Positions 1 to 64,000 of a stretch of 64,000 nt of DNA are shown piece by piece; within the stretch, counting starts at the first letter, position 1, and every line of letters starts with the position of its first letter. This DNA comes from Dehalococcoides mccartyi. GTDB taxonomy: Bacteria > Chloroflexota > Dehalococcoidia > UBA2979. Below the pieces are notes generated by a model that ran no database searches, was not told where the DNA came from, and saw only the letters and a list, made by a program, of their open reading frames with translations. Where the stretch lies: contig CAMBFG010000003.1 in the NCBI GenBank assembly GCA_945865925.1, positions 1-64,000 on the forward strand, read 5' to 3'. Both the position numbers and the translations under genes were made by a program.

Positions 1-70
1 GCGAGACGGCCATCACGGCCACCAGCGCTACCGCGGTGAGCGGAGCAAGAAACTTTTTGAATGAAGTCAA
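1..70 (-). CDS. N-terminal fragment of a secreted protein (truncated by window edge)
   Basis: Minus-strand reading from TTG at 70: L-T-S-F-K-K-F-L-A-P-L-T-A-V-A-L-V-A-V-M-A-V-S, a signal-peptide-like stretch open to the window edge; start codon not certain. Confidence 0.45.
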   Translation of the reverse strand, partial: MTSFKKFLAPLTAVALVAVMAVS

Positions 71-418
71 GGATTCCTCCAGGAATCAGTGCGTAATTGT
101 TCAGTCGGTCGTTGCGGTCTTGTCCCTGCCGTTCCCTTTCCTTATGACCAGGGACGGAGATGAGCATCTGATGCCGCCGCTCGAGCGGTGCGCCACCAGC
201 TACTGCTATCGCCCGTCTTTCGCGGTCGAACAGATTCTCGACATCGTATAAGCAGATGCAGATATGCACATGCAGACACGGTGCAAGGGTAGAAACGCAC
301 CTGGAGCCCCTTGGGTTAACTCCACCACCCAGGAATCTGGGAAGCCGGTCCTCGGTCGCTGGATCCGAGGCGGCACGACTAGATATAACGTATACGTCGC
401 CATCAACGCTTTAAGTCA

Positions 419-583
419 TCAGAGTAATCTGATTATCTGAACTTTATTGCATACCCAGATACACATGACGAGCATCACCGCGGCGCCTGCCCCAACCGGT
501 AACACCGGCCTTGCCCAGCCGGGCAGTGCCTCACCGTAGGCGTATGCCGAGGCGGTACGAGCATCTACTGCCCCCGACTCCAT
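419..583 (-). CDS. Possible small membrane protein (54 aa) with C-terminal TM helix
   Basis: Uninterrupted ATG ORF: MESGAVDARTASAYAYGEALPGWARPVLPVGAGAAVMLVMCIWVCNKVQIIRLL*; below the length cutoff of the ORF track; weak RBS and lower GC3 than neighbours. Confidence 0.3.
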   Translation of the reverse strand: MESGAVDARTASAYAYGEALPGWARPVLPVGAGAAVMLVMCIWVCNKVQIIRLL

Positions 584-799
584 TCAACGGCAACCGCCCC
601 GTGACCCCGCGACCACCGGGCACCCTCCCGTTAACTAAACCCCGACAACAGCGTTCGCTGTATTACGAACGGGGAAATGCGGTACCGGCCGACTGCCCGA
701 CGCGGGCTGCCCACAGCTTGCCTGTCTATACTTTGAGTGAGTCTCCGGCCTACAGCGGCGCCTCGCGCACAGTCGACAGACGGTTGAGGAGCGGCCCAG

Positions 800-1543
800 G
801 TGCAGCCGGGTAGCGCGGATCGCACTCACTCACGGGGCGGCTTACCGGTCGAACAGGAACGCACGCTTGTCGAGCGCGCGGGCCGGGGCGACCAGCAGGC
901 CGTCGGGCTGCTGTACGACGCCTACGTCGCACCGCTCTACCGGTTCTGCCTCTCCCGCGTCGGCAACGAAACTGACGCGGAAGACCTCGCTGAAGAGATC
1001 TTCATCAAGGTCATGCAGGCAGTCTCTGGGTTCGAGTGGCGACCGCTTCCTCCCCTCACCTCAGGTGCGGGGAGTGCGGCCGGCAAGGGGAGCGCAGCAG
1101 CGCAGGGCGGGACGGCTGAAGCAGTCGAGGAGCGGAGTCCCTTCCGCGCCTGGCTCTTCCGCATCGCCCGCAACCACGTCATCTCGCACTACCGGCGATC
1201 CGCACTGCGGACCACGGTGGGAGAGGTGCCGGACTGGATCGCGGACGAACATCGGGGCCCGGCGGAACTCGCCGAAACCTCGATCACCATCCAGGAGATC
1301 TTCGTCGCGGTGGAGCAACTGCCCCCCGCACAGCGCGAAGTGATCCGCCTACGGTTCGGCGCCGGGATGACCGTCGCAGAGACCGCCGAAGCGCTGGAGA
1401 AGCACGAGACCAACGTCAAAGTGCTTCAGCACAAAGGCGTCAAACGACTGAAAGAGATCCTGGAACGCCAGGACAGCGAGGCTGAAGCCGCTCACGAGCG
1501 GACTCCGGCACCGAAGGAGCAATCAGGGCGATGGGCGAGGTAA
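800..1543 (+). CDS. RNA polymerase sigma-70 factor, ECF-type
   Basis: Region 2 (LLYDAYVAPLYRFCLSRVGNETDAEDLAEEIFIKVMQAV...FRAWLFRIARNHVISHYRR) and region 4 (LPPAQREVIRLRFGAGMTVAETAEALEKHETNVKVLQHKGVKRLKE). Confidence 0.9.
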   Translation: MQPGSADRTHSRGGLPVEQERTLVERAGRGDQQAVGLLYDAYVAPLYRFCLSRVGNETDAEDLAEEIFIKVMQAVSGFEWRPLPPLTSGAGSAAGKGSAAAQGGTAEAVEERSPFRAWLFRIARNHVISHYRRSALRTTVGEVPDWIADEHRGPAELAETSITIQEIFVAVEQLPPAQREVIRLRFGAGMTVAETAEALEKHETNVKVLQHKGVKRLKEILERQDSEAEAAHERTPAPKEQSGRWAR

Positions 1544-2496
1544 CTCCCCTCATGGGTAGTCTGGCCGAGGAGCAGCCCGCCGACGCGGCCGCTCTGGCGG
1601 ACGCGCTGCGCTTTGCCGATGCCCTCGAACTCGCCGAGGACAGCCGCGACGCCGACATCGACCCGCGCGAAGACCCCGCGCTCGCCGGCCTGCTCACGAT
1701 GGTGAGCGCACTGCGCGGCCCGATCGCGGAAGCGACGGACGGCCAGTCGTTCCGCTCCTTCCATCACCGCTCGCGCGCGGCCATCCTCCACTCGCTCGAA
1801 GCCGAGCGCGTCCCCACCGTCCCCGCCAACGTCAGCACCTTCCGAGTGCGCGCCAGCCGCCTGTGGTACGGCCTCGCCGGTACCGCCGCCGCAATCGGCC
1901 TGCTCGCCCTCGGCAACCCCAGCCCGGGCACTGGCACGCCGGGCGGCGAGAACCTGACCGTTGCCAGCACGACGGACGAACTCGACCGCATGGCGATCGC
2001 GCTCGCGACGATCCAACAGCGCAGCGAACGCGGCGAGTCCGTGCCCGCACCGCTCCTCCGCGAAGTCGTGGAGACCAGCGCGCGGATGTCCAACCTGATC
2101 GAACAGCGCCCGGACGTGATCTCGCGTCAGGCCGTCACCACTTACGCGACCGCCGTCGCCGCCGGCGCTCAGGTCCTCGAGACCGCCACGGCTGGCCCGG
2201 GTGCCGAGGGCGCCCTCGCTGCCGCGCAGCGGGCCGCGAAGGACGGCGCCGTCGTCGCCACGCGCTTCCTCGCCACTCAGCCCACCGCGACGCCGACGGG
2301 TACCGCGACCGCGACGCCCACGGGCACGCCGACGGCAACCCCGACCGGCACACCCACCTCGACGCCGACGGGCACTCCGACCTCGACTCCGACGGCGACG
2401 CCAACCGGGACGCCGACTGGGACTCCGACGAGCACGCCAACCGCGAGCCCGACGCCGACCGGGACTCCGGACGACGGCGAGATCATCCGCCGCTAG
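1531..2496 (+). CDS. Membrane protein following the ECF sigma gene, DUF5667/anti-sigma-like, with Thr/Pro-rich tail
   Basis: Overlaps the 3' end of the sigma gene; one TM (LWYGLAGTAAAIGLLAL); C-terminal TPTGTPTATPTGTPT repeats. Confidence 0.6.
   Translation: MGEVTPLMGSLAEEQPADAAALADALRFADALELAEDSRDADIDPREDPALAGLLTMVSALRGPIAEATDGQSFRSFHHRSRAAILHSLEAERVPTVPANVSTFRVRASRLWYGLAGTAAAIGLLALGNPSPGTGTPGGENLTVASTTDELDRMAIALATIQQRSERGESVPAPLLREVVETSARMSNLIEQRPDVISRQAVTTYATAVAAGAQVLETATAGPGAEGALAAAQRAAKDGAVVATRFLATQPTATPTGTATATPTGTPTATPTGTPTSTPTGTPTSTPTATPTGTPTGTPTSTPTASPTPTGTPDDGEIIRR
2287..2470 (+). repeat. Low-complexity coding repeat encoding T-P-T-(G/S/A) units
   Basis: Tandem variants of acgccgacgggcac / ccgacctcgactccg translating to PTGTPTATPTGTPTSTPTGTP... 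Confidence 0.8.
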
Positions 2497-2637
2497 CCCT
2501 CGACGCTTCCGCCCGACGGCCGACACCCGCATCGATGCAGCGCGGGCGTCTTGCTCTACTGATCCATTACGCATTCACCTCCTGAATCGCTACTTCCTTC
2601 ACCCCTGTCGGCGGCGTCGGTACCGCCTCGCGCATGT

Positions 2638-3039
2638 ATGTTCCGTCACGTTGACAGCAACCCCGTACGGCTCCCCTTGCCCTGGAATGACGGCAACATG
2701 CGCCCACTCAACGCGTCCATTGCGTCACTCCGCTCCGAGCGCACCCACCTCCCCTCTCGACGCGATCGAGCACGATGGGCGGCTCTGGTGATCGCCTCGA
2801 GCGTCGCGTTCTTCGCCCACGTCCGGGCGAAGGCTACCGACCCTCGCGTTGGGCGCGGCGGCGTGCCGCGCACGCACCCGTTCGGGTGGGGGCGTTCGTG
2901 TGATGGCTGCGATGTCCCCGGCGAGTGGCCGCTACTGACGAACGGCGGTCGCTACTGCGAGGACTGTGCCGCGTACGTCAGCGAGACGACAGGCGCGCGC
3001 CCGGTACACCCGCCGACCTCGACCCGCCACGACGCGTAG
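2638..3039 (+). CDS. Hypothetical protein with CxxC-x17-CxxC zinc-ribbon-like segment
   Basis: CDGCDVPGEWPLLTNGGRYCEDCAAYV; no family recognised. Confidence 0.4.
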   Translation: MFRHVDSNPVRLPLPWNDGNMRPLNASIASLRSERTHLPSRRDRARWAALVIASSVAFFAHVRAKATDPRVGRGGVPRTHPFGWGRSCDGCDVPGEWPLLTNGGRYCEDCAAYVSETTGARPVHPPTSTRHDA

Positions 3040-3066
3040 ACAAGCGCCCCGGCCTGGAACGCGCCG

Positions 3067-4266
3067 CTACTCGCCTCGGTCGGCGCGGAGCCACATCGTG
3101 TACGCACCGCCGCCGAGGATGGCGAGGGTAGCCGCGAGCGCTGCGTACGCCTCCAGCAGGTGCGCGTCGCCGATGATGCCGGCGCCGGCAGCCGTCATCG
3201 AGAAGACCACCGCGATGCCAAGCGGCGCGACGGAGAGCACCGTCGCGCGGAGGGCGGACTCGGTCCTCGTGTTCACGTACCCACTGAGTGCGGGACCACC
3301 GAGGCTGAGCGATGCCATGAAGAGCGGATACGCCGCCAGCGCCCAGATGCTGTCGACCGTCGCCAGCACGACCAGCGAGGCGATCGACCCCACTAGCGAG
3401 AGCGCGAACGTCCGCTGGATCCCGAATGTCTGCACCACCCTCGCGCTGCCGATGGAGCCGACGATCGCACCGACGAAGATGGGGACGACTGCCACGCCGA
3501 ACCAGGCCACCGGCACCTCGTGTCGCGCGAGGAACGGCTGGAAGAGGATCGCGTTCGCCGGCCGCGATGACGCGAGGGCGACCTCGAAGAGGATCGCCCA
3601 GCGCACGGCCGCCCGCGCACGCAGTGCCCCGAAGGCACCTCGTAGCGTGGCGACGTAGGACGGCCGCACGCCGCCCTTCCTCGGCGGCTCGCGCATCGCC
3701 AGCGCGACGAGCATCGAGGGGATGACCGGCACGGCACCTGCAAGGATGCCCCACATGAGATTCGTCTGTGACGCGACGGCGCTGCCGACAATCGAGCCGA
3801 ACATGCCGGCCGTCGCCGTGATCGCCAGCAGGCGCCCGGCCTGACTCGGGTACTCGCGCTCGCGATCCTCGGCGGCCAGGGCGTCGTAGATGTAGGCGTT
3901 CTCGTTGCCCTGCCAGAAGGTGAGGCCGAACGCCCACAGCGCATACGACAGCACCAGCAGCGGGAAGTTCGAGGCGAGTCCGAACAGGAGGATGCCCGCA
4001 CCCTCGATCGCCATGCCAACGATGAAGGTGAGGCGGCGGCCGTAGCGATCGGCGAAGGCACCCGTCGGCACCTGCCCCACCATCTTCACGACCTGGAAGA
4101 ACGTCTCCATCAGCCCGACCTGCGCGAGCGAGAGGTCGCGGTAGTCGGTCAGGTACACGACCCATACCGCGAGGTGCGGTTGCAGCCGTCCCACCGCCAT
4201 GAACGCGAACAGCAACCGCACGTTCCGCGTCGCGCGGAACGGCCGAGGTACCGCCGTCGAGGGCAT
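3067..4266 (-). CDS. MFS transporter
   Basis: MPSTAVPRPFRATRNVRLLFAFMAVGRLQPHLAVWVVYLTDYRDLSLAQVGLMETFFQVVKMVGQVPTGAFADRYGRRLTF; multiple TM segments; start trimmed from the longer ORF. Confidence 0.9.
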   Translation of the reverse strand: MPSTAVPRPFRATRNVRLLFAFMAVGRLQPHLAVWVVYLTDYRDLSLAQVGLMETFFQVVKMVGQVPTGAFADRYGRRLTFIVGMAIEGAGILLFGLASNFPLLVLSYALWAFGLTFWQGNENAYIYDALAAEDREREYPSQAGRLLAITATAGMFGSIVGSAVASQTNLMWGILAGAVPVIPSMLVALAMREPPRKGGVRPSYVATLRGAFGALRARAAVRWAILFEVALASSRPANAILFQPFLARHEVPVAWFGVAVVPIFVGAIVGSIGSARVVQTFGIQRTFALSLVGSIASLVVLATVDSIWALAAYPLFMASLSLGGPALSGYVNTRTESALRATVLSVAPLGIAVVFSMTAAGAGIIGDAHLLEAYAALAATLAILGGGAYTMWLRADRGE

Positions 4267-4271
4267 CGAGG

Positions 4272-5501
4272 TCACGCGCGCACCTCGATGGTCGTCCGTG
4301 CCTCGCGCGCGTCGGCACGTTGCCAGAGGGCGAACGCGACACCGGATCCCACGCCACCGAGGAGCGCCAGGGCGATGAAGCCGAGGCCCAGGTGCGCGTC
4401 CGCGGCGATTCCGGCCAACGGCCCGGCCACCATCAGCACCAGCGAGAAGCCTACCGGCCCGACGGACAGCACGGTCGCGCGCACGGCGGACCCCGTGCGG
4501 TCGTTGATGTACCCGCCGAGCGCCGGTGACACCGTGCCTGTCGCGAACTGCGAAATCCACAGCGCAGGCAACATCCACACCGAGTCGATCATGCCGACGA
4601 GCAGCAACCCACCGGTAACCACCACGGCGGCCGCGGCCATCGTCCGACGCAACCCCAACCGCCTCGACAGGGGCGCGCTTGCGATCGATCCCGCGGCGTG
4701 CGCCAGTCCCGACGGCGCGTATGCCAACCCGAACCATGCCAATGGCACAGCGTGATGCGCAAGGAACGGCTGCACCAACAGAAAACTTGCAGGGGAGGCA
4801 GCACCGACGAGCATCACGTCGAACAGGATCGCCCAGCGCAACGCTGCCCGTTCGCGCAGCACGCGCCACGCACCTCGCAGCGTCTCGATGTACGGCAGGT
4901 GGGTTGTCTGGCCATGCCTCGGCGGCTCGTCCATCACCAGCAGCACCCCCACCGCAAGGAGCGCAGGCACCACGCCGGCGAGCGTCGCGAGGGCAAGCGA
5001 GGTCCCCGCAGCGAGCGCCGCACCGGCGATCCCCCCGGCAGTGAACGCGACATTCACCGCCGCCCCAAAGCGACCGGACCGCTGCGCGAACTCGGCCTCT
5101 CGGCCCTCGGCGGCCAGGGCGTCGTAGATGTACGCCCCGTCGTTGCCGCTCCGGAACGCGAAGCCGAGCGACCAGAGGACATACGAAACGAGGAGCAACG
5201 GGAAGTTCCCGGCGAGCGCAAAGATCAGAATGCCGCCGCCCTCGATGATCGTCCCGACCATGAAGGTGAGCCGGCGTCCGAAGCGATCAGCAAAGGCGCC
5301 CGTGGGCACCTCCGCGATCAACTTCACGCCCCAGAAGAACGCCTCCATGATGCCGACCTGCGTGAGCGAAAGGTCGCGGTAGTCGGTCAGGTAGACGACC
5401 CAGATGGCGAGGTGGGGCTGGAACTGGGCGACCAGCGTGAACCCCAGCATCAGCCTGAGATTGCGGTCGGCCCGGAACGGTCGAGCGACAGCCTGCGCCA
5501 T
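4272..5501 (-). CDS. MFS transporter (tandem paralog of the preceding gene)
   Basis: MAQAVARPFRADRNLRLMLGFTLVAQFQPHLAIWVVYLTDYRDLSLTQVGIMEAFFWGVKLIAEVPTGAFADRFGRRLTF; clear similarity to the neighbour. Confidence 0.9.
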   Translation of the reverse strand: MAQAVARPFRADRNLRLMLGFTLVAQFQPHLAIWVVYLTDYRDLSLTQVGIMEAFFWGVKLIAEVPTGAFADRFGRRLTFMVGTIIEGGGILIFALAGNFPLLLVSYVLWSLGFAFRSGNDGAYIYDALAAEGREAEFAQRSGRFGAAVNVAFTAGGIAGAALAAGTSLALATLAGVVPALLAVGVLLVMDEPPRHGQTTHLPYIETLRGAWRVLRERAALRWAILFDVMLVGAASPASFLLVQPFLAHHAVPLAWFGLAYAPSGLAHAAGSIASAPLSRRLGLRRTMAAAAVVVTGGLLLVGMIDSVWMLPALWISQFATGTVSPALGGYINDRTGSAVRATVLSVGPVGFSLVLMVAGPLAGIAADAHLGLGFIALALLGGVGSGVAFALWQRADAREARTTIEVRA

Positions 5502-5594
5502 GGCCTCGCGCCCCCTCGGCGCGAAGGCCGAGGTTAGCGCGTCAGGCCGCGAAGTGAGCGTGAGCGCTGGTCGCGCTCACGCCCGGAGACAGCG

Positions 5595-5837
5595 CTAGTC
5601 ACAGCCGTTGTCGACCAACGCCTGCTGGAGCCGCTGGATCTCCGCCTCGATCACCGTGTTGTTCGGCGAGTTGGCCGTACTGCCCGGAAGCAGATCCCCA
5701 CCGACCGTCGCCCCACCCGCGATGGCCAGCGGCGCTCGCTCCATCTCGGACAGGATCTCCTGCTGCCGTGCGATCGCCCCCCGCAGTTCCTCGCAGGTCG
5801 CCTCGTGGTCGACTGCCTTGATCTCGATATCGGTCAT
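5595..5837 (-). CDS. Hypothetical small protein
   Basis: MTDIEIKAVDHEATCEELRGAIARQQEILSEMER...; predicted helical. Confidence 0.5.
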   Translation of the reverse strand: MTDIEIKAVDHEATCEELRGAIARQQEILSEMERAPLAIAGGATVGGDLLPGSTANSPNNTVIEAEIQRLQQALVDNGCD

Positions 5838-5958
5838 CGGGTGCCTCTTCTCAGAGGACGGCACCAGCCGTCCAGACACCCATTGGAGCCTGCGCCCGCT
5901 CGCACTCGCGTCACGAAGAGCCGAGGGGGCGTCGCAAAGGTGTGGCGGGAGAAGGTAC

Positions 5959-6726
5959 TTAGCCCGAAATGCTGCTGGCGCGGCGCTTCGCCTGCGCGGC
6001 GCGGTCGGCGCGGGCGCGGTTGCCTTCCAGGCGGGCCATCATCTGCATCGCCTTCTTCGTGTCGGAGGCGACGCGGGCGGGTTCCATCGAGCGCAGGCGG
6101 TACTTCGAGAGCCAGTAGGTGAAGGCGTGCATCGCCGAGAGGTCGATCTCTTCGGAGACGTCCGTGCCGCCCTCCTGGAGGTAGAGCAGTTTCAACTCCT
6201 CCAGCGGCTTGCCGTACACGTGCTCGTAGGCAGCGATGTCGGCGTTGCGGCGCCCGTAGTGCGTGAGGCCGCCGGCCTTGAGCAACTCCTGCTCCGTCGA
6301 CAGCATCAGCAGCTCCTCGATCACCACGCCGTATTGGAAGTTCAGGTGGGCGCGGTACTTCGCCGGGCCGATCGCGTGCTCGAAGTCCTCTTCCGTCTCG
6401 GTGCGCGGCGGCAGGCCCATGATCAGCAGCCGCTCGGTCTCCGCGAGCGGCACGAGGTCACCCGCCGCATCGATCAGCCGCTGCGCGAGCCGCAGCCAGT
6501 CGAAGGCTTCGCCGCCGACGAGGTAGACGTGCTCCATGCCTTCGAGGATCTCGAACGGCGCGACCCACCTCGCGACGATGGCGAGCAGCGTGTCGTACCA
6601 GTCGTCACCGCGGCGAAGAGCGCGGCGATACGCCTCGACCGCCTGGTCAGGCAGCAGCGCCCCCTCCACGGGGACGTGGAGGTCGAGCGCATCGGCAACG
6701 AGTGGCGTCGATGTAGGCATAGACAC
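5959..6726 (-). CDS. Conserved hypothetical protein
   Basis: 255-aa ORF with good coding character; family not recognised. Confidence 0.65.
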   Translation of the reverse strand: MSMPTSTPLVADALDLHVPVEGALLPDQAVEAYRRALRRGDDWYDTLLAIVARWVAPFEILEGMEHVYLVGGEAFDWLRLAQRLIDAAGDLVPLAETERLLIMGLPPRTETEEDFEHAIGPAKYRAHLNFQYGVVIEELLMLSTEQELLKAGGLTHYGRRNADIAAYEHVYGKPLEELKLLYLQEGGTDVSEEIDLSAMHAFTYWLSKYRLRSMEPARVASDTKKAMQMMARLEGNRARADRAAQAKRRASSISG

Positions 6727-6799
6727 TTCAGTGTAGATCGATGCGCGGGCTGCGACGGCGCGCCGTTGCGCTCACACAGACTCGAACTCAGGGTGTCGC

Positions 6800-7348
6800 T
6801 CAGAGCGGCGGAAGCAGCGCTTCCGCCTGGCGTTCGAGGATCGCGTCCACGGTCGCCTCGATGGTGAGTGCGGAGGAATCGACCCACAGGCCGAAGCCAG
6901 CGAGTTCCTCGCGCATCGCGGTGTCGAGGTGCGTCCAGCCGTCGCCGGACTTCCCGCCGCGCGCGCGGTCGCGTTCCAGCGTCACCTCGACGGCGGGGGC
7001 GAGGACGACGAGCCGGAGGCGGGCGCCGCGCAGGTACCCCCGGAACGCCTCGAGGTGATAACGGGTCACCACAACGAGATCGAGGAATGGGGTGAAGCCG
7101 CCTTCGGCGTAGGAGCGCGCGAGCAGGCACATGTTGCGGACCGCAAGTTCGTACTGGCGCTCCGCCTCACCCTCGAGCGCACCGTCTTCGGGCCAGGCGG
7201 CGCCACGCACGACCCAGTGCCGGAGCGCGTCGCCCTCGACGAGCGCGGAACGGTCGAGCCGCTCGGCGAGCGCGCGGGCGACGGAGGTCTTCCCGGCGCC
7301 GGGGATCCCGGTCACGAGCCAGATCTCCGGCGGGCGTCCCATGGTCAT
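6800..7348 (-). CDS. P-loop AAA/kinase-like ATP-binding protein
   Basis: Walker A GIPGAGKTS near the N-terminus: MTMGRPPEIWLVTGIPGAGKTSVARALAERLDRSALVEGDALRHWVV. Confidence 0.75.
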   Translation of the reverse strand: MTMGRPPEIWLVTGIPGAGKTSVARALAERLDRSALVEGDALRHWVVRGAAWPEDGALEGEAERQYELAVRNMCLLARSYAEGGFTPFLDLVVVTRYHLEAFRGYLRGARLRLVVLAPAVEVTLERDRARGGKSGDGWTHLDTAMREELAGFGLWVDSSALTIEATVDAILERQAEALLPPL

Positions 7349-7459
7349 CGGCGATCCCCCTCGGAGGCATTGTCGGGGGTGCGGAGGGGTTGGAGGGAGA
7401 GCGGTTCGACAGGCTGCCCGCCCCGCCAGAGAATCGAAGCACCCTGCAGGAGGCCACCG

Positions 7460-7774
7460 ATGTTTATCGCGATGAACAACTTTGCCGTGAAGTCCGGCCA
7501 CGAAGCGGAGTTCGAGGAGCGCTGGCGCACCCGCGAGTCCTATCTCGCCGATGTCGATGGCTTCATCCACTTCGCCCTGCTGCGAGGCGAGGAACCCGGG
7601 GACTACGCCAGCCACACCATCTGGCGCGACCGCGCGGCCTTTGTCGCATGGACGCAGTCACCTTCGTTCGCGGCGGCGCACCGGCAGGGCTCGGTGGCGC
7701 CAGTGCTCGATGGCGCTCCACACGTCCGGCTGCTGGAGTCGGTGATGACCCAGGGCGCGCCGATCGGCGGATAA
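7460..7774 (+). CDS. Antibiotic biosynthesis monooxygenase (ABM/IsdG-like) domain protein
   Basis: MFIAMNNFAVKSGHEAEFEERWRTRESYLADVDGFIHFALLRGEEPGDYASHTIWRDRAAFVAWTQSPSF. Confidence 0.8.
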   Translation: MFIAMNNFAVKSGHEAEFEERWRTRESYLADVDGFIHFALLRGEEPGDYASHTIWRDRAAFVAWTQSPSFAAAHRQGSVAPVLDGAPHVRLLESVMTQGAPIGG

Positions 7775-7846
7775 GCCCGCCCAAGCCCGAGGGAAGCAAT
7801 CCTCGCGGATGGGCGATGGGAACCCTTCACTCACGTGGTCAACAAT

Positions 7847-7867
7847 CTTTAGTCGACAACACTCAAC
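7847..7867. promoter_or_regulatory. HAIR-like HspR operator
   Basis: CTTTAGT-CGACAAC-ACTCAAC compared with consensus CTTGAGT-N7-ACTCAAG (one mismatch per arm, exact N7 spacing), 20 bp upstream of the dnaJ start and in the operon carrying hspR. Confidence 0.75.
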
Positions 7868-7887
7868 TTACGAGTTATGGTGTCTGC

Positions 7888-8919
7888 ATGGCTATCGACC
7901 ACTACTCGACTCTGGGCGTGAAGCGAGGGGTCTCCGAAAAAGAGATTCGGAGCGCCTACCGCCGTCTGGCACGCCAACACCACCCCGACGTGAACCCGGG
8001 TAAGCCGGAGGCGGAGGAGCGGTTCAAGGCCGTGAACGCGGCCTACGAGGTGCTGTCCGACCCGGCGAAGCGCCAGAAGTACGACCAGTACGGTGACCAG
8101 TGGCAGCATGCCGACGAGATCGAGGCGATGCGCCGGCAGCGGGCCGGGGCGGCGTACGGGCAAGGCGGGCCGGGCGGCACCTCGTTCTCGTTCGACGGCA
8201 ACCTGTCTGACCTCTTCGGGGCACAGGGCGGCGGCACCGGCGCGGGGATGTTCGACTCGCTCTTCCGGCGCGCCCCGGGACGGCAGCGCGGGCAGGACGT
8301 CGAGCACGCCGTCCGCGTCACCCTCGATGAGGCATACGCGGGGACATCCCGCACCGTCGAACTGCGCGGGCCGGACGAGGTGTGCGCGACGTGCGCCGGC
8401 GCGGGGCAGATGGCGGGCGCGACGTGTCACGCCTGTCGCGGGACCGGGTCGACTGGCGGGACGCGTCGTGTCGAGGTGCGGATCCCGGCGGGTGTGGCGG
8501 ACGGCGCTCGGATCCGTGTGGCGGGGAAGGGGAGCCCCGGCGCGGGCGGTGGTGCGCCGGGAGACCTCTTCCTGCGGGTGCAGGTGTCGTCGCATCCAGT
8601 GTTCGAGCGTCGCGGTGACGATGTGCATGTGACGGTGGACGTGCCGGTGGCGGACGCAGCCCTCGGTGGCGAGGTGCGAGTGCCGACGCTGAAGGGCCGC
8701 GCACTCGCACTCCGGGTGCCGGCCGGGACACAGGGTGGCCGGGTGCTGCGGCTCGCGGGGCAGGGGATGCCTCGTGCGACCGGTGGATTCGGCGACCTGT
8801 TCGCGTCGGTGCGGCTGGTGCTGCCCGACCCGATGTCGGACGAGCAGCGAGCGCTCTTCGAGCAGTTGCGCGCGACGACCTCGGATGCGGCGGGCGCGAC
8901 GACGGATGGTGCGTCGTGA
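7888..8919 (+). CDS. dnaJ: DnaJ C-terminal domain-containing chaperone (DnaJ/CbpA-like)
   Basis: J-domain MAIDHYSTLGVKRGVSEKEIRSAYRRLARQHHPDVNPG with HPD; CATCAGAGQ...CHACRGTG reduced zinc-finger segment. Confidence 0.88.
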   Translation: MAIDHYSTLGVKRGVSEKEIRSAYRRLARQHHPDVNPGKPEAEERFKAVNAAYEVLSDPAKRQKYDQYGDQWQHADEIEAMRRQRAGAAYGQGGPGGTSFSFDGNLSDLFGAQGGGTGAGMFDSLFRRAPGRQRGQDVEHAVRVTLDEAYAGTSRTVELRGPDEVCATCAGAGQMAGATCHACRGTGSTGGTRRVEVRIPAGVADGARIRVAGKGSPGAGGGAPGDLFLRVQVSSHPVFERRGDDVHVTVDVPVADAALGGEVRVPTLKGRALALRVPAGTQGGRVLRLAGQGMPRATGGFGDLFASVRLVLPDPMSDEQRALFEQLRATTSDAAGATTDGAS

Positions 8920-9239
8920 TGCCTGGGATGTCGGATGAGCCGGTGTTCGCGATCTCGGTCGTGGCGCGGTTGGTCGGGCTGCACGCGCAGACGCTGCGGA
9001 TGTACGAGCGAATGGGGCTGGTGGAACCGGCTCGGTCCGCGGGGAACGTGCGGCGTTACTCGCAGGCGGACGTCGAGCGGCTGCGGCAGGTCGTGCGGAT
9101 GGTCGAGGACCTCGGCGTGAACCTGGCGGGCGCGCAAGTCGCGCTGGGCCTGCTGCGACAGATCGAGGAGTTGCGCGTGGAACTCGATGCGACGCGCGCG
9201 GCGCTGACGGAGGCCAGAAGCGCGCAGCCGCAGCGGTAG
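8919..9239 (+). CDS. hspR: MerR-family heat-shock repressor HspR
   Basis: VFAISVVARLVGLHAQTLRMYERMGLVEPARSAGNVRRYSQADVERLRQV; overlaps the dnaJ stop. Confidence 0.88.
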   Translation: MPGMSDEPVFAISVVARLVGLHAQTLRMYERMGLVEPARSAGNVRRYSQADVERLRQVVRMVEDLGVNLAGAQVALGLLRQIEELRVELDATRAALTEARSAQPQR

Positions 9240-9316
9240 ACGCCACTGAAGGTGGCATACAGGACAACGATTCGCTCGGGTGCTGAGGCATCGATGAGCG
9301 GGATGGAGCGCGACAG

Positions 9317-11770
9317 ATGATGCGGAACGATCGATTCACGGAGCAGGCGCAGGAAGTGCTGGCGTCTTCGCAGGCGCTGGTGCGGGAGTCGCGGCATGCG
9401 CAGTGGGACGTGGAGCACGTCTTCTATGCCCTCGTGCGGCTGAAGGACTCGCTGGCGCGTGAGGTGCTGTCGAAGATGGGCGTGGACCCCGAGGCGGTCG
9501 GGCGCTCCGTGAAGGAGCGACTGGACCGTGCGCCTCGGCTGGCACACGACGTGGTGCAGATCTACACGACGCCTCGGATCGTGTCCGTGCTGGAGGCGGC
9601 GAACGCAGAGTCGTCCCGCCTGCAGGACGAGTACGTGGGCGTGGAGCATCTGCTGATCGCGCTGTCCGATGTGCGCGACGGCGATGTGGCGGCGGTGCTC
9701 GCGGAGTTCTCGATCACGAAGGAGCGCGTGTACCGCGCGCTGCAGCAGATCCGCGGGAACGCTCGGGTGGACTCGCCGACGGCGGAGTCGCGGTACCAGG
9801 CGCTGTCGAAGTACAGCACGGACCTGACCGAGGTGGCGCGCAACGGGAAGATCGACCCGGTGATCGGGCGCGACGAGGAAGTCGCACGCGTGATGCAAGT
9901 GTTGAACCGGCGCACGAAGAACAACCCGGTGCTGATCGGCGAGGCGGGCGTAGGCAAGACGGCCATCGTCGAGGGCCTCGCGCAGCGCATCGTGAACGGG
10001 GACGTGCCGGACCGGCTGAAGGGGAAGCGCGTGCTCGCCCTCGACATGGGCGCGCTGCTGGCGGGCTCGAAGTTCCGCGGGGAGTTCGAGGAGCGCCTGC
10101 AGGCCGTGATGGCCGAGGTGAAGCAGTCAGCCGGTGAGGTGATCCTCTTCATCGACGAGCTGCACCAGGTGGTCGGCGCTGGCGGCGCGGACGGGGCGAT
10201 CGACGCCTCCAACATGATGAAGCCGGCGCTGGCACGCGGTGAACTCCGGGTGATCGGTGCGACGACGCTCGACGAGTACCGCAAGCACATCGAGTCGGAC
10301 GCGGCGCTGGAGCGGCGGTTCTCGCCGGTGTTCGTGGACGAGCCGAGTGAGGACGAGGCGATCCAGATCCTGCACGGGATCCGCTCGAAGTATGAGGCGC
10401 ACCACGGTGTGCCGATTACGGACGCGGCGATCGAGGCGGCGGTCCACCTGTCCGCGCGGTACATCCCGGACCGGAACCTGCCGGACAAGGCGATCGACCT
10501 CATCGACGAGGCGGGATCGAAGCATGTGATCCAGGCAGAGGCGATGTCGCCCGACCTGCGCGATCTGAAGCAGCGGCTCGACGACGCCTCGATGCGTCTC
10601 GACGCGGCAGCGGCGCGGCAGGACTTCGAGTCGGCGGCGCGGATCAAGCAGGAGGTACTCGCCATCCAGGCGGAGTACACCGAGCGTCGCGCGACGTGGC
10701 AGCGCGAGCACGGGCTGGGCGAGGAGGTCTCCGAGCAGGAGATCGCGGCGCTCATCGCGCAGATGACGGGGATCCCGGTCGACCGGATGCTCGAGGGCGA
10801 GGCGGACAAACTGCTGAAGATGGAGGAGTTCCTCCACCAGCGGGTGATCGGCCAGGAACGAGCGATCTCGGCGCTGTCGGACGCGATCCGCCGCGCGCGG
10901 AGCGGGTTGAAGGACCCGCGCCGTCCGATCGGTTCGTTCATCTTCGTCGGCCCGACCGGCGTCGGTAAGACGTACCTGACGAAGGCGTTGGCGGAGTACC
11001 TGTTCGACGACCCGGACGCGCTGCTGCGGATCGACATGAGCGAATACCAGGAGCGGCACACGGTCTCGCGGTTGCTCGGTGCGCCTCCGGGGTACGTGGG
11101 CTTCGACCAGGCCGGTGAACTGACGGAGGCGGTGCGCCGCCGTCCGTACCAGGTGGTGCTGTTCGACGAGATCGAGAAGGCGCACCCGGACATCTTCAAC
11201 ACGCTGTTGCAGGTGATGGACGACGGGCGGCTGACGGACAGTCACGGCCGCACGGTGGACTTCCGCAACACGGTGATCGTGATGACGAGCAACCTCGGCA
11301 CCGGACAGAAGGTGGAGTCGGTGGGCTACCGGCGCACCAACTCGCCGGTGGAAAGCGACCGACAGCAGCGCGAGGTGGAGGGGGCATTGAAGCGGTTCTT
11401 CCGCCCGGAGTTCCTGAACCGGGTGGACGAGGTGGTGGTGTTCGAGCCGCTGACGGAGCCGGAGATCCAGCAGATCGCACGCCTCGAGGTGAACACGGTG
11501 GCGGAGCGGCTGTCGGACCGGAAAGTGAGGCTGGTGGTGACGGATGCCGCTGTGGCGCTGATCGCGAAGGAAGGGTTCGACCCGGACTTCGGGGCACGCC
11601 CGCTGCGCCGGCTGATCGAGCGCAAGGTGGAGAACCCACTCGCCCGCGAGATCCTCTCCGGTACCTACCAGGCAGGCGACCTCGTGACGGTGGATGTGGT
11701 GGACGGGCAGTTCGAGTTCACGCGGACGGCGGGGGCGCCGTCGGACGTAGTGGAGGCGACGGTGGCGTAA
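9317..11770 (+). CDS. Clp AAA+ ATPase (ClpC-like short M domain with UVR-type motif; ClpB/ClpC family)
   Basis: Clp_N repeats, [10 protein letters not shown] and [10 protein letters not shown] Walker A motifs; short middle region [20 protein letters not shown] (UVR-like). Confidence 0.93.
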
Positions 11771-11791
11771 GGCCTCGACGGGTGGGAAGTG

Positions 11792-11825
11792 CGAGGGCGT
11801 CCGGCGACGGGCGCCCTCGTTGTTT
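11792..11825 (+). terminator. Rho-independent terminator after clp
   Basis: CGAGGGCGTCC-GGCGAC-GGGCGCCCTCG followed by TTGTTTG. Confidence 0.7.
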
Positions 11826-11947
11826 GTGCGTGGGGGGTGCCACGCCCTCATGCGATTCACACTTCCGTTGCAACCGGGCGGAGACCTCGCGGTAACATCG
11901 AGGGTGCGCGGGACACTTCGGATCCTTCGCTGGAGGCTGGTGTCGGA

Positions 11948-12775
11948 ATGAACAATCTCAAGACGGTGGTGCTGCTGGCGGCGTTGAGCGGACTGCTGAT
12001 CGCGGTCGGTGGCGCGATTGGTGGGGCGAGCGGGGCGCTGCTGTTCTTCGGGTTCTCGCTGCTGCTGAACGCGGGGTCGTACTGGTTCTCCGCGGACATC
12101 GTGTTGAAGACGTCGGGGGCGCACGAGATCCAGCGCGAGCAGGACCCGGCACTGTTCGACATGGTGGCCGAGGTGGCGCGACGCGCGGAGATGCCGATGC
12201 CTCGCGTGTACGCGATGGACTCGGCGCAGCCGAACGCGTTTGCGACCGGGCGGTCGCCGAAGCACGCGGCGGTGGCGGTGACCGCCGGCATCCGGCAGTT
12301 GCTGTCCGACCGCGAGTTGTTCGCGGTGCTGGCGCACGAGATCTCGCACGTGAAGAACCGCGACATCCTGATCAACAGTGTGGTGGCGGCGATCGCTTCT
12401 GCGATCTCGATGATCGGGTGGATCGGGATGTTCACCGGCGGCGGTGGCGACCGTGACAACCGAGGCAGCAACCTGATCGCCATCCTCGTGGCGCCGATCG
12501 CGGCGTCGCTGATCCAGATGGGGATCTCGCGCTCCCGGGAGTTCGAGGCGGACGCGGACGGCGCGACGGTGTCAGGGGACCCGGAGGCGCTGGCGTCGGC
12601 GTTGCAGCGACTCGAGATGGGCGCGCGCCGGATGCCGATGAACGTGCCCAAGTCGACGGCTCACCTGTTCATCGTGAACCCCTTCGCCGGGGTGAGTGCG
12701 CGCAATCTGTTCTCGACGCACCCGCCGACCGAGGAGCGGGTGGCACGACTGCAGAAGATGGCTTCGCGCCAGTAG
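11948..12775 (+). CDS. htpX: Zinc metalloprotease HtpX
   Basis: HEXXH in VLAHEISHVKNRDILINSVVAAIASAIS; TM helices. Confidence 0.93.
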   Translation: MNNLKTVVLLAALSGLLIAVGGAIGGASGALLFFGFSLLLNAGSYWFSADIVLKTSGAHEIQREQDPALFDMVAEVARRAEMPMPRVYAMDSAQPNAFATGRSPKHAAVAVTAGIRQLLSDRELFAVLAHEISHVKNRDILINSVVAAIASAISMIGWIGMFTGGGGDRDNRGSNLIAILVAPIAASLIQMGISRSREFEADADGATVSGDPEALASALQRLEMGARRMPMNVPKSTAHLFIVNPFAGVSARNLFSTHPPTEERVARLQKMASRQ

Positions 12776-12802
12776 CCGTCGGCGCCCGGTGGCGGACAGA
12801 TG

Positions 12803-12836
12803 GAGAGGGCGCCCGATGGGCGCCCTCTCTTGTTGT
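12803..12836 (+). terminator. Rho-independent terminator after htpX
   Basis: GAGAGGGCGCCC-GAT-GGGCGCCCTCTC followed by TTGTTGT. Confidence 0.8.
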
Positions 12837-12855
12837 GTGGCCTCGGGGCGTCGCT

Positions 12856-13260
12856 CTACGCGGCGGGCGGGCGCTGGATGAGTTCGATGCGGATGTTGTC
12901 CGGACAGCGGATGAAGCAGATCCGCTGGACGGGCGGCGTCGACGGTGGAGGTGGTGCCTGGAGGAGGACGGCGCCGAGGCCGGTGAGCCTCGCGAGGTCC
13001 GCTTCGAGGTTGTCGGAGTCGAAGCCGAAGTGCTCGAGGCCTTCGTGGGCGTTGGCATCGCCTGGTCCGAGGGTCTCGCCGGTACGCGCTCCGGAGATGT
13101 TGACGGTGATGCCGTTCTCCGACCGGCAAGCGACGAAGCGGTCGCCGACATCGCGGACGGTGTCGCTGACGATGGTGAAGTTGAAGGCCTTCACCCACCA
13201 GTCGGCGACGACCTTGGGGTCGGTCGCCTTGAGGTGGATGTGGTTGATGTTGAAGGGCAT
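12856..13260 (-). CDS. VOC (glyoxalase/dioxygenase superfamily) protein
   Basis: MPFNINHIHLKATDPKVVADWWVKAFNFTIVSD...LEHFGFDSDNLEA...IRIELIQ. Confidence 0.82.
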   Translation of the reverse strand: MPFNINHIHLKATDPKVVADWWVKAFNFTIVSDTVRDVGDRFVACRSENGITVNISGARTGETLGPGDANAHEGLEHFGFDSDNLEADLARLTGLGAVLLQAPPPPSTPPVQRICFIRCPDNIRIELIQRPPAA

Positions 13261-13321
13261 GCGGCACTCCTGCTTCGGTGGTTGGGGTGGGGAGAGGGTA
13301 GCGCGGGCGAGTACGCACGAA

Positions 13322-13345
13322 GAGGCCGCCCTTGCGGGCGGCCTC
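13322..13345. terminator. Hairpin, possible terminator
   Basis: GAGGCCGCCC-TTGC-GGGCGGCCTC just downstream of the acyl-CoA dehydrogenase gene on the minus strand. Confidence 0.5.
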
Positions 13346-13391
13346 CTGTTTGCGTTCCGCGTGCGGCCGAGGCCGCTCGGGGGTGCCTCGG

Positions 13392-14507
13392 CTAGAGGCC
13401 GAGCTGCTGTGCGACCAGCTCGCGGTGGAAGTCGGCGTCGCCGAAGGCGAGCTCGGCCCGCTTCTGGCGGCGGTAGAACAGCTGGATCTTGTAGTCCTTG
13501 GTGAAGCCGATACCACCGTGGATCTGCTGGCCGTGGGCGACCACTCGACGAGTGGCCTCCGAGCACCAGGCCTTCGCCATGTTGACGGCGATGGAGGTCT
13601 CGGCGGCGGGCTGGCCGGCCGAGATCGACCAGGCAGCCTTGTACATGATGAAGCGGGAGCCATCGACGTCCGTGACCATGTCAGCGCACTTGTGCTGGAT
13701 GGCCTGGAAGGAGCCGATCGGGCGGCCGAACTGGACGCGCTCCTTGGCGTAGTCCACGGCGATTTCGAAGTCCATCTGCGCGAGGCCCACGAGGTAGGCG
13801 CACTCGGCAACGGTGTACTTCTGGATGACCGGGGCGAGGGCAGCCCAGCCGGCACCATCGGCACCGAGGAGCTGGCCCTTGGCGCCGTTGAGGACGACTT
13901 CGCACTGCTTGTCGCGGGCGATGGTCTGGAGGACCGTCGTCTTCACGCCGTCCTGCTTGGTCGGGACGATGGCGAGGGTGACACCCTTGGCCGTGCGGGC
14001 CGCGACGATCAGGTAGTCAGCGACGTGGGCGTCCGGGACGAACAACTTCGTGCCGTTGATGGTGACGTCGTTGCCGGAGACGGTGGCCTTCGCCTGGATG
14101 CCAGACTCGTCGAAGCGAGCGGACGGCTCCGTGAGGGCGAGGGTGAAGATGAGTTCACCCGCGGCGATCTTGGGCAGGAATTCCTGCTTCTGGGCGTCCG
14201 AACCGGCCTCGAGGATCGGGACGGCGCCGCCGAAGACGGAGGACATGTACGGGCCCGGGACGAGCGCGCGACCGAGTTCCTCCACGAGGACCATCTGGTC
14301 GACGAAGTCGAAGCCAGCGCCGCCGTACTGCTCCGGAACCAAGAGGCCGTGCCAGCCCTGCTCCGCCATCTTCTGCCAGAGGACGGGGGAGTAGCCCTTT
14401 TCGTCCTCTTCCATTTCCCGGACGTGCGTCTCCGGGCACTCGTTCTCCAGGAACTCGCGGGCGGAGTTCTTCAGGAGCTCCTGCTGTTCATTCAGTCCCA
14501 GGTCCAC
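13392..14507 (-). CDS. Acyl-CoA dehydrogenase
   Basis: MDLGLNEQQELLKNSAREFLENECPE...QIHGGIGFTKDYKIQLFYRR. Confidence 0.92.
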   Translation of the reverse strand: MDLGLNEQQELLKNSAREFLENECPETHVREMEEDEKGYSPVLWQKMAEQGWHGLLVPEQYGGAGFDFVDQMVLVEELGRALVPGPYMSSVFGGAVPILEAGSDAQKQEFLPKIAAGELIFTLALTEPSARFDESGIQAKATVSGNDVTINGTKLFVPDAHVADYLIVAARTAKGVTLAIVPTKQDGVKTTVLQTIARDKQCEVVLNGAKGQLLGADGAGWAALAPVIQKYTVAECAYLVGLAQMDFEIAVDYAKERVQFGRPIGSFQAIQHKCADMVTDVDGSRFIMYKAAWSISAGQPAAETSIAVNMAKAWCSEATRRVVAHGQQIHGGIGFTKDYKIQLFYRRQKRAELAFGDADFHRELVAQQLGL

Positions 14508-14582
14508 AGTGCATCCCTCCCAATCGCGTCCAGCGAGACTGCCGGTACGCGTGCTGCTCTGTCCGTGCGTCCTCGCTGAGGA

Positions 14583-15812
14583 CTAACCGCGCGGAAGGCC
14601 GAGGCCCCGCGTGGCGATGACGTTGCGCTGGATTTCGTTCGAGCCCGAGAAGATGGAGTGCGGCACCGAACCCACGTAGTCGTGGATGTGTGCAGCGCCC
14701 ATCGGCGCGTACTTCGAGGTGCGGTCCCAGACGTTCGCGTAGAGGCCCCACGCCTTGCTCTGCGTCCGAGACAGGCGCTGGTGCAACTCGGAGCCGAAGG
14801 TCTTGTTGACCGAGGCCTCGTAGTTCGGCACCAGGCCGCGGTTCTGGATGCTGACGATGCGGAAGGCGAAGTTGAACAGCACTTCGGTCTCGATGGCGCG
14901 GTCCGCCAGTTCGAGGCGCGTGGTGTTCCAGTCCTGGCGCTGGAAAGACTTGCCCTTGCCGCCGAGGAATTCCTTCATCTCGCCCATGCCTCGACGGTAC
15001 GAGACCGCGCCGGCGATGCCGGAGCGCTCGAAGTCGAGCAGGGTCATGCCGACGTACCAGCCGCGGTTCTCTTCACCGATGAGGTTCTTGGCCGGGACGC
15101 GGACGTCCTCGAAGAACGTCTCGTTGAACCCGTGCTCCCAGCCCATGTTGATGAGCGGGCGGACGGAGAGACCCGGGGTCTTGATGTCCATGATCATGAA
15201 GGAGATGCCGCGGTGCTTCGGCGCCTGCGGGTCCGTGCGGACGAGGGCGAAGAGCCAGTCCGCGAAGTGCGCGCCAGACGTCCAGATCTTCTGGCCGTTG
15301 ATGACGAACTCGTCGCCATCACGGACGGCACGCGTCTGCAGCGAGGCCAGGTCCGAGCCCGCGCCCGGCTCCGAGTAGCCCTGCGCCCAGGCGACTTCAC
15401 CGGAGAGGATGCGAGAGAGGTGTTCCTTCTTCTGCTCCTCTGAGCCGTGGACGATGAGGGTGGGGCCGAGCATCGAGACGCCCATGCCACCGACCGAGGG
15501 GGCGGCCGCTTCGGCCATCTCCTGGTTGTAGATGAACTGCTCGACCGTGGAGAGTCCGGCTCCGCCGTACTCCTTGGGCCACGCGGGGGCGATCCAGCCC
15601 TTGTCCGCGAGGGCGGTCGCCCACTGCGAGGCGGTGGCGACGCGCTTCGGGTCGGTGGACTTGCGGTCCGCCTGCCAACCACCTGCGAAGCCCTCGCCCT
15701 CGCCGGTGGCCTCGCCGGCCTTGGGCTTGTACGGGTCGGGCAGTTTGGCTTGAATAAAGGCACGAACTTCCTGTCGGAAGTTGGCCTGCTCCGGGCTGTC
15801 GCTCCAGTCCAT
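14583..15812 (-). CDS. Acyl-CoA dehydrogenase
   Basis: YSEPGAGSDLASLQTRAVRDGDEFVINGQKIWTSGAHFADWLFALVRTD...GSNEIQRNVIATRGLGLPRG. Confidence 0.93.
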   Translation of the reverse strand: MDWSDSPEQANFRQEVRAFIQAKLPDPYKPKAGEATGEGEGFAGGWQADRKSTDPKRVATASQWATALADKGWIAPAWPKEYGGAGLSTVEQFIYNQEMAEAAAPSVGGMGVSMLGPTLIVHGSEEQKKEHLSRILSGEVAWAQGYSEPGAGSDLASLQTRAVRDGDEFVINGQKIWTSGAHFADWLFALVRTDPQAPKHRGISFMIMDIKTPGLSVRPLINMGWEHGFNETFFEDVRVPAKNLIGEENRGWYVGMTLLDFERSGIAGAVSYRRGMGEMKEFLGGKGKSFQRQDWNTTRLELADRAIETEVLFNFAFRIVSIQNRGLVPNYEASVNKTFGSELHQRLSRTQSKAWGLYANVWDRTSKYAPMGAAHIHDYVGSVPHSIFSGSNEIQRNVIATRGLGLPRG

Positions 15813-16131
15813 CGGGTGTCCCTTCTTCCTCTCGGCGGTACTGCGCGTGTGCTGCAGTCCGGGCGGAGGCTGTGCGGCGAACGTGCGGCCTCGGCCGCGA
15901 TCACTCAATCTTCCGACCACCTCGGAGGAGGCAGCGCGTCAGACACGGGCGTGCGCTTGAGGCATGAGGAGTCTCGCGCGACGTCCCCGCCATCCCCCGA
16001 CTGCCGCAGTCGGGCCGCGCGAGCGCACTATCCTCGGATTCGGGTGCCGGGTCAACCGCCGCTGACGCCCGCGTGAAGGTGGAATCTGGCGGGTTGACCC
16101 GCGGTGGCGGGGGTCGCATGATCCGGGGCGG

Positions 16132-17097
16132 GTGGTCAAAGGGAGTCCGCTCATGCGCTTCGGTTCCCGCGGTCGAGAAGACGAGGGGCGGACGATGCCT
16201 CAGGTACCCCCACCGGCGCTGCCCGCCCAGCCAGCCTCCCACGTGCCGACATCTCTGCAGGCACCCGCCATCGAGCGCGCGGTGCCGCCGAGCAAGCGCC
16301 TTCAGCGTGTCGCGGAGCATTTCCACTCTCAGGGTGAACTCCTCGCCGCGATGCGGGAGCAGTTCGAGACCGAGATGGAGCCGATGCAGGACCTGCTGGT
16401 CCGGCAATCCCACGCGATGCAGCGCTTGATGTCCAACCTCGACGAGCGCCTGCGTCCGCTGAATGAGAACGCGGACGGCGAGGAGTCGAACCTCCACGCG
16501 CTGGAGTCGCGGATCTCGGCGGGTGGCCCGGACCACGTCGCGCGGGCGTTCCAGCCCTACCTCGAAGACCAGCGCAACCGGATCAACTCGACACGCACCC
16601 AGATCGAGCAGCAGCGGATCCCGTTCTCTCAGTACGGCGAGGACGCGCGCGAGGCGGTCGAGGTGGCGCTGTCGCGCTTCGACCACGATATGGATGCCCT
16701 GGAGCAGAACCTGGCCGAACAGCGCCGGGTGATGATGCGGATGCTGGACGCGATGCGTTCCGAGGCCTTCGCCGCAGTGAAGGTGTACCTGGACGGCCGC
16801 CAGGAGGCGATCGGTCAGATCGCCTCGGCAGGCTCGACAGACCCGCAGGAGATCGGTCGGGCGATGCAGGCTCTCCGCAACGAGGTGGAGGGGATGGCGC
16901 GCCAGTCCGACCACATCAAGCAAGTGCTGGACAAGACGGACCTCTCCGACCGCCAGTTGGTGTCGATGTCGGTCGTTGGCCCTCGGGCGATGGCGGCACC
17001 GCCGACGCCGGCCGCTCCGACTCAGCCGGCCATGCCTGCGATGCCGGCCCTGACGATGGAAGATGTGGACGGGGCGAGCGCGTCGTCAGACGCATAG
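16132..17097 (+). CDS. Hypothetical coiled-coil protein
   Basis: Long helical/coiled-coil segment (RLQRVAEHFHSQGELLAAMREQFETEMEPMQDLL...) with Pro/Ala-rich ends; a start at 16195 is also possible. Confidence 0.6.
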   Translation: MVKGSPLMRFGSRGREDEGRTMPQVPPPALPAQPASHVPTSLQAPAIERAVPPSKRLQRVAEHFHSQGELLAAMREQFETEMEPMQDLLVRQSHAMQRLMSNLDERLRPLNENADGEESNLHALESRISAGGPDHVARAFQPYLEDQRNRINSTRTQIEQQRIPFSQYGEDAREAVEVALSRFDHDMDALEQNLAEQRRVMMRMLDAMRSEAFAAVKVYLDGRQEAIGQIASAGSTDPQEIGRAMQALRNEVEGMARQSDHIKQVLDKTDLSDRQLVSMSVVGPRAMAAPPTPAAPTQPAMPAMPALTMEDVDGASASSDA

Positions 17098-17121
17098 CGC
17101 TCGACGGTTGGTTGGCTGATC

Positions 17122-17157
17122 GAGAGGGGGCGCCGCGAGGCGCCCTCTCTGTGTGTT
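17122..17157 (+). terminator. Rho-independent terminator
   Basis: GAGAGGGGGCGCC-GCGA-GGCGCCCTCTC followed by TGTGTGTT. Confidence 0.7.
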
Positions 17158-17240
17158 GAGGTGAGCAACGGAGTAGCCCTCGATGGTGGCCGTTCGATGT
17201 TGGGCAGAGGCTCGCACTGCTGCGCTACGCGCAGACGCGG

Positions 17241-19043
17241 CTAGCCGCCAGTACAGGTCGCGTCTGGGGGGATGCGGAAGGTGATGGGGACGGGTGGGCT
17301 GGCGGCGGTGTAGTTGAGGCGGGTGGCCTGGGCGCCGAAGCGGATGCCGACAGCCGGGGTGTAGTACCAACCGGCGCATTTGCCCGAGATGACAGTGATG
17401 TAGCCAGAGCCCTCCGGGGTACCGATCGTGTACGAGCCGCCGGAGGTGGTGGTGGTCGGGGCGCAGCGGTCGGCGAAGCAGACGCTGACGCTGACGCCCG
17501 TGATGCCTCGGCCGGAGGTGTCTTCGACGCGCCCGGTCGTGGTCACGCAGGGCCCCGCGACGAAGTTGACGTCCGGGATGGTGACAGCGGTCCCGCCGAG
17601 CGCAAACACTCGGGCGTTCACGGAGCCACCGACGATGGTGCTGCTGGATGAGAGGTAACCCCCACGGTTGCAGGCCTCGTCGAACACGACGCGGTAGTTC
17701 CCGGTCGCGGCGACCGCCATCTGGAACACGCCGCTGGCGGGGATGGCGACGCCGGGGCAAGACTGTCCCGCCGGCCCATCCACGCGGCAGATGTAGAAGT
17801 TCCATCCGGTCCCAGGCGCTGCCCCATTCAGCGCGAAACGCCCACGGAGGATGGGCGATGACTCGGCCCGGAACGCCTCGAACTGACGATAGAAGTCGGT
17901 GGGACTGATGCCGTAGGCGCTCTGGAAGGCGGCCTCCCACGTCGCGGCGGTGCGCATGTTGCGCCAGAACGTGGAGGCCGCACCGGGAGTGGTGCGGTCC
18001 GCGAGCCAGGCGTGCGCGAGCGATCCGACGCGATACGGGTCGAGGGCGTGACAGCCCTCGAGGCGTGCGCGGGCCTCATCACACGTCCGGGTGATCGCCG
18101 AGATCGGCGAGGCGGTGAGCGCCGCGGCAGGGCGCAGGCGAGCGGTGAGCGAGGTGGCGTTGCCCGTCAGGGTGTCTACGTAGCGATGCGCGGCGTAGTC
18201 CGCTGAACCTTCGATCGCCCAGAGGGGCGCGTCTGCGAGGCGGTTGTTGGAGAGGCGATCCTGGACCAGGTGGAAGTACTCGTGTGCGATCACCCAGATC
18301 GCGGAACGCTCGTCCGGGGCGGCGGGCCAGCCCTTCGCGACCGAGAGGATCAGCGGCTTGTTGTCCGGCGTGGAGCGCGGGATCGCGATCGCCGCCCAGC
18401 GTTCCGAGTTGAATCGTGTAATCGCTTCAGCCCGGGTGCGTCGGGTCGCGGTCGCGTAACGGTCAGCGAGTTCGCTCTCGAAGTCCGTGGCCAGCACCAG
18501 CGTCAGGCCTTCGAAGGTCAAGCCGACTTCGCGCTCCCAGTAGTCCTCGAGCGCCTTGATCTGTGTGGTGGCGGTCGTCTGCTCCGCCGGAGTAATCGAG
18601 GCGGCGAAGACCAGGGTGGCGCGCGGGACGCCGGTGATGGGCGCCGTGGTCGGGGTGGGCGTCGATGTCGCGGTCGAGGTGGGCGTGGCGACGGGGGTTG
18701 AGGGGCGAGTGCCATCGCAGAGGTACAGGACGGGCGAGTTCGCCGCGAGGTTGGCCGGGAAACCGGCGTTCACGAAGGAGGGCGCACCGGCGACGAAGGT
18801 GCGCAGCACGCCGCTTTGCACGACGCCGATGCTCCGCGCGTTGCAGCCGCGCAGGGCGAGCGATCCAACGACATCGACGGGTGGCAGGTCCACGGTGAGC
18901 AGGCCCAGGCCGACGCCAGAGGTGGGGACGTCGCCGCGGATGGCATCGGGGGAGGGGGCGGCCTCGGCGTTTGAGGTGGCGAAGGCGACGGTGGCGAGCG
19001 TAGCGACGACGAAGGCGACCCAGCGGAGGCTCGTCGATTTCAT
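17241..19043 (-). CDS. Secreted HEXXH (gluzincin-like) peptidase-domain protein with C-terminal carboxypeptidase-regulatory-like domain
   Basis: Signal peptide MKSTSLRWVAFVVATLATVAFATSNAEA; VIAHEYFHLVQDRL...GSADYAAHR; TTGRVEDTSGRGITGVSVSVC. Confidence 0.75.
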   Translation of the reverse strand: MKSTSLRWVAFVVATLATVAFATSNAEAAPSPDAIRGDVPTSGVGLGLLTVDLPPVDVVGSLALRGCNARSIGVVQSGVLRTFVAGAPSFVNAGFPANLAANSPVLYLCDGTRPSTPVATPTSTATSTPTPTTAPITGVPRATLVFAASITPAEQTTATTQIKALEDYWEREVGLTFEGLTLVLATDFESELADRYATATRRTRAEAITRFNSERWAAIAIPRSTPDNKPLILSVAKGWPAAPDERSAIWVIAHEYFHLVQDRLSNNRLADAPLWAIEGSADYAAHRYVDTLTGNATSLTARLRPAAALTASPISAITRTCDEARARLEGCHALDPYRVGSLAHAWLADRTTPGAASTFWRNMRTAATWEAAFQSAYGISPTDFYRQFEAFRAESSPILRGRFALNGAAPGTGWNFYICRVDGPAGQSCPGVAIPASGVFQMAVAATGNYRVVFDEACNRGGYLSSSSTIVGGSVNARVFALGGTAVTIPDVNFVAGPCVTTTGRVEDTSGRGITGVSVSVCFADRCAPTTTTSGGSYTIGTPEGSGYITVISGKCAGWYYTPAVGIRFGAQATRLNYTAASPPVPITFRIPPDATCTGG

Positions 19044-19101
19044 CGCGGCAGTGTACGGGTTGGCCGCGCGTGAGGTGACGACGTGTCACCCGCCAGGTAC
19101 G

Positions 19102-19132
19102 TGCATGAGGGCGCCGTGGGCGCCCTCATGCA
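19102..19132 (-). terminator. Strong hairpin, likely terminator of the 19159-19590 gene
   Basis: TGCATGAGGGCGCC-GTG-GGCGCCCTCATGCA, perfect 14-bp arms. Confidence 0.6.
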
Positions 19133-19158
19133 TCGAATGACCGGCGCGTGCCAGCGCG

Positions 19159-19590
19159 CTACGGCCGAGGCTGGTTGGGGGCGGTGTCCAAGTCTTCGAC
19201 GACGAAGGTGCCGAAGTAGCGAATGGACTGACCACCCGTCCGCTGCATCGTGTCGCTCGCGAGCAAGCGCTGTTCCTTCGCCTCGGTGTGTGCCCCAACG
19301 ACCGAGCCACCGGACTTGAGGGCCTTCGAGTATTCGTCGAGGGTGTCCTTGTCGCCGAGTTCCTCGACGGTGCGCTCCGCCGTGGCGGCGATACCGTGCT
19401 CGGTGCCGTCCGCGTCGACCTTCTTCGCGTCGTCAGGGCGGGTGAGGATGATCAGTTCTGTTTCCGCGAAGCCGGCGGCGATGAGCCCGCCGACGGCTGC
19501 CTCTGCCTGGATGTGTCCCTCAAAGATGCCGAGGACGTAGTCCTTCGGATACCCGATGAACGCGTCGTCGCGGGTGAGTTCGAGTGTCAT
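19159..19590 (-). CDS. Stress-protein-17M-like (YflT-type) domain hypothetical protein
   Basis: VLGIFEGHIQAEAAVGGLIAAGFAETELIILTRPDDAKK...; similarity judged by eye. Confidence 0.5.
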   Translation of the reverse strand: MTLELTRDDAFIGYPKDYVLGIFEGHIQAEAAVGGLIAAGFAETELIILTRPDDAKKVDADGTEHGIAATAERTVEELGDKDTLDEYSKALKSGGSVVGAHTEAKEQRLLASDTMQRTGGQSIRYFGTFVVEDLDTAPNQPRP

Positions 19591-19736
19591 GGATGCACCT
19601 CGTGTTCAGGGAGGCTCAGCCTCCTAGATCAACGCTAACCAGCGACGGCTGACGGGCCGATCACACCGCAGCCCCTGACGTCGCAATAGCGTGACAACGA
19701 AGCGGATCCCGGATTGGGCGCGCCTATACTCGCTGC

Positions 19737-20567
19737 ATGTCCAATGACCCATGGCTGAATGCGCCGCCCGATGGCGTCGAGGCTCGCCCGAATGCGACGG
19801 CCGGGCGCGTGCTGATGGGTGGCCCCGTCGCGCTCGTCACCACGATGTGGCGAGGTAAGCCGAATATCGTGCCGATCTCCTGGCACATGCCGCTGTCCTC
19901 GCGGCCCTCGATCGTGGGGATCGCCGTGGGGCAGGAGCGCTACACCGCGGAGATGATCCAGCACGCACAGGAATTCGCGATCAGCATCCCGACACGGCCG
20001 CTGCTCCACCACGTGCAGTATCTGGGCACGCTTTCCGGTGAACACATCGACAAGTTCGAGGCGACCCAACTCGGGACGTTCCCACCGCGCACGATCACGG
20101 CGCCGCTGGTGGCGGGGTGCTGCGCCTGGATCGAGTGCCAGGTGGTGGAGGCGTACCCGATCGGGGACCACATCCTGTTCGCTGGCCTCGTGACCTCGGT
20201 GCAGGTGGACCCTCGATCATTTGATGACCGCTGGCTGCTGGGTGAGACGGACACACGTCCGCTCCATTTCATCGCGGGGAACCGCTACTCCACCCTCGGC
20301 AGCGTGATGGAGGCGCGCATCCCACAGGCGTCCGAGGCGCCCGAGCGCGTCCTGCGCGACCGCATCGAGGAAGAACTCGAACTCACGCGCGAGGCACGCG
20401 AACGGCGCGAGGAGGCGGTGGGCGAGCTGCGGGAGGAGGTGCGGCGCGGCCACGCCATCGACCCCGGCACCCTGGACGACCTCGCGAAGAGCGGAATCGA
20501 GATGAGCGCGGACGACCTGATCGACCTGTCGCGCGGCACGATGCTGGGGGAGCCGCCTCGCGAGTAG
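19737..20567 (+). CDS. Flavin reductase-like FMN-binding domain protein
   Basis: GRVLMGGPVALVTTMWRGKPNIVPISWHMPLSSRPSIVGIAVGQERYTAEMI...FAISIPT. Confidence 0.75.
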   Translation: MSNDPWLNAPPDGVEARPNATAGRVLMGGPVALVTTMWRGKPNIVPISWHMPLSSRPSIVGIAVGQERYTAEMIQHAQEFAISIPTRPLLHHVQYLGTLSGEHIDKFEATQLGTFPPRTITAPLVAGCCAWIECQVVEAYPIGDHILFAGLVTSVQVDPRSFDDRWLLGETDTRPLHFIAGNRYSTLGSVMEARIPQASEAPERVLRDRIEEELELTREARERREEAVGELREEVRRGHAIDPGTLDDLAKSGIEMSADDLIDLSRGTMLGEPPRE

Positions 20568-20601
20568 CGAGCCGGCGAGCGGCGGGGCGACCAGGCGAAG
20601 G

Positions 20602-20826
20602 CTAGACGCGGCGCTTGAGCACGCGGTGCTCGTCGACCTCGTAGGGGAGGTACTCGCGGCCGCACTGGTGGCAGACGAAGCCCATCGCCTTGCTGTCGTC
20701 TTCCATGACCTGCGGCCCGCGCCAGCGCGGCATCAGCGGCTTGCCGAAGCAGCACGACTCGGGCTGGGTGGCCACGCCCTTGTAGGTTGCCTTGGGAGAG
20801 CCGAAGACCTTCGAGAGCAGGGACAT
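20602..20826 (-). CDS. Small Cys-containing hypothetical protein
   Basis: MSLLSKVFGSPKATYKGVATQPESCCFGKPLMPRW...GFVCHQCGREYLPYEVDEHRVLKRRV. Confidence 0.6.
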   Translation of the reverse strand: MSLLSKVFGSPKATYKGVATQPESCCFGKPLMPRWRGPQVMEDDSKAMGFVCHQCGREYLPYEVDEHRVLKRRV

Positions 20827-20927
20827 CGCGGCGCTCCTTCATCGTGCGTGGCGCGCGGGGAGCGTAGCGCGTGGGGCGGGGTTCGCGGAAGGCAGTCGCG
20901 GAACGCGCTAGCCTCGACCGCCGCTCG

Positions 20928-21776
20928 TTAGGCGTCGCGCTCCACCGGCAACTGTGGCAGGCGCGACCACTCGGCCCAGGAGCCGTCGTAGTTGCGGGCG
21001 GTCTGCCAGCCGAGGACCTCGTGCATCGCGAACCAGGAGGCGGCGGAGCGGATGCCGCCGCCGCAGTAGGGGTAGACCTCGCGGGTGCCATCGATGCCAG
21101 CGGCGGCGTAGAGCGAGCGCAGGCGGTCCGGCGGGAGGAAGCGGCCGTCGTCATCGACGAGGAGTTCCCAGTTCAGGTGCTGCGCGCGGGGGATGCGGCC
21201 GTAGCGGGGCGCCTCGTGGCCCGCGCCCGCGACACCGTGGAACTCGTCGTCCGTACGGCAGTCGAGGATCGTCGCGTCGCCTTTGCCTTCGGAGGCGGCG
21301 AGGACTTCCTCCCATGAGGAGTAGACCGCCGGGTCGCCTTCGCCGAGGTGAGGTGTGGTCGCGGCGAAGCGCGGTTCGTCCTTCGTCAGGGTGATGCCGT
21401 CGCGCGCGAGTGCGGCGGTGGAGCGGTCGGTGATGTGGACGTTGGGGAAGCGGTAGTACTTCAGCACCCAGTAGGCGCGATGCGGCCACATCGACTTGCC
21501 CGCCGCGACGCAGACGACGGTGTGCGACTCGTCGATGCCGAGGCGGGCGAGGGTGGCCTCGACCTCTTCGCGGTACGGGACGAGGGCGCGGATGCCGCCG
21601 CGTTCGACGGTGGTGTCGTCGTAGCCATGCACCCAGATTGCACCGGGCAGGTGGCCACCCTCGTACTCCTTCGCGCGGTCGAGGCCGACGTGGAGGATGC
21701 GGAGGGACGGATCGTTGAGGTGAGCGCGGAGCCAGTCGGCACTGACGATGGCATCAGGATTCGGCTGGTCAGGCAT
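20928..21776 (-). CDS. Sulfurtransferase (two-domain rhodanese)
   Basis: GGHLPGAIWVHGYDD...; second domain active-site loop YPYCGGGIRSAASWFAM. Confidence 0.88.
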   Translation of the reverse strand: MPDQPNPDAIVSADWLRAHLNDPSLRILHVGLDRAKEYEGGHLPGAIWVHGYDDTTVERGGIRALVPYREEVEATLARLGIDESHTVVCVAAGKSMWPHRAYWVLKYYRFPNVHITDRSTAALARDGITLTKDEPRFAATTPHLGEGDPAVYSSWEEVLAASEGKGDATILDCRTDDEFHGVAGAGHEAPRYGRIPRAQHLNWELLVDDDGRFLPPDRLRSLYAAAGIDGTREVYPYCGGGIRSAASWFAMHEVLGWQTARNYDGSWAEWSRLPQLPVERDA

Positions 21777-21809
21777 TCGAGGCTCCTCGCATCACCGCTG
21801 GAACGGTCG

Positions 21810-23375
21810 CTACTCGTCGGTGCCGGACTCGGGCGCGCTGCCGCTGTCCGCGCCATCCGAGGCGCCACGGCCTCGACCACCGCGGCGGCCACGACGGCGA
21901 CGGCGGCGCTGTTCCTCGGACTCACCGGGGACATCGGCTCCGGGGGTGCCGGGGGTGCCGTCCGAGGGCGGGCGGGGCGTTTCGCTGCGGGCTTCGGTGC
22001 GCGGCGGGCGCGGAGTCGTGTCGCGAGGAGCTGCGTCGCGAGGCGGGCGCGGGGTCGCGCTGCCAGCAGCGTCGGTGGGACGGGCGGCGCGACGCGTGAC
22101 GCGGATGCCGCCGATCGTCGTGCGCTCGATGCGAGGGGCGTCGTCGCGCGGCGGGCGCTCACGGCCAGCATCGCGCGGGGCACCATCGCGAGGCGGGCGG
22201 GCGTCGCCGTCACGGCGGCTGCGAGTGCCGCCCGCGGGTGGCGCGTCGCGACGCGGACGGGCGGTGTCGTTCAAGGCGGCGGGGCGCTGACGCAGCGGGC
22301 GCGGGCCACGCGGCTCGTCGGTACGGTCGTCCGGGACAGCGGCAGCGTCGAGGTCACGCAGCGGGCGCTCGTCGCGCACCTCGCGGCCGGGGGCGTCGAA
22401 GGCGGCGCGGCTGGAGCGACGTGGGGCGCGGCGGTCAGTCGGTTCGAGGGCGGCGAGGAAGAGCACGCGGCGCTCCTCGTCCTCGCGGCGGAAGTTCTCC
22501 TCCACGTCGGCGTCGAGTTCCTCGGGGCGGATCGCGGTACCCATCTGCTGACGGATCGTCTCGGCGCCGAGTTCGATGACCTGGCCGGTCTCGTCCATGC
22601 GCAGGCGGACGGTCTCGTTGATGGCGTTGATCGAGATGACCTTCGCCTTGCCGATCGGCGTGGTGATGCGCTTCCCGACCTTCGGCAGCGTGCCGACGAT
22701 CTCGCGGTAGGCGTCCACCTCGAAGGCGAGGCAGCAGAGGAGGCGTCCGCAGGCGCCGGATATCTTCGACGGGTTGGGCGCGAGGCCCTGGTCCTTAGCC
22801 ATCTTGATCGAGATCGCGGGAAACTCCGTCATCCAGGTGGAGCAGCAGAGTCCGCGCCCGCACTGGCCGAGGCCGCCCAGCGCCTTCGCGCGGTCACGGT
22901 CGCCGACCTGCTCGATCTCGAGGTTGGGGATCTGGAGGAACTGTGCGGCGTCCCGGTGCAGACGCTCTTCGCCGTGGAACTCGTTCGCGGTGTAGGTCAG
23001 TTCGCCGTAGGTGTGTTCGAGGTCATAGGTGATGTTCGCGACGCGCACGCGGGCGTCGATGCGCGAGACGACCGCGGTCTGCACGCGCAGGATGTCCGCC
23101 TTCGCGCGCTCCGCCTGGTTGCGCCAGCGGGTGACATCGGACTCCGCGGCGAGGCGGTCGATCACGCGCGAGGGGCCATCGACGAGGTTGCCGAGCACCT
23201 GGTCAGCACCGACGACGACCCAGCCGAGCCGCTCACCTCGATTGCCGCGCACGATGACGTAGTCACCGACGCCGAGGATGAGGTCGCCGGGCGAGCAGTA
23301 GGAGATCGGGCCGGCATCGGCGTAGCGGACGCCGACATGGGCGCGGGAGGGGGCGCGGCGAGTGTCGGTGGTCAT
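21810..23375 (-). CDS. ricT: PSP1-domain protein RicT (YaaT) with Arg-rich C-terminal extension
   Basis: LGGLGQCGRGLCCSTWMTEFPAISIKMAKDQGLAPNPSKISGACGRLLCCLAFE; overlaps the holB stop (ATGA). Confidence 0.9.
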   Translation of the reverse strand: MTTDTRRAPSRAHVGVRYADAGPISYCSPGDLILGVGDYVIVRGNRGERLGWVVVGADQVLGNLVDGPSRVIDRLAAESDVTRWRNQAERAKADILRVQTAVVSRIDARVRVANITYDLEHTYGELTYTANEFHGEERLHRDAAQFLQIPNLEIEQVGDRDRAKALGGLGQCGRGLCCSTWMTEFPAISIKMAKDQGLAPNPSKISGACGRLLCCLAFEVDAYREIVGTLPKVGKRITTPIGKAKVISINAINETVRLRMDETGQVIELGAETIRQQMGTAIRPEELDADVEENFRREDEERRVLFLAALEPTDRRAPRRSSRAAFDAPGREVRDERPLRDLDAAAVPDDRTDEPRGPRPLRQRPAALNDTARPRRDAPPAGGTRSRRDGDARPPRDGAPRDAGRERPPRDDAPRIERTTIGGIRVTRRAARPTDAAGSATPRPPRDAAPRDTTPRPPRTEARSETPRPPSDGTPGTPGADVPGESEEQRRRRRRGRRGGRGRGASDGADSGSAPESGTDE

Positions 23376-24439
23376 GCAACACCTGCTGTCGCTGGAACCT
23401 GGGCCAAGACGGGCAGGTCGAGCATCATCACTTCGAGGGCGAGCGTGGCGTTGGTGTTCCCCTGCAGGTGCAGGCGAGCGGTCTGCACGGCGCGCAGCGC
23501 GCGCACGGCGTCGGCTGGCGTCAGGCCGGCGGCGTCCTGGATGGCTTCGGGCGCGGCGTCGAGGCCGGAGGTGGCGAGCAGCACCTCGCGCCACCAGTCA
23601 CGCCAGAGGTCGACGGTCGCGAGGACGCTCTCGCGCTCGCGGTACCAACCGGCGCCGAGGCGGTCGGCGACATCGAAACGCTCGTTTCGGCCCGCGCGCA
23701 TCAGGCGGCGGACTTCGTCGGTCGCGGACTGGCGCAGGACGGCCAGCGAGGGGTCAGCCTGCATCCGCATCGCGAGGCCGTAGCGCCCGTGGGCGAGCCG
23801 CGCGAGGCTCATCGCCTCGTCCGTCGGGAGACCGGCGTGCTCGCGAAGCGCGGCAGCGAGGCCGGCGTGGGAGAGCGGCCGCAGCACGATCTCCTGGCAG
23901 CGGGAGCGGATCGTCGGGAGGAGCGCGTCGACATCGGAAGCGAGCAGGAGAAGGAGCGTGTCGCCGGGCGGCTCTTCGAGGGTCTTGAGGATGGCGTGCG
24001 CGGCCTCGGGCTGGAGGTCGTCCGCACCGTCCACGATGAAGATCCGGCGCGAGACCGCGAACGGCGCCAGCGAGGCGACACGCTCCAGGCGGCGGATCTG
24101 GCAAATGCGGATGCGCGTCGAGTTGTCGGAGGAGTGGTCGTGGCTCGCTTCGTCGCAGACGCCTCGGATGGCGATGCGCTCGATGTCGGGCGAGGTGCCC
24201 GCCTCGATCTGCTGCGCCGCCCGCGACGCGAGGTCGGGGAGCGTAGGGTCTTCGGTGCTGGGGGCGACGAGGGTCTGCGCGAGCCGGCGTGCGAGGAGGG
24301 CCTTGCCGACGCCCGGCGGCCCGGCGAAGAGGTAGGCGTGCGCGAAGTGTCCGCCCGCGATGGCGCGGCGCAGCACCTCGACGGCGGCGTCCTGTCCGAC
24401 GACACCCCAGGCGTTCGCCTCGGTGGTTGAGGTAGTCAC
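23372..24439 (-). CDS. holB: DNA polymerase III delta-prime subunit
   Basis: WGVVGQDAAVEVLRRAIAGGHFAHAYLFAGPPGVGKALLARRLAQTL...IDGADDLQPEAAHAILKTLEEPPGDT-type clamp-loader motifs; adjacent to ricT. Confidence 0.88.
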   Translation of the reverse strand: MTTSTTEANAWGVVGQDAAVEVLRRAIAGGHFAHAYLFAGPPGVGKALLARRLAQTLVAPSTEDPTLPDLASRAAQQIEAGTSPDIERIAIRGVCDEASHDHSSDNSTRIRICQIRRLERVASLAPFAVSRRIFIVDGADDLQPEAAHAILKTLEEPPGDTLLLLLASDVDALLPTIRSRCQEIVLRPLSHAGLAAALREHAGLPTDEAMSLARLAHGRYGLAMRMQADPSLAVLRQSATDEVRRLMRAGRNERFDVADRLGAGWYRERESVLATVDLWRDWWREVLLATSGLDAAPEAIQDAAGLTPADAVRALRAVQTARLHLQGNTNATLALEVMMLDLPVLAQVPATAGVA

Positions 24440-24617
24440 GATATTGCCCGAACCCCGCTCGAGGCGGTGTCTGTGAATCTAGTGGAGCCCCCCGCAGCGT
24501 CGCCCGAGGCGGCGCGAGGTGAACCGCTGGAGATTGTCTCATGCCTCGACAGAGCGGGGGGGCCGCTGCCCGAGGGGTGCGCCGCGAGGGGCATCCGGCA
24601 GTGGTCAGGCGGAGATC

Positions 24618-24651
24618 CGTACCGCCTCGCTCCGCGAGGGTGGGGCCACCC
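24618..24651 (+). repeat. Dispersed intergenic repeat, copy A
   Basis: CGTACCGCCTCGCTCCGCGAGGGTGGGGCCACCC; near-identical to 25851-25885. Confidence 0.65.
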
Positions 24652-24842
24652 ATTCGCGTTCCGAGGGGATGGTCGATTGCCGTCTGACGACCTTGAGACA
24701 AGTGCCGTGAAGCGGGTGAGGGGATGGTGGGTGCGCTACTATCCCGCGGGCACCTCGGAAGGGGTGTCTGCGGTAGGGGCGCGCGCGCACCAGACGAGGC
24801 GGCTTGCTTCGGGCGCGACGCGATAGTGATAGAGGAGGGGCA

Positions 24843-25316
24843 GTGCCTGACGAACTACCCGACCTGACGCCAGAGATGAAGGCGGCCATCGGCAAACCCG
24901 GTGCACCGACCACCTACGAGGTGACGAGCCTGGGCATCCGCACATTTGGGCGGGCCGTGGGCTACAAGAACGCGATCTACTTCGACGCTGCGGCGGCGAA
25001 GGCGGCTGGGCACAAGGACCTGGTGTCCCCCCCGGGGTACTTCGGGATGCCGGTGTTCAACCCGAACGCGGCTGCTGGCCGCGCCGCCGACTTCGAGACG
25101 CCGTTCAAGCGCAATCTGAATGGTGGCACCGGGGTCTTCCCGATCGAGCGCGTCTTCGCAGGCGATGTCCTGGACGCGGTCACGACGCTGGTCGACCTGA
25201 AGCTCGACCGCGGCCGGCTGGGCCAGATGCTCATCCGGACGTCCGAGACGGTCTACACGCGCAAGTCCGACGGCAAGGTGGTCGCGAAGACTCGCGGCAC
25301 CGGGCTGTCCTACTAG
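24843..25316 (+). CDS. MaoC-like dehydratase (N-terminal type hotdog)
   Basis: GTG start VPDELPDLTPEMKAAIGKPG...VSPPGYFGMPV...GGTGVFPIERVFAGDVL. Confidence 0.78.
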   Translation: MPDELPDLTPEMKAAIGKPGAPTTYEVTSLGIRTFGRAVGYKNAIYFDAAAAKAAGHKDLVSPPGYFGMPVFNPNAAAGRAADFETPFKRNLNGGTGVFPIERVFAGDVLDAVTTLVDLKLDRGRLGQMLIRTSETVYTRKSDGKVVAKTRGTGLSY

Positions 25317-25337
25317 CGATAGCGCGAGGAGACGACG

Positions 25338-25760
25338 ATGGCACAGACGATGTGGGATGACGTGTCGGAGGGTCAGGAGATCACTCTGACCGAGTCGACC
25401 TCCAGCCAGCGCCTGGTGATCTGGGCGGCCGCCTCAGGCGACTTCTACCAGATCCACTACGACGACAACTTCGCGAAGGGGAACAACCTGCCGGACATCA
25501 TTGTCCACGGGGCCCTGAAGGGGATGCTGGTCGGCCGTCTGCTGGACGAGTTCGCCGGCGACAAGGGCTGGATCGAGTCGTGGGACGTGTCGTACCGCGG
25601 CATGGACAAGGCTCGCGAGGACATGACGGTCTGGGGCAAGGTCACCAAGAAGTACCAGGAGAGCGGGAAGAACCTCGTCGACCTGGACGTTGGTGTGCGC
25701 CAGGTCAACGGCACGGAGACGACGCCCGGTCGGGCGACGTTGAGCCTGCCGAAGAAGTAG
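25338..25760 (+). CDS. MaoC-like dehydratase
   Basis: WAAASGDFYQIHYDDNFAKGNNLPDIIVHGALKGMLVGRLL, a hydratase-2-like motif. Confidence 0.85.
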   Translation: MAQTMWDDVSEGQEITLTESTSSQRLVIWAAASGDFYQIHYDDNFAKGNNLPDIIVHGALKGMLVGRLLDEFAGDKGWIESWDVSYRGMDKAREDMTVWGKVTKKYQESGKNLVDLDVGVRQVNGTETTPGRATLSLPKK

Positions 25761-25850
25761 CACTCGCCTTCGCGGTTGCGAAGTACGGACGCCCGGCCGG
25801 AAGGTCGGGCGTTCTGTTTGCCTCTGGGGATTCGAGGCAGGCGGGAGCCT

Positions 25851-25885
25851 CGTACCGCCTCGCTTCGCGAGGGCGGCCCCACCCC
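25851..25885 (+). repeat. Dispersed intergenic repeat, copy B
   Basis: CGTACCGCCTCGCTTCGCGAGGGCGGCCCCACCCC; matches 24618-24651. Confidence 0.65.
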
Positions 25886-25976
25886 CTGCCCCCGCCCCTC
25901 GGGGGCGGGGGTTCAAGAAGCGAGGTCGACCCCACCCCCCAGCCCCCTCCCCTTCCAGGGGAGGGGGAGCCGGAAC
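25886..25976. repeat. GC-rich double-hairpin repeat (PxPPPLPGEG-type)
   Basis: Two perfect hairpins: CCCCGCCCC-TCG-GGGGCGGGG and CCCCCTCCCC-TTCCA-GGGGAGGGGG. Confidence 0.6.
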
Positions 25977-26074
25977 AGAAGACACGGCACGACACGACCT
26001 CGACTCGGAGGACACGACCTAGAGGCGGGAAGCGGACGCCTGCGGATGCGGGCGGCGTCCCCTACATTCGAGGG

Positions 26075-27352
26075 ATGCTGGACCTCACTACTTACCCACT
26101 CGAAACACTGGCGCGGCAGGTCGGGACGCCGTTCTTCCTGTACGACGGCGCGATGCTGCGTGCGCGGATGGCGGAGGTCGCGGCGGCGACTGAGGGCACC
26201 TCGCTGCATGGGCGCTATGCGATGAAAGCGAACTCGGCCCGCTACGTGCTCGATGCGGCGCGCGAGGCGGGGCTGTGGATCGATGCGGTGAGCGGCAACG
26301 AGGTGGAGCGCGCGATGCGCGCGGGCTTCGCGGCCGGGCATGAGCCGCCGACGATCATGTTCACGGCAGATGTGTTCCGCGACAACGCGCTCGGCACGGT
26401 TGTGCAGCACGACATTCTGCCGAACATCGGCTCGCCGGGGATGATCCGCGAACTGCACGAGGCGGGATACCAGGGGCCAATCGCGATCCGCGTGAACCCG
26501 GGCTTCGGCCACGGGCACGTCGAGGCCTGCGACACCGGCGGGCCATCCTCGAAGCACGGGATCTGGTACGAGGACATCGATGACGTCGCAGCGCTGGCGA
26601 AGAGCGCGGGGTTCTCGGTGGTCGGATTGCATGCACATGTGGGCACGGGGCCGCAGATCGGTGAGTTCGACTTCAACATGCGGCGGCTGGTCGGGGTGTT
26701 CGACGATCTGCTGCAGCGCTTCCCGGACGTCGCTTCGGTGAACCTCGGTGGTGGGATCCCGCACCCGTACCGCTTCGAGGGGCAGGCGTACGACCTCGGC
26801 GGGTACCGGACGCTGATGCTGGAGGCGGCCTCGACGCTGTCGGAGTCAGCAGGCCACCCGGTCGCGATCGAGATCGAGCCGGGCCGCTATCCCGTCGCCG
26901 GGATGGCGATCCTCGTCGCACGGGTCACGGACGTGAAGGAGACTCGCACGAACGAGAAGGGGTCGGGCCACCGCTTCGTGATGGTGGACGCGGGCTTCAA
27001 CGACCTGATCCGTCCGGCGATGTACGGCTCGTACCACGAGATCTCAGTCGTCGGGCGCGGGGCATCGAAGACGCCCGAGCCGCTCGTGGTCGCGGGGCCG
27101 CTCTGCGAAAGCGGCGATGTCTTCACCCGCGACGATCAGGAGCTGCTGGTCCCGCGCGCCCTCGGCCGTCCCGAACCGGGCGACCTGCTCGTGGTGCACG
27201 ATGCAGGCGCGTACGGGGCGGCGATGTCCTCGAACTACGTGTCGATGGGACGGGCGGCGCAGGTCGCCTGGGACGACGGCCACGCGACGCTCATCGCGCG
27301 CCGCGAAACCCTCGATGACGTGCTGCGGCAGGAGTGCGCGGAGGCGCTGTAG
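26075..27352 (+). CDS. lysA: Diaminopimelate decarboxylase-like PLP enzyme
   Basis: GRYAMKANSARYVL (PLP Lys), GLHAHVGTG, EIEPGRYPVAGMAILVARVTDVKE, PLCESGDVF. Confidence 0.82.
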   Translation: MLDLTTYPLETLARQVGTPFFLYDGAMLRARMAEVAAATEGTSLHGRYAMKANSARYVLDAAREAGLWIDAVSGNEVERAMRAGFAAGHEPPTIMFTADVFRDNALGTVVQHDILPNIGSPGMIRELHEAGYQGPIAIRVNPGFGHGHVEACDTGGPSSKHGIWYEDIDDVAALAKSAGFSVVGLHAHVGTGPQIGEFDFNMRRLVGVFDDLLQRFPDVASVNLGGGIPHPYRFEGQAYDLGGYRTLMLEAASTLSESAGHPVAIEIEPGRYPVAGMAILVARVTDVKETRTNEKGSGHRFVMVDAGFNDLIRPAMYGSYHEISVVGRGASKTPEPLVVAGPLCESGDVFTRDDQELLVPRALGRPEPGDLLVVHDAGAYGAAMSSNYVSMGRAAQVAWDDGHATLIARRETLDDVLRQECAEAL

Positions 27353-27361
27353 GCGACTGCC

Positions 27362-29947
<2,586 letters not shown>

Positions 29948-29981
29948 CGCAGACTCTCGCTCTCGGGCCTCGGTCGGGGCG

Positions 29982-30941
29982 CTATCGGAACAACGCGCCG
30001 ACGGAACCGCCCGTGTGGATACGGTGCATCGCGTCGCCGATCAGCGGCGCGACACTCAGGACGCGGGTGGGGACGTGCTTGAACTGCCCGTGGACCAGCG
30101 GCAGCGTGTCCGTGAACACGATCTCGTCCACCTCGGGGATGTCGAGGGCCTCGAACGCCTTCGCGGACATGACGGGGTGGACACAGGCGACGCGGACGGA
30201 GCGCGCACCGCGCTGGCGCAGCAGGCGCACCGCGGAGGCGACGGTTCCACCGGTGAGGACCTCGTCGTCCAGGACGATGCAGTCGCGGCCCTCGACGTCA
30301 CCGATGAGCGTCATCGCCTCAGCCTGCTCGAGGTTCCCGGTGCGCTTCTTGTCCACGATGGCGAAGTCGCCATTCACGCGCGAAGCGATGTCGCGCGCGA
30401 GTTTGGCGCGGCCGACATCCGGTGCCACGATCGTCGGCAGGCTGAACGACTGGGAGCGCACGTACTCCGCGATCAAGGGGAACGCCGTCAACTCGTCCAG
30501 CGGGATATTGAAGAACCCCTGGATCTGGCCAGCGTGCATGTCGATCGTGAGCACGCGTGAGGCACCGGCGACCTCGATGAAGTTCGCGACGAGGCGGGCG
30601 GTGACGGGGACGCGGGGCTGGTCCTTTTTGTCGGAGCGGCCGTAGGCGTAGTACGGGATGACAGCGGTGATCCGCCCGGCCGAGGCGCGCTTCGCCGCGT
30701 CGATCATGACGAGGAGTTCCATCAGCCGCGTGTTCACGGGGGACACGATGGGCTGGATGATGAACACGTCGCGCTCGCGGATGTTGTCCAGGTACCGGAC
30801 GAAGACTTCCTCGTTCGAGAACTGGAAGACCTCGCAGTCCCCCAGCGGCATCTCAAGGTGCTTCGCGACGGATTCCGCGAGCCCACGGTGCGAGTTGCCC
30901 GTGAAGACAGCCATCTCCTGAAACACGGGCAAACTCCTCAC
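29982..30941 (-). CDS. prs: Ribose-phosphate pyrophosphokinase
   Basis: [25 protein letters not shown]...[18 protein letters not shown]. Confidence 0.95.
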
Positions 30942-31016
30942 GTCGGGGACTTCGATCCTACCACTCGCGCCCGGTTGGGCTCCCGTGGGGAATCTGTCCG
31001 AGGGGGAGGCGAGGGC

Positions 31017-32021
31017 CTACTGCCTCAGCGGTTTCGCCGGTGGGCGGCGCTTTACGGTGGGGTGGATATCCAGTGGCGCCTCCGGGCGCACCCGCTCATC
31101 GAAGTGCGCGAAGGCGGCAGCGGCGATCATCGCGCCGTTGTCCGTGCAGAGGATGGGTGGCGGCATCCAGACCGACACTGGCGACCGCTCCAGCACCCGC
31201 TCCCGCAGGCGGTGGTTCGCGGCCACCCCCCCGGCGAGCAGCACGGAGGCGACACTTTCGCGCTCGGCGGCTCGGGCTGCCTTCTCCGACAGCACGTCCA
31301 CCACGCTCTCCTCGAAGGCCCAGGCGATCTCCGCGCGGGGGGGCGGGTTCGGCGACTGCACCAGCTGGAGCACCGCCGTCTTCAGGCCGGAGAACGAGGT
31401 GTCGTCGCTGCCTCGAAGCCAGGCGCGCGGGAGGCTCAGCGTGCGCGCAGTCGCCGTCGCAGCGAGCGCCGAGAGCGGCGGCCCCCCGGGGTAACCGAGG
31501 CCCAGCAGCCGCGCGACCTTGTCGAAGGCCTCGCCGGCGGCGTCGTCCCGCGTCCCCCCGAGGCGGGTGAACGAGCCGTCCTCTTCCACGAGCAGGAGTT
31601 CGGTGTGGCCGCCCGACACGACGAGGGCGAGCGCTGGCAGTTCCGGCACGGTCTCCGCGAGCCAGTTCGCGCGGACGTGGCCCTCGATGTGGTCGACCGG
31701 GATGAGTGGCAGGCCTCGTCCGTAGGCGAGCCCTCGCGCTGCGTTCAGCCCGACGACGAGCGCGCCCGGCAGCCCCGGCCCCGCCGTGACGGCGATGGCA
31801 TCGATGTCGTCCCAGCCGCACGAGGCCTCGGCGAGCGCCGCCCGGACGACGGGGACGAGGGCGCGCAGGTGGGCGCGGGCCGCGACCTCCGGCACCACGC
31901 CGCCGGTCTCGCGGTGCAACTCGGTCTGGGAGGCGATGACGTTGGAAAGCAGGCGCCGGCCATCCTCGACGACGGCGGCCGCCGTCTCGTCACAGGAGGA
32001 CTCGATGCCGAGGATGCGCAT
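31017..32021 (-). CDS. tsaD: tRNA N6-threonylcarbamoyladenosine transferase TsaD
   Basis: MRILGIESSCDETAAAVVEDGRRLLSNVIASQTELH...VDHIEGHVRANW...GGVAANHRLRE. Confidence 0.96.
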   Translation of the reverse strand: MRILGIESSCDETAAAVVEDGRRLLSNVIASQTELHRETGGVVPEVAARAHLRALVPVVRAALAEASCGWDDIDAIAVTAGPGLPGALVVGLNAARGLAYGRGLPLIPVDHIEGHVRANWLAETVPELPALALVVSGGHTELLLVEEDGSFTRLGGTRDDAAGEAFDKVARLLGLGYPGGPPLSALAATATARTLSLPRAWLRGSDDTSFSGLKTAVLQLVQSPNPPPRAEIAWAFEESVVDVLSEKAARAAERESVASVLLAGGVAANHRLRERVLERSPVSVWMPPPILCTDNGAMIAAAAFAHFDERVRPEAPLDIHPTVKRRPPAKPLRQ

Positions 32022-32059
32022 GGCTGACCTGACCGGGCTTCGCGGGACACCCTCGAAGC

Positions 32060-32845
32060 CTACGGGAGGCGGGCGGCCAGCGCCTTCAACTCGTCCAGTT
32101 CCCACTGCCCGACATCGCCCGTCTCCGCCTTCAGGCGCCACGCGACGTTGAACATGTAGGAGACGAACGACCACTGCTCCGCCGACATCGAGACTGGCAT
32201 CCGCAGGGACTCGTCTCGCCACCGGAGGAAGGGCGACCACTCCGGGCAGATCACGATGTCCACCCAGGTGCAGGAGCGCTGGTAGGTGGTGTGCGGGATG
32301 GTGTGCCAGTCCTCCTTCAGCACCTCGTCGTCTGTGACGCTGCTGAAGATCGGGTACTCGCCACACGCCGAGTGTCGAGGGCTTCCGAAGAGGCCGCAGA
32401 GCGCGGTGCCATCGTCCTCCAGCCGGAGAGCACTACACACGAAGCCGGGGCCGTCCCCCTTCGCGTCCTCTTCGCGCCACGCACGAGGGGCGCCGGTCTT
32501 CGTGAGCGGGATGATCAGCGGGACGCCGCCGTTGTACTTCTTCCACTGGTGCTTCGGCAGGCGGCCGAAGGTGTACATGTGCAGGGGTTTTGCGTCGCTG
32601 CGGGTCGAGGTGCAGCAACCGCCGCAGAGGTTGCAGTCCCACGACCGCGCCTCCGCCAACGTCACGTAGCGGAAGTTCGAGGGCGGCACGCTGAACTTCT
32701 CGTTCTCGTTGTAGGTGTGGTCAGGGGCGACGACCGGGGTGTCGGCGGGGACACCGACGTACGACGTATGGGGTCGGGGCAACTCCACGATCGCGCCTCT
32801 CTCGATGTCCGAGCGTTTCGCGCTGACATCGGCGCGCGCGATCAT
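32060..32845 (-). CDS. YkgJ-like Cys-cluster (putative metal-binding) protein
   Basis: DCNLCGGCCTSTRSDAKPLHMY...FVCSALRLEDDGTALCGLFGSPRHSACGEYP. Confidence 0.7.
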   Translation of the reverse strand: MIARADVSAKRSDIERGAIVELPRPHTSYVGVPADTPVVAPDHTYNENEKFSVPPSNFRYVTLAEARSWDCNLCGGCCTSTRSDAKPLHMYTFGRLPKHQWKKYNGGVPLIIPLTKTGAPRAWREEDAKGDGPGFVCSALRLEDDGTALCGLFGSPRHSACGEYPIFSSVTDDEVLKEDWHTIPHTTYQRSCTWVDIVICPEWSPFLRWRDESLRMPVSMSAEQWSFVSYMFNVAWRLKAETGDVGQWELDELKALAARLP

Positions 32846-32906
32846 CGCACCCGCGTCATGCGCCCGCCACCGACCGCCGTGATACCGACGTTGCGTAACG
32901 GACGCG

Positions 32907-34082
32907 TTAACCCCGCGGCAGGCCCAGTCCGCGCTGCGCGATGATGTTGCGCTGCACCTCGGACGTCCCGGCGGTGATCGTGGACGCCACAGAATTGAGG
33001 TAGAGCCTCGAGTACGCGCCACCGAGGCGGGCGTAGGGGGAGCCGGGCATCAACTGGCCGGCGGGGCCCAGCAACTGCATGCCGGTCTGCGCGACGCGCT
33101 GGGTGAGTTCGGAGCCGTACAACTTCGAGACGCTCGCCTCGTGGTTCGGCTGGACGCCCTGCTGCTGCATGAACGGGATGCGATACGCGACGTTGAAGCC
33201 GACCTGCATCTCGATCCAGCGGTCGGCGAGTTCGTAGCGCGCGTTCGGGTTGCGCGACATCAGGCTGCGCTCGTCCTTCGCCGCCTCGACGAGGCGCTCG
33301 ATGTCGCGCTTGCCGCGCGAGAAGGCGGCGACCCCGGACCGCTCAAAGTCCAGGGTGGCAGCAACCTGGTACCAGCCGCGGTTTTCCTGCCCGATCAGGT
33401 TCTCGGACGGGATGCGCACGTTCTCGAAGTGGACCTCGTTCAAGGTCTTGCCGCCCGACATGTCCTCGATCGGCTGGATCGAGATGCCGGCGGAGTCCAT
33501 CGGCAGGGCGAACATCGAGAGGCCGCGATGCTTGGCGGCGTGCGGGTCGGTGCGGGCAGCGAGGAGGCCCATGCTGGCCTCCTGCGCCCCGCTCGCCCAG
33601 ATCTTGGTGCCGTTGATGACGTACTCGTCGCCGTCACGGATGGCACGCGTCTGGAGCGCCGCGAGGTCTGACCCAGCGCCCGGCTCGGAGTAGAGCGTCG
33701 TCCAGGTGTCATCGCCCCCGGCGATCCGAGGCAGGAGCAGGCGCTTCTGCTCCTCGCTGCCGTACATCATCAGCGCGGGCCCGACCCAGGCGACGCCGGC
33801 GCCGCCCCCACCCGGCATCCGGGCGTAGGCAGCCTCTTCGTTCATGATCATCTGCTGGACCTGGCCCGCGCCGGCACCGCCGTACTGCTCCGGCCACGCG
33901 AGGGCCAGCCACCGCTGGTCCGCCAGCCCCTTCGAGACCTGGTGGGCGAGGGCAGCCCGTTCCTCCGCGCTCACCTCGCCGGTGAAGTCGCGATCGCCCC
34001 AGCCGTTCGGCAGGCGCTGCGCCAGGAAAGCGCGCAACTGCTCGCGGAAGCGCTCTTCCTCCGGGGTAAAGGCGAAATCCAT
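32907..34082 (-). CDS. Acyl-CoA dehydrogenase
   Basis: MDFAFTPEEERFREQLRAFLAQRLP...YSEPGAGSDLAALQTRAIRDGDEYVINGTKIWASGAQEA. Confidence 0.93.
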   Translation of the reverse strand: MDFAFTPEEERFREQLRAFLAQRLPNGWGDRDFTGEVSAEERAALAHQVSKGLADQRWLALAWPEQYGGAGAGQVQQMIMNEEAAYARMPGGGGAGVAWVGPALMMYGSEEQKRLLLPRIAGGDDTWTTLYSEPGAGSDLAALQTRAIRDGDEYVINGTKIWASGAQEASMGLLAARTDPHAAKHRGLSMFALPMDSAGISIQPIEDMSGGKTLNEVHFENVRIPSENLIGQENRGWYQVAATLDFERSGVAAFSRGKRDIERLVEAAKDERSLMSRNPNARYELADRWIEMQVGFNVAYRIPFMQQQGVQPNHEASVSKLYGSELTQRVAQTGMQLLGPAGQLMPGSPYARLGGAYSRLYLNSVASTITAGTSEVQRNIIAQRGLGLPRG

Positions 34083-34415
34083 CCTGGAACCTCCGCTGGG
34101 GACGGGGGGTGCCGAGGTTCTCGGTGCCGCCGCCCGTGCGTGCAGCCCACTCCCCCGACCCGTACCCCTCGATCTTAGCGCCGCACCTGCCCAGTCGCCC
34201 TTCGTTCCGCGCCACTCTGGTCACTGGTTCCGAGCGCGCGATTCGCGTCCTCGACGGCGCACCCCATATCATCGCCAGCGTGACCGGGCGGGGTTGCACG
34301 GGATATCGCGTGGTACCGAATGCTCCCCGCCGGCCGAGGGCCTCCTCGCCGCTCCCCAGACTGTCGCGTGTCGTCTACCTCGGCGGGTACCGCTGGGTCG
34401 GGAGCCTGTGACGCT

Positions 34416-36524
34416 GTGACCACCTGGGTCGGCCGCTACGCGATTGTCGGAGGGCAGGTGCAGGAGCACGGGCCCTGGCTCGTCGACCGTCAACGGCAGC
34501 GCGAAGAGGAAGTCCTCCGCCTACTCGTCCTCACGGAGCCCTCGGATGCCCGTTCCGCCGACTTCTGCAAAGAGGTCGCCGAGGCCATCGCCGCCCTGTT
34601 CGCCCGAGAGTCGCTCTCGATCACCGGTGGCCTGCTCCGCGCTCTCCGCCTTGCCCACGGCAACCTCGCCGAGTGGAACCGACGGTCCCTCCGCGAGCAC
34701 CGCGTCTCCATCGGCGTCACCTGCGTCGCGATCCGCGATGGCGAAGCCACCATCGCGCAGGTCGGCCCCGGCATCGCTTACCTCGCCGGCCCCCACACCA
34801 TCGAGCGGCTCGCCACCGAGGGCACCCCCGCCGCGAACGCCCTCGGTAGTGACGTGGCGATCGAGCCGCTGTTCACGGCGACGCCACTCGCGGGGTACGA
34901 GATCCTGCTGCTCTCCTCGGCCGCGGAGCCCGCGATCGGCCGCCAGGCGATCGAGGAGGCGCTCGTCGTCGGCCCGGAACGCGCGCTCGCCGAACTGTTC
35001 CGCCGCACCCGAGGCGTCACGGATATGGCTGCCGTCCTCGTCGCCGACCTCGACATCGACGAGACGCAGGAGGCCGAACCGCTCGACTACGCCGTCGACG
35101 CGCGCGCGAACGCCGGGCCGGCTGGCGTTGCCTCGGTCGAGGGTGCGCGGGCACCCGGCCCCGTCACGTCGAGGCCGGACGTCGATTCCGGCCCGCCGAT
35201 TGCACGCCACCGGCCGCAGCGCACCGCAGGGTCACGATTGCCATCACTCCGCCGGCCTCGGACGGTGGGGCGCGCTGGTCGGGGTGGTGGACCCGCCGTG
35301 CCGTGGCGACTCGCCAGCCTCGTGGTGGGGGTGGCGGCGGTGATTGCCATCCTCGCGTGGACGGTGCTGCCACGACTGCTGAACGAGGACCGCGCCGCCG
35401 AACTCGACCGGGCGATCGCCGCCGCGACGCAGCAGGTGACTGCCGCCGACTCCGCCGCCGGCCCGAACGAGCGCCGCCAGGCCCTGCAACAGGCCCTCGT
35501 GGATATCGAGAAGGCGCGTGCCATCTCCGCGCAGGATCCCCGGGTCGCCACCCTGGAGAAGAGCGCGCGTGATCGCCTCGACCTGCTGGACGCGATCACC
35601 AACGTCGAGCAACTGACGGCGGTGCTCACCTTCGCCGGGACGATCACGGCACCGGTGAACCCGGAACAACTCGTCGTGGGCGGTCGTGCTGTCTGGCTGA
35701 TGGAGTCTGGCCGAGGCCGCGTGTTCCGCGTCGACCCGCAGGCGCAGAACTCCGCGATCGAGGTGTACCGCGCCGGCGAGTCCTACAGCCGTACCACCGC
35801 GCGTGACCCCGTCGCAATCGCGTGGGACGGCGCGAAGAACCGCCTGCTCATCCTCGATGCCGGTCGCACCCTGTTCGCCGTCGCGGACGACGCCAGCGCG
35901 CGCCCGGTAGGGATCGCACTGCGCGGTGCCGCCGACCTGAAGTCGACGGTGTCGATGACCGTGTACCTCAGCAACCTGTACGTCCTCGACAGCGCGGGTG
36001 GTGAAGTCTGGCGGTACTTGCCTGCCTCGGACGGGTTCGACTCGGAACGCACGGGGACGCTGGGCGGCGGGGAGATCGCGCAGGCGAGCGAACTGACGGT
36101 GGACGGCGATGTCTTCCTGCTGGACGGCGCGCGGCTACGCCATTTCCGGCAGGGCCGTGAGCTCGCGCCGTTGCTCCAGGGACTGGACAAGCCGCTGCAG
36201 TCCCCGATCGCCCTCGGCGAGGACTTGCTGCGAGGCATCCTGTACGTCGCCGACCGCGGCAACCGCCGCGTGATCGCGGGCGACCGCGAACTCGCGTTCC
36301 AGCGCCAGTACCGCCACGCCGACTTCGGCGACCTCCGAGGCGTCGGCGTGTCCTCGGACGGCTCGCGGGTATACGTCCTCACCGGGGACCGCATTGCGTG
36401 GTTCCAGCCGAAGCCGCCCGCCGCCGGGCCCGGTGGCGCAGCGACCCCCGTGCCCACCTCGACGCCCACGCCAGCCGCGTCACCTACCGCGACTCCGACG
36501 GCCACGCCCACCCCCACGAGATAG
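34416..36524 (+). CDS. Membrane protein with PP2C-like N-terminal region, TM helix, beta-propeller-like extracytoplasmic region and T/P tail
   Basis: VSIGVTCVAIRDGEATIAQVGPGIAYLAG...; TM PWRLASLVVGVAAVIAILAWTVLP; repeated propeller-like strands; TPVPTSTPTPAASPTATPTATPTPTR end. Confidence 0.65.
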   Translation: MTTWVGRYAIVGGQVQEHGPWLVDRQRQREEEVLRLLVLTEPSDARSADFCKEVAEAIAALFARESLSITGGLLRALRLAHGNLAEWNRRSLREHRVSIGVTCVAIRDGEATIAQVGPGIAYLAGPHTIERLATEGTPAANALGSDVAIEPLFTATPLAGYEILLLSSAAEPAIGRQAIEEALVVGPERALAELFRRTRGVTDMAAVLVADLDIDETQEAEPLDYAVDARANAGPAGVASVEGARAPGPVTSRPDVDSGPPIARHRPQRTAGSRLPSLRRPRTVGRAGRGGGPAVPWRLASLVVGVAAVIAILAWTVLPRLLNEDRAAELDRAIAAATQQVTAADSAAGPNERRQALQQALVDIEKARAISAQDPRVATLEKSARDRLDLLDAITNVEQLTAVLTFAGTITAPVNPEQLVVGGRAVWLMESGRGRVFRVDPQAQNSAIEVYRAGESYSRTTARDPVAIAWDGAKNRLLILDAGRTLFAVADDASARPVGIALRGAADLKSTVSMTVYLSNLYVLDSAGGEVWRYLPASDGFDSERTGTLGGGEIAQASELTVDGDVFLLDGARLRHFRQGRELAPLLQGLDKPLQSPIALGEDLLRGILYVADRGNRRVIAGDRELAFQRQYRHADFGDLRGVGVSSDGSRVYVLTGDRIAWFQPKPPAAGPGGAATPVPTSTPTPAASPTATPTATPTPTR

Positions 36525-36541
36525 CCGACAGCGAGACAGTG

Positions 36542-36931
36542 ATGCCCGACGCCCTCGACCCGATGCAGGAGCGTGCCGTCGCGGATGCCGTGGTAACACG
36601 GGCGGCGCAACAGTTACGTGAGCAGATGAAGCGAGTAGCCGCCGCCATCGTCCCGTTCCCCGCGTTCCCCGGCGCGGTGTTCGCCTACGGGATCGAGGTG
36701 GAACCGATCGGTACGGAGCAGGGCTGTGTGATCTTCGGCGACGACGGGACGCTCTACGAACTCCAGATCGGGATGGACGCCTCACAGGCGGCCCTCGACT
36801 CCGACCAGGTCGGCACCCGCCACGAGGAACTCGTACCTCTCGACGTCCCGGCGGCGGAGTTCGTCACCTACGCCCACCGCGCGATCGCCGCGGCGACCGC
36901 GTACCTCGAACGCCGGTCAGCCGAGGCCTAG
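36542..36931 (+). CDS. Hypothetical protein
   Basis: 129-aa ORF directly downstream of the preceding gene; no family recognised. Confidence 0.6.
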   Translation: MPDALDPMQERAVADAVVTRAAQQLREQMKRVAAAIVPFPAFPGAVFAYGIEVEPIGTEQGCVIFGDDGTLYELQIGMDASQAALDSDQVGTRHEELVPLDVPAAEFVTYAHRAIAAATAYLERRSAEA

Positions 36932-36940
36932 TCCGCGCGC

Positions 36941-37438
36941 CTACTCCGCGACGTAGTCGCCGGAACGGCCGCCGGACTTCGCGACGAGGCGAATGTCGCC
37001 GATGCGGATGTCGCGCTGCACGGCCTTCACCATGTCGTAGACGGTGAGCGCGGCCACGCTGACGGCCGTCAGTGCTTCCATCTCCACGCCGGTCTGCCCC
37101 GTGACGCGCACCGTCGCCTCCACCTCGATGGTGTGGGCGGCGTGGTCGGGCTCGAGGGTGACGCGGACGGCGGTGATCGGGAGCGGATGGCAGAGCGGGA
37201 TCAGTTCGTGCGTGCGCTTCGCCGCCATGATGCCGGCCACGCGGGCCGTCGCGAGCACATCGCCCTTCGGCGCACGCCCTTCGACGATGAGCGCGAGCGT
37301 CTCAGGGGACAGAAACACGCGCCCTCGGGCCGTCGCCTCACGCGTGGTCGTCTCTTTGGCGGAGACATCGACCATCCGCGCTTCGCCGTGGGCGTCGAGG
37401 TGGGAGAGGCCGCCGGGGTGTTCGTCTGAGTTCGTCAT
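36941..37438 (-). CDS. moaC: Cyclic pyranopterin monophosphate synthase MoaC
   Basis: [32 protein letters not shown]...[17 protein letters not shown]...[23 protein letters not shown]. Confidence 0.96.
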
Positions 37439-37460
37439 CGCTGCGAATCGTAGTCGACGG

Positions 37461-38528
37461 TTATCCGCCGATGTACGACATCTCGACCTTGCGCAGGTCA
37501 GGCGTCGCCTGCGAGCGCAGTTCGGAGTAGCGGTCCTCGCGGGCACGCCACGTGCCCGCGATCAGTGAGGTGAGCGCGGCGTCCGAGGCGCCCTCGCGCA
37601 TCGCTTCGCGCAAGTCGATGCCACCGGCGGCGAAGAGGCAGGTGTAGATCGAGCCCTCGGCCGACAGGCGCATGCGGGTGCAGGTGCCGCAGAACGGCTG
37701 GGTGACCGAGGTGATCACGCCGACCTCGCCCGCACCGTCGCGGTAGCGGTAGCGCTGGGCGACCTCGCCGGTGTAGTTGGGCTCGACCGGTTCGAGCGGC
37801 CAGCGCCCGTCGATCATCCGCACGAGGTCAGACGCGGGGAGCACCTCGTCGAGTTTCCAGCCGTTGGTTGTGCCGACGTCCATGAATTCAATGAAACGGA
37901 CCGTGTGCGGTGTGCCTCGGAAGCGCCCAGCGAGATCGAGCAGCGTGTGGTCGTTCACGCCTCGACGCACCACGGCGTTCACCTTCACCGGGAGGCCAGC
38001 CGCCGCGGCCGCTTCGATCCCTTCGAGGACGAGGGCGACGGGGAAGTCCATGTCGTTCATCGCGCGGAATGTCGCGTCGTCGACGGAGTCGAGGCTGACC
38101 GTGACGCGGTCGAGCCCAGCCTCGCGCAGCGGCGCGGCGAGCGTCTTGAGCATCGTGCCGTTGGTGGTCATCGCGATCTCGACGTCGGGCACCTCGCGCA
38201 GCACGCGGACGAGTGTCGGCAGTTGGGCGCGCAGGGTGGGCTCACCGCCGGTCAGGCGGAACTTGCGCACTCCCTGTGCGGCGAACAGCCGCGCCAGTCG
38301 CGTGATCTCCTCGAAGGTCAGGACAGCCGACCGAGGCAGGAACGCGAAGTTCGCCCCGAAGATTTCTTTGGGCATGCAGTACTGGCAGCGGAAGTTGCAT
38401 CGGTCAGTGACGGAGATGCGCAGGTCGCGCATCGGCCGCCCGAGGGCATCGACCAGTGTGGAGCCCTCGGCTCCCCCGTTATCGAGGTCGTCCCATTCGG
38501 GGTGCGGCGTGCCAGCAACTGGGGTCAT
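37461..38528 (-). CDS. moaA: GTP 3',8-cyclase MoaA
   Basis: Radical-SAM [33 protein letters not shown]-terminal GG. Confidence 0.96.
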
Positions 38529-38603
38529 GCATCGAGTGTAGGCCGTCAAGCACAGCGGTGCAGGACGGGGTCAGGGCGGCCACGTCCAGAGGCCCGCACG
38601 CCT

Positions 38604-38828
38604 CTACGGAGTGTGGCCGTTGGATGCTGGCTTCAGTTGATCGGCGCTGGCCATCAGGTGGGTCACGATGGCGGGATCCGAGATCGTGAACGTGACCGAG
38701 CCGGAGCCCGCGTCCACCGAAGCCCGCACGTTACCGCCGCCGGAGATGTAATCCAGTAGCGCCGCTGTGAAGCGCTCGGCTCGAGTTCCGGTGTACTCAG
38801 GCATGGGCAGGCCCCTCACGCTCGACAA
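38604..38828 (-). CDS. Hypothetical small protein
   Basis: 74-aa ORF (start may be at MPEYTG); overlaps the next ORF slightly. Confidence 0.45.
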   Translation of the reverse strand: MSSVRGLPMPEYTGTRAERFTAALLDYISGGGNVRASVDAGSGSVTFTISDPAIVTHLMASADQLKPASNGHTP

Positions 38829-39000
38829 CCTCGGTGTTCGATTCGGCGGCGGAGGGGACTTCCGCAGCCATCGACGGGCGCGGGTAGATCACCATCGCCT
38901 GCATGCCCAGCTGGGAGAGGACATACAGGATGCGATCGATTTCGGGTTCAGATAACGGCACAGCACGGCCTTTGTTGAGTAGGCCACTGCATCTGAGCAT
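38797..39000 (-). CDS. Hypothetical small protein
   Basis: 67-aa ORF ...LSEPEIDRILYVLSQLGMQAMVIYPRP...; start uncertain. Confidence 0.4.
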   Translation of the reverse strand: MLRCSGLLNKGRAVPLSEPEIDRILYVLSQLGMQAMVIYPRPSMAAEVPSAAESNTEVVEREGPAHA

Positions 39001-39146
39001 GAGGTGAGGGTCTACGGGCTTTGTGCCTTGAGACTACGCGCCAGCGCGGATCGTTCCTGTGTCGGAGTGACGTGCGGGGCGACGGATACCGTGACAACAA
39101 GTCGCCGGAACGCGCGCATCCGAATCCGGCGGGACAGCGGAGCCGG

Positions 39147-40349
39147 CTAACGCCTCGGGCTGCCGCCTTCGGAGATCGCGTCGCCGATGATCCCCACGGC
39201 ACGATCGATGGCGGCGGGATCGGCGGCGGTGAAGTTCATCCGCAGCGTGGAGACACCATCTTCCTGGTTCACGAAGAAGTACTTCCCGGGGACGAACGCC
39301 ACGCCGCGCGCGAGGACGAGGCGGTTGAGCGCCTCCGCGTCGAGGCCCGCGGGACCCTGCACCCATACGAACATGCCACCCTCGGGCCGCGTCCAGCGGA
39401 AGCCCTCGGGCAGATGCCGTTCGAGCGCGTCCAGCATCGCCTGTTGGCGCGGGCGATACAGATCGAGGATCGCGGGCAACTGCCGTTCGAGGTTTCCGCC
39501 GCTGATGTACTCGGCTGCCAGTGCCTGCCCGAGGGTGCTCGTGTGCAAGTCGACTCCCTGCCGCGCGATCACGAGCCAACGTCGCAGCGCCGCGGGTGCG
39601 ACGCAGAAGCCGAGGCGCAACCCAGGCGCGAACGTCTTCGACAGCGTGCTGATGTAGACGACATGCTCTGGCGCGAATGAGTGGATCGGTGGCAACGGAT
39701 CGCCCGTGTACCGCAGGTCGCTGTATGGGTCGTCCTCGACGAGCAGGGTGTCGCGCCGCTGCAGGATCTCCGCCACCTGATGTCGGCGTGCGAGCGATAG
39801 CGTGCGGCCGGTCGGGTTCTGGAACGTGGGCACGAGGTAGACGAACTTCACACGCGTCCTTGCCAGGATCGCGTCGAGCGCCTCCGGGATCAGGCCGTCG
39901 TCATCGGTCGCCACTTCCGCGTAGCGCGGCTCGTATGGGTTGAACGCCTGCAGCGCGCCGAGGTAGGTCGGCGCCTCGACGGCCACCGTTTCCCCAGGTG
40001 AGACCAGCACCTTCCCCAGCGCGTCCAGCACTCCTTGCGACCCGGTGAACACGACCAGGCCCTCGGCGGTCGTCGTCACTCCGCGCGCGGCGAGGTGCGG
40101 GACGAGCGCCTCTCGCAGCGGCTCGAAGCCCTCGGAGGCGTCGTACTGGAGGGCCCGACCACCGTACCGGCGGAGCACGGTGGTCATCAGGTCGTCCATG
40201 ATGGCGAGCGGGAAGGAGTCGTCTGCCGGCAGCCCGCCCGCCAGCGAGGTCACCCCCGGCGAGGAGGCCGCGTGCAGGATCTCCCGGATGGCGCTGGCCT
40301 CCATCTGGTGGGTCCGGCCAGCGAGCAGGTCATCGATGTCCATCGTCAC
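39147..40349 (-). CDS. PLP-dependent aminotransferase (2-aminoadipate/MocR-type fold I)
   Basis: GLPADDSFPLA...VFVYLVPTFQNPTGRTLS-like motif, STLSKTFAPGLRLGF. Confidence 0.9.
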   Translation of the reverse strand: MTMDIDDLLAGRTHQMEASAIREILHAASSPGVTSLAGGLPADDSFPLAIMDDLMTTVLRRYGGRALQYDASEGFEPLREALVPHLAARGVTTTAEGLVVFTGSQGVLDALGKVLVSPGETVAVEAPTYLGALQAFNPYEPRYAEVATDDDGLIPEALDAILARTRVKFVYLVPTFQNPTGRTLSLARRHQVAEILQRRDTLLVEDDPYSDLRYTGDPLPPIHSFAPEHVVYISTLSKTFAPGLRLGFCVAPAALRRWLVIARQGVDLHTSTLGQALAAEYISGGNLERQLPAILDLYRPRQQAMLDALERHLPEGFRWTRPEGGMFVWVQGPAGLDAEALNRLVLARGVAFVPGKYFFVNQEDGVSTLRMNFTAADPAAIDRAVGIIGDAISEGGSPRR

Positions 40350-40565
40350 CGCACTATAGGCACCACTGGGCCACTCACGAATCGTGCGCAGAGTCTGGAT
40401 GAGGGTTCCCCGAGGGATGCGGCCGTCTTATGCTTCCCCGTAGGAGTCAGCGACCGCCTGTGGCTTGGCGCTCGTCGGCAGCCTCATCCTTCGGATCACC
40501 TCGGCGGCACTGTCCGTCGGTCTTGCTCGCTGTTCTGCGGCGAGGGCGCTCTGCGAGGCCCAACC

Positions 40566-41618
40566 ATGTACGTCGTCCACACGACTGACCTGACGAAGAT
40601 TTACCACGACAAGTACATCGCCCTGAACGCGCTCAACCTGCGCGTGGAGAAGGGGATGGTGTTCGGCCTCGTGGGCCCAAACGGCGCCGGCAAGTCGACC
40701 ACGTTCCGCATCCTCCTGGGCCTGCAGCGCGAGACCGCCGGTGACGTGCAGGTGCTGGGCGAGGCGATGACGCCAGAACGAGCAGACCTGCGCCGTCGCA
40801 TCGGCTTCCTGCCGACCAACCCGGCGTTCCCGAAGCACATGACGCCGATCGGGTTCCTGGAGTTCGTCAGCCGCATCCTCGGCATGCCATATGAGCGCGC
40901 GCGCGTGCAGATGGCACGTCTGCTTCAGGCGGTCGACCTGACGCAGGCGACGTCCCAGAAGATCGAGGGGTTCTCCACCGGCATGCTCACGCGCCTCGGC
41001 ATTGCCGCCTCGCTGATGAACGACCCCGAGTTGTTGATCCTGGACGAGCCTACGTCTGGCCTCGACCCTGCCGGCCGCAAGCAGACCATCGAGTTGATCC
41101 GGGAACTCTCCGGGCGCGACCGCACGATCATCATCGCGACGCACATCCTGACGGACGTGGAGCGCGTGTGTACGGACGTCGGCATCATCTCGCAGGGCCG
41201 CATGATCTACTCCGGCCCGATGTCGGAGATGCGCCGCCTCGCACGGCAGGGCACGATCTCGGTGGAGATCGAGGGCAACGCCACCGCGTTTGAGCAGCAG
41301 ATCCACACGCTGGATGACATCGGCTCGGTGCGATACGAGCGCGTCGGTGCGGAGTTCCGGATCACGTTCCTGGGCACCGAGGCACTGACGGTCTACCTGA
41401 CGCGCGTGCTGCAATTGATCGACCGCACCGGTGTGGAACTGCTCCGCGTAGACACCGGATCGGACGAGATCGAAGAGGCGTTCCTGCGCCGGCTGGAGGA
41501 GGACCGCACACGCGGCTTCCTGCGTGCCGCCGCCTGGGCGGCGACCCAGGACCTTCGGCGCCCTGGCCGAGCGAATGAGGAGATCGATGCAGGCATTCCT
41601 GGCCATCCTTCGGTATGA
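40566..41618 (+). CDS. ABC transporter ATP-binding protein
   Basis: GLVGPNGAGKSTTFRILLG, FSTGMLTRLGIAASLMNDPELLILDEPTSGLDP. Confidence 0.93.
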   Translation: MYVVHTTDLTKIYHDKYIALNALNLRVEKGMVFGLVGPNGAGKSTTFRILLGLQRETAGDVQVLGEAMTPERADLRRRIGFLPTNPAFPKHMTPIGFLEFVSRILGMPYERARVQMARLLQAVDLTQATSQKIEGFSTGMLTRLGIAASLMNDPELLILDEPTSGLDPAGRKQTIELIRELSGRDRTIIIATHILTDVERVCTDVGIISQGRMIYSGPMSEMRRLARQGTISVEIEGNATAFEQQIHTLDDIGSVRYERVGAEFRITFLGTEALTVYLTRVLQLIDRTGVELLRVDTGSDEIEEAFLRRLEEDRTRGFLRAAAWAATQDLRRPGRANEEIDAGIPGHPSV

Positions 41619-42303
41619 CCTAGGCCTCCTCTTCCGCTCCTGGATTACGCGGATCTGGATTCCTCTGCTGGTCGCCCCCGCCCTCTTCCTCGTCGTGGTC
41701 GCCGCGAACGAGAACGAACTGGCGTCCGAGACGCTGGCTGCCTATGTGACGGCCGTCCTGATCCCGATCTCTGGGCTCGCCATCGCCGTCCTCGGCACCG
41801 GCGCTATCAGCGGCGAGTCGGGCGTCCTGGCGGACGGCATCCTGTCGAGGTCCGTGACGCGTACGGAGTACATCAGCGCAAAGATCGTCTCGCGGCTCGG
41901 GTTCGCGGCGGCGGTCACGCTGGCGGCACTGATCCCGTTCGTCTATCTCATCGACCGTTACGCAGAGCCGGACACCTCCTGGGCTGGTGTGTTCGTCGGC
42001 CTCGTGATCGTGTTGCTGTTGCTGCTGTTCCTCGGCGCGATCGGCATCACGCTGTCAACGATCCTGTCGAACGTGCTGCTTTCCACGCTGATCCTGTTCC
42101 TGGGCGTGACGCTCTCTGGCGCTGCGCTCCAGTTCCTCGGCCTCACGTGGATGAGCGCGACGGCCGTGGTCGTCGAACTCCCGGCGACGTTCCGAGGCGA
42201 CAAGAACTGGTGGGAACTGCTGCGCGTGTTCATCGTCTTCTCGACGCTCACCGGAGTGGCGATCGTCACCTCGTTCTGGGTATTCCGCCGCCGCGACCTC
42301 TAG
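41587..42303 (+). CDS. ABC transporter permease
   Basis: MQAFLAILRYDLGLLFRSWITRIWIPLLVAPALFLVVV...; about six TM helices; overlaps the ATPase gene. Confidence 0.85.
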   Translation: MQAFLAILRYDLGLLFRSWITRIWIPLLVAPALFLVVVAANENELASETLAAYVTAVLIPISGLAIAVLGTGAISGESGVLADGILSRSVTRTEYISAKIVSRLGFAAAVTLAALIPFVYLIDRYAEPDTSWAGVFVGLVIVLLLLLFLGAIGITLSTILSNVLLSTLILFLGVTLSGAALQFLGLTWMSATAVVVELPATFRGDKNWWELLRVFIVFSTLTGVAIVTSFWVFRRRDL

Positions 42304-42320
42304 TACGTCCGAAGACAACA

Positions 42321-42350
42321 CGAAGGGCGGCCTCACAACCGCCCTCGTCG
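42321..42350. terminator. Bidirectional terminator-like hairpin between convergent genes
   Basis: AGGGCGG-CCTCACAA-CCGCCCT. Confidence 0.5.
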
Positions 42351-42368
42351 TTCCACGTGCCGCCGAGG

Positions 42369-42860
42369 TCAGGCCTGGACGCCCGCCTTCATTTCTTCGA
42401 TCTGCTTGATGAGGTCAGCGCGGCGAGTCGCCATGCGCGTCATCTTCGCGCCCAGCTCTTCCTTCATCGTCGAGAGGTTGCTCACCTTGTGGTCGACGAC
42501 CTCGAGCTGGCGTGCGAGCGCTGCGATGGCGGTGGAGACGCGCTGGAGGCGCTCGGGCAGTTCAAAGTCCGGACGGCGGGTCGCGGCGATCTGCTTCAGT
42601 TCCTCTTCGGCCTCCACCATCTCCTTGATCTCGGAGAGCGTGAAGCCGAGGAATTGCTGGAGCTGCCGGACGTAGGTGACGCGGTTGATGTCTTCGTCGG
42701 AGTAGAGGCGGAAGCCGCCATCCATCCGCTCGGGCGGATCGAGGAGGCCCTTCTCCTCGTAGAAGCGAAGGGTGCGCTGAGTGACGCCAGTGCGCTCCGC
42801 TACCTCGCCGATCTGATAGCGCTGGGGTCTAGGGGCGGCGTCCGCGGACTCTGCCGTCAT
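42369..42860 (-). CDS. MerR-family transcriptional regulator
   Basis: YQIGEVAERTGVTQRTLRFYEEKGLLDPPERMDGGFRLYSDEDINRVTYVRQLQQFLGFTL. Confidence 0.92.
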   Translation of the reverse strand: MTAESADAAPRPQRYQIGEVAERTGVTQRTLRFYEEKGLLDPPERMDGGFRLYSDEDINRVTYVRQLQQFLGFTLSEIKEMVEAEEELKQIAATRRPDFELPERLQRVSTAIAALARQLEVVDHKVSNLSTMKEELGAKMTRMATRRADLIKQIEEMKAGVQA

Positions 42861-43042
42861 CCGTACCGTCCTTCGTGACCAACCGAACCACCCGATCTAT
42901 CCGTTGCCAGCGCAGTGCGCCGTTCCGACGGAACTGATCTCAGGCGGGGCAAGGGTACTCGGTCGGCTCGGGTGTGTGGGTAACACATGAGGGGTTTTGA
43001 ACGCCGCAGGACGCCACTTCACAGGGGCGCAGATTTGCCCGA

Positions 43043-43786
43043 CTACAGGTCGTCGTCGTCCTCATGGTCGTGATCGAGCCCCGCAGCGGCGGTGGAGTGC
43101 AGTCCGAGCGATGCCGTGGAACCCTCCGCGCGCCGCTTTCGAGGTGCCGGCACCGCATTCGCGGCGTCGACGGCGGCGGCCAATGCTGCCGCATCGCCTC
43201 GCACGAGGACGGCCGCAGCGCCTGCGTCGCGCCACGCCTCGAGGGCCCTGGCCGTCGGCGTTTGCTCGGACGCGACCAGTAGTGGTGCACCGGTGTAGCC
43301 AATAATGCGACGCAAGGCGATCAGGTCGCGCACCGTCTGCGCCGTCGAGTCGCCGGTGACCAACACCGCGTCGAGGTCGATGACCGCGATTGAACGAAGG
43401 CGCTGCTCATCCTGATCGGCTCCGAGTACGAGTACACGCCCGATCTCGTCGATCGCCATGCTGGAGGCGTGCGCGCGACCGTCGTCGAAGACGAAGAAGT
43501 CGGCGCCGGCATCGCGTGCGGCCTGGACCGCGTCGCGGTCGGCGTCCAGGAGCCAGGCGCCCGTTGGCTTGCCGGTGGCCGAGGCGATCGCGCCGACCTC
43601 GCTTGCTGCCCCCGTGAAGACGATCGCATCCACGCCGGCTTCCGCGGCCGCCTTCGCCCCAGCGACGTCGGCTGCCTCTGCAAGCAAGAGGATGTGCCGG
43701 GCCCGCGTGTGCTTCGCCAGGACCGCGAAGCCGAAGCCCGCGGTGGTCTTGCCCGTGTCACGGATGAGTTGGCGGAACTTGCTCAT
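43043..43786 (-). CDS. Hypothetical TIM-barrel-like protein with acidic tail
   Basis: Repeated alpha/beta pattern (GFAVLAKHTRARHILLLAEAADVAGAKAAAEAGVDAIVFTG...) ending HDHEDDDDL. Confidence 0.55.
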   Translation of the reverse strand: MSKFRQLIRDTGKTTAGFGFAVLAKHTRARHILLLAEAADVAGAKAAAEAGVDAIVFTGAASEVGAIASATGKPTGAWLLDADRDAVQAARDAGADFFVFDDGRAHASSMAIDEIGRVLVLGADQDEQRLRSIAVIDLDAVLVTGDSTAQTVRDLIALRRIIGYTGAPLLVASEQTPTARALEAWRDAGAAAVLVRGDAAALAAAVDAANAVPAPRKRRAEGSTASLGLHSTAAAGLDHDHEDDDDL

Positions 43787-43859
43787 GCAGGACGACTCCG
43801 AGCGCGCGTGAAGGTGAGGTGGGCGATCGCGGCACGCGAAGGTTCAGGTGGGCGGTGGA

Positions 43860-43930
43860 GCCGCCGGTGGGACTCGAACCCACGACCTGCTGTTTACGAA
43901 ACAGCTGCTCTGCCTCTGAGCTACAGCGGC
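43860..43930 (-). tRNA. tRNA-Thr (anticodon CGT)
   Basis: Cloverleaf read on minus: GCCGCTG TA GCTC AGAGGCA GAGC A GCTGT TTCGTAA ACAGC AGGTC GTGGG TTCGAGT CCCAC CGGCGGC (71 nt, CCA not encoded). Confidence 0.93.
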
Positions 43931-44016
43931 GTGCCGTCCGGCCAGTATATGCAGCCCCTCCGTGGGGGCCAATGCGAGCCCGGGCGGTACGCTCGCAGGG
44001 TCCTGAGGAGAACGCC

Positions 44017-44436
44017 ATGGCCGAGGCCACACCGCGCCTGATCCCGGAACTGCTCGTGGCAGACATCGCAGCAAGCCTGCGCTTCTACCTCGATGTCCTC
44101 GGCTTCACGATCCTCTACGAGCGCCCGGAGGAGTGCTTCGCGCACCTCGACCGTGAGGGCGCGCGGATCATGCTCGAGCAGCCGGTCGGCCGGACGTTCC
44201 TCGCGGGCCCGCTGCAACATCCCTACGGCCTCGGGATGAACCTGCAGATCCAGGTGGCGGATGTCGAAGTGCTCTACGCGAGCGTGCAGACCGCGAACCC
44301 CCTCGTGATCCTGCCGATCGAGGAGTCCTGGTATCGACGTGACGCGAGGCTGCTGGGGAACCGTCAGTTCGTCGTGCAGGATCCGGACGGCTACCTGCTG
44401 CGCTTCTTCGAAGACCTCGGCACCCGCCCGGCATAA
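44017..44436 (+). CDS. VOC family (bleomycin-resistance-like) protein
   Basis: RLIPELLVADIAASLRFYLDVLGFTILYERPEECFAHLDREGARIMLEQ...FVVQDPDGYLLRFFEDLG. Confidence 0.88.
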   Translation: MAEATPRLIPELLVADIAASLRFYLDVLGFTILYERPEECFAHLDREGARIMLEQPVGRTFLAGPLQHPYGLGMNLQIQVADVEVLYASVQTANPLVILPIEESWYRRDARLLGNRQFVVQDPDGYLLRFFEDLGTRPA

Positions 44437-44439
44437 GGC

Positions 44440-44859
44440 CTACAGCGGCGGCGTGACGAACTCACATCGAGGCCCCACCGCCTGCGCCAGCCGGCGATCG
44501 AGGGTCGCGAGGCCGGACCCCAACTCCTCGGCGAGCGCGACGTACCACGCGTCATATGGGGTGACGTTCTGACGGAGTTCCCACACCCGCCATGCGAGGG
44601 GCTCGTAGGGGTACAGCACGACGGTCAAACGGAGCAGGTTCTCGTGAGCCAACGCTGCCGAGTCCGGAGGCATGAGCCCACTCAACTCTGAACGACGCAG
44701 CGCACTCGTGACCTCCGCCAGCATGTGATGAGGAGATCGGAGCTCATTGGTGCGGAGCAGATGTCTGGCCCACTCGCCCTCACGATCGAGATCCATCAGC
44801 GCGCTGACAACAACAGACGCATCGATCACAAGGGTCACCGACGGTCGGCGTCTCGCCAC
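44440..44859 (-). CDS. PIN-domain toxin (VapC-like)
   Basis: LVIDASVVVSALMDLDREGEWA...VTPYDAWYVALAEELGSGLATLDRRLA. Confidence 0.88.
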   Translation of the reverse strand: MARRRPSVTLVIDASVVVSALMDLDREGEWARHLLRTNELRSPHHMLAEVTSALRRSELSGLMPPDSAALAHENLLRLTVVLYPYEPLAWRVWELRQNVTPYDAWYVALAEELGSGLATLDRRLAQAVGPRCEFVTPPL

Positions 44860-45068
44860 GCAAGAATGGTCTCAGCGCTGACATGAATGCCGTCGCGCTT
44901 CACGCGCTCTTCGACCTGCTTCACCCACGTGGCCCTGTCGGGCTTGCTGGCCATGTTGATCAGTTCGCCGCGCAGGTACTCCTGCAGCGAACGGCCACTA
45001 CCCGCCGCCCGCGCAGCGAGTTCGTTGCGGGTCTCTTCGGGGACGTTGCGGATGGTGATGGATGGCAT
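44835..45068 (-). CDS. Ribbon-helix-helix antitoxin (FitA/VapB-like)
   Basis: MPSITIRNVPEETRNELAARAAGSGRSLQEYLRGELINMA; overlaps the downstream PIN gene. Confidence 0.85.
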   Translation of the reverse strand: MPSITIRNVPEETRNELAARAAGSGRSLQEYLRGELINMASKPDRATWVKQVEERVKRDGIHVSAETILAWRDADRR

Positions 45069-45101
45069 GCATGCATTTTGCTGCTACTGCATGCACTTTG
45101 C
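45069..45101. promoter_or_regulatory. Putative toxin-antitoxin operator: two direct repeats
   Basis: GCATGCATTTTGC (45069-45081) and GCATGCACTTTGC (45089-45101), 20 bp apart, each with a GCATGC palindrome, abutting the antitoxin start. Confidence 0.6.
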
Positions 45102-45126
45102 AAGCACTCGATACAGCACCACACAG

Positions 45127-45160
45127 CGAGGGCCCCCGCAGATTCCTGCGGGGGCCCTCG
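45127..45160 (-). terminator. Strong hairpin terminator
   Basis: CGAGGGCCCCCGCAG-ATTC-CTGCGGGGGCCCTCG, perfect 15-bp arms, downstream of the 45187-45471 gene. Confidence 0.6.
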
Positions 45161-45186
45161 AATGCTGCTCGAAGTACTCGCGGAAT

Positions 45187-45471
45187 CTAGTGGTGCGGGG
45201 CGTCCGACTTCTGGAACTCCCAGTCGAGGTGACGCTCGCGGCGGTAGAGGTAGCCGAGGGTGGCCACCACGAAGATCGCGAGCAGCCCGGCGACCGTGGC
45301 GAAGCCGATCATGACGCCGTCACCTGGGAGTCCGAGTCCTCGGTTCGCGGCTTCGGCGTACTGGGGTACCTCGTCAGCGGTCACCAGCATGGGAAGTGCG
45401 GCGGCGAGGCCGCCGGTCGCCAGGGCTGAGGCCCGTGCCGTCATCTTCGAGATCTGCATCGGGGGCTCCAT
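45187..45471 (-). CDS. Small membrane protein
   Basis: TM helix VMIGFATVAGLLAIFVVATLGYLYRRERHLDWEF; N-terminal signal-like segment. Confidence 0.6.
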   Translation of the reverse strand: MEPPMQISKMTARASALATGGLAAALPMLVTADEVPQYAEAANRGLGLPGDGVMIGFATVAGLLAIFVVATLGYLYRRERHLDWEFQKSDAPHH

Positions 45472-45633
45472 CCACGCATTGCGGTCGCCGGGTGAGTCTA
45501 GCGCGAGGCGGGGCGAGGATCACGCGGAACGCGCCTCGGATTCTGCCTCGGATTGCCCCAGCCGGTGCGGCGTCCCTATACTTCCTAGGCCCAACTTGAC
45601 GAGGGCAACTGGACGACGATCTGGAGCAACGCT

Positions 45634-45768
45634 GTGAAGCGTACCTGGCAGCCGAAACGCCTTTCCCGTCAGCGGAAACTCGGGTTCCGAGCCCGCATGC
45701 AGACGTCTAACGGACGAGATGTGATCGCTCGCCGGCGCGCCCACGGCCGCAAGCGGTTGTCGGTCTGA
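45634..45768 (+). CDS. rpmH: 50S ribosomal protein L34
   Basis: GTG start: [44 protein letters not shown]; immediately upstream of rnpA; absent from the ORF track. Confidence 0.96.
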
Positions 45769-45841
45769 TTCCCACCACCGAGGCACGGACGTCAGTCCGG
45801 GCCTGCTAGCGACGCCCCTGCGGCGGACACAGACCAACCTG

Positions 45842-46252
45842 ATGCGGGACCCTGGCGACTCATCCGGCCACGCTGGCCGTACGCCACAGGCGACGCCGCC
45901 GGACAGACTGCGCCGCCGTTCGGAGTTCGCCCTCGTCATGCGTGAGGGTCGCCGGGCACGCCATCCGCTGCTCCACCTGGTGGTGCGCCGTTCGGGCGTG
46001 CCGGGGACACGGATCGGATTCTCGGTCGGAAAACGGCTCGGCGGCGCTGTGGTGCGCAATCAGGTGAAGCGGCGGCTGCGCATGATCGTCCGTGGGTTCT
46101 CGTGGCGCGACGGCCTCGACATCGTCGTCCTCGCCCAACCACCTGCTGCCATCGCGAGCTTCGAGGCGCTGACGGGCGCTCTGGCGCGTGCCGGGGAGCA
46201 GGCGCGGGCCCTCGAACCCTCAACCGTTACCGACGGGGCAGGTCGAGCTTGA
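45842..46252 (+). CDS. rnpA: Ribonuclease P protein component
   Basis: [27 protein letters not shown]...[26 protein letters not shown]. Confidence 0.95.
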
Positions 46253-46530
46253 TAACCGCTGTCACCTCCCACACCGACTCGGGGAACCTGAACGGCGGGC
46301 AACGCCTCGCGCTGCACCTCATCCGAGGCTATCAGCGCATCATTTCACCGAGCCTCGGCGCCCGTTGCCGCTTCGCACCGTCCTGCTCGCACTACGCGGC
46401 GGAGGCGATCGAAGTCCACGGGGTAATCCGAGGGGTGCTAATGGGTGCTCGCCGCCTGGCGCGCTGCCGCCCAGGAGGCGGCTCTGGATTCGACTCCGTG
46501 CCACCTCGAATCTCTGGGCGGGCCTCGTGA
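46249..46530 (+). CDS. yidD: Membrane protein insertion efficiency factor YidD
   Basis: [69 protein letters not shown] start overlaps the rnpA stop. Confidence 0.93.
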
Positions 46531-46569
46531 GCGGGATACGTGCGCGGATTTCGCACACGACGCGCTCGA

Positions 46570-46585
46570 TGTTTCACGTGAAACA
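46570..46585. promoter_or_regulatory. parS centromere site
   Basis: Perfect palindrome TGTTTCACGTGAAACA, identical to the canonical ParB binding site; parAB is about 4-5 kb downstream. Confidence 0.93.
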
Positions 46586-46637
46586 TATCCACAAGTTCAT
46601 CCACAACCGGGGTCAAACAGCCGCTCCTTGTGGACAG
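46585..46637. promoter_or_regulatory. Cluster of DnaA-box-like 9-mers (possible oriC element)
   Basis: ATATCCACA (46585-46593), TCATCCACA (46597-46605), and CTGTCCACA on the minus strand (46629-46637), each one mismatch from TTATCCACA/TTGTCCACA. Confidence 0.5.
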
Positions 46638-46646
46638 AATGAGCAG

Positions 46647-47783
46647 TTGGGGGCCTCTCCGGTCTCCCGGCGACCTCGATTCTCCCGCCTGGTGGCCCTC
46701 GCCGCGTTCGCGTCACTCATCCTCGCGGGGTGTGGCGGCGTCGCGGAGGCAGCCGGATGGTCCGGCCCGGTACGGCTGGCTGACGGCAGCATCCTCGTCC
46801 AGGTGAAACCGGGCGAGGTTCGCGCCGTCGATCCCACCTCGGGCGATGAGCGCTGGCACTTCCCGAACTCGGTGAAGGACGAAAAGTCCTCGAAGCGCGT
46901 CTCCAAGCCCGTGAAGGGCACGTTCTACGCCGCCCCGGTGCTCGACAAGGACCGCATCTACCTCGTCTCTTACGAGGGCCATGTCGCCCGTGTCGACCGC
47001 GGCGAAGGTGGCGCGATCGGCAACCCGTGGACGGCCGAACTCGGCGCGAACGTGGTCGCCACACCGATCTTGAGCGGTGGACGCCTTTACGTCGCCACTG
47101 AGGGCGGCGAGATCGTCGTAGTGGGTACCGAGGATGGCGCCATCGTTTCGCGCTACCGGGCGGGCTCCGGACGCATCTGGGGTGGCGCCGTGGTGTCAGG
47201 CGAAAACCTCATCACTCCGAATCTGGACGAGCGCGCGATCTACGCGATCCGGCTCTCCGATGGCCAGCAGGCCTGGCGCACTGACGATGCCGCATCGGTC
47301 TCCGACGTGACCTCGGCGGGCCCGAATCTGCTCATCGGTGGCATCGACGCCTCACTTCGAGCGATCGACGCCGCTGGCGGCGGGGTCCGCTGGCGCTTCG
47401 AGACCGACGGCTGGGTCGCTGGTGCACCGCTGGTGGCCGGCGACACGATCTACGTCGGGAGCATGGGCGGCAGCGTCTACGCGCTGACCCTTGATGGACA
47501 GCAGCGCCAGAAATACACCCTCGACGCAGAGAAGGCCGAGTTCCGTGCGACGCCAGTGATTGCCAGCGGGCACCTGATCGCGGTCTCACGGAGGGGCGTG
47601 ATCGTTGGCCTGAACCCATCCACGCTCGAACAACAGTGGCGTCAGGAGATCCCCGACGTGCGGATCGACGCGACGCCGCTGGTCGTGGACGGTCAGGTCT
47701 TCCTGATCACGACGAAGCACGCCTTGATCCGTGTGGACGCCGCAACCGGCGCCCACCGGTTGATCAGCGCACCGAGCGAGTAG
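46647..47783 (+). CDS. PQQ-like beta-propeller (BamB-like) lipoprotein
   Basis: Lipobox-like LVALAAFASLILAGCGG; repeated GGRLYVATEGGEIVVVGTEDGAIV / DTIYVGSMGGSVYALTLDGQQ blades; start (TTG) uncertain. Confidence 0.85.
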   Translation: MGASPVSRRPRFSRLVALAAFASLILAGCGGVAEAAGWSGPVRLADGSILVQVKPGEVRAVDPTSGDERWHFPNSVKDEKSSKRVSKPVKGTFYAAPVLDKDRIYLVSYEGHVARVDRGEGGAIGNPWTAELGANVVATPILSGGRLYVATEGGEIVVVGTEDGAIVSRYRAGSGRIWGGAVVSGENLITPNLDERAIYAIRLSDGQQAWRTDDAASVSDVTSAGPNLLIGGIDASLRAIDAAGGGVRWRFETDGWVAGAPLVAGDTIYVGSMGGSVYALTLDGQQRQKYTLDAEKAEFRATPVIASGHLIAVSRRGVIVGLNPSTLEQQWRQEIPDVRIDATPLVVDGQVFLITTKHALIRVDAATGAHRLISAPSE

Positions 47784-47790
47784 GACACAG

Positions 47791-48756
47791 ATGCCGATCG
47801 GCTACGTCTGGCAGACCTTCCTCGAAACGCCGCTCATCAACGTGATGGTGGCGCTGACGGGGATCTGCTTCTCCTCGTACGGCCTCGCAATCCTCGTGTT
47901 CACGGTGATCTCTCGAGTGCTGCTCTTCCCGTTCACGCTGAAGATGCTGAACTCGATGAAGGCACTTCAGACAATTCAGCCGCAGATGCAGGAATTGCAG
48001 AAGAAGTACAGCGACCCGAAACGCCGTCAGGAAGAGACCATGCGTCTCTACAAGGAGTCCGGCGTGAACCCGCTGGGCTGCTTGAGCGGCCAGGTCATCC
48101 AGATGCCGCTGTTCATCGCGCTGTATCAGGTGATCCGCGTCACCCTGGGTGGGTCGCCGGAGAGCATCCTCGACCTGTCGGGGCGTCTGTACGACGTGCC
48201 CTTCATCCAGGACCAGATCCCGCTGTCGCGCATCTTCATCGGCATGGACCTCGGCGCGAACGGCGGGATCCCGCTGCTGGTGCTGGTGTTCATCGCGATG
48301 TGGCTGCAGCAGCGCATCTCGTCGGGCCGCACGGCGACCACGACCGTGCAGAGCGACCAGCAGCGTCAGACCGCCCAGATGATGCAGTGGATGATGCCCG
48401 CTGTATTCTCCTGGTTCGTCCTGTTCTCACCGGCCGGTGTGGGCATCTACTGGTTCGCCAGCACCGTCATCGGCATTGCGTTGCAGTGGGCCTTCGTGGG
48501 CCCGGGTGACTTCACATGGGGATCGCTGGTGCCGAACTTCGCGCGTGCGCGCCTCGGCATGACGCCGCTCCCGGTCACTCCTACACGAGTCCGTCCTAGC
48601 CGACCCGCCGCAGATCGCGGCACGTCCGAAACGGGGAACAACGATGCGAGTAGCGGAAACAAGCGGCCGAACGGTCGACGAAGCGGTGGGGAAGGCGCTG
48701 GCCCAACTCGGCCTGCGCCGGGATCAAGTCGAAATCGACGTCGTCACCGAGGGTAA
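47791..48756 (+). CDS. yidC: Membrane protein insertase YidC/Oxa1
   Basis: YGLAILVFTVISRVLLFPFTLKMLNSMKALQTIQPQMQELQKKYSDPKRRQEETMRLYKESGVNPLGC. Confidence 0.95.
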   Translation: MPIGYVWQTFLETPLINVMVALTGICFSSYGLAILVFTVISRVLLFPFTLKMLNSMKALQTIQPQMQELQKKYSDPKRRQEETMRLYKESGVNPLGCLSGQVIQMPLFIALYQVIRVTLGGSPESILDLSGRLYDVPFIQDQIPLSRIFIGMDLGANGGIPLLVLVFIAMWLQQRISSGRTATTTVQSDQQRQTAQMMQWMMPAVFSWFVLFSPAGVGIYWFASTVIGIALQWAFVGPGDFTWGSLVPNFARARLGMTPLPVTPTRVRPSRPAADRGTSETGNNDASSGNKRPNGRRSGGEGAGPTRPAPGSSRNRRRHRG

Positions 48757-49930
48757 GGCCGGGCGCTTCGGCTTCGGCTCTGAGGACGCGATCGTCCGCG
48801 TCACCGCCCACGAGTCAGTGCTGACCTCCGGCCCATCGCGCGGCCCGCGGCGCTCTGCCCCCGTCCGTCAGCGTCAGCCCGAGGCCGCGGACGTGCTTCC
48901 GCAGCGCGACGAAGACGATGACGACGACGACGTGGATGACGACGACGATGATGACGAGGCACCGCGCGGGTCTGAGGACGGCGAGGCGCCGGCTGCGGAC
49001 GGGGACGCCCCGCGTCGCCGTCGACGTGGCCGCCGAGGTGGCCGTGGCCGCCGACGTGAGGACGACGCTCCGGCTGCGGACGGCGAGCAGCCAGCGGCGG
49101 TTGCCGCCGCTGCCGTGCCTGCCGAGCCGCGCACCGCTGCTCCCTCCCGCGATGACGATGCACCGCGTGCTGGCATGGCGAGCCGCGACGGTCGTGCCCC
49201 CAGCCGAGGCCCGGCCGGTGGCGGTCGAGGGCGATCGAGCGGTGGTGGTGGTGGCGGACGCAACGACCGTGGCGGCGGTGGCCGAGGTGGCCCGCGCGGT
49301 GGTGGTGGCCGGGACTTCCGCGAACCTCGCGAGCCGCGTGAGGCGCGACCGCAGGGGTTCACGGTGCCGCTGGACGAAGAAGTCCGCGTACCGGATGCGC
49401 CGGACGATCTGCCGATCGCGCCGAACACGACTGCTGAGGACGACCTGGACCTCGCGGGCGGCACGCTGCGCGATGTCCTGAACCTCCTCGGCCTGCAGGG
49501 TACGGAGATCAGCGCGCGTGACCCGGAGACCCCGGGCGACGGCGCTGGCCTGATCGCGCAGGTCTTCGATGTCTTCGGTGAGGACGATGTGGCCTCGGAC
49601 GAACTCGGACTGCTGATCGGGCGACGGGGCGAGACGCTCTACCACCTGCAGTACCTGATGAACACGATCGTGGGTCAGCGCCGCGAGAGCGCGCCGGTCT
49701 TCGGCCTGGACATCGAGGGCTACCGGCGCCGCCGTGAGCAGATGCTGGTGGACATGGCGCGAGAGATCGCCGAAGAGGTGCGCGCCAGCGGTGACGTGAT
49801 CACCCTGGAGCCGATGCCGGCGCACGAGCGTCGGATCATCCACCTCACCCTGGAGACCGAGGGTGGCGTGCGCACCGAGAGCGTGGGCTCCGGTGAGAAC
49901 CGCCAGGTCGAGATCCTGCCCGCCGAATAG
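48644..49930 (+). CDS. jag: Jag/KhpB RNA-binding protein (Jag_N, KH, R3H) with long acidic plus RGG-rich insert
   Basis: MRVAETSGRTVDEAVGKALAQLGLRRDQVEIDVVTEGKAGRFGFG; GLLIGRRGETLYHLQYL (KH); MPAHERRIIHLTL (R3H). Confidence 0.93.
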   Translation: MRVAETSGRTVDEAVGKALAQLGLRRDQVEIDVVTEGKAGRFGFGSEDAIVRVTAHESVLTSGPSRGPRRSAPVRQRQPEAADVLPQRDEDDDDDDVDDDDDDDEAPRGSEDGEAPAADGDAPRRRRRGRRGGRGRRREDDAPAADGEQPAAVAAAAVPAEPRTAAPSRDDDAPRAGMASRDGRAPSRGPAGGGRGRSSGGGGGGRNDRGGGGRGGPRGGGGRDFREPREPREARPQGFTVPLDEEVRVPDAPDDLPIAPNTTAEDDLDLAGGTLRDVLNLLGLQGTEISARDPETPGDGAGLIAQVFDVFGEDDVASDELGLLIGRRGETLYHLQYLMNTIVGQRRESAPVFGLDIEGYRRRREQMLVDMAREIAEEVRASGDVITLEPMPAHERRIIHLTLETEGGVRTESVGSGENRQVEILPAE

Positions 49931-49970
49931 CACGCACAGTCTGAGGACGAGCGAGGACGGCTGAAGGCAC

Positions 49971-50807
49971 ATGCCTGACGACGCCTCGCCACGTCTCTCC
50001 TTCGCCGATGCCGGCCCGCTGTTGATCGCCGGCCCGCTCACGCTCGACCGTTTCGTCGACGAGACACCCGTGCGGGAGTCGCCGGGTGGCGGCGTGCTGT
50101 TCGCCGCGCGGACAGCCGAGGCGTTTGGTATCCGTCCGCTCGTCCTGACGAAGGTGAACCGCGAGCCGCTGCTGTTCGAGCACGCGCATGTCGATGGCGA
50201 ACGCCGTCTCCGGCTGCAGCACCCGCCGCGCTCTCCGATCGCCGCGCTGGATATCCCCAACGGCTGGCCCGAGCCGCGCACGATCCTGCTCTGTCCGCTG
50301 ATCGCCGGTGACCTAGACGTCCTGTCCTTCCTCGACCGCTGGCCGGGGACGCGGGTGGGGCTGCTGGCACAGGGGATGCAGCGTCGCCGCCTCGATGACG
50401 GTGCCGTGCGGGTCGTCGGTGCGCCGTCACCGGCGCTGCTGAACGCGGCACGCGAGGGGGTGACGATCTTCCTGTCGCAGGAGGAGGTCGCGCGCTGGTC
50501 GCCGGGCGCCCTCGCACGGCTCGCGTCACGGGCGGAGCGCGTCGTGGTCACGGAAGGCACCTCGGGTGCGCGAGCCGTGAACCGCGACGGCAGCGAGTCG
50601 CGGATCGAGCCCGTCGAGGCCCAACCCATCGATACCACGGGCGCGGGAGATGTGTTCGCGGCGGCCTTTATACTCGGGCTGCGAGCGGGGTTGGTGACGG
50701 CGGGCCGCCTGGCTGCGGCTGCGGCCGCCTGCGAGGTCGAGACACTCGGCCCCGCCCCGTTGCCACCGCTCGCGCAGATCGCCGCCCGAGCGGGAGTCGT
50801 CCTGTGA
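49971..50807 (+). CDS. PfkB-family carbohydrate kinase
   Basis: PIDTTGAGDVFAAAFILGLRAG signature. Confidence 0.85.
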   Translation: MPDDASPRLSFADAGPLLIAGPLTLDRFVDETPVRESPGGGVLFAARTAEAFGIRPLVLTKVNREPLLFEHAHVDGERRLRLQHPPRSPIAALDIPNGWPEPRTILLCPLIAGDLDVLSFLDRWPGTRVGLLAQGMQRRRLDDGAVRVVGAPSPALLNAAREGVTIFLSQEEVARWSPGALARLASRAERVVVTEGTSGARAVNRDGSESRIEPVEAQPIDTTGAGDVFAAAFILGLRAGLVTAGRLAAAAAACEVETLGPAPLPPLAQIAARAGVVL

Positions 50808-50850
50808 TCGTCCTCCCGCCCCTCGCACTGCGTACCGCGGACAGCCCTCG

Positions 50851-51693
50851 ATGAGCGTGTGCATCGCTGTGACGAACCAGAAGGGTGGCGTCGGCAAGAC
50901 GACGACCACCGTCTCGCTCGGCGCGTCGCTGGCGGCGCGCGGGCTGCGGGTCCTCATCGTCGACGCCGACCCGCAGGCGAACGCCACGAGCGCCCTCGGC
51001 ATACGCGGTCGCGACGAGGCCGGCCTGTACGCGACGCTGATCGAGGAAGACCCGCTGGAGCGCTCGGTAGAGGCGACCTCGACCCCGAACCTCTGGCTCG
51101 TGCCAACCACGCCGGCGCTCGCGGGCGCCGAGATCGAACTCGTGACGGTGATGGCGCGCGAGTTCCGGATGAAGCGCGCCCTCGAATCCCTCCGCTCGCA
51201 ATACGACATCATCCTGATGGACTGCCCGCCGTCGCTCGGCCTGCTCACGGTGAACGCGCTGGCGGCGGCCGACGAAGTGATCATCCCGGTGCAGGCGGAG
51301 TACTTCGCCCTCGAAGGCCTCGGGCACCTCTCGAAGACCGTCGAGATGATCCGCCGCAACCTCAACCCCCAACTGGCGATCCGCGGGGTGCTGCTGACGA
51401 TGTACGACTCCCGCACGAACCTCGCGCGTGAGGTGGAGCAGGAGGTGCGCACGCACTTCCCGGCGACGTTCCGCACGGTCATCCCTCGGTCAGTGCGGCT
51501 GGCGGAGGCGCCGAGTCACGGCGAACCGATCACGGCGTACGACCCGTCCTCGACAGGTGCGCGTGCGTACGAGGAACTCGCGGACGAACTGATCGGGCGG
51601 CTGCGCGAGCGCGACCTGATCCCGGCCGTCGCGCCGATGCGCCCGCGTGCCGCCGCGGCGACACCGCCCTCGGAGGTCACACATGGCGCGTAA
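50851..51693 (+). CDS. parA: Chromosome partitioning ATPase ParA (Soj)
   Basis: MSVCIAVTNQKGGVGKTTTTVSLGASLAARGLRVLIVDADPQANATSALG. Confidence 0.97.
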   Translation: MSVCIAVTNQKGGVGKTTTTVSLGASLAARGLRVLIVDADPQANATSALGIRGRDEAGLYATLIEEDPLERSVEATSTPNLWLVPTTPALAGAEIELVTVMAREFRMKRALESLRSQYDIILMDCPPSLGLLTVNALAAADEVIIPVQAEYFALEGLGHLSKTVEMIRRNLNPQLAIRGVLLTMYDSRTNLAREVEQEVRTHFPATFRTVIPRSVRLAEAPSHGEPITAYDPSSTGARAYEELADELIGRLRERDLIPAVAPMRPRAAAATPPSEVTHGA

Positions 51694-52600
51694 AGGTGGC
51701 CTGGGCCGTGGACTCGCAGCGCTGATCCCGGACGGCGCACCCGGCGATCCGGAGACGGCACCGCGCGACGAGCGCGTGCCCGCGACCGACGTCGCGATCG
51801 AGGATGTGGTCCCGAACCCGCAGCAGCCGCGTACGTTCATCGATCCCGTGCGGCTCGCGGAACTCGCCGAGTCGATCAAGTTGTACGGCATCATCCAGCC
51901 GCTGCTGGTCACACAGGAACGCGGCCAGGACGGCCAGGTCGTCTACCAACTGATCGCTGGTGAGCGCCGTCTGCGCGCCGCGAAGGCGGCCGGCCTCGAG
52001 CGTGTGCCGGTCACGATCCGGCAGACGACCCCGCAGGAACTCCTCGAAATCGCCATCGTCGAGAACGTCCAGCGCGCCGACCTCAATCCGTTGGAGGAGG
52101 CGGTCGCGTACCAGCGGCTGATCGAGGAGTTCCATCTCACACAGGCGCAGGTCGCGGAGCGGGTCAGCAAGTCTCGCGTCGCCATCGCGAACACGCTGCG
52201 GCTGATGGACCTGCCGGTGGAGGTGCGCGCCTCGATCACGGGTGGCGATATCTCCGAGGGGCACGGGCGGGCGCTGCTCGGGCTCGCGTCGCAGGCGGAC
52301 CGCCTGACCGCATGCGAACGGGTGGTCGCCGAGGGCTTGAACGTGCGCCAGACCGAGCGCATGGTGCGCGAGTGGGGTGGCACCGAGGCGAAGCCCTCGA
52401 AGCCGCGCCAGCCGAAGCCGGACGTACGCGGCCCGGCCGCGGTCACCCAGGGATTCGAGGAGGCGGTGCAGCGCTCCCTCGGCACGAAGGTGACGCTGAA
52501 GCGGAGCCAGACGGGGCGCGGGGCCCTCACGATTCACTTCTACAGCGACGAGGAGCTCACGGGAGTCCTCGAACGGATCCTTGGAAAGGACGCGCTATGA
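51683..52600 (+). CDS. parB: Chromosome partitioning protein ParB (Spo0J)
   Basis: MARKGGLGRGLAALIPDG...PNPQQPRTFIDPVRLAELAESIKLYGIIQPLLV...IAGERRLRAAKAAGLERVPV. Confidence 0.97.
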   Translation: MARKGGLGRGLAALIPDGAPGDPETAPRDERVPATDVAIEDVVPNPQQPRTFIDPVRLAELAESIKLYGIIQPLLVTQERGQDGQVVYQLIAGERRLRAAKAAGLERVPVTIRQTTPQELLEIAIVENVQRADLNPLEEAVAYQRLIEEFHLTQAQVAERVSKSRVAIANTLRLMDLPVEVRASITGGDISEGHGRALLGLASQADRLTACERVVAEGLNVRQTERMVREWGGTEAKPSKPRQPKPDVRGPAAVTQGFEEAVQRSLGTKVTLKRSQTGRGALTIHFYSDEELTGVLERILGKDAL

Positions 52601-53052
52601 GCATCGCCGACCGTCTGAAAGAACTGGGCATCGACCTCCCGCTGGTCTCGCCCGTCGCGATCTACAAGCCGGCGGTGCGCACGGGGAACCTCGTGTTCGT
52701 CTCCGGCCAACTGCCGATGAAGGACGGCGCCCTCGTGGCGACGGGTCGCCTCGGCGCGGGCGTGAGCATCGAGGACGGCAAGGCAGCGGCCCGCCAGTGC
52801 GCGATCAACGCGCTCGCGGCGGCGCAACACCTGCTGGGCACCCTCGAGGGGGCGCGCGTGATCCGCACGGTCGGCTACGTGGCGAGCGCGCCCGAGTTCG
52901 TCGACCAGCCGCAGGTCGTGAACGGCGCTTCCGAGTTGCTCAAGGATGTCTTCGGCGACGACGCTGGCGTTGGCTCGCGCACCTCGATCGGCCTCGTCTC
53001 GCTGCCGTTGAACGCGCCGGTCGAGGTGGAACTGCTGCTGGAGGTGAAGTAG
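52597..53052 (+). CDS. RidA family protein
   Basis: VRTGNLVFVSGQLPMKDGALVATGRLGAGVSIEDGKAAARQCAINALAAA; start overlaps the parB stop. Confidence 0.9.
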   Translation: MSIADRLKELGIDLPLVSPVAIYKPAVRTGNLVFVSGQLPMKDGALVATGRLGAGVSIEDGKAAARQCAINALAAAQHLLGTLEGARVIRTVGYVASAPEFVDQPQVVNGASELLKDVFGDDAGVGSRTSIGLVSLPLNAPVEVELLLEVK

Positions 53053-53535
53053 ATGGCGCGCATCGACTTCGTGACCGGTGCTCCGGAGAAGTACGCCCAC
53101 CTGGTCGAGTCGCTGGCGACCGTGTCCGAGCGGCTGCGCGGCGTGACCTCGAATGTCCGCGCAGCCGCGTGGACGTCCGCGCCACGCGAGGGCGGCGAGT
53201 GGACGGCACAGCACACACTGGCGCACATGGCGCTGTATGCGCAGAAGAACGGTGTCTTCATCTACCAGATGGTGATGATGACCGAGCCCGCCCGCCTCGC
53301 GTTCGGCGAGGACGCCGAGACAGCGGCCCTCGAAGCCCGCTCCCCGGGCGACCTGATCGCTATCGTGGAGTCCGAGTTGGGCAAGACGGTCGGACTGCTC
53401 TCCGGCACGCCGGACGCGGCCTGGGGCCACCCCGGCAGCATCCGCGGCGCACGGCGGTCGCTGCGTCAGCAGGTGCAGTCGCACGCGGAGCACCTGCAGG
53501 GGCATGTGGATCAGATCGCGGACGCGCTGGGGTAG
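53053..53535 (+). CDS. DinB-like superfamily protein
   Basis: EWTAQHTLAHMALYAQ...QVQSHAEHLQGHVDQI helical-bundle pattern with conserved His. Confidence 0.7.
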   Translation: MARIDFVTGAPEKYAHLVESLATVSERLRGVTSNVRAAAWTSAPREGGEWTAQHTLAHMALYAQKNGVFIYQMVMMTEPARLAFGEDAETAALEARSPGDLIAIVESELGKTVGLLSGTPDAAWGHPGSIRGARRSLRQQVQSHAEHLQGHVDQIADALG

Positions 53536-53547
53536 AGGGCGCTCCGG

Positions 53548-54795
53548 CTACCGCGCCGTCGAGATGAGCGGGCCGGTATCGACGGCCTCGAAGGCGCTGC
53601 CCGGGACCTGCTTCAGTTGGTTGAGATCCGCATCGTCCCAACCCGGGTCGGTCGCGCCGCTGATGTACCAGTTCGACCCGTTGTCAGCGAGCAGCATCCC
53701 GTACCGCTTCAGCGCCGTGAGCACGACGAGCGCCTGCCCTCGATACCCCGCGAGGTCGAAGTCCGCCTTGAGGCGAAGGCGGAGCCCCATCGGCGGCGCG
53801 GACGCATCGGTGATGCTGCTCGCGAAGTGCGTCGCGGGGTGGATATACGCGCGCTGGGTGCGGCTGACGGTGAAGCGCAGCGCATGGTTGATCGCCCCGG
53901 CGCGCACCTCGTCCACACGGACGAGGCCAGGCAGGATCGGCAGTCCGGCGGCGTCGGCGGATGTCCACCCGTCCGGTCGCAGCGCGTTCGACCGCAGGTC
54001 GAAGATCGCGCCTGAGCCGGCACTCCACGAGGCGCCGCTGCGACGCAGGTCGAACAACTCGTACAGTCGGCACTCTCCCTCGCGGACGATGAGCGCATGC
54101 CGGTCCGACCCGGCCTCAATCCGCACGCCTGAGGGGATGGGGTAGGGCCCGACGTCGCTCTCGTCGGCATAGTCGAAGGTCACCGGGACGCTCGGCTCGC
54201 CGGCGGGGACGATCACGTAGGGGATGCCGTAGTCCGGGTTCTCGCCGAAGTCCGCGTGCAGGAAGCGGTTGCCACCGCTCGCCATGATGTGGCCAACGTA
54301 GCGATCGGAGAGCGGATGCCGTGGCGCGCTCGAGATGTCGGCTGCCCACGGGTTGTCGTCCGGGAACAGCGGACACGAGCCGATCGAGCGCGTCCCGGCC
54401 GATCCTCCGCCGGGAGCCGAGGCGGCTCGGCAGACCAACAGCAGCGGGGTCGACGGCAGCACCCCGCCCGGGAACCGCGAGACGAACGACTCGTTGACGA
54501 ACGTCGGGGCGCCTCGCAGGTATCCGACGAGAAAGCCTCCGCTCGATAGCCAGGCAGCGGTCGCGGTGCAACCTCGACCGTCGGCGACGGCGAAGAGTTG
54601 CGTGGGGGTGCCGCCGCTCCACTGGACGAGCGCGACGCCACCGCCAGCGGGCAGGCTCCCGGAGATCTGGCCAGCCTCGGGCGCCACCTGTGCCTGCAGC
54701 GGCTGGTCGGATGTGAGGAAGAGCGCCATGCTGAGCAGCAGCGGCCAGGCACCCCACAGCCGCGCCTTCGATCCCACTGGCCACACTCCTGCCAT
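53548..54795 (-). CDS. Secreted protein of unknown function
   Basis: Signal peptide GAWPLLLSMALFLTSDQPLQAQ; GAPTFVNESFVSRFPGGVLPSTPLLLVC module; start trimmed from the longer ORF. Confidence 0.7.
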   Translation of the reverse strand: MAGVWPVGSKARLWGAWPLLLSMALFLTSDQPLQAQVAPEAGQISGSLPAGGGVALVQWSGGTPTQLFAVADGRGCTATAAWLSSGGFLVGYLRGAPTFVNESFVSRFPGGVLPSTPLLLVCRAASAPGGGSAGTRSIGSCPLFPDDNPWAADISSAPRHPLSDRYVGHIMASGGNRFLHADFGENPDYGIPYVIVPAGEPSVPVTFDYADESDVGPYPIPSGVRIEAGSDRHALIVREGECRLYELFDLRRSGASWSAGSGAIFDLRSNALRPDGWTSADAAGLPILPGLVRVDEVRAGAINHALRFTVSRTQRAYIHPATHFASSITDASAPPMGLRLRLKADFDLAGYRGQALVVLTALKRYGMLLADNGSNWYISGATDPGWDDADLNQLKQVPGSAFEAVDTGPLISTAR

Positions 54796-54854
54796 CGCTC
54801 CATCTGACGGTAGAACGACAGGCGAGGCAGTGCGTGACGCGAAGGCGTCGAAGG

Positions 54855-55553
54855 CTAGCGGGGTTGCGGGACGGCCGGCGCGCCGAAGATCTCGATGAAC
54901 CGATAGCCGACGTTGCGGACGGTATCGATGTACTGCTCGCGGTTCTCGATCTTGGCGCGGATGCGACGGATGTGGACGTCCACGGTGCGCGAGCCACCGT
55001 AGTAGTCGTAGCCCCACACCTGGTTCAGCAGCACCTCGCGGGTGAACGGCTTGCCGGGGTTCGAGGCGAGGAAGCGGAGGAGTTCGTACTCCTTGTAGGT
55101 CAGGTCGACGACCTCGGTGTCCACGGTGACCTTGTAGCGCTCGAGGTCGATGACGAGGGCGCCGTGGCGGATCATCGAGCCGTCGGTCGCGCCGGTGCGC
55201 TGCCAGATCAGCCTCGACAGGCGCAGGCGGAGTTCGACGTCATCGACCGGTGACAGGACGAAGTCGTCGACCTGCGTGCCGGGACCAATGAGGGCGAGTT
55301 GGCTCGGCGTGGCGATCGCCAGGACGGCGGTGCTCTCCGCGAGCGCCTCGTCACGCAGGAGCGCAGCGACACCCCCCGCAGTGAGGCCGATCGAGAGGTC
55401 GAGCACGACGACGGCGGGCCGCCAGTCGCGCACGGCGACGAGGGCGCCTTCGGCAGATGGCTCGGCGCGCACGACGCGACCGTCTGGCCGCGCCGCAGCC
55501 TCTACCGAGCGCAGATGCTCGCCGTCACGTGTGAGCACGAGGATCCGCTGCAT
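54855..55553 (-). CDS. OmpR/GlnR-like orphan response regulator (degenerate receiver plus wHTH)
   Basis: wHTH VVDLTYKEYELLRFLASNPGKPFTREVLLNQVWGYDYYGGSRTVDVHIRRIRAKIENREQYIDTVRNVGYRF; the receiver lacks the usual N-terminal acidic pair. Confidence 0.88.
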   Translation of the reverse strand: MQRILVLTRDGEHLRSVEAAARPDGRVVRAEPSAEGALVAVRDWRPAVVVLDLSIGLTAGGVAALLRDEALAESTAVLAIATPSQLALIGPGTQVDDFVLSPVDDVELRLRLSRLIWQRTGATDGSMIRHGALVIDLERYKVTVDTEVVDLTYKEYELLRFLASNPGKPFTREVLLNQVWGYDYYGGSRTVDVHIRRIRAKIENREQYIDTVRNVGYRFIEIFGAPAVPQPR

Positions 55554-55649
55554 GGGCGGAAGTGTATGGGCGCGGTGTTTCGGATACGAGTCCGCAGTGC
55601 GGGGGACGTATCGCCGTCACATCGGAGTGTCGCTCTGGGGGAGAAGGGT

Positions 55650-55698
55650 CGCGACCGGAGGTGGTCTCGGGAGGGGGTCGGGACCACCTCCGGTCGCG
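55650..55698. terminator. Long hairpin between two regulator genes, probable terminator
   Basis: 17-bp perfect arms CGCGACCGGAGGTGGTC / GACCACCTCCGGTCGCG with a 15-nt loop. Confidence 0.55.
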
Positions 55699-55714
55699 GG
55701 CTGTAGGCGCTCGG

Positions 55715-56008
55715 TCAGGCCTCAGGGGCGAGGCGGTAACCGACGCGTGTGACGGTATCGATGGCGTCCGCGGCCTCGCCGAGCTTGGAACGGACGCGCG
55801 AGACGATGACGGCGAGGCGCCTGCGCGCCTCCGGGCCGGCAGAGCCCCAGAGGGCCTCGGCCAAGCGGTCATAGGTGACCACCCGACCGGAGTGCTCCGC
55901 GATCATGAGGAGCGCGTTGAACTCCATATAGGTCAGGCGGATCGGACGGCCGTCCACGGTGACCAGATAGCGGTCGCGGTCGATCGTGAGGTGGCCAGTT
56001 CGGATCAC
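55715..56008 (-). CDS. Stand-alone OmpR-type winged-helix DNA-binding protein
   Basis: GTG start VIRTGHLTIDRDRYLVTVDGRPIRLTYMEFNALLMIAEHSGRVVTYDRLAEALWG...RRRLAVIVSRVRSKLGEAADAIDTVTRVGYRL; the ORF extends to 56158 without a recognisable receiver. Confidence 0.8.
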   Translation of the reverse strand: MIRTGHLTIDRDRYLVTVDGRPIRLTYMEFNALLMIAEHSGRVVTYDRLAEALWGSAGPEARRRLAVIVSRVRSKLGEAADAIDTVTRVGYRLAPEA

Positions 56009-56132
56009 CGCGTGACTCCCTCGTCCACCAGTGGAGTCTTGAGGCCCCGTCGAGCCTCCGACTACGAGATTGAGTCTGCGAATCTCCGATTTCGCGGTCG
56101 CGTCGTGAATGTGAATCCTCGGTGTCGGGAAT

Positions 56133-56148
56133 GTTTCCCACAGGTTTC
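56133..56148. promoter_or_regulatory. Candidate GlnR-type operator upstream of glnA
   Basis: GTTTC-CCACAG-GTTTC (reverse complement GAAAC-n6-GAAAC), 11-bp periodicity as in GlnR boxes. Confidence 0.4.
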
Positions 56149-56256
56149 GCGCGCTCAAGCACGAGGTCAGTTGCGGGGGCGGGCTCCCCTCACGCGGTAC
56201 GCGTGGTTCAATCGACGGGCTGCCCTCCCGGCAGCGCAGGCTCGGAGGCAGTTGAG

Positions 56257-57672
56257 ATGGCGAATCTGGCCGACATCCGTCAGCGGATGACCTCGGAAGG
56301 CGTCACGCGCGTCGATCTTCGTGTGACGGACTTGCCCGGACGGTGGCATCACTTCTCCGTCCCTGCCGGACGGCTGACGGAGGAGAGCACGGTCAACGGC
56401 TTCGGATTCGATGGCTCGAGCCTGCGCGGCTTCCAGGCGATCGAGGAGTCGGACATGCTCCTGCTCCCCGACCTCGACACGGCCGTAGTCGACCCATCCG
56501 AGGCGGTCCCGACGCTCGCGATCATCTGCGACGTGGTGGAGCCCCAGACGGGCGAGCGCTATGTGCGCGACCCTCGACGGATCGCGGCGCTGGCGGAGTC
56601 CTATCTGCGATCGACGGGGATCGCGGACACCGCGAACTTCGGGCCGGAGTTGGAGTTTTTCCTGTTCGACGACGCGCGCTTCCAGCAGAACGCCAACACG
56701 GCATTCTTCACGGTGGACTCGGTCGAAGGCCCGTGGAACAGCGGGCAGGACGAGCACCCGAACCTCGGCGCCAAGATCGGGACGAAGGAGGGCTACTCGC
56801 CGGTCCCGCCTGCGGACCAGACCTCCGGCGTGCGCTGGGCGATCTCCGAGGCCCTCGAAAGCGCGGGCATCGAGGTGGAGGTACACCACCACGAAGTCGC
56901 CGCAGCGGGCCAGGGCGAGATCGCGACGAAGTACGCAAGCCTGCGCAAGAAGGCGGACGAGACGCAGTGGTACAAGTACCTCGTCCGCACGATCGGGCGA
57001 GCGCACGGCAAGGCCGCGACGTTCATGCCGAAGCCGATCTTCGGGGACAACGGCAGCGGAATGCACACACACCAGTCGCTCTGGAAAGACGGCGTGCCGC
57101 TCTTCCATGACGCGAACGGATACGCCAGCCTGTCCCAGACGGCGCGGTGGTACATCGGCGGGCTGTTGACGCACGCGCCCGCGCTGATGGCGTTCTGTGC
57201 GCCCTCTACGAACTCATACAAGCGTCTCGTGCCGGGCTTCGAGGCGCCGGTGAACCTCGCGTACTCCGCGCGGAACCGGTCGGCTGCGGTGCGCATCCCC
57301 ACGTACTCCTCGGCGGCAGGGGCGACGCGCATCGAGTTCCGCCCACCTGACGGCACCTCCAACCCCTATCTGGCGTTTGCGGCGATGCTGATGGCCGGCG
57401 TGGACGGGATCCGGCATCAGATCGACCCGGGCGACCCGCTGGACCGGAACATCTACGAGTTACGGGCGGAAGAGGCGGCGCGCGTACCTCGCGTACCGGG
57501 GAGCCTGGAGGCGGCGCTGGACGCGCTCGCGGGCGACCAAACGTTCCTGTTCGAGGGTGCGGTCTTCACGGAGGACCTGGTGGCGCGCTGGATCGCGATG
57601 AAGCGCGAGGAGGTGCAGGCCGCTGCCCTCCGTCCGACACCCTACGAGTACGAGTTGTATTTCAACGGGTAG
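56257..57672 (+). CDS. glnA: Glutamine synthetase type I
   Basis: GFGFDGSSLRGFQAIEESDMLLLPD, GPELEFFLFD, MPKPIFGDNGSGMHTHQSLWKDG, RLVPGFEAPVNLAYSARNRSAAVRIP. Confidence 0.96.
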   Translation: MANLADIRQRMTSEGVTRVDLRVTDLPGRWHHFSVPAGRLTEESTVNGFGFDGSSLRGFQAIEESDMLLLPDLDTAVVDPSEAVPTLAIICDVVEPQTGERYVRDPRRIAALAESYLRSTGIADTANFGPELEFFLFDDARFQQNANTAFFTVDSVEGPWNSGQDEHPNLGAKIGTKEGYSPVPPADQTSGVRWAISEALESAGIEVEVHHHEVAAAGQGEIATKYASLRKKADETQWYKYLVRTIGRAHGKAATFMPKPIFGDNGSGMHTHQSLWKDGVPLFHDANGYASLSQTARWYIGGLLTHAPALMAFCAPSTNSYKRLVPGFEAPVNLAYSARNRSAAVRIPTYSSAAGATRIEFRPPDGTSNPYLAFAAMLMAGVDGIRHQIDPGDPLDRNIYELRAEEAARVPRVPGSLEAALDALAGDQTFLFEGAVFTEDLVARWIAMKREEVQAAALRPTPYEYELYFNG

Positions 57673-57754
57673 CGGCTGAACGTCCCGACCTCAATGGGTG
57701 TCTGGGCGGCCCGTAGAAACAATCTGGAAACAGGTCGGACGGTACGATCTGGTG

Positions 57755-59089
57755 ATGCTTGAACGTGAATCTGGTGCGGGGTCGGTGCAGCACGTCTTGC
57801 AGGCGTGCCGCGATCACGATGTGAAGTTCATCCGGCTGTGGTTCACGGACATCCTCGGGATGCTGAAGTCCGTCGCCATTACCGTCGAGGAACTCGAACA
57901 CGCGCTGACGGACGGGATCACGTTCGACGGGGCGGCGATCGAGGGCTTCGCGCGGCGCGATGAAGCCGACATGATCGCGATGCCAGACCCGGCGACGTTC
58001 CAGGTGCTGCCGTGGCGGCCTCGGCCGAACGCGGTGGCGCGGATGTTCTGTGACATCTACCGCACGAACGGGGAGCCGTTCGAGGGTGACCCTCGGCAGG
58101 TGCTGAAGCGGACGCTGCGCCGTGCCGCCGACCAGGGGTACACGTTCTACGTGTCGCCCGAGATCGAGTATTTCTACTTCAAGGACGCGCAGGGGACGGT
58201 ACCGCTGGACCAGGGCGGCTACTTCGACCTCACGCCGCTCGATGGCGGCTCGGACCTGCGGCGCGAAACGGTGCTGATGCTCGAGGAGTTGGGCATCGGG
58301 GTCGCGCTGAGTCACCACGAAGTCGCGCCGAGCCAGCACGAGATGGACCTGCGCTACACGGACGCCCTGACGATGGCGGACGCGGTGATGACGTTCCGCC
58401 TTGTGGTGAAGGAAGTCGCGGCACGCGCTGGCGTCCACGCGACGTTCATGCCGAAGCCGATCGCGGACCAGAACGGCAGCGGGATGCACCTGCAACTCTC
58501 GCTGTTCCGAGGCGAAGCGAACGCCTTCCACGACCCGCAATCTCCGGACACGCTCTCCGCGGACGCGAAGCACTACGTGGCGGGCTTGCTCCAGCACGCG
58601 CCGGAGATCGCGCTGATCACGAACCAGTGGGTGAACTCGTACAAGCGCCTGATCCCGGGCTTCGAGGCGCCGGTGTATGCGACGTGGTCGCACACGAACG
58701 ACGCCGACCTCGTGCGGGTGCCGGCGCACCGCGTCGAGGCGACGGTCGCCACACGCGTCGAGTACCGCGCACCTGACCCGGGCTGCAACCCGTACCTGAC
58801 GTTCGCAGCGGTGCTGGCGGCTGGCCTCGACGGGATCGCGGCGAAGACCCCGCTGCCCGAGCCCGCGCGCTCCGGCCTGACCGAGGCCGAACGTGCCGCC
58901 CGAGGCTTGCGGACGTTGCCGCTGTCCCTCGGCGACGCGATCCAGCAGTTCTCCGGCTCCGCGCTGATGCGCAGCGAACTCGGCGACCACGTCTTCGAGT
59001 CGCTGATCGCGAACAAGCGGATCGAATGGGCGGAGTACCGCGCCCAGGTCACGCCGTACGAGTTGAACCGCTACCTCGGCGCGCTGTAG
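57755..59089 (+). CDS. Glutamine synthetase family protein (divergent paralog)
   Basis: FIRLWFTDILGMLKSVAI, SPEIEYFYF, MPKPIADQNGSGMHLQLSLF, YKRLIPGFEAPVYATWSHTNDADLVRVP. Confidence 0.93.
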   Translation: MLERESGAGSVQHVLQACRDHDVKFIRLWFTDILGMLKSVAITVEELEHALTDGITFDGAAIEGFARRDEADMIAMPDPATFQVLPWRPRPNAVARMFCDIYRTNGEPFEGDPRQVLKRTLRRAADQGYTFYVSPEIEYFYFKDAQGTVPLDQGGYFDLTPLDGGSDLRRETVLMLEELGIGVALSHHEVAPSQHEMDLRYTDALTMADAVMTFRLVVKEVAARAGVHATFMPKPIADQNGSGMHLQLSLFRGEANAFHDPQSPDTLSADAKHYVAGLLQHAPEIALITNQWVNSYKRLIPGFEAPVYATWSHTNDADLVRVPAHRVEATVATRVEYRAPDPGCNPYLTFAAVLAAGLDGIAAKTPLPEPARSGLTEAERAARGLRTLPLSLGDAIQQFSGSALMRSELGDHVFESLIANKRIEWAEYRAQVTPYELNRYLGAL

Positions 59090-59185
59090 CCCCTCGCCCT
59101 GCCTCACCCTCCCTTGGCTGTGCCTAGCAAAGATCTCGATTCCCTTCGCGAGGTCGTATCCTCCGCGGGGATCGAGGGGGATTGC

Positions 59186-59650
59186 ATGCCATTCGCCGAG
59201 GCCATTGCCGGCTTGATCGACCAGCACCGTGCGCGCATCGAGGCGGTGACCGCAGGGGTGGATGACGCGCGGGCTACGAAGCAGCCCGTGCCCGGCGAGT
59301 GGAGCGTGAACGAGACGCTGTTGCACCTGATCGGCGACACCGCGTCGTTCCCTCGGGAGATCCGGAGCGCGCTGACCGGGACGAACCCGCCGCAGCGGCT
59401 CGACCAGGCAGGTGGCGCGTATACGAGCCTGGGCGCGGAAGATCGCAGTCTGACGGCGCTACGGGCGCGGCTGTTCGCGAACCTCGATGCGACGAAGGCA
59501 GCGATCGCCGGATTGTCGGATGAGGCCATCGGCAACACGCAGCAGATCGAGGGGTTCGGAGATGTGGCAGTCGGACGGTGGCTGCGGTTCACGCTGTCGG
59601 GCCACTTCGATGAGCACATCAAGCAGATCGAGGCGGCGGCGAGCGCGTAG
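59186..59650 (+). CDS. DinB-like superfamily protein
   Basis: GEWSVNETLLHLIGDTASFPREI...LSGHFDEHIKQIEAA. Confidence 0.75.
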   Translation: MPFAEAIAGLIDQHRARIEAVTAGVDDARATKQPVPGEWSVNETLLHLIGDTASFPREIRSALTGTNPPQRLDQAGGAYTSLGAEDRSLTALRARLFANLDATKAAIAGLSDEAIGNTQQIEGFGDVAVGRWLRFTLSGHFDEHIKQIEAAASA

Positions 59651-59659
59651 GCGCGCTGC

Positions 59660-60523
59660 CTAGCGGTAGAGCGCGGACGCGCCCTTCATCCAGCGCTTCT
59701 CCATCAACTGCTCGAGGACGACCCGGCCGTTCGAGGCCTCGCGCATGACGCTGCGCAGCCAGAGCACCTCGGTCTTGCCGGTTTCGCCGCGCGCGATCGC
59801 CTCGCAGTCGACGACGTACTCAACCTCAACCAGTGGCGGGCCGTCGACGAAGCGGATCTCAATACCCGCATCGACTCGGACACCCATCGGGTCGACCGCC
59901 TCGGTGACGGCGCGCGGTTCGAGCATCCGGTAGAGCGAGCGTGTCGAGGCGACGGCCGGGCCCCACGGGCTCGCGTCGAAGTACCAGTCGATGGGTTCGG
60001 TGGTCGTGTCGCGCATCTGTGCCTGCACGTCGGCGGAGGCGCGGAGGCGACGCTGCGGGCCGAACGGTCCGAGGGCGACATCGCGCAGGATGCGGCCCTC
60101 GGCGGGCTGAGACGCGGCGAGACGGGTGGCGAGCGGCGTCCGCGTGTCACCGAGGAACAACACGCCATCGGCGACCCGCTGGCCGGCGTCGTTCTGCGAC
60201 CACGCCTCGACCTGGGCCTCGCCCTCGACTGGCACGCGCGCGAAGGCCTGCACGGGCTCGCCGTCGAGAGTGGGGGTGCGGTAGGCGAGGGAGAAGCCAC
60301 CGCGCTCGAGCCACGCCGGCCCGAAGAGATCGAGGGCGATCGGGACGAACTGCTCGTTGTGGACCAGTCCGGAGACGAGGCCGCCCTGATAGCCGAGTTC
60401 AGCCGCCTTCTCGTCGTCGTGGATGCTGCCGCTGGACGCCGCGGCGATGTTGAGCGCCTCGCGACGTTCGCCGAAGCAGATGCCGTCCGCACGCGTCAGG
60501 ATCGAGGTGCGGTCGTACGGCAT
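59660..60523 (-). CDS. Hypothetical protein, possibly hotdog-fold (thioesterase/MaoC-like)
   Basis: AAELGYQGGLVSGLVHNEQFVPIALDLFGPAWLERGGFSLAYRTPTLDGEPVQAFARV resembles hotdog helix/strand patterns. Confidence 0.55.
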   Translation of the reverse strand: MPYDRTSILTRADGICFGERREALNIAAASSGSIHDDEKAAELGYQGGLVSGLVHNEQFVPIALDLFGPAWLERGGFSLAYRTPTLDGEPVQAFARVPVEGEAQVEAWSQNDAGQRVADGVLFLGDTRTPLATRLAASQPAEGRILRDVALGPFGPQRRLRASADVQAQMRDTTTEPIDWYFDASPWGPAVASTRSLYRMLEPRAVTEAVDPMGVRVDAGIEIRFVDGPPLVEVEYVVDCEAIARGETGKTEVLWLRSVMREASNGRVVLEQLMEKRWMKGASALYR

Positions 60524-60532
60524 CGGGCCTCC

Positions 60533-61000
60533 TTACCAGCGCCAGCGGGTGGCGGTGCGTGAGAACTGATCCGCGTGCTCGATGAAGCCGAAGGCCGTCC
60601 TCGGGGTGACCACCCAGCCGTCACCGGACGGGGGACGAGAGCCGTACTTCGCCTCGTAGAGCACGAAGTAGTGCTCGGCGTCGGTGTCGGAGATCGGGGC
60701 GGCGAGTCCTTCGACCATCACGGCCTCCTCGGCGTCCTCGGTTGCCAGAGTGCAGCGCGGGTCGTGCTGGAGGTTGCGCGCCTTCTTCGAGCGGGTGCCG
60801 GTGGCAACGAAGAGGTGTGCGCCGTCCCATACCCCCCAGACCGGTGCGAGGTGCGGGCCACCCTCGGGTGTGTGGGTGGCCATCCAGTAGTTGTGGGCGT
60901 CGCGCAGGCGGCTCTCCGCCCACGACCACGGGAGCAGTTCGGCCTCGGCACCATCGAGGTAGCCGGGCATATCTGGCCGCGAGGCGGTCGGGTCAGGCAT
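60533..61000 (-). CDS. Pyridoxamine 5'-phosphate oxidase-like FMN-binding protein
   Basis: NYWMATHTPEGGPHLAPVWGVWDGAHLFVATGTRSKKARNLQHDPRCTLAT. Confidence 0.88.
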   Translation of the reverse strand: MPDPTASRPDMPGYLDGAEAELLPWSWAESRLRDAHNYWMATHTPEGGPHLAPVWGVWDGAHLFVATGTRSKKARNLQHDPRCTLATEDAEEAVMVEGLAAPISDTDAEHYFVLYEAKYGSRPPSGDGWVVTPRTAFGFIEHADQFSRTATRWRW

Positions 61001-61009
61001 CGGAGCGCT

Positions 61010-61897
61010 TTACCTCACCTGACTCACCTGAATGAGCGGGCGCCGCTCCGGATGGATCGCCGCATGCTGGATACCGAAGCGTGCGGAGAGTAGCGCACTG
61101 CACGCCGCGACGACCTCGACGCCGTCGGCTGCTTCGTCGACGAGTACGTGCGCCTCGAAGACCACGAAATCGGTGGCGACGGCCCAGCAATGCATGTCGT
61201 GGACGTCGCGCACGCCGGGGACGCCTCGGAGCGCGGCCTGCACGGCTTCGAGGTCGATGTCTGCCGGGGTCGCTGCCAGCAGGGTGCCCGTGGCGCGGAT
61301 CAACATGCGCACACCGCCAGCCGAGACGATCGCGAGGATCACGAGCGTGAGGACCGCGTCTGCCTGGAGCCAGCCCGTCGTTGCCACGATGACGCCCGCG
61401 GCGAGCGCCGCGACCGATCCGCCGAGGTCACCCCAGACGTGGAGGCGAGCCGCGTCCAGGTTTATGGACGCGCCGCTGTGGAGCAGGAGGAGTTGCGCGC
61501 CGTTCGCGACCAGGCCGACCGCCGCGAGCAGCAGGAGCCCCACGCCCTCGATTGGCTGCGGGTGAAACAGGCGCTCGACGGCATGGACAGCGAGATAGAG
61601 GGAGAACACGAGCACGAGGACGGCGTTCACGGATGCGGCAAGCACCTCGCTGCGGTGGAGGCCGAAGGTGAAGCGGAGCGAGTGGGGCCGCGTCGCGAGC
61701 CAGACCGCGAGCCACGCGAGGCCGAGGGCGACACCATCGCTGAGGACGTGGCCCGCATCGGCCAGCAAGGCGAGCGATCCGGTGACGAGGCCACCCACGA
61801 CCTCGATGGCGAGGGTGCATCCGGCGATCGCCAACGCGAGCGCGAGCCGCCTCGAGTCCTGCGTGGCGTGCGTGTGCTGGGCGTGGGCGGCGGTCAT
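61010..61897 (-). CDS. Cation diffusion facilitator family transporter
   Basis: LVTGSLALLADAGHVLSDGVALGLAWLAVWLATRPHSLRFTFGLHRSEVLAASVNA...HDMHCWAV. Confidence 0.94.
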   Translation of the reverse strand: MTAAHAQHTHATQDSRRLALALAIAGCTLAIEVVGGLVTGSLALLADAGHVLSDGVALGLAWLAVWLATRPHSLRFTFGLHRSEVLAASVNAVLVLVFSLYLAVHAVERLFHPQPIEGVGLLLLAAVGLVANGAQLLLLHSGASINLDAARLHVWGDLGGSVAALAAGVIVATTGWLQADAVLTLVILAIVSAGGVRMLIRATGTLLAATPADIDLEAVQAALRGVPGVRDVHDMHCWAVATDFVVFEAHVLVDEAADGVEVVAACSALLSARFGIQHAAIHPERRPLIQVSQVR

Positions 61898-61972
61898 GCG
61901 ATCAGGCTACGCCTGAGGGTGCGAGACGCCGTCTCAGCGAGACGGCATCTCAGTCGCGGTCGAGCGGGATGC

Positions 61973-63933
61973 CTAGCGCGCCTTCACGATCATCAGCGTG
62001 GCGTTGAGACCGTTCGGGAACGTCGCGTTGAACTCGGCGTTCACGAATGCGGGGGCGCCAATGACGAGGGTGATCAACTTGCCGTTGGCCGTCGCGGAGG
62101 CCGTGACGAGCACCGGGACGTTCGCAGCACCGGCTGCATCCAGTTCGGCCACCGTACCGCTGAAGGAAGTGAGGGAGACGCCCGTCGGAGCGATCGAACC
62201 GATGGGGAACGTGAGGGACTTCGTGTAGAAGACATCGCCACAAACCGTCACCCCAGGGCTGGCGACGGTGATCCAGACGGTCTGGCAGATCTGCCCCGTC
62301 GCCGTCACCGTGACGGTCTCCGTGATCACAATCGATGCGGCCGCCGTACAGCCGCCCGCACCGATGTTGATGTTGTAGTCGGCGATGCCCTGCGGGATCG
62401 AGATCAGCGTCCCCGCAGCGACCACCGGCAGCGTGCTACAGCCGGTCGTGGCGTTGCTGACCACCGAGGGCGCGGTGAACGTGCCGGGGCCGGGCGTGAC
62501 CATCTGGACGAGCCACGGGCCGGGCGCTGTCGCGACCATGGGGGTGATCGTGAAGATGCAGGTGAACACGTTCTTCGTCGAAGTCGGCAGGCAGACCTTC
62601 GTAGCTGCTGGGCCGGGAGCTGGTGGCGTGTAAACGACGCTCGCGCAGGCCGTCGTGGGTGGCACGGCGGCCACCATGTAGAAGGACTGGCAGAGTTGGC
62701 CGCTGGCAGTCACGGTGATCGTTTCGAGGAACTGCACCGACCACGTGTAGCCCGGGCAGCCACTCGATCCAATCGTCGCGTTGTAGCTGGTCGTACTCGT
62801 CATCGCGACCCCCGAAGGTGCCTGGGCACACCCGATCACCACGCCGACCGTTGGCGTTGGGAGGATGGTGCCGGGGCCGGTCATCGGCGGGCCTGGGGGC
62901 TCGTTGACGTGGATCTGGTCATTCGCGATGGCGGGGAACGCCGGGACGACGGTGAAAATGCAGGCGTAGCGGTTGGGCGTCGATGTCAGGACGCAGGTCT
63001 TCGTCGCCGACGGGACGCCCGGCATCGCCGGCGGCGTGTAGGTCACGTTCGCGCAGGCCGTCGTCGGCGGCACAGCAGCCACCATGTAGAAGGCCTGACA
63101 GATCTGACCGGTCGCGCTCACATCGATGGTTTCGAGGAACTGCACCGACCACGTGTAGCCCGGGCAGCCGCTCGACCCGATGGTCGCGTGGAAGCCGTAG
63201 GAGCTGGTCACCACCACGGGGGTCGGGTCTGAGCGCAGCCGCTCACCACTCCGACCGTCGGTGTGCCCACGAGGTTGTAGCCGGGGTTGGGGACGACGGG
63301 GATCGGCGCCTCATTCACGTGGATGATGTCGCCCGCGACGGCCGGGAACGCCGGGACGACCGTGAAGACGCAGGTGTACCGGTTCGGCGTCGACGTGAGG
63401 GTGCAGATCTTGGTGGCCGAGGGGGGAGGTGGCGCGGTTGGCGGCGTGTACGTGACAGAGGCGCAACCCTGCACGGGGGGCGACGCGGCAGTGATCCAGA
63501 CGTTCTGACAGACCTGGCCGGTTGCGCTGACGGTGACCGTCTCTGTGACGGTCACGGTGGCGGTCGCGAGGCAACCACTCCCACCGACGGTCACGTCGTA
63601 GTCCGCGTTTCCAGATGGACTGCTGATGAAGGTGCCCGCAGTGATGCTCACGGGCCCGCAACCGGTCGCCGACACGACCGTCGGCTGTGACGCGAAGGTG
63701 CCGGAACCGGGGCTGACCATCTGCACTAGCCAGGACCCCGCGCCCGTCGCGATGGCCGGCGTGATCACGAAACTACAGGTGTACTGGTTCGAGCCTGTGA
63801 GCGTGCATGACTTCGATGCTGAGGCGGCGCTGGCAGGGGTCGTCTGCAGCAGGGCGAGCACGGCGAACAGTCCGACCACGACTATCTGCACCAGCAGTCG
63901 CCTCGAAATCAAGCGCACGGGGCACATCCTCAC
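61973..63933 (-). pseudogene. Secreted repeat-domain protein split by a frameshift near 63217-63245
   Basis: ORFs 63208-63933 (signal peptide plus repeat) and 61973-63217 join in repeat register: ...GTPTVGVVSGCAQ // DPTPVVVTSSYGFHATIGSSGCPGYTW... Confidence 0.7.
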
Positions 63934-64000
63934 ATCGAGAAGCCGAGCCTCAGGTGGCTCGGCGTGATGCGCACGCTACGCCCTCGATGACGTTATGTGG

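Follow-up and report, generated by a model that had tools for sequence, protein, structure and literature searches.

Gene neighborhood of the parS site

The window analyzed here is a stretch of 64,000 nucleotides (C3:1-64000) from a draft genome of 2.31 Mb in 25 contigs that is estimated to be 92% complete. It carries a co-directional run of genes in the order rpmH, rnpA, yidD, a lipoprotein gene, yidC, jag, a pfkB-family gene, parA, and parB. ORFs and Pfam matches bear out the flanks rpmH-rnpA-yidD and yidC-jag-parA-parB described in an earlier, sequence-only reading of this DNA; the names rpmH, rnpA, yidC, and obg (see below) were assigned by eye from sequence. The same reading had found no dnaA upstream of rpmH and had placed a toxin-antitoxin pair and a tRNA there, all of which held, the tRNA being tRNA-Thr(CGT). 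The pair, a PIN-domain toxin with a FitA-like RHH antitoxin (FitAB/VapBC-like), occupies 44440-45068 between the tRNA and rpmH. The features discussed below are as follows.

45634..45768, plus strand: rpmH, first gene of the run (ORF and protein sequence, named by eye)
46252..46530, plus strand: yidD (Pfam YidD, E=9.5e-26)
46569..47783, plus strand: PQQ/BamB-like lipoprotein gene (Pfam PQQ_2, E=5e-36; open frame and start survey)
46570..46585, no strand: parS palindrome TGTTTCACGTGAAACA, predicted ParB-CTP loading site, 0 mismatches
46585..46593, plus strand: DnaA-box-like site 1, ATATCCACA (footprint extends to 46594)
46597..46605, plus strand: DnaA-box-like site 2, TCATCCACA (footprint TCCACAAC, 46600-46607)
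46629..46637, minus strand: DnaA-box-like site 3, CTGTCCACA (TTGTCCACA in three of five congeners)
47791..48756, plus strand: yidC (by eye and from the sequence-only reading; alignment, with matches in 37 of 40 relatives)
48644..49930, plus strand: jag/khpB (Pfam Jag_N and R3H)
50851..51693, plus strand: parA (Pfam AAA_31, E=1.6e-60)
51683..52600, plus strand: parB (Pfam HTH_ParB, ParB_N, and ParB_C)

A perfect parS within lipoprotein codons

We counted as chromosomal parS (ParABS) the 16-bp palindrome TGTTNCACGTGAAACA with at most 1 mismatch. The copy at 46570-46585 is perfect, as had been claimed, and no other stretch of the window comes within 3 mismatches of the palindrome; dinucleotide shuffles give an expectation of 0.02 such sites. 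Two exact and two one-mismatch copies are present genome-wide. The cognate genes parA (from 50851) and parB (from 51683, with a ParB HTH domain) follow 4-5 kb downstream. Chromosomal parS is also expected within the origin-proximal part of the chromosome (∼20%), and this copy lies on the same contig as the dnaA-obg region, a candidate and unproven oriC, at a distance of 104 kb or 4.5% of 2.31 Mb. Together with the retention of its position in the family, the perfect match and the nearby parAB support a centromere function as far as sequence can indicate it. The other copies in this genome are at C6:105434, C5:6245, and C4:186264 (0, 1, and 1 mismatches). These three share the flank GAAC[AG]TATGTTTCA, the sequence after parS is common to the C6 and C5 copies, and the C6 copy is close to one of the stronger GC-skew switches.

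The interval 46531-46646 had been taken for an intergenic gap, a description that does not survive: the lipoprotein frame crosses it, from either ATG 46569 or GTG 46527, the latter a possible earlier start that overlaps the yidD stop. The palindrome is read in frame as ATG TTT CAC GTG AAA CAT (MFHVKH), and the N terminus encoded across parS and the boxes is MFHVKHIHKFIHN...LILAGC. A frame running from FHVK to a lipobox is shared by the window and 29 relatives, in which the position of the lipobox Cys varies widely, between about residues 19 and 58. For L199 and L200, two of the relatives, the parS ATG is the sole common start codon available in frame; members of the window genus have a GTG or ATG 42-45 bp upstream of it as an alternative candidate. 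A literature text search returned no match for the MFHVK peptide and nothing relevant on parS in connection with a signal peptide, a lipoprotein, and yidC.

In a raw count that includes shared ancestry, parS occurs at this same place in ∼30 genomes. Among more distant families, L255, L259, L262, and L284 have it there out of frame or as multicopy clusters, and in L243 and L253 it precedes yidC by 49 bp. One relative (G015) has two copies 54 bp apart (L203, 1501-1570), one perfect and one with 1 mismatch, which the lipoprotein N terminus reads in frame as MFHVKH...TFHVKH. In L255 and L259, parS-like sites form arrays of five to six members that lie ∼1.2-1.6 kb before yidC.

A DnaA-box-like triplet conserved as DNA across the genus

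The three TCCACA-type 9-mers reported at 46585, 46597, and (minus strand) 46629 are present, and the first overlaps parS by 1 bp as described. Boxes 2 and 3 start 12 and 44 bp beyond the start of box 1. Measured against TTATCCACA, all are imperfect: boxes 1, 2, and 3 have 1, 1, and 2 mismatches. Across the 2.16 of 2.31 Mb (93%) that was scanned, this is the only locus with at least three TCCACA-core boxes per 60 or 200 bp; in Markov simulations such loci arose in 0 of 12 runs for the 60-bp span, and a single one arose in 2 of 12 for the 200-bp span. The triplet is thus beyond chance expectation. The C-terminal motif of the DnaA encoded in this genome, translated by eye, is GGRDHSTV, and the recognition motif of Escherichia coli DnaA is GGRDHTTV, so that the two appear close at the sequence level. 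Elsewhere in the genome, a divergent pair consisting of TTGTCCACA and a perfect TTATCCACA lies at C8:23416-23439 between two minus-strand genes, overlapped by a doubtful plus-strand ORF and close to the point where the GC skew of this genome switches most strongly.

We compared the site among five congeners, which are few, related, and represented by draft genomes, with well-diverged flanks. From parS to box 3 the alignment is free of gaps, with zero indels. All 16 positions of parS are invariant, as are the box cores save for one base in box 1, whose footprint reads ATAYCCACAA; at box 3, TTGTGGACA (46628-46636) is unchanged in 5 of 5. By comparison, the invariant fraction is 23% in the spacer, 11% in the upstream flank, and 0% after box 3. 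Substitutions around parS and the boxes are spread evenly over the codon positions (54/49/49), without third-position bias, whereas those in the mature domain of the lipoprotein (223/171/623) fall 61% at third positions, which argues that the constraint acts on DNA. By this pattern, the boxes are kept as DNA and not as protein. The length between box 3 and the lipobox Cys varies in the five species only by multiples of 3, so by sequence the reading frame is maintained alongside the selection on DNA. Among 45 family genomes searched for parS joined to box 1, the 5 that carry this pattern all belong to the window genus, and the other 40 lack it. The proposed adjacency of parS and DnaA boxes is supported, and the genus footprint strengthens it.

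The dnaA locus and the position of oriC

The gene dnaA is on the same contig as the window, at C3:149712-151010, 103 kb downstream; 0.4 kb of intergenic sequence separates it from obg, the next gene. Of the suggestion that dnaA has moved away in this lineage, what stands is its separation from the rpmH-yidC block, which other members of the class also show; the gene has not been lost. The complete genome of Tepidiforma flava, in which ∼463 kb separates the parS cluster from dnaA, indicates that the window is not alone in having this split.

The dnaA-obg intergenic region contains DnaA-box-like sites, and its 200-bp GC minimum (0.525, 0.13th percentile) is among the lowest in the genome. It has conserved blocks in four congeners, and TTGTGGACAG recurs in it, full-length in 2 of the 4 congeners compared. 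We scanned 28 dnaA loci of the class, and 23 carry a box of no more than 1 mismatch in the ∼500 bp that follow the dnaA stop; no such 3′ box was found at the loci of G009, G017, G025, G033 (which ends 263 bp past the gene), or G035. In the window genus, every dnaA-adjacent box is imperfect, and dnaA is not preceded by an inverted box pair such as several relatives have. The sites between dnaA and obg, together with the boxes at most dnaA 3′ flanks of the class, make this region the better oriC candidate, and on sequence grounds oriC most likely lies there, ∼104 kb from parS. A further relative (G006) has two full-length dnaA genes (C84:1905-3266 and C120:6640-7941), both above the family cutoff, with contamination possible, and dnaA scores far below that cutoff in G012 (C1:153363-154682, 240 bits) and T. 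flava (765649-766872, 206 bits).

A putative composite ParB/DnaA element

We hypothesize that parS and the three boxes form a composite centromere site that couples the initiator to segregation away from oriC, a reading that we consider about evenly balanced between right and wrong. ParB-CTP clamps would load at 46570-46585, and ParA would work on the ParB complex to bring about chromosome segregation. DnaA on the three TCCACA boxes may gate the loading or movement of ParB, or else ParB may displace DnaA. Segregation would thereby be tied to initiator activity, in the manner of the Caulobacter parS and Vibrio rctA/parS2, with the element placed in the low-constraint N-terminal (signal-peptide) codons of the lipoprotein at potentially little cost to the protein. 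We infer the binding of ParB and of DnaA, the direction of the effect, the phenotype, and the coupling itself.

Precedents resemble the site in part. In Caulobacter crescentus, DnaA binds boxes at parS, allowing the centromere to move while still unreplicated (Mera et al. 2014, reviewed in PMC6399470). The predicted boxes here are likewise in the parS region and apart from those of oriC; unlike in Caulobacter, they overlap or adjoin parS at fixed spacing, belong to a Dehalococcoidia genus, are predictions as DnaA sites, and are embedded in the coding sequence of a lipoprotein, ∼104 kb away from where oriC probably lies. At rctA/parS2 of Vibrio cholerae, RctB binds together with ParB2, each next to the other (PMC6399470, PMC3688505). 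As with the rctA/parS2-B site and RctB 39-mer of chromosome II, the predicted ParB and initiator sites here adjoin and are inside an ORF. The Vibrio initiator, however, is RctB and not DnaA, its site is at the edge of the origin, and its ORF is small, whereas here a conserved gene for a lipoprotein takes that place. Thermus thermophilus, as described in the portion of PMC4409726 drawn on here, has its chromosomal parS inside gidB and oriC downstream of dnaA, and so shares with the window a parS in a coding gene near parAB and an oriC (a candidate one here) downstream of dnaA. Its parS-oriC distance differs, at ∼6 kb, and that portion of the source makes no mention of DnaA boxes at parS. In T. 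flava (NZ_CP115149, L284; of the same class by its place among the matches), parS likewise precedes yidC and is remote from dnaA, but as a cluster of 4 parS-like sites that is not in a long lipoprotein frame.

The main rival to coupling is that DnaA at the triplet regulates the lipoprotein-yidC-jag-parAB run, or that the triplet buffers DnaA, with parS nearby but without a role in segregation. A function in transcription control or DnaA titration fits the footprint nearly as well: the boxes are at the 5′ end of a gene in a co-directional run toward parAB, and a conserved, rigidly spaced triplet confined to one genus would suit an operator. Against this, the site is intragenic within the run and has no evident promoter, and the 1-bp overlap of box 1 and the fixed spacing to parS in all five species suggest that parS matters. 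We regard regulation or titration as rather unlikely. A protein other than DnaA with a TCCACAA-like target might instead bind the triplet, given that TCCACAA is more widely shared among the boxes than is the TT with which the classic box starts and that DnaA binding is a prediction; TCCACA is nonetheless the core of the DnaA box and TTGTGGACAG recurs between dnaA and obg, and we judge such a binder improbable.

The sequence-only reading had suggested that this could be an oriC/centromere junction. Replication in this genus would then start at least partly at the parS/box element, and centromere and origin would have been fused anew away from dnaA. The element has the densest TCCACA cluster in the scanned genome, made up of predicted boxes, and classic origin neighbors, and the deficiencies of the dnaA-adjacent boxes described above would favor it. 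It lacks an AT-rich element, however, with a lowest 200-bp GC of 0.615 (5.6th percentile) compared with 0.525 at dnaA-obg, and as a box cluster it is kept in one genus only, being absent from the other genera searched, while boxes follow dnaA in most of the class and the genus also shows a footprint between dnaA and obg. GC skew, computed from contig stretches covering 93% of bases, is weak overall and in this draft genome a noisy and weak form of evidence; it has no consistent minus-to-plus switch at parS, since with 20-kb arms 17% of genome positions have a larger one and with 40-kb arms 88% do. The largest switches are at ∼28 kb on C8 and ∼98 kb on C6, and skew weakly favors the surroundings of dnaA over the window parS with too much noise to decide between them or to locate oriC. 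An origin at the junction is thus unsupported, and we consider it quite improbable. There is also a published caution in that Ori-Finder proposed TGTTTCACG, half of parS, as a DnaA box in Bradyrhizobiaceae, a case indicating that parS-rich places can be mistaken for origins.

That the boxes are mere codons of the lipoprotein N terminus (IHK, IHN, and CGQ), conserved as protein, is highly improbable: no stop interrupts the frame across the segment in any of the five species, but the even codon-position pattern rejects protein-level conservation as the cause of the footprint, the spacer between boxes diverges freely, and TGT and GGA, each a minor codon among its synonyms, do not vary (minor codons inside parS and box 3 make up, in this genome, 8% [TTT], 13% [AAA], 9% [GGA], and 24% [TGT] of their families).

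Implications

The new point is the genus-level footprint, in which parS and the three box cores hardly vary. Since the boxes are confined to one genus, any coupling would be a local invention and not a general mechanism of Dehalococcoidia. Ties between initiation and segregation are known from very few bacteria. If the composite reading is true, a short, rigid ParB/DnaA element conserved as DNA in five species would represent an independent case of coupling, and its distance from the likely oriC would make it possible to tell coupling apart from origin function. In the wider family, ∼30 genomes have a centromere site that also serves as the N-terminal codons of a gene.
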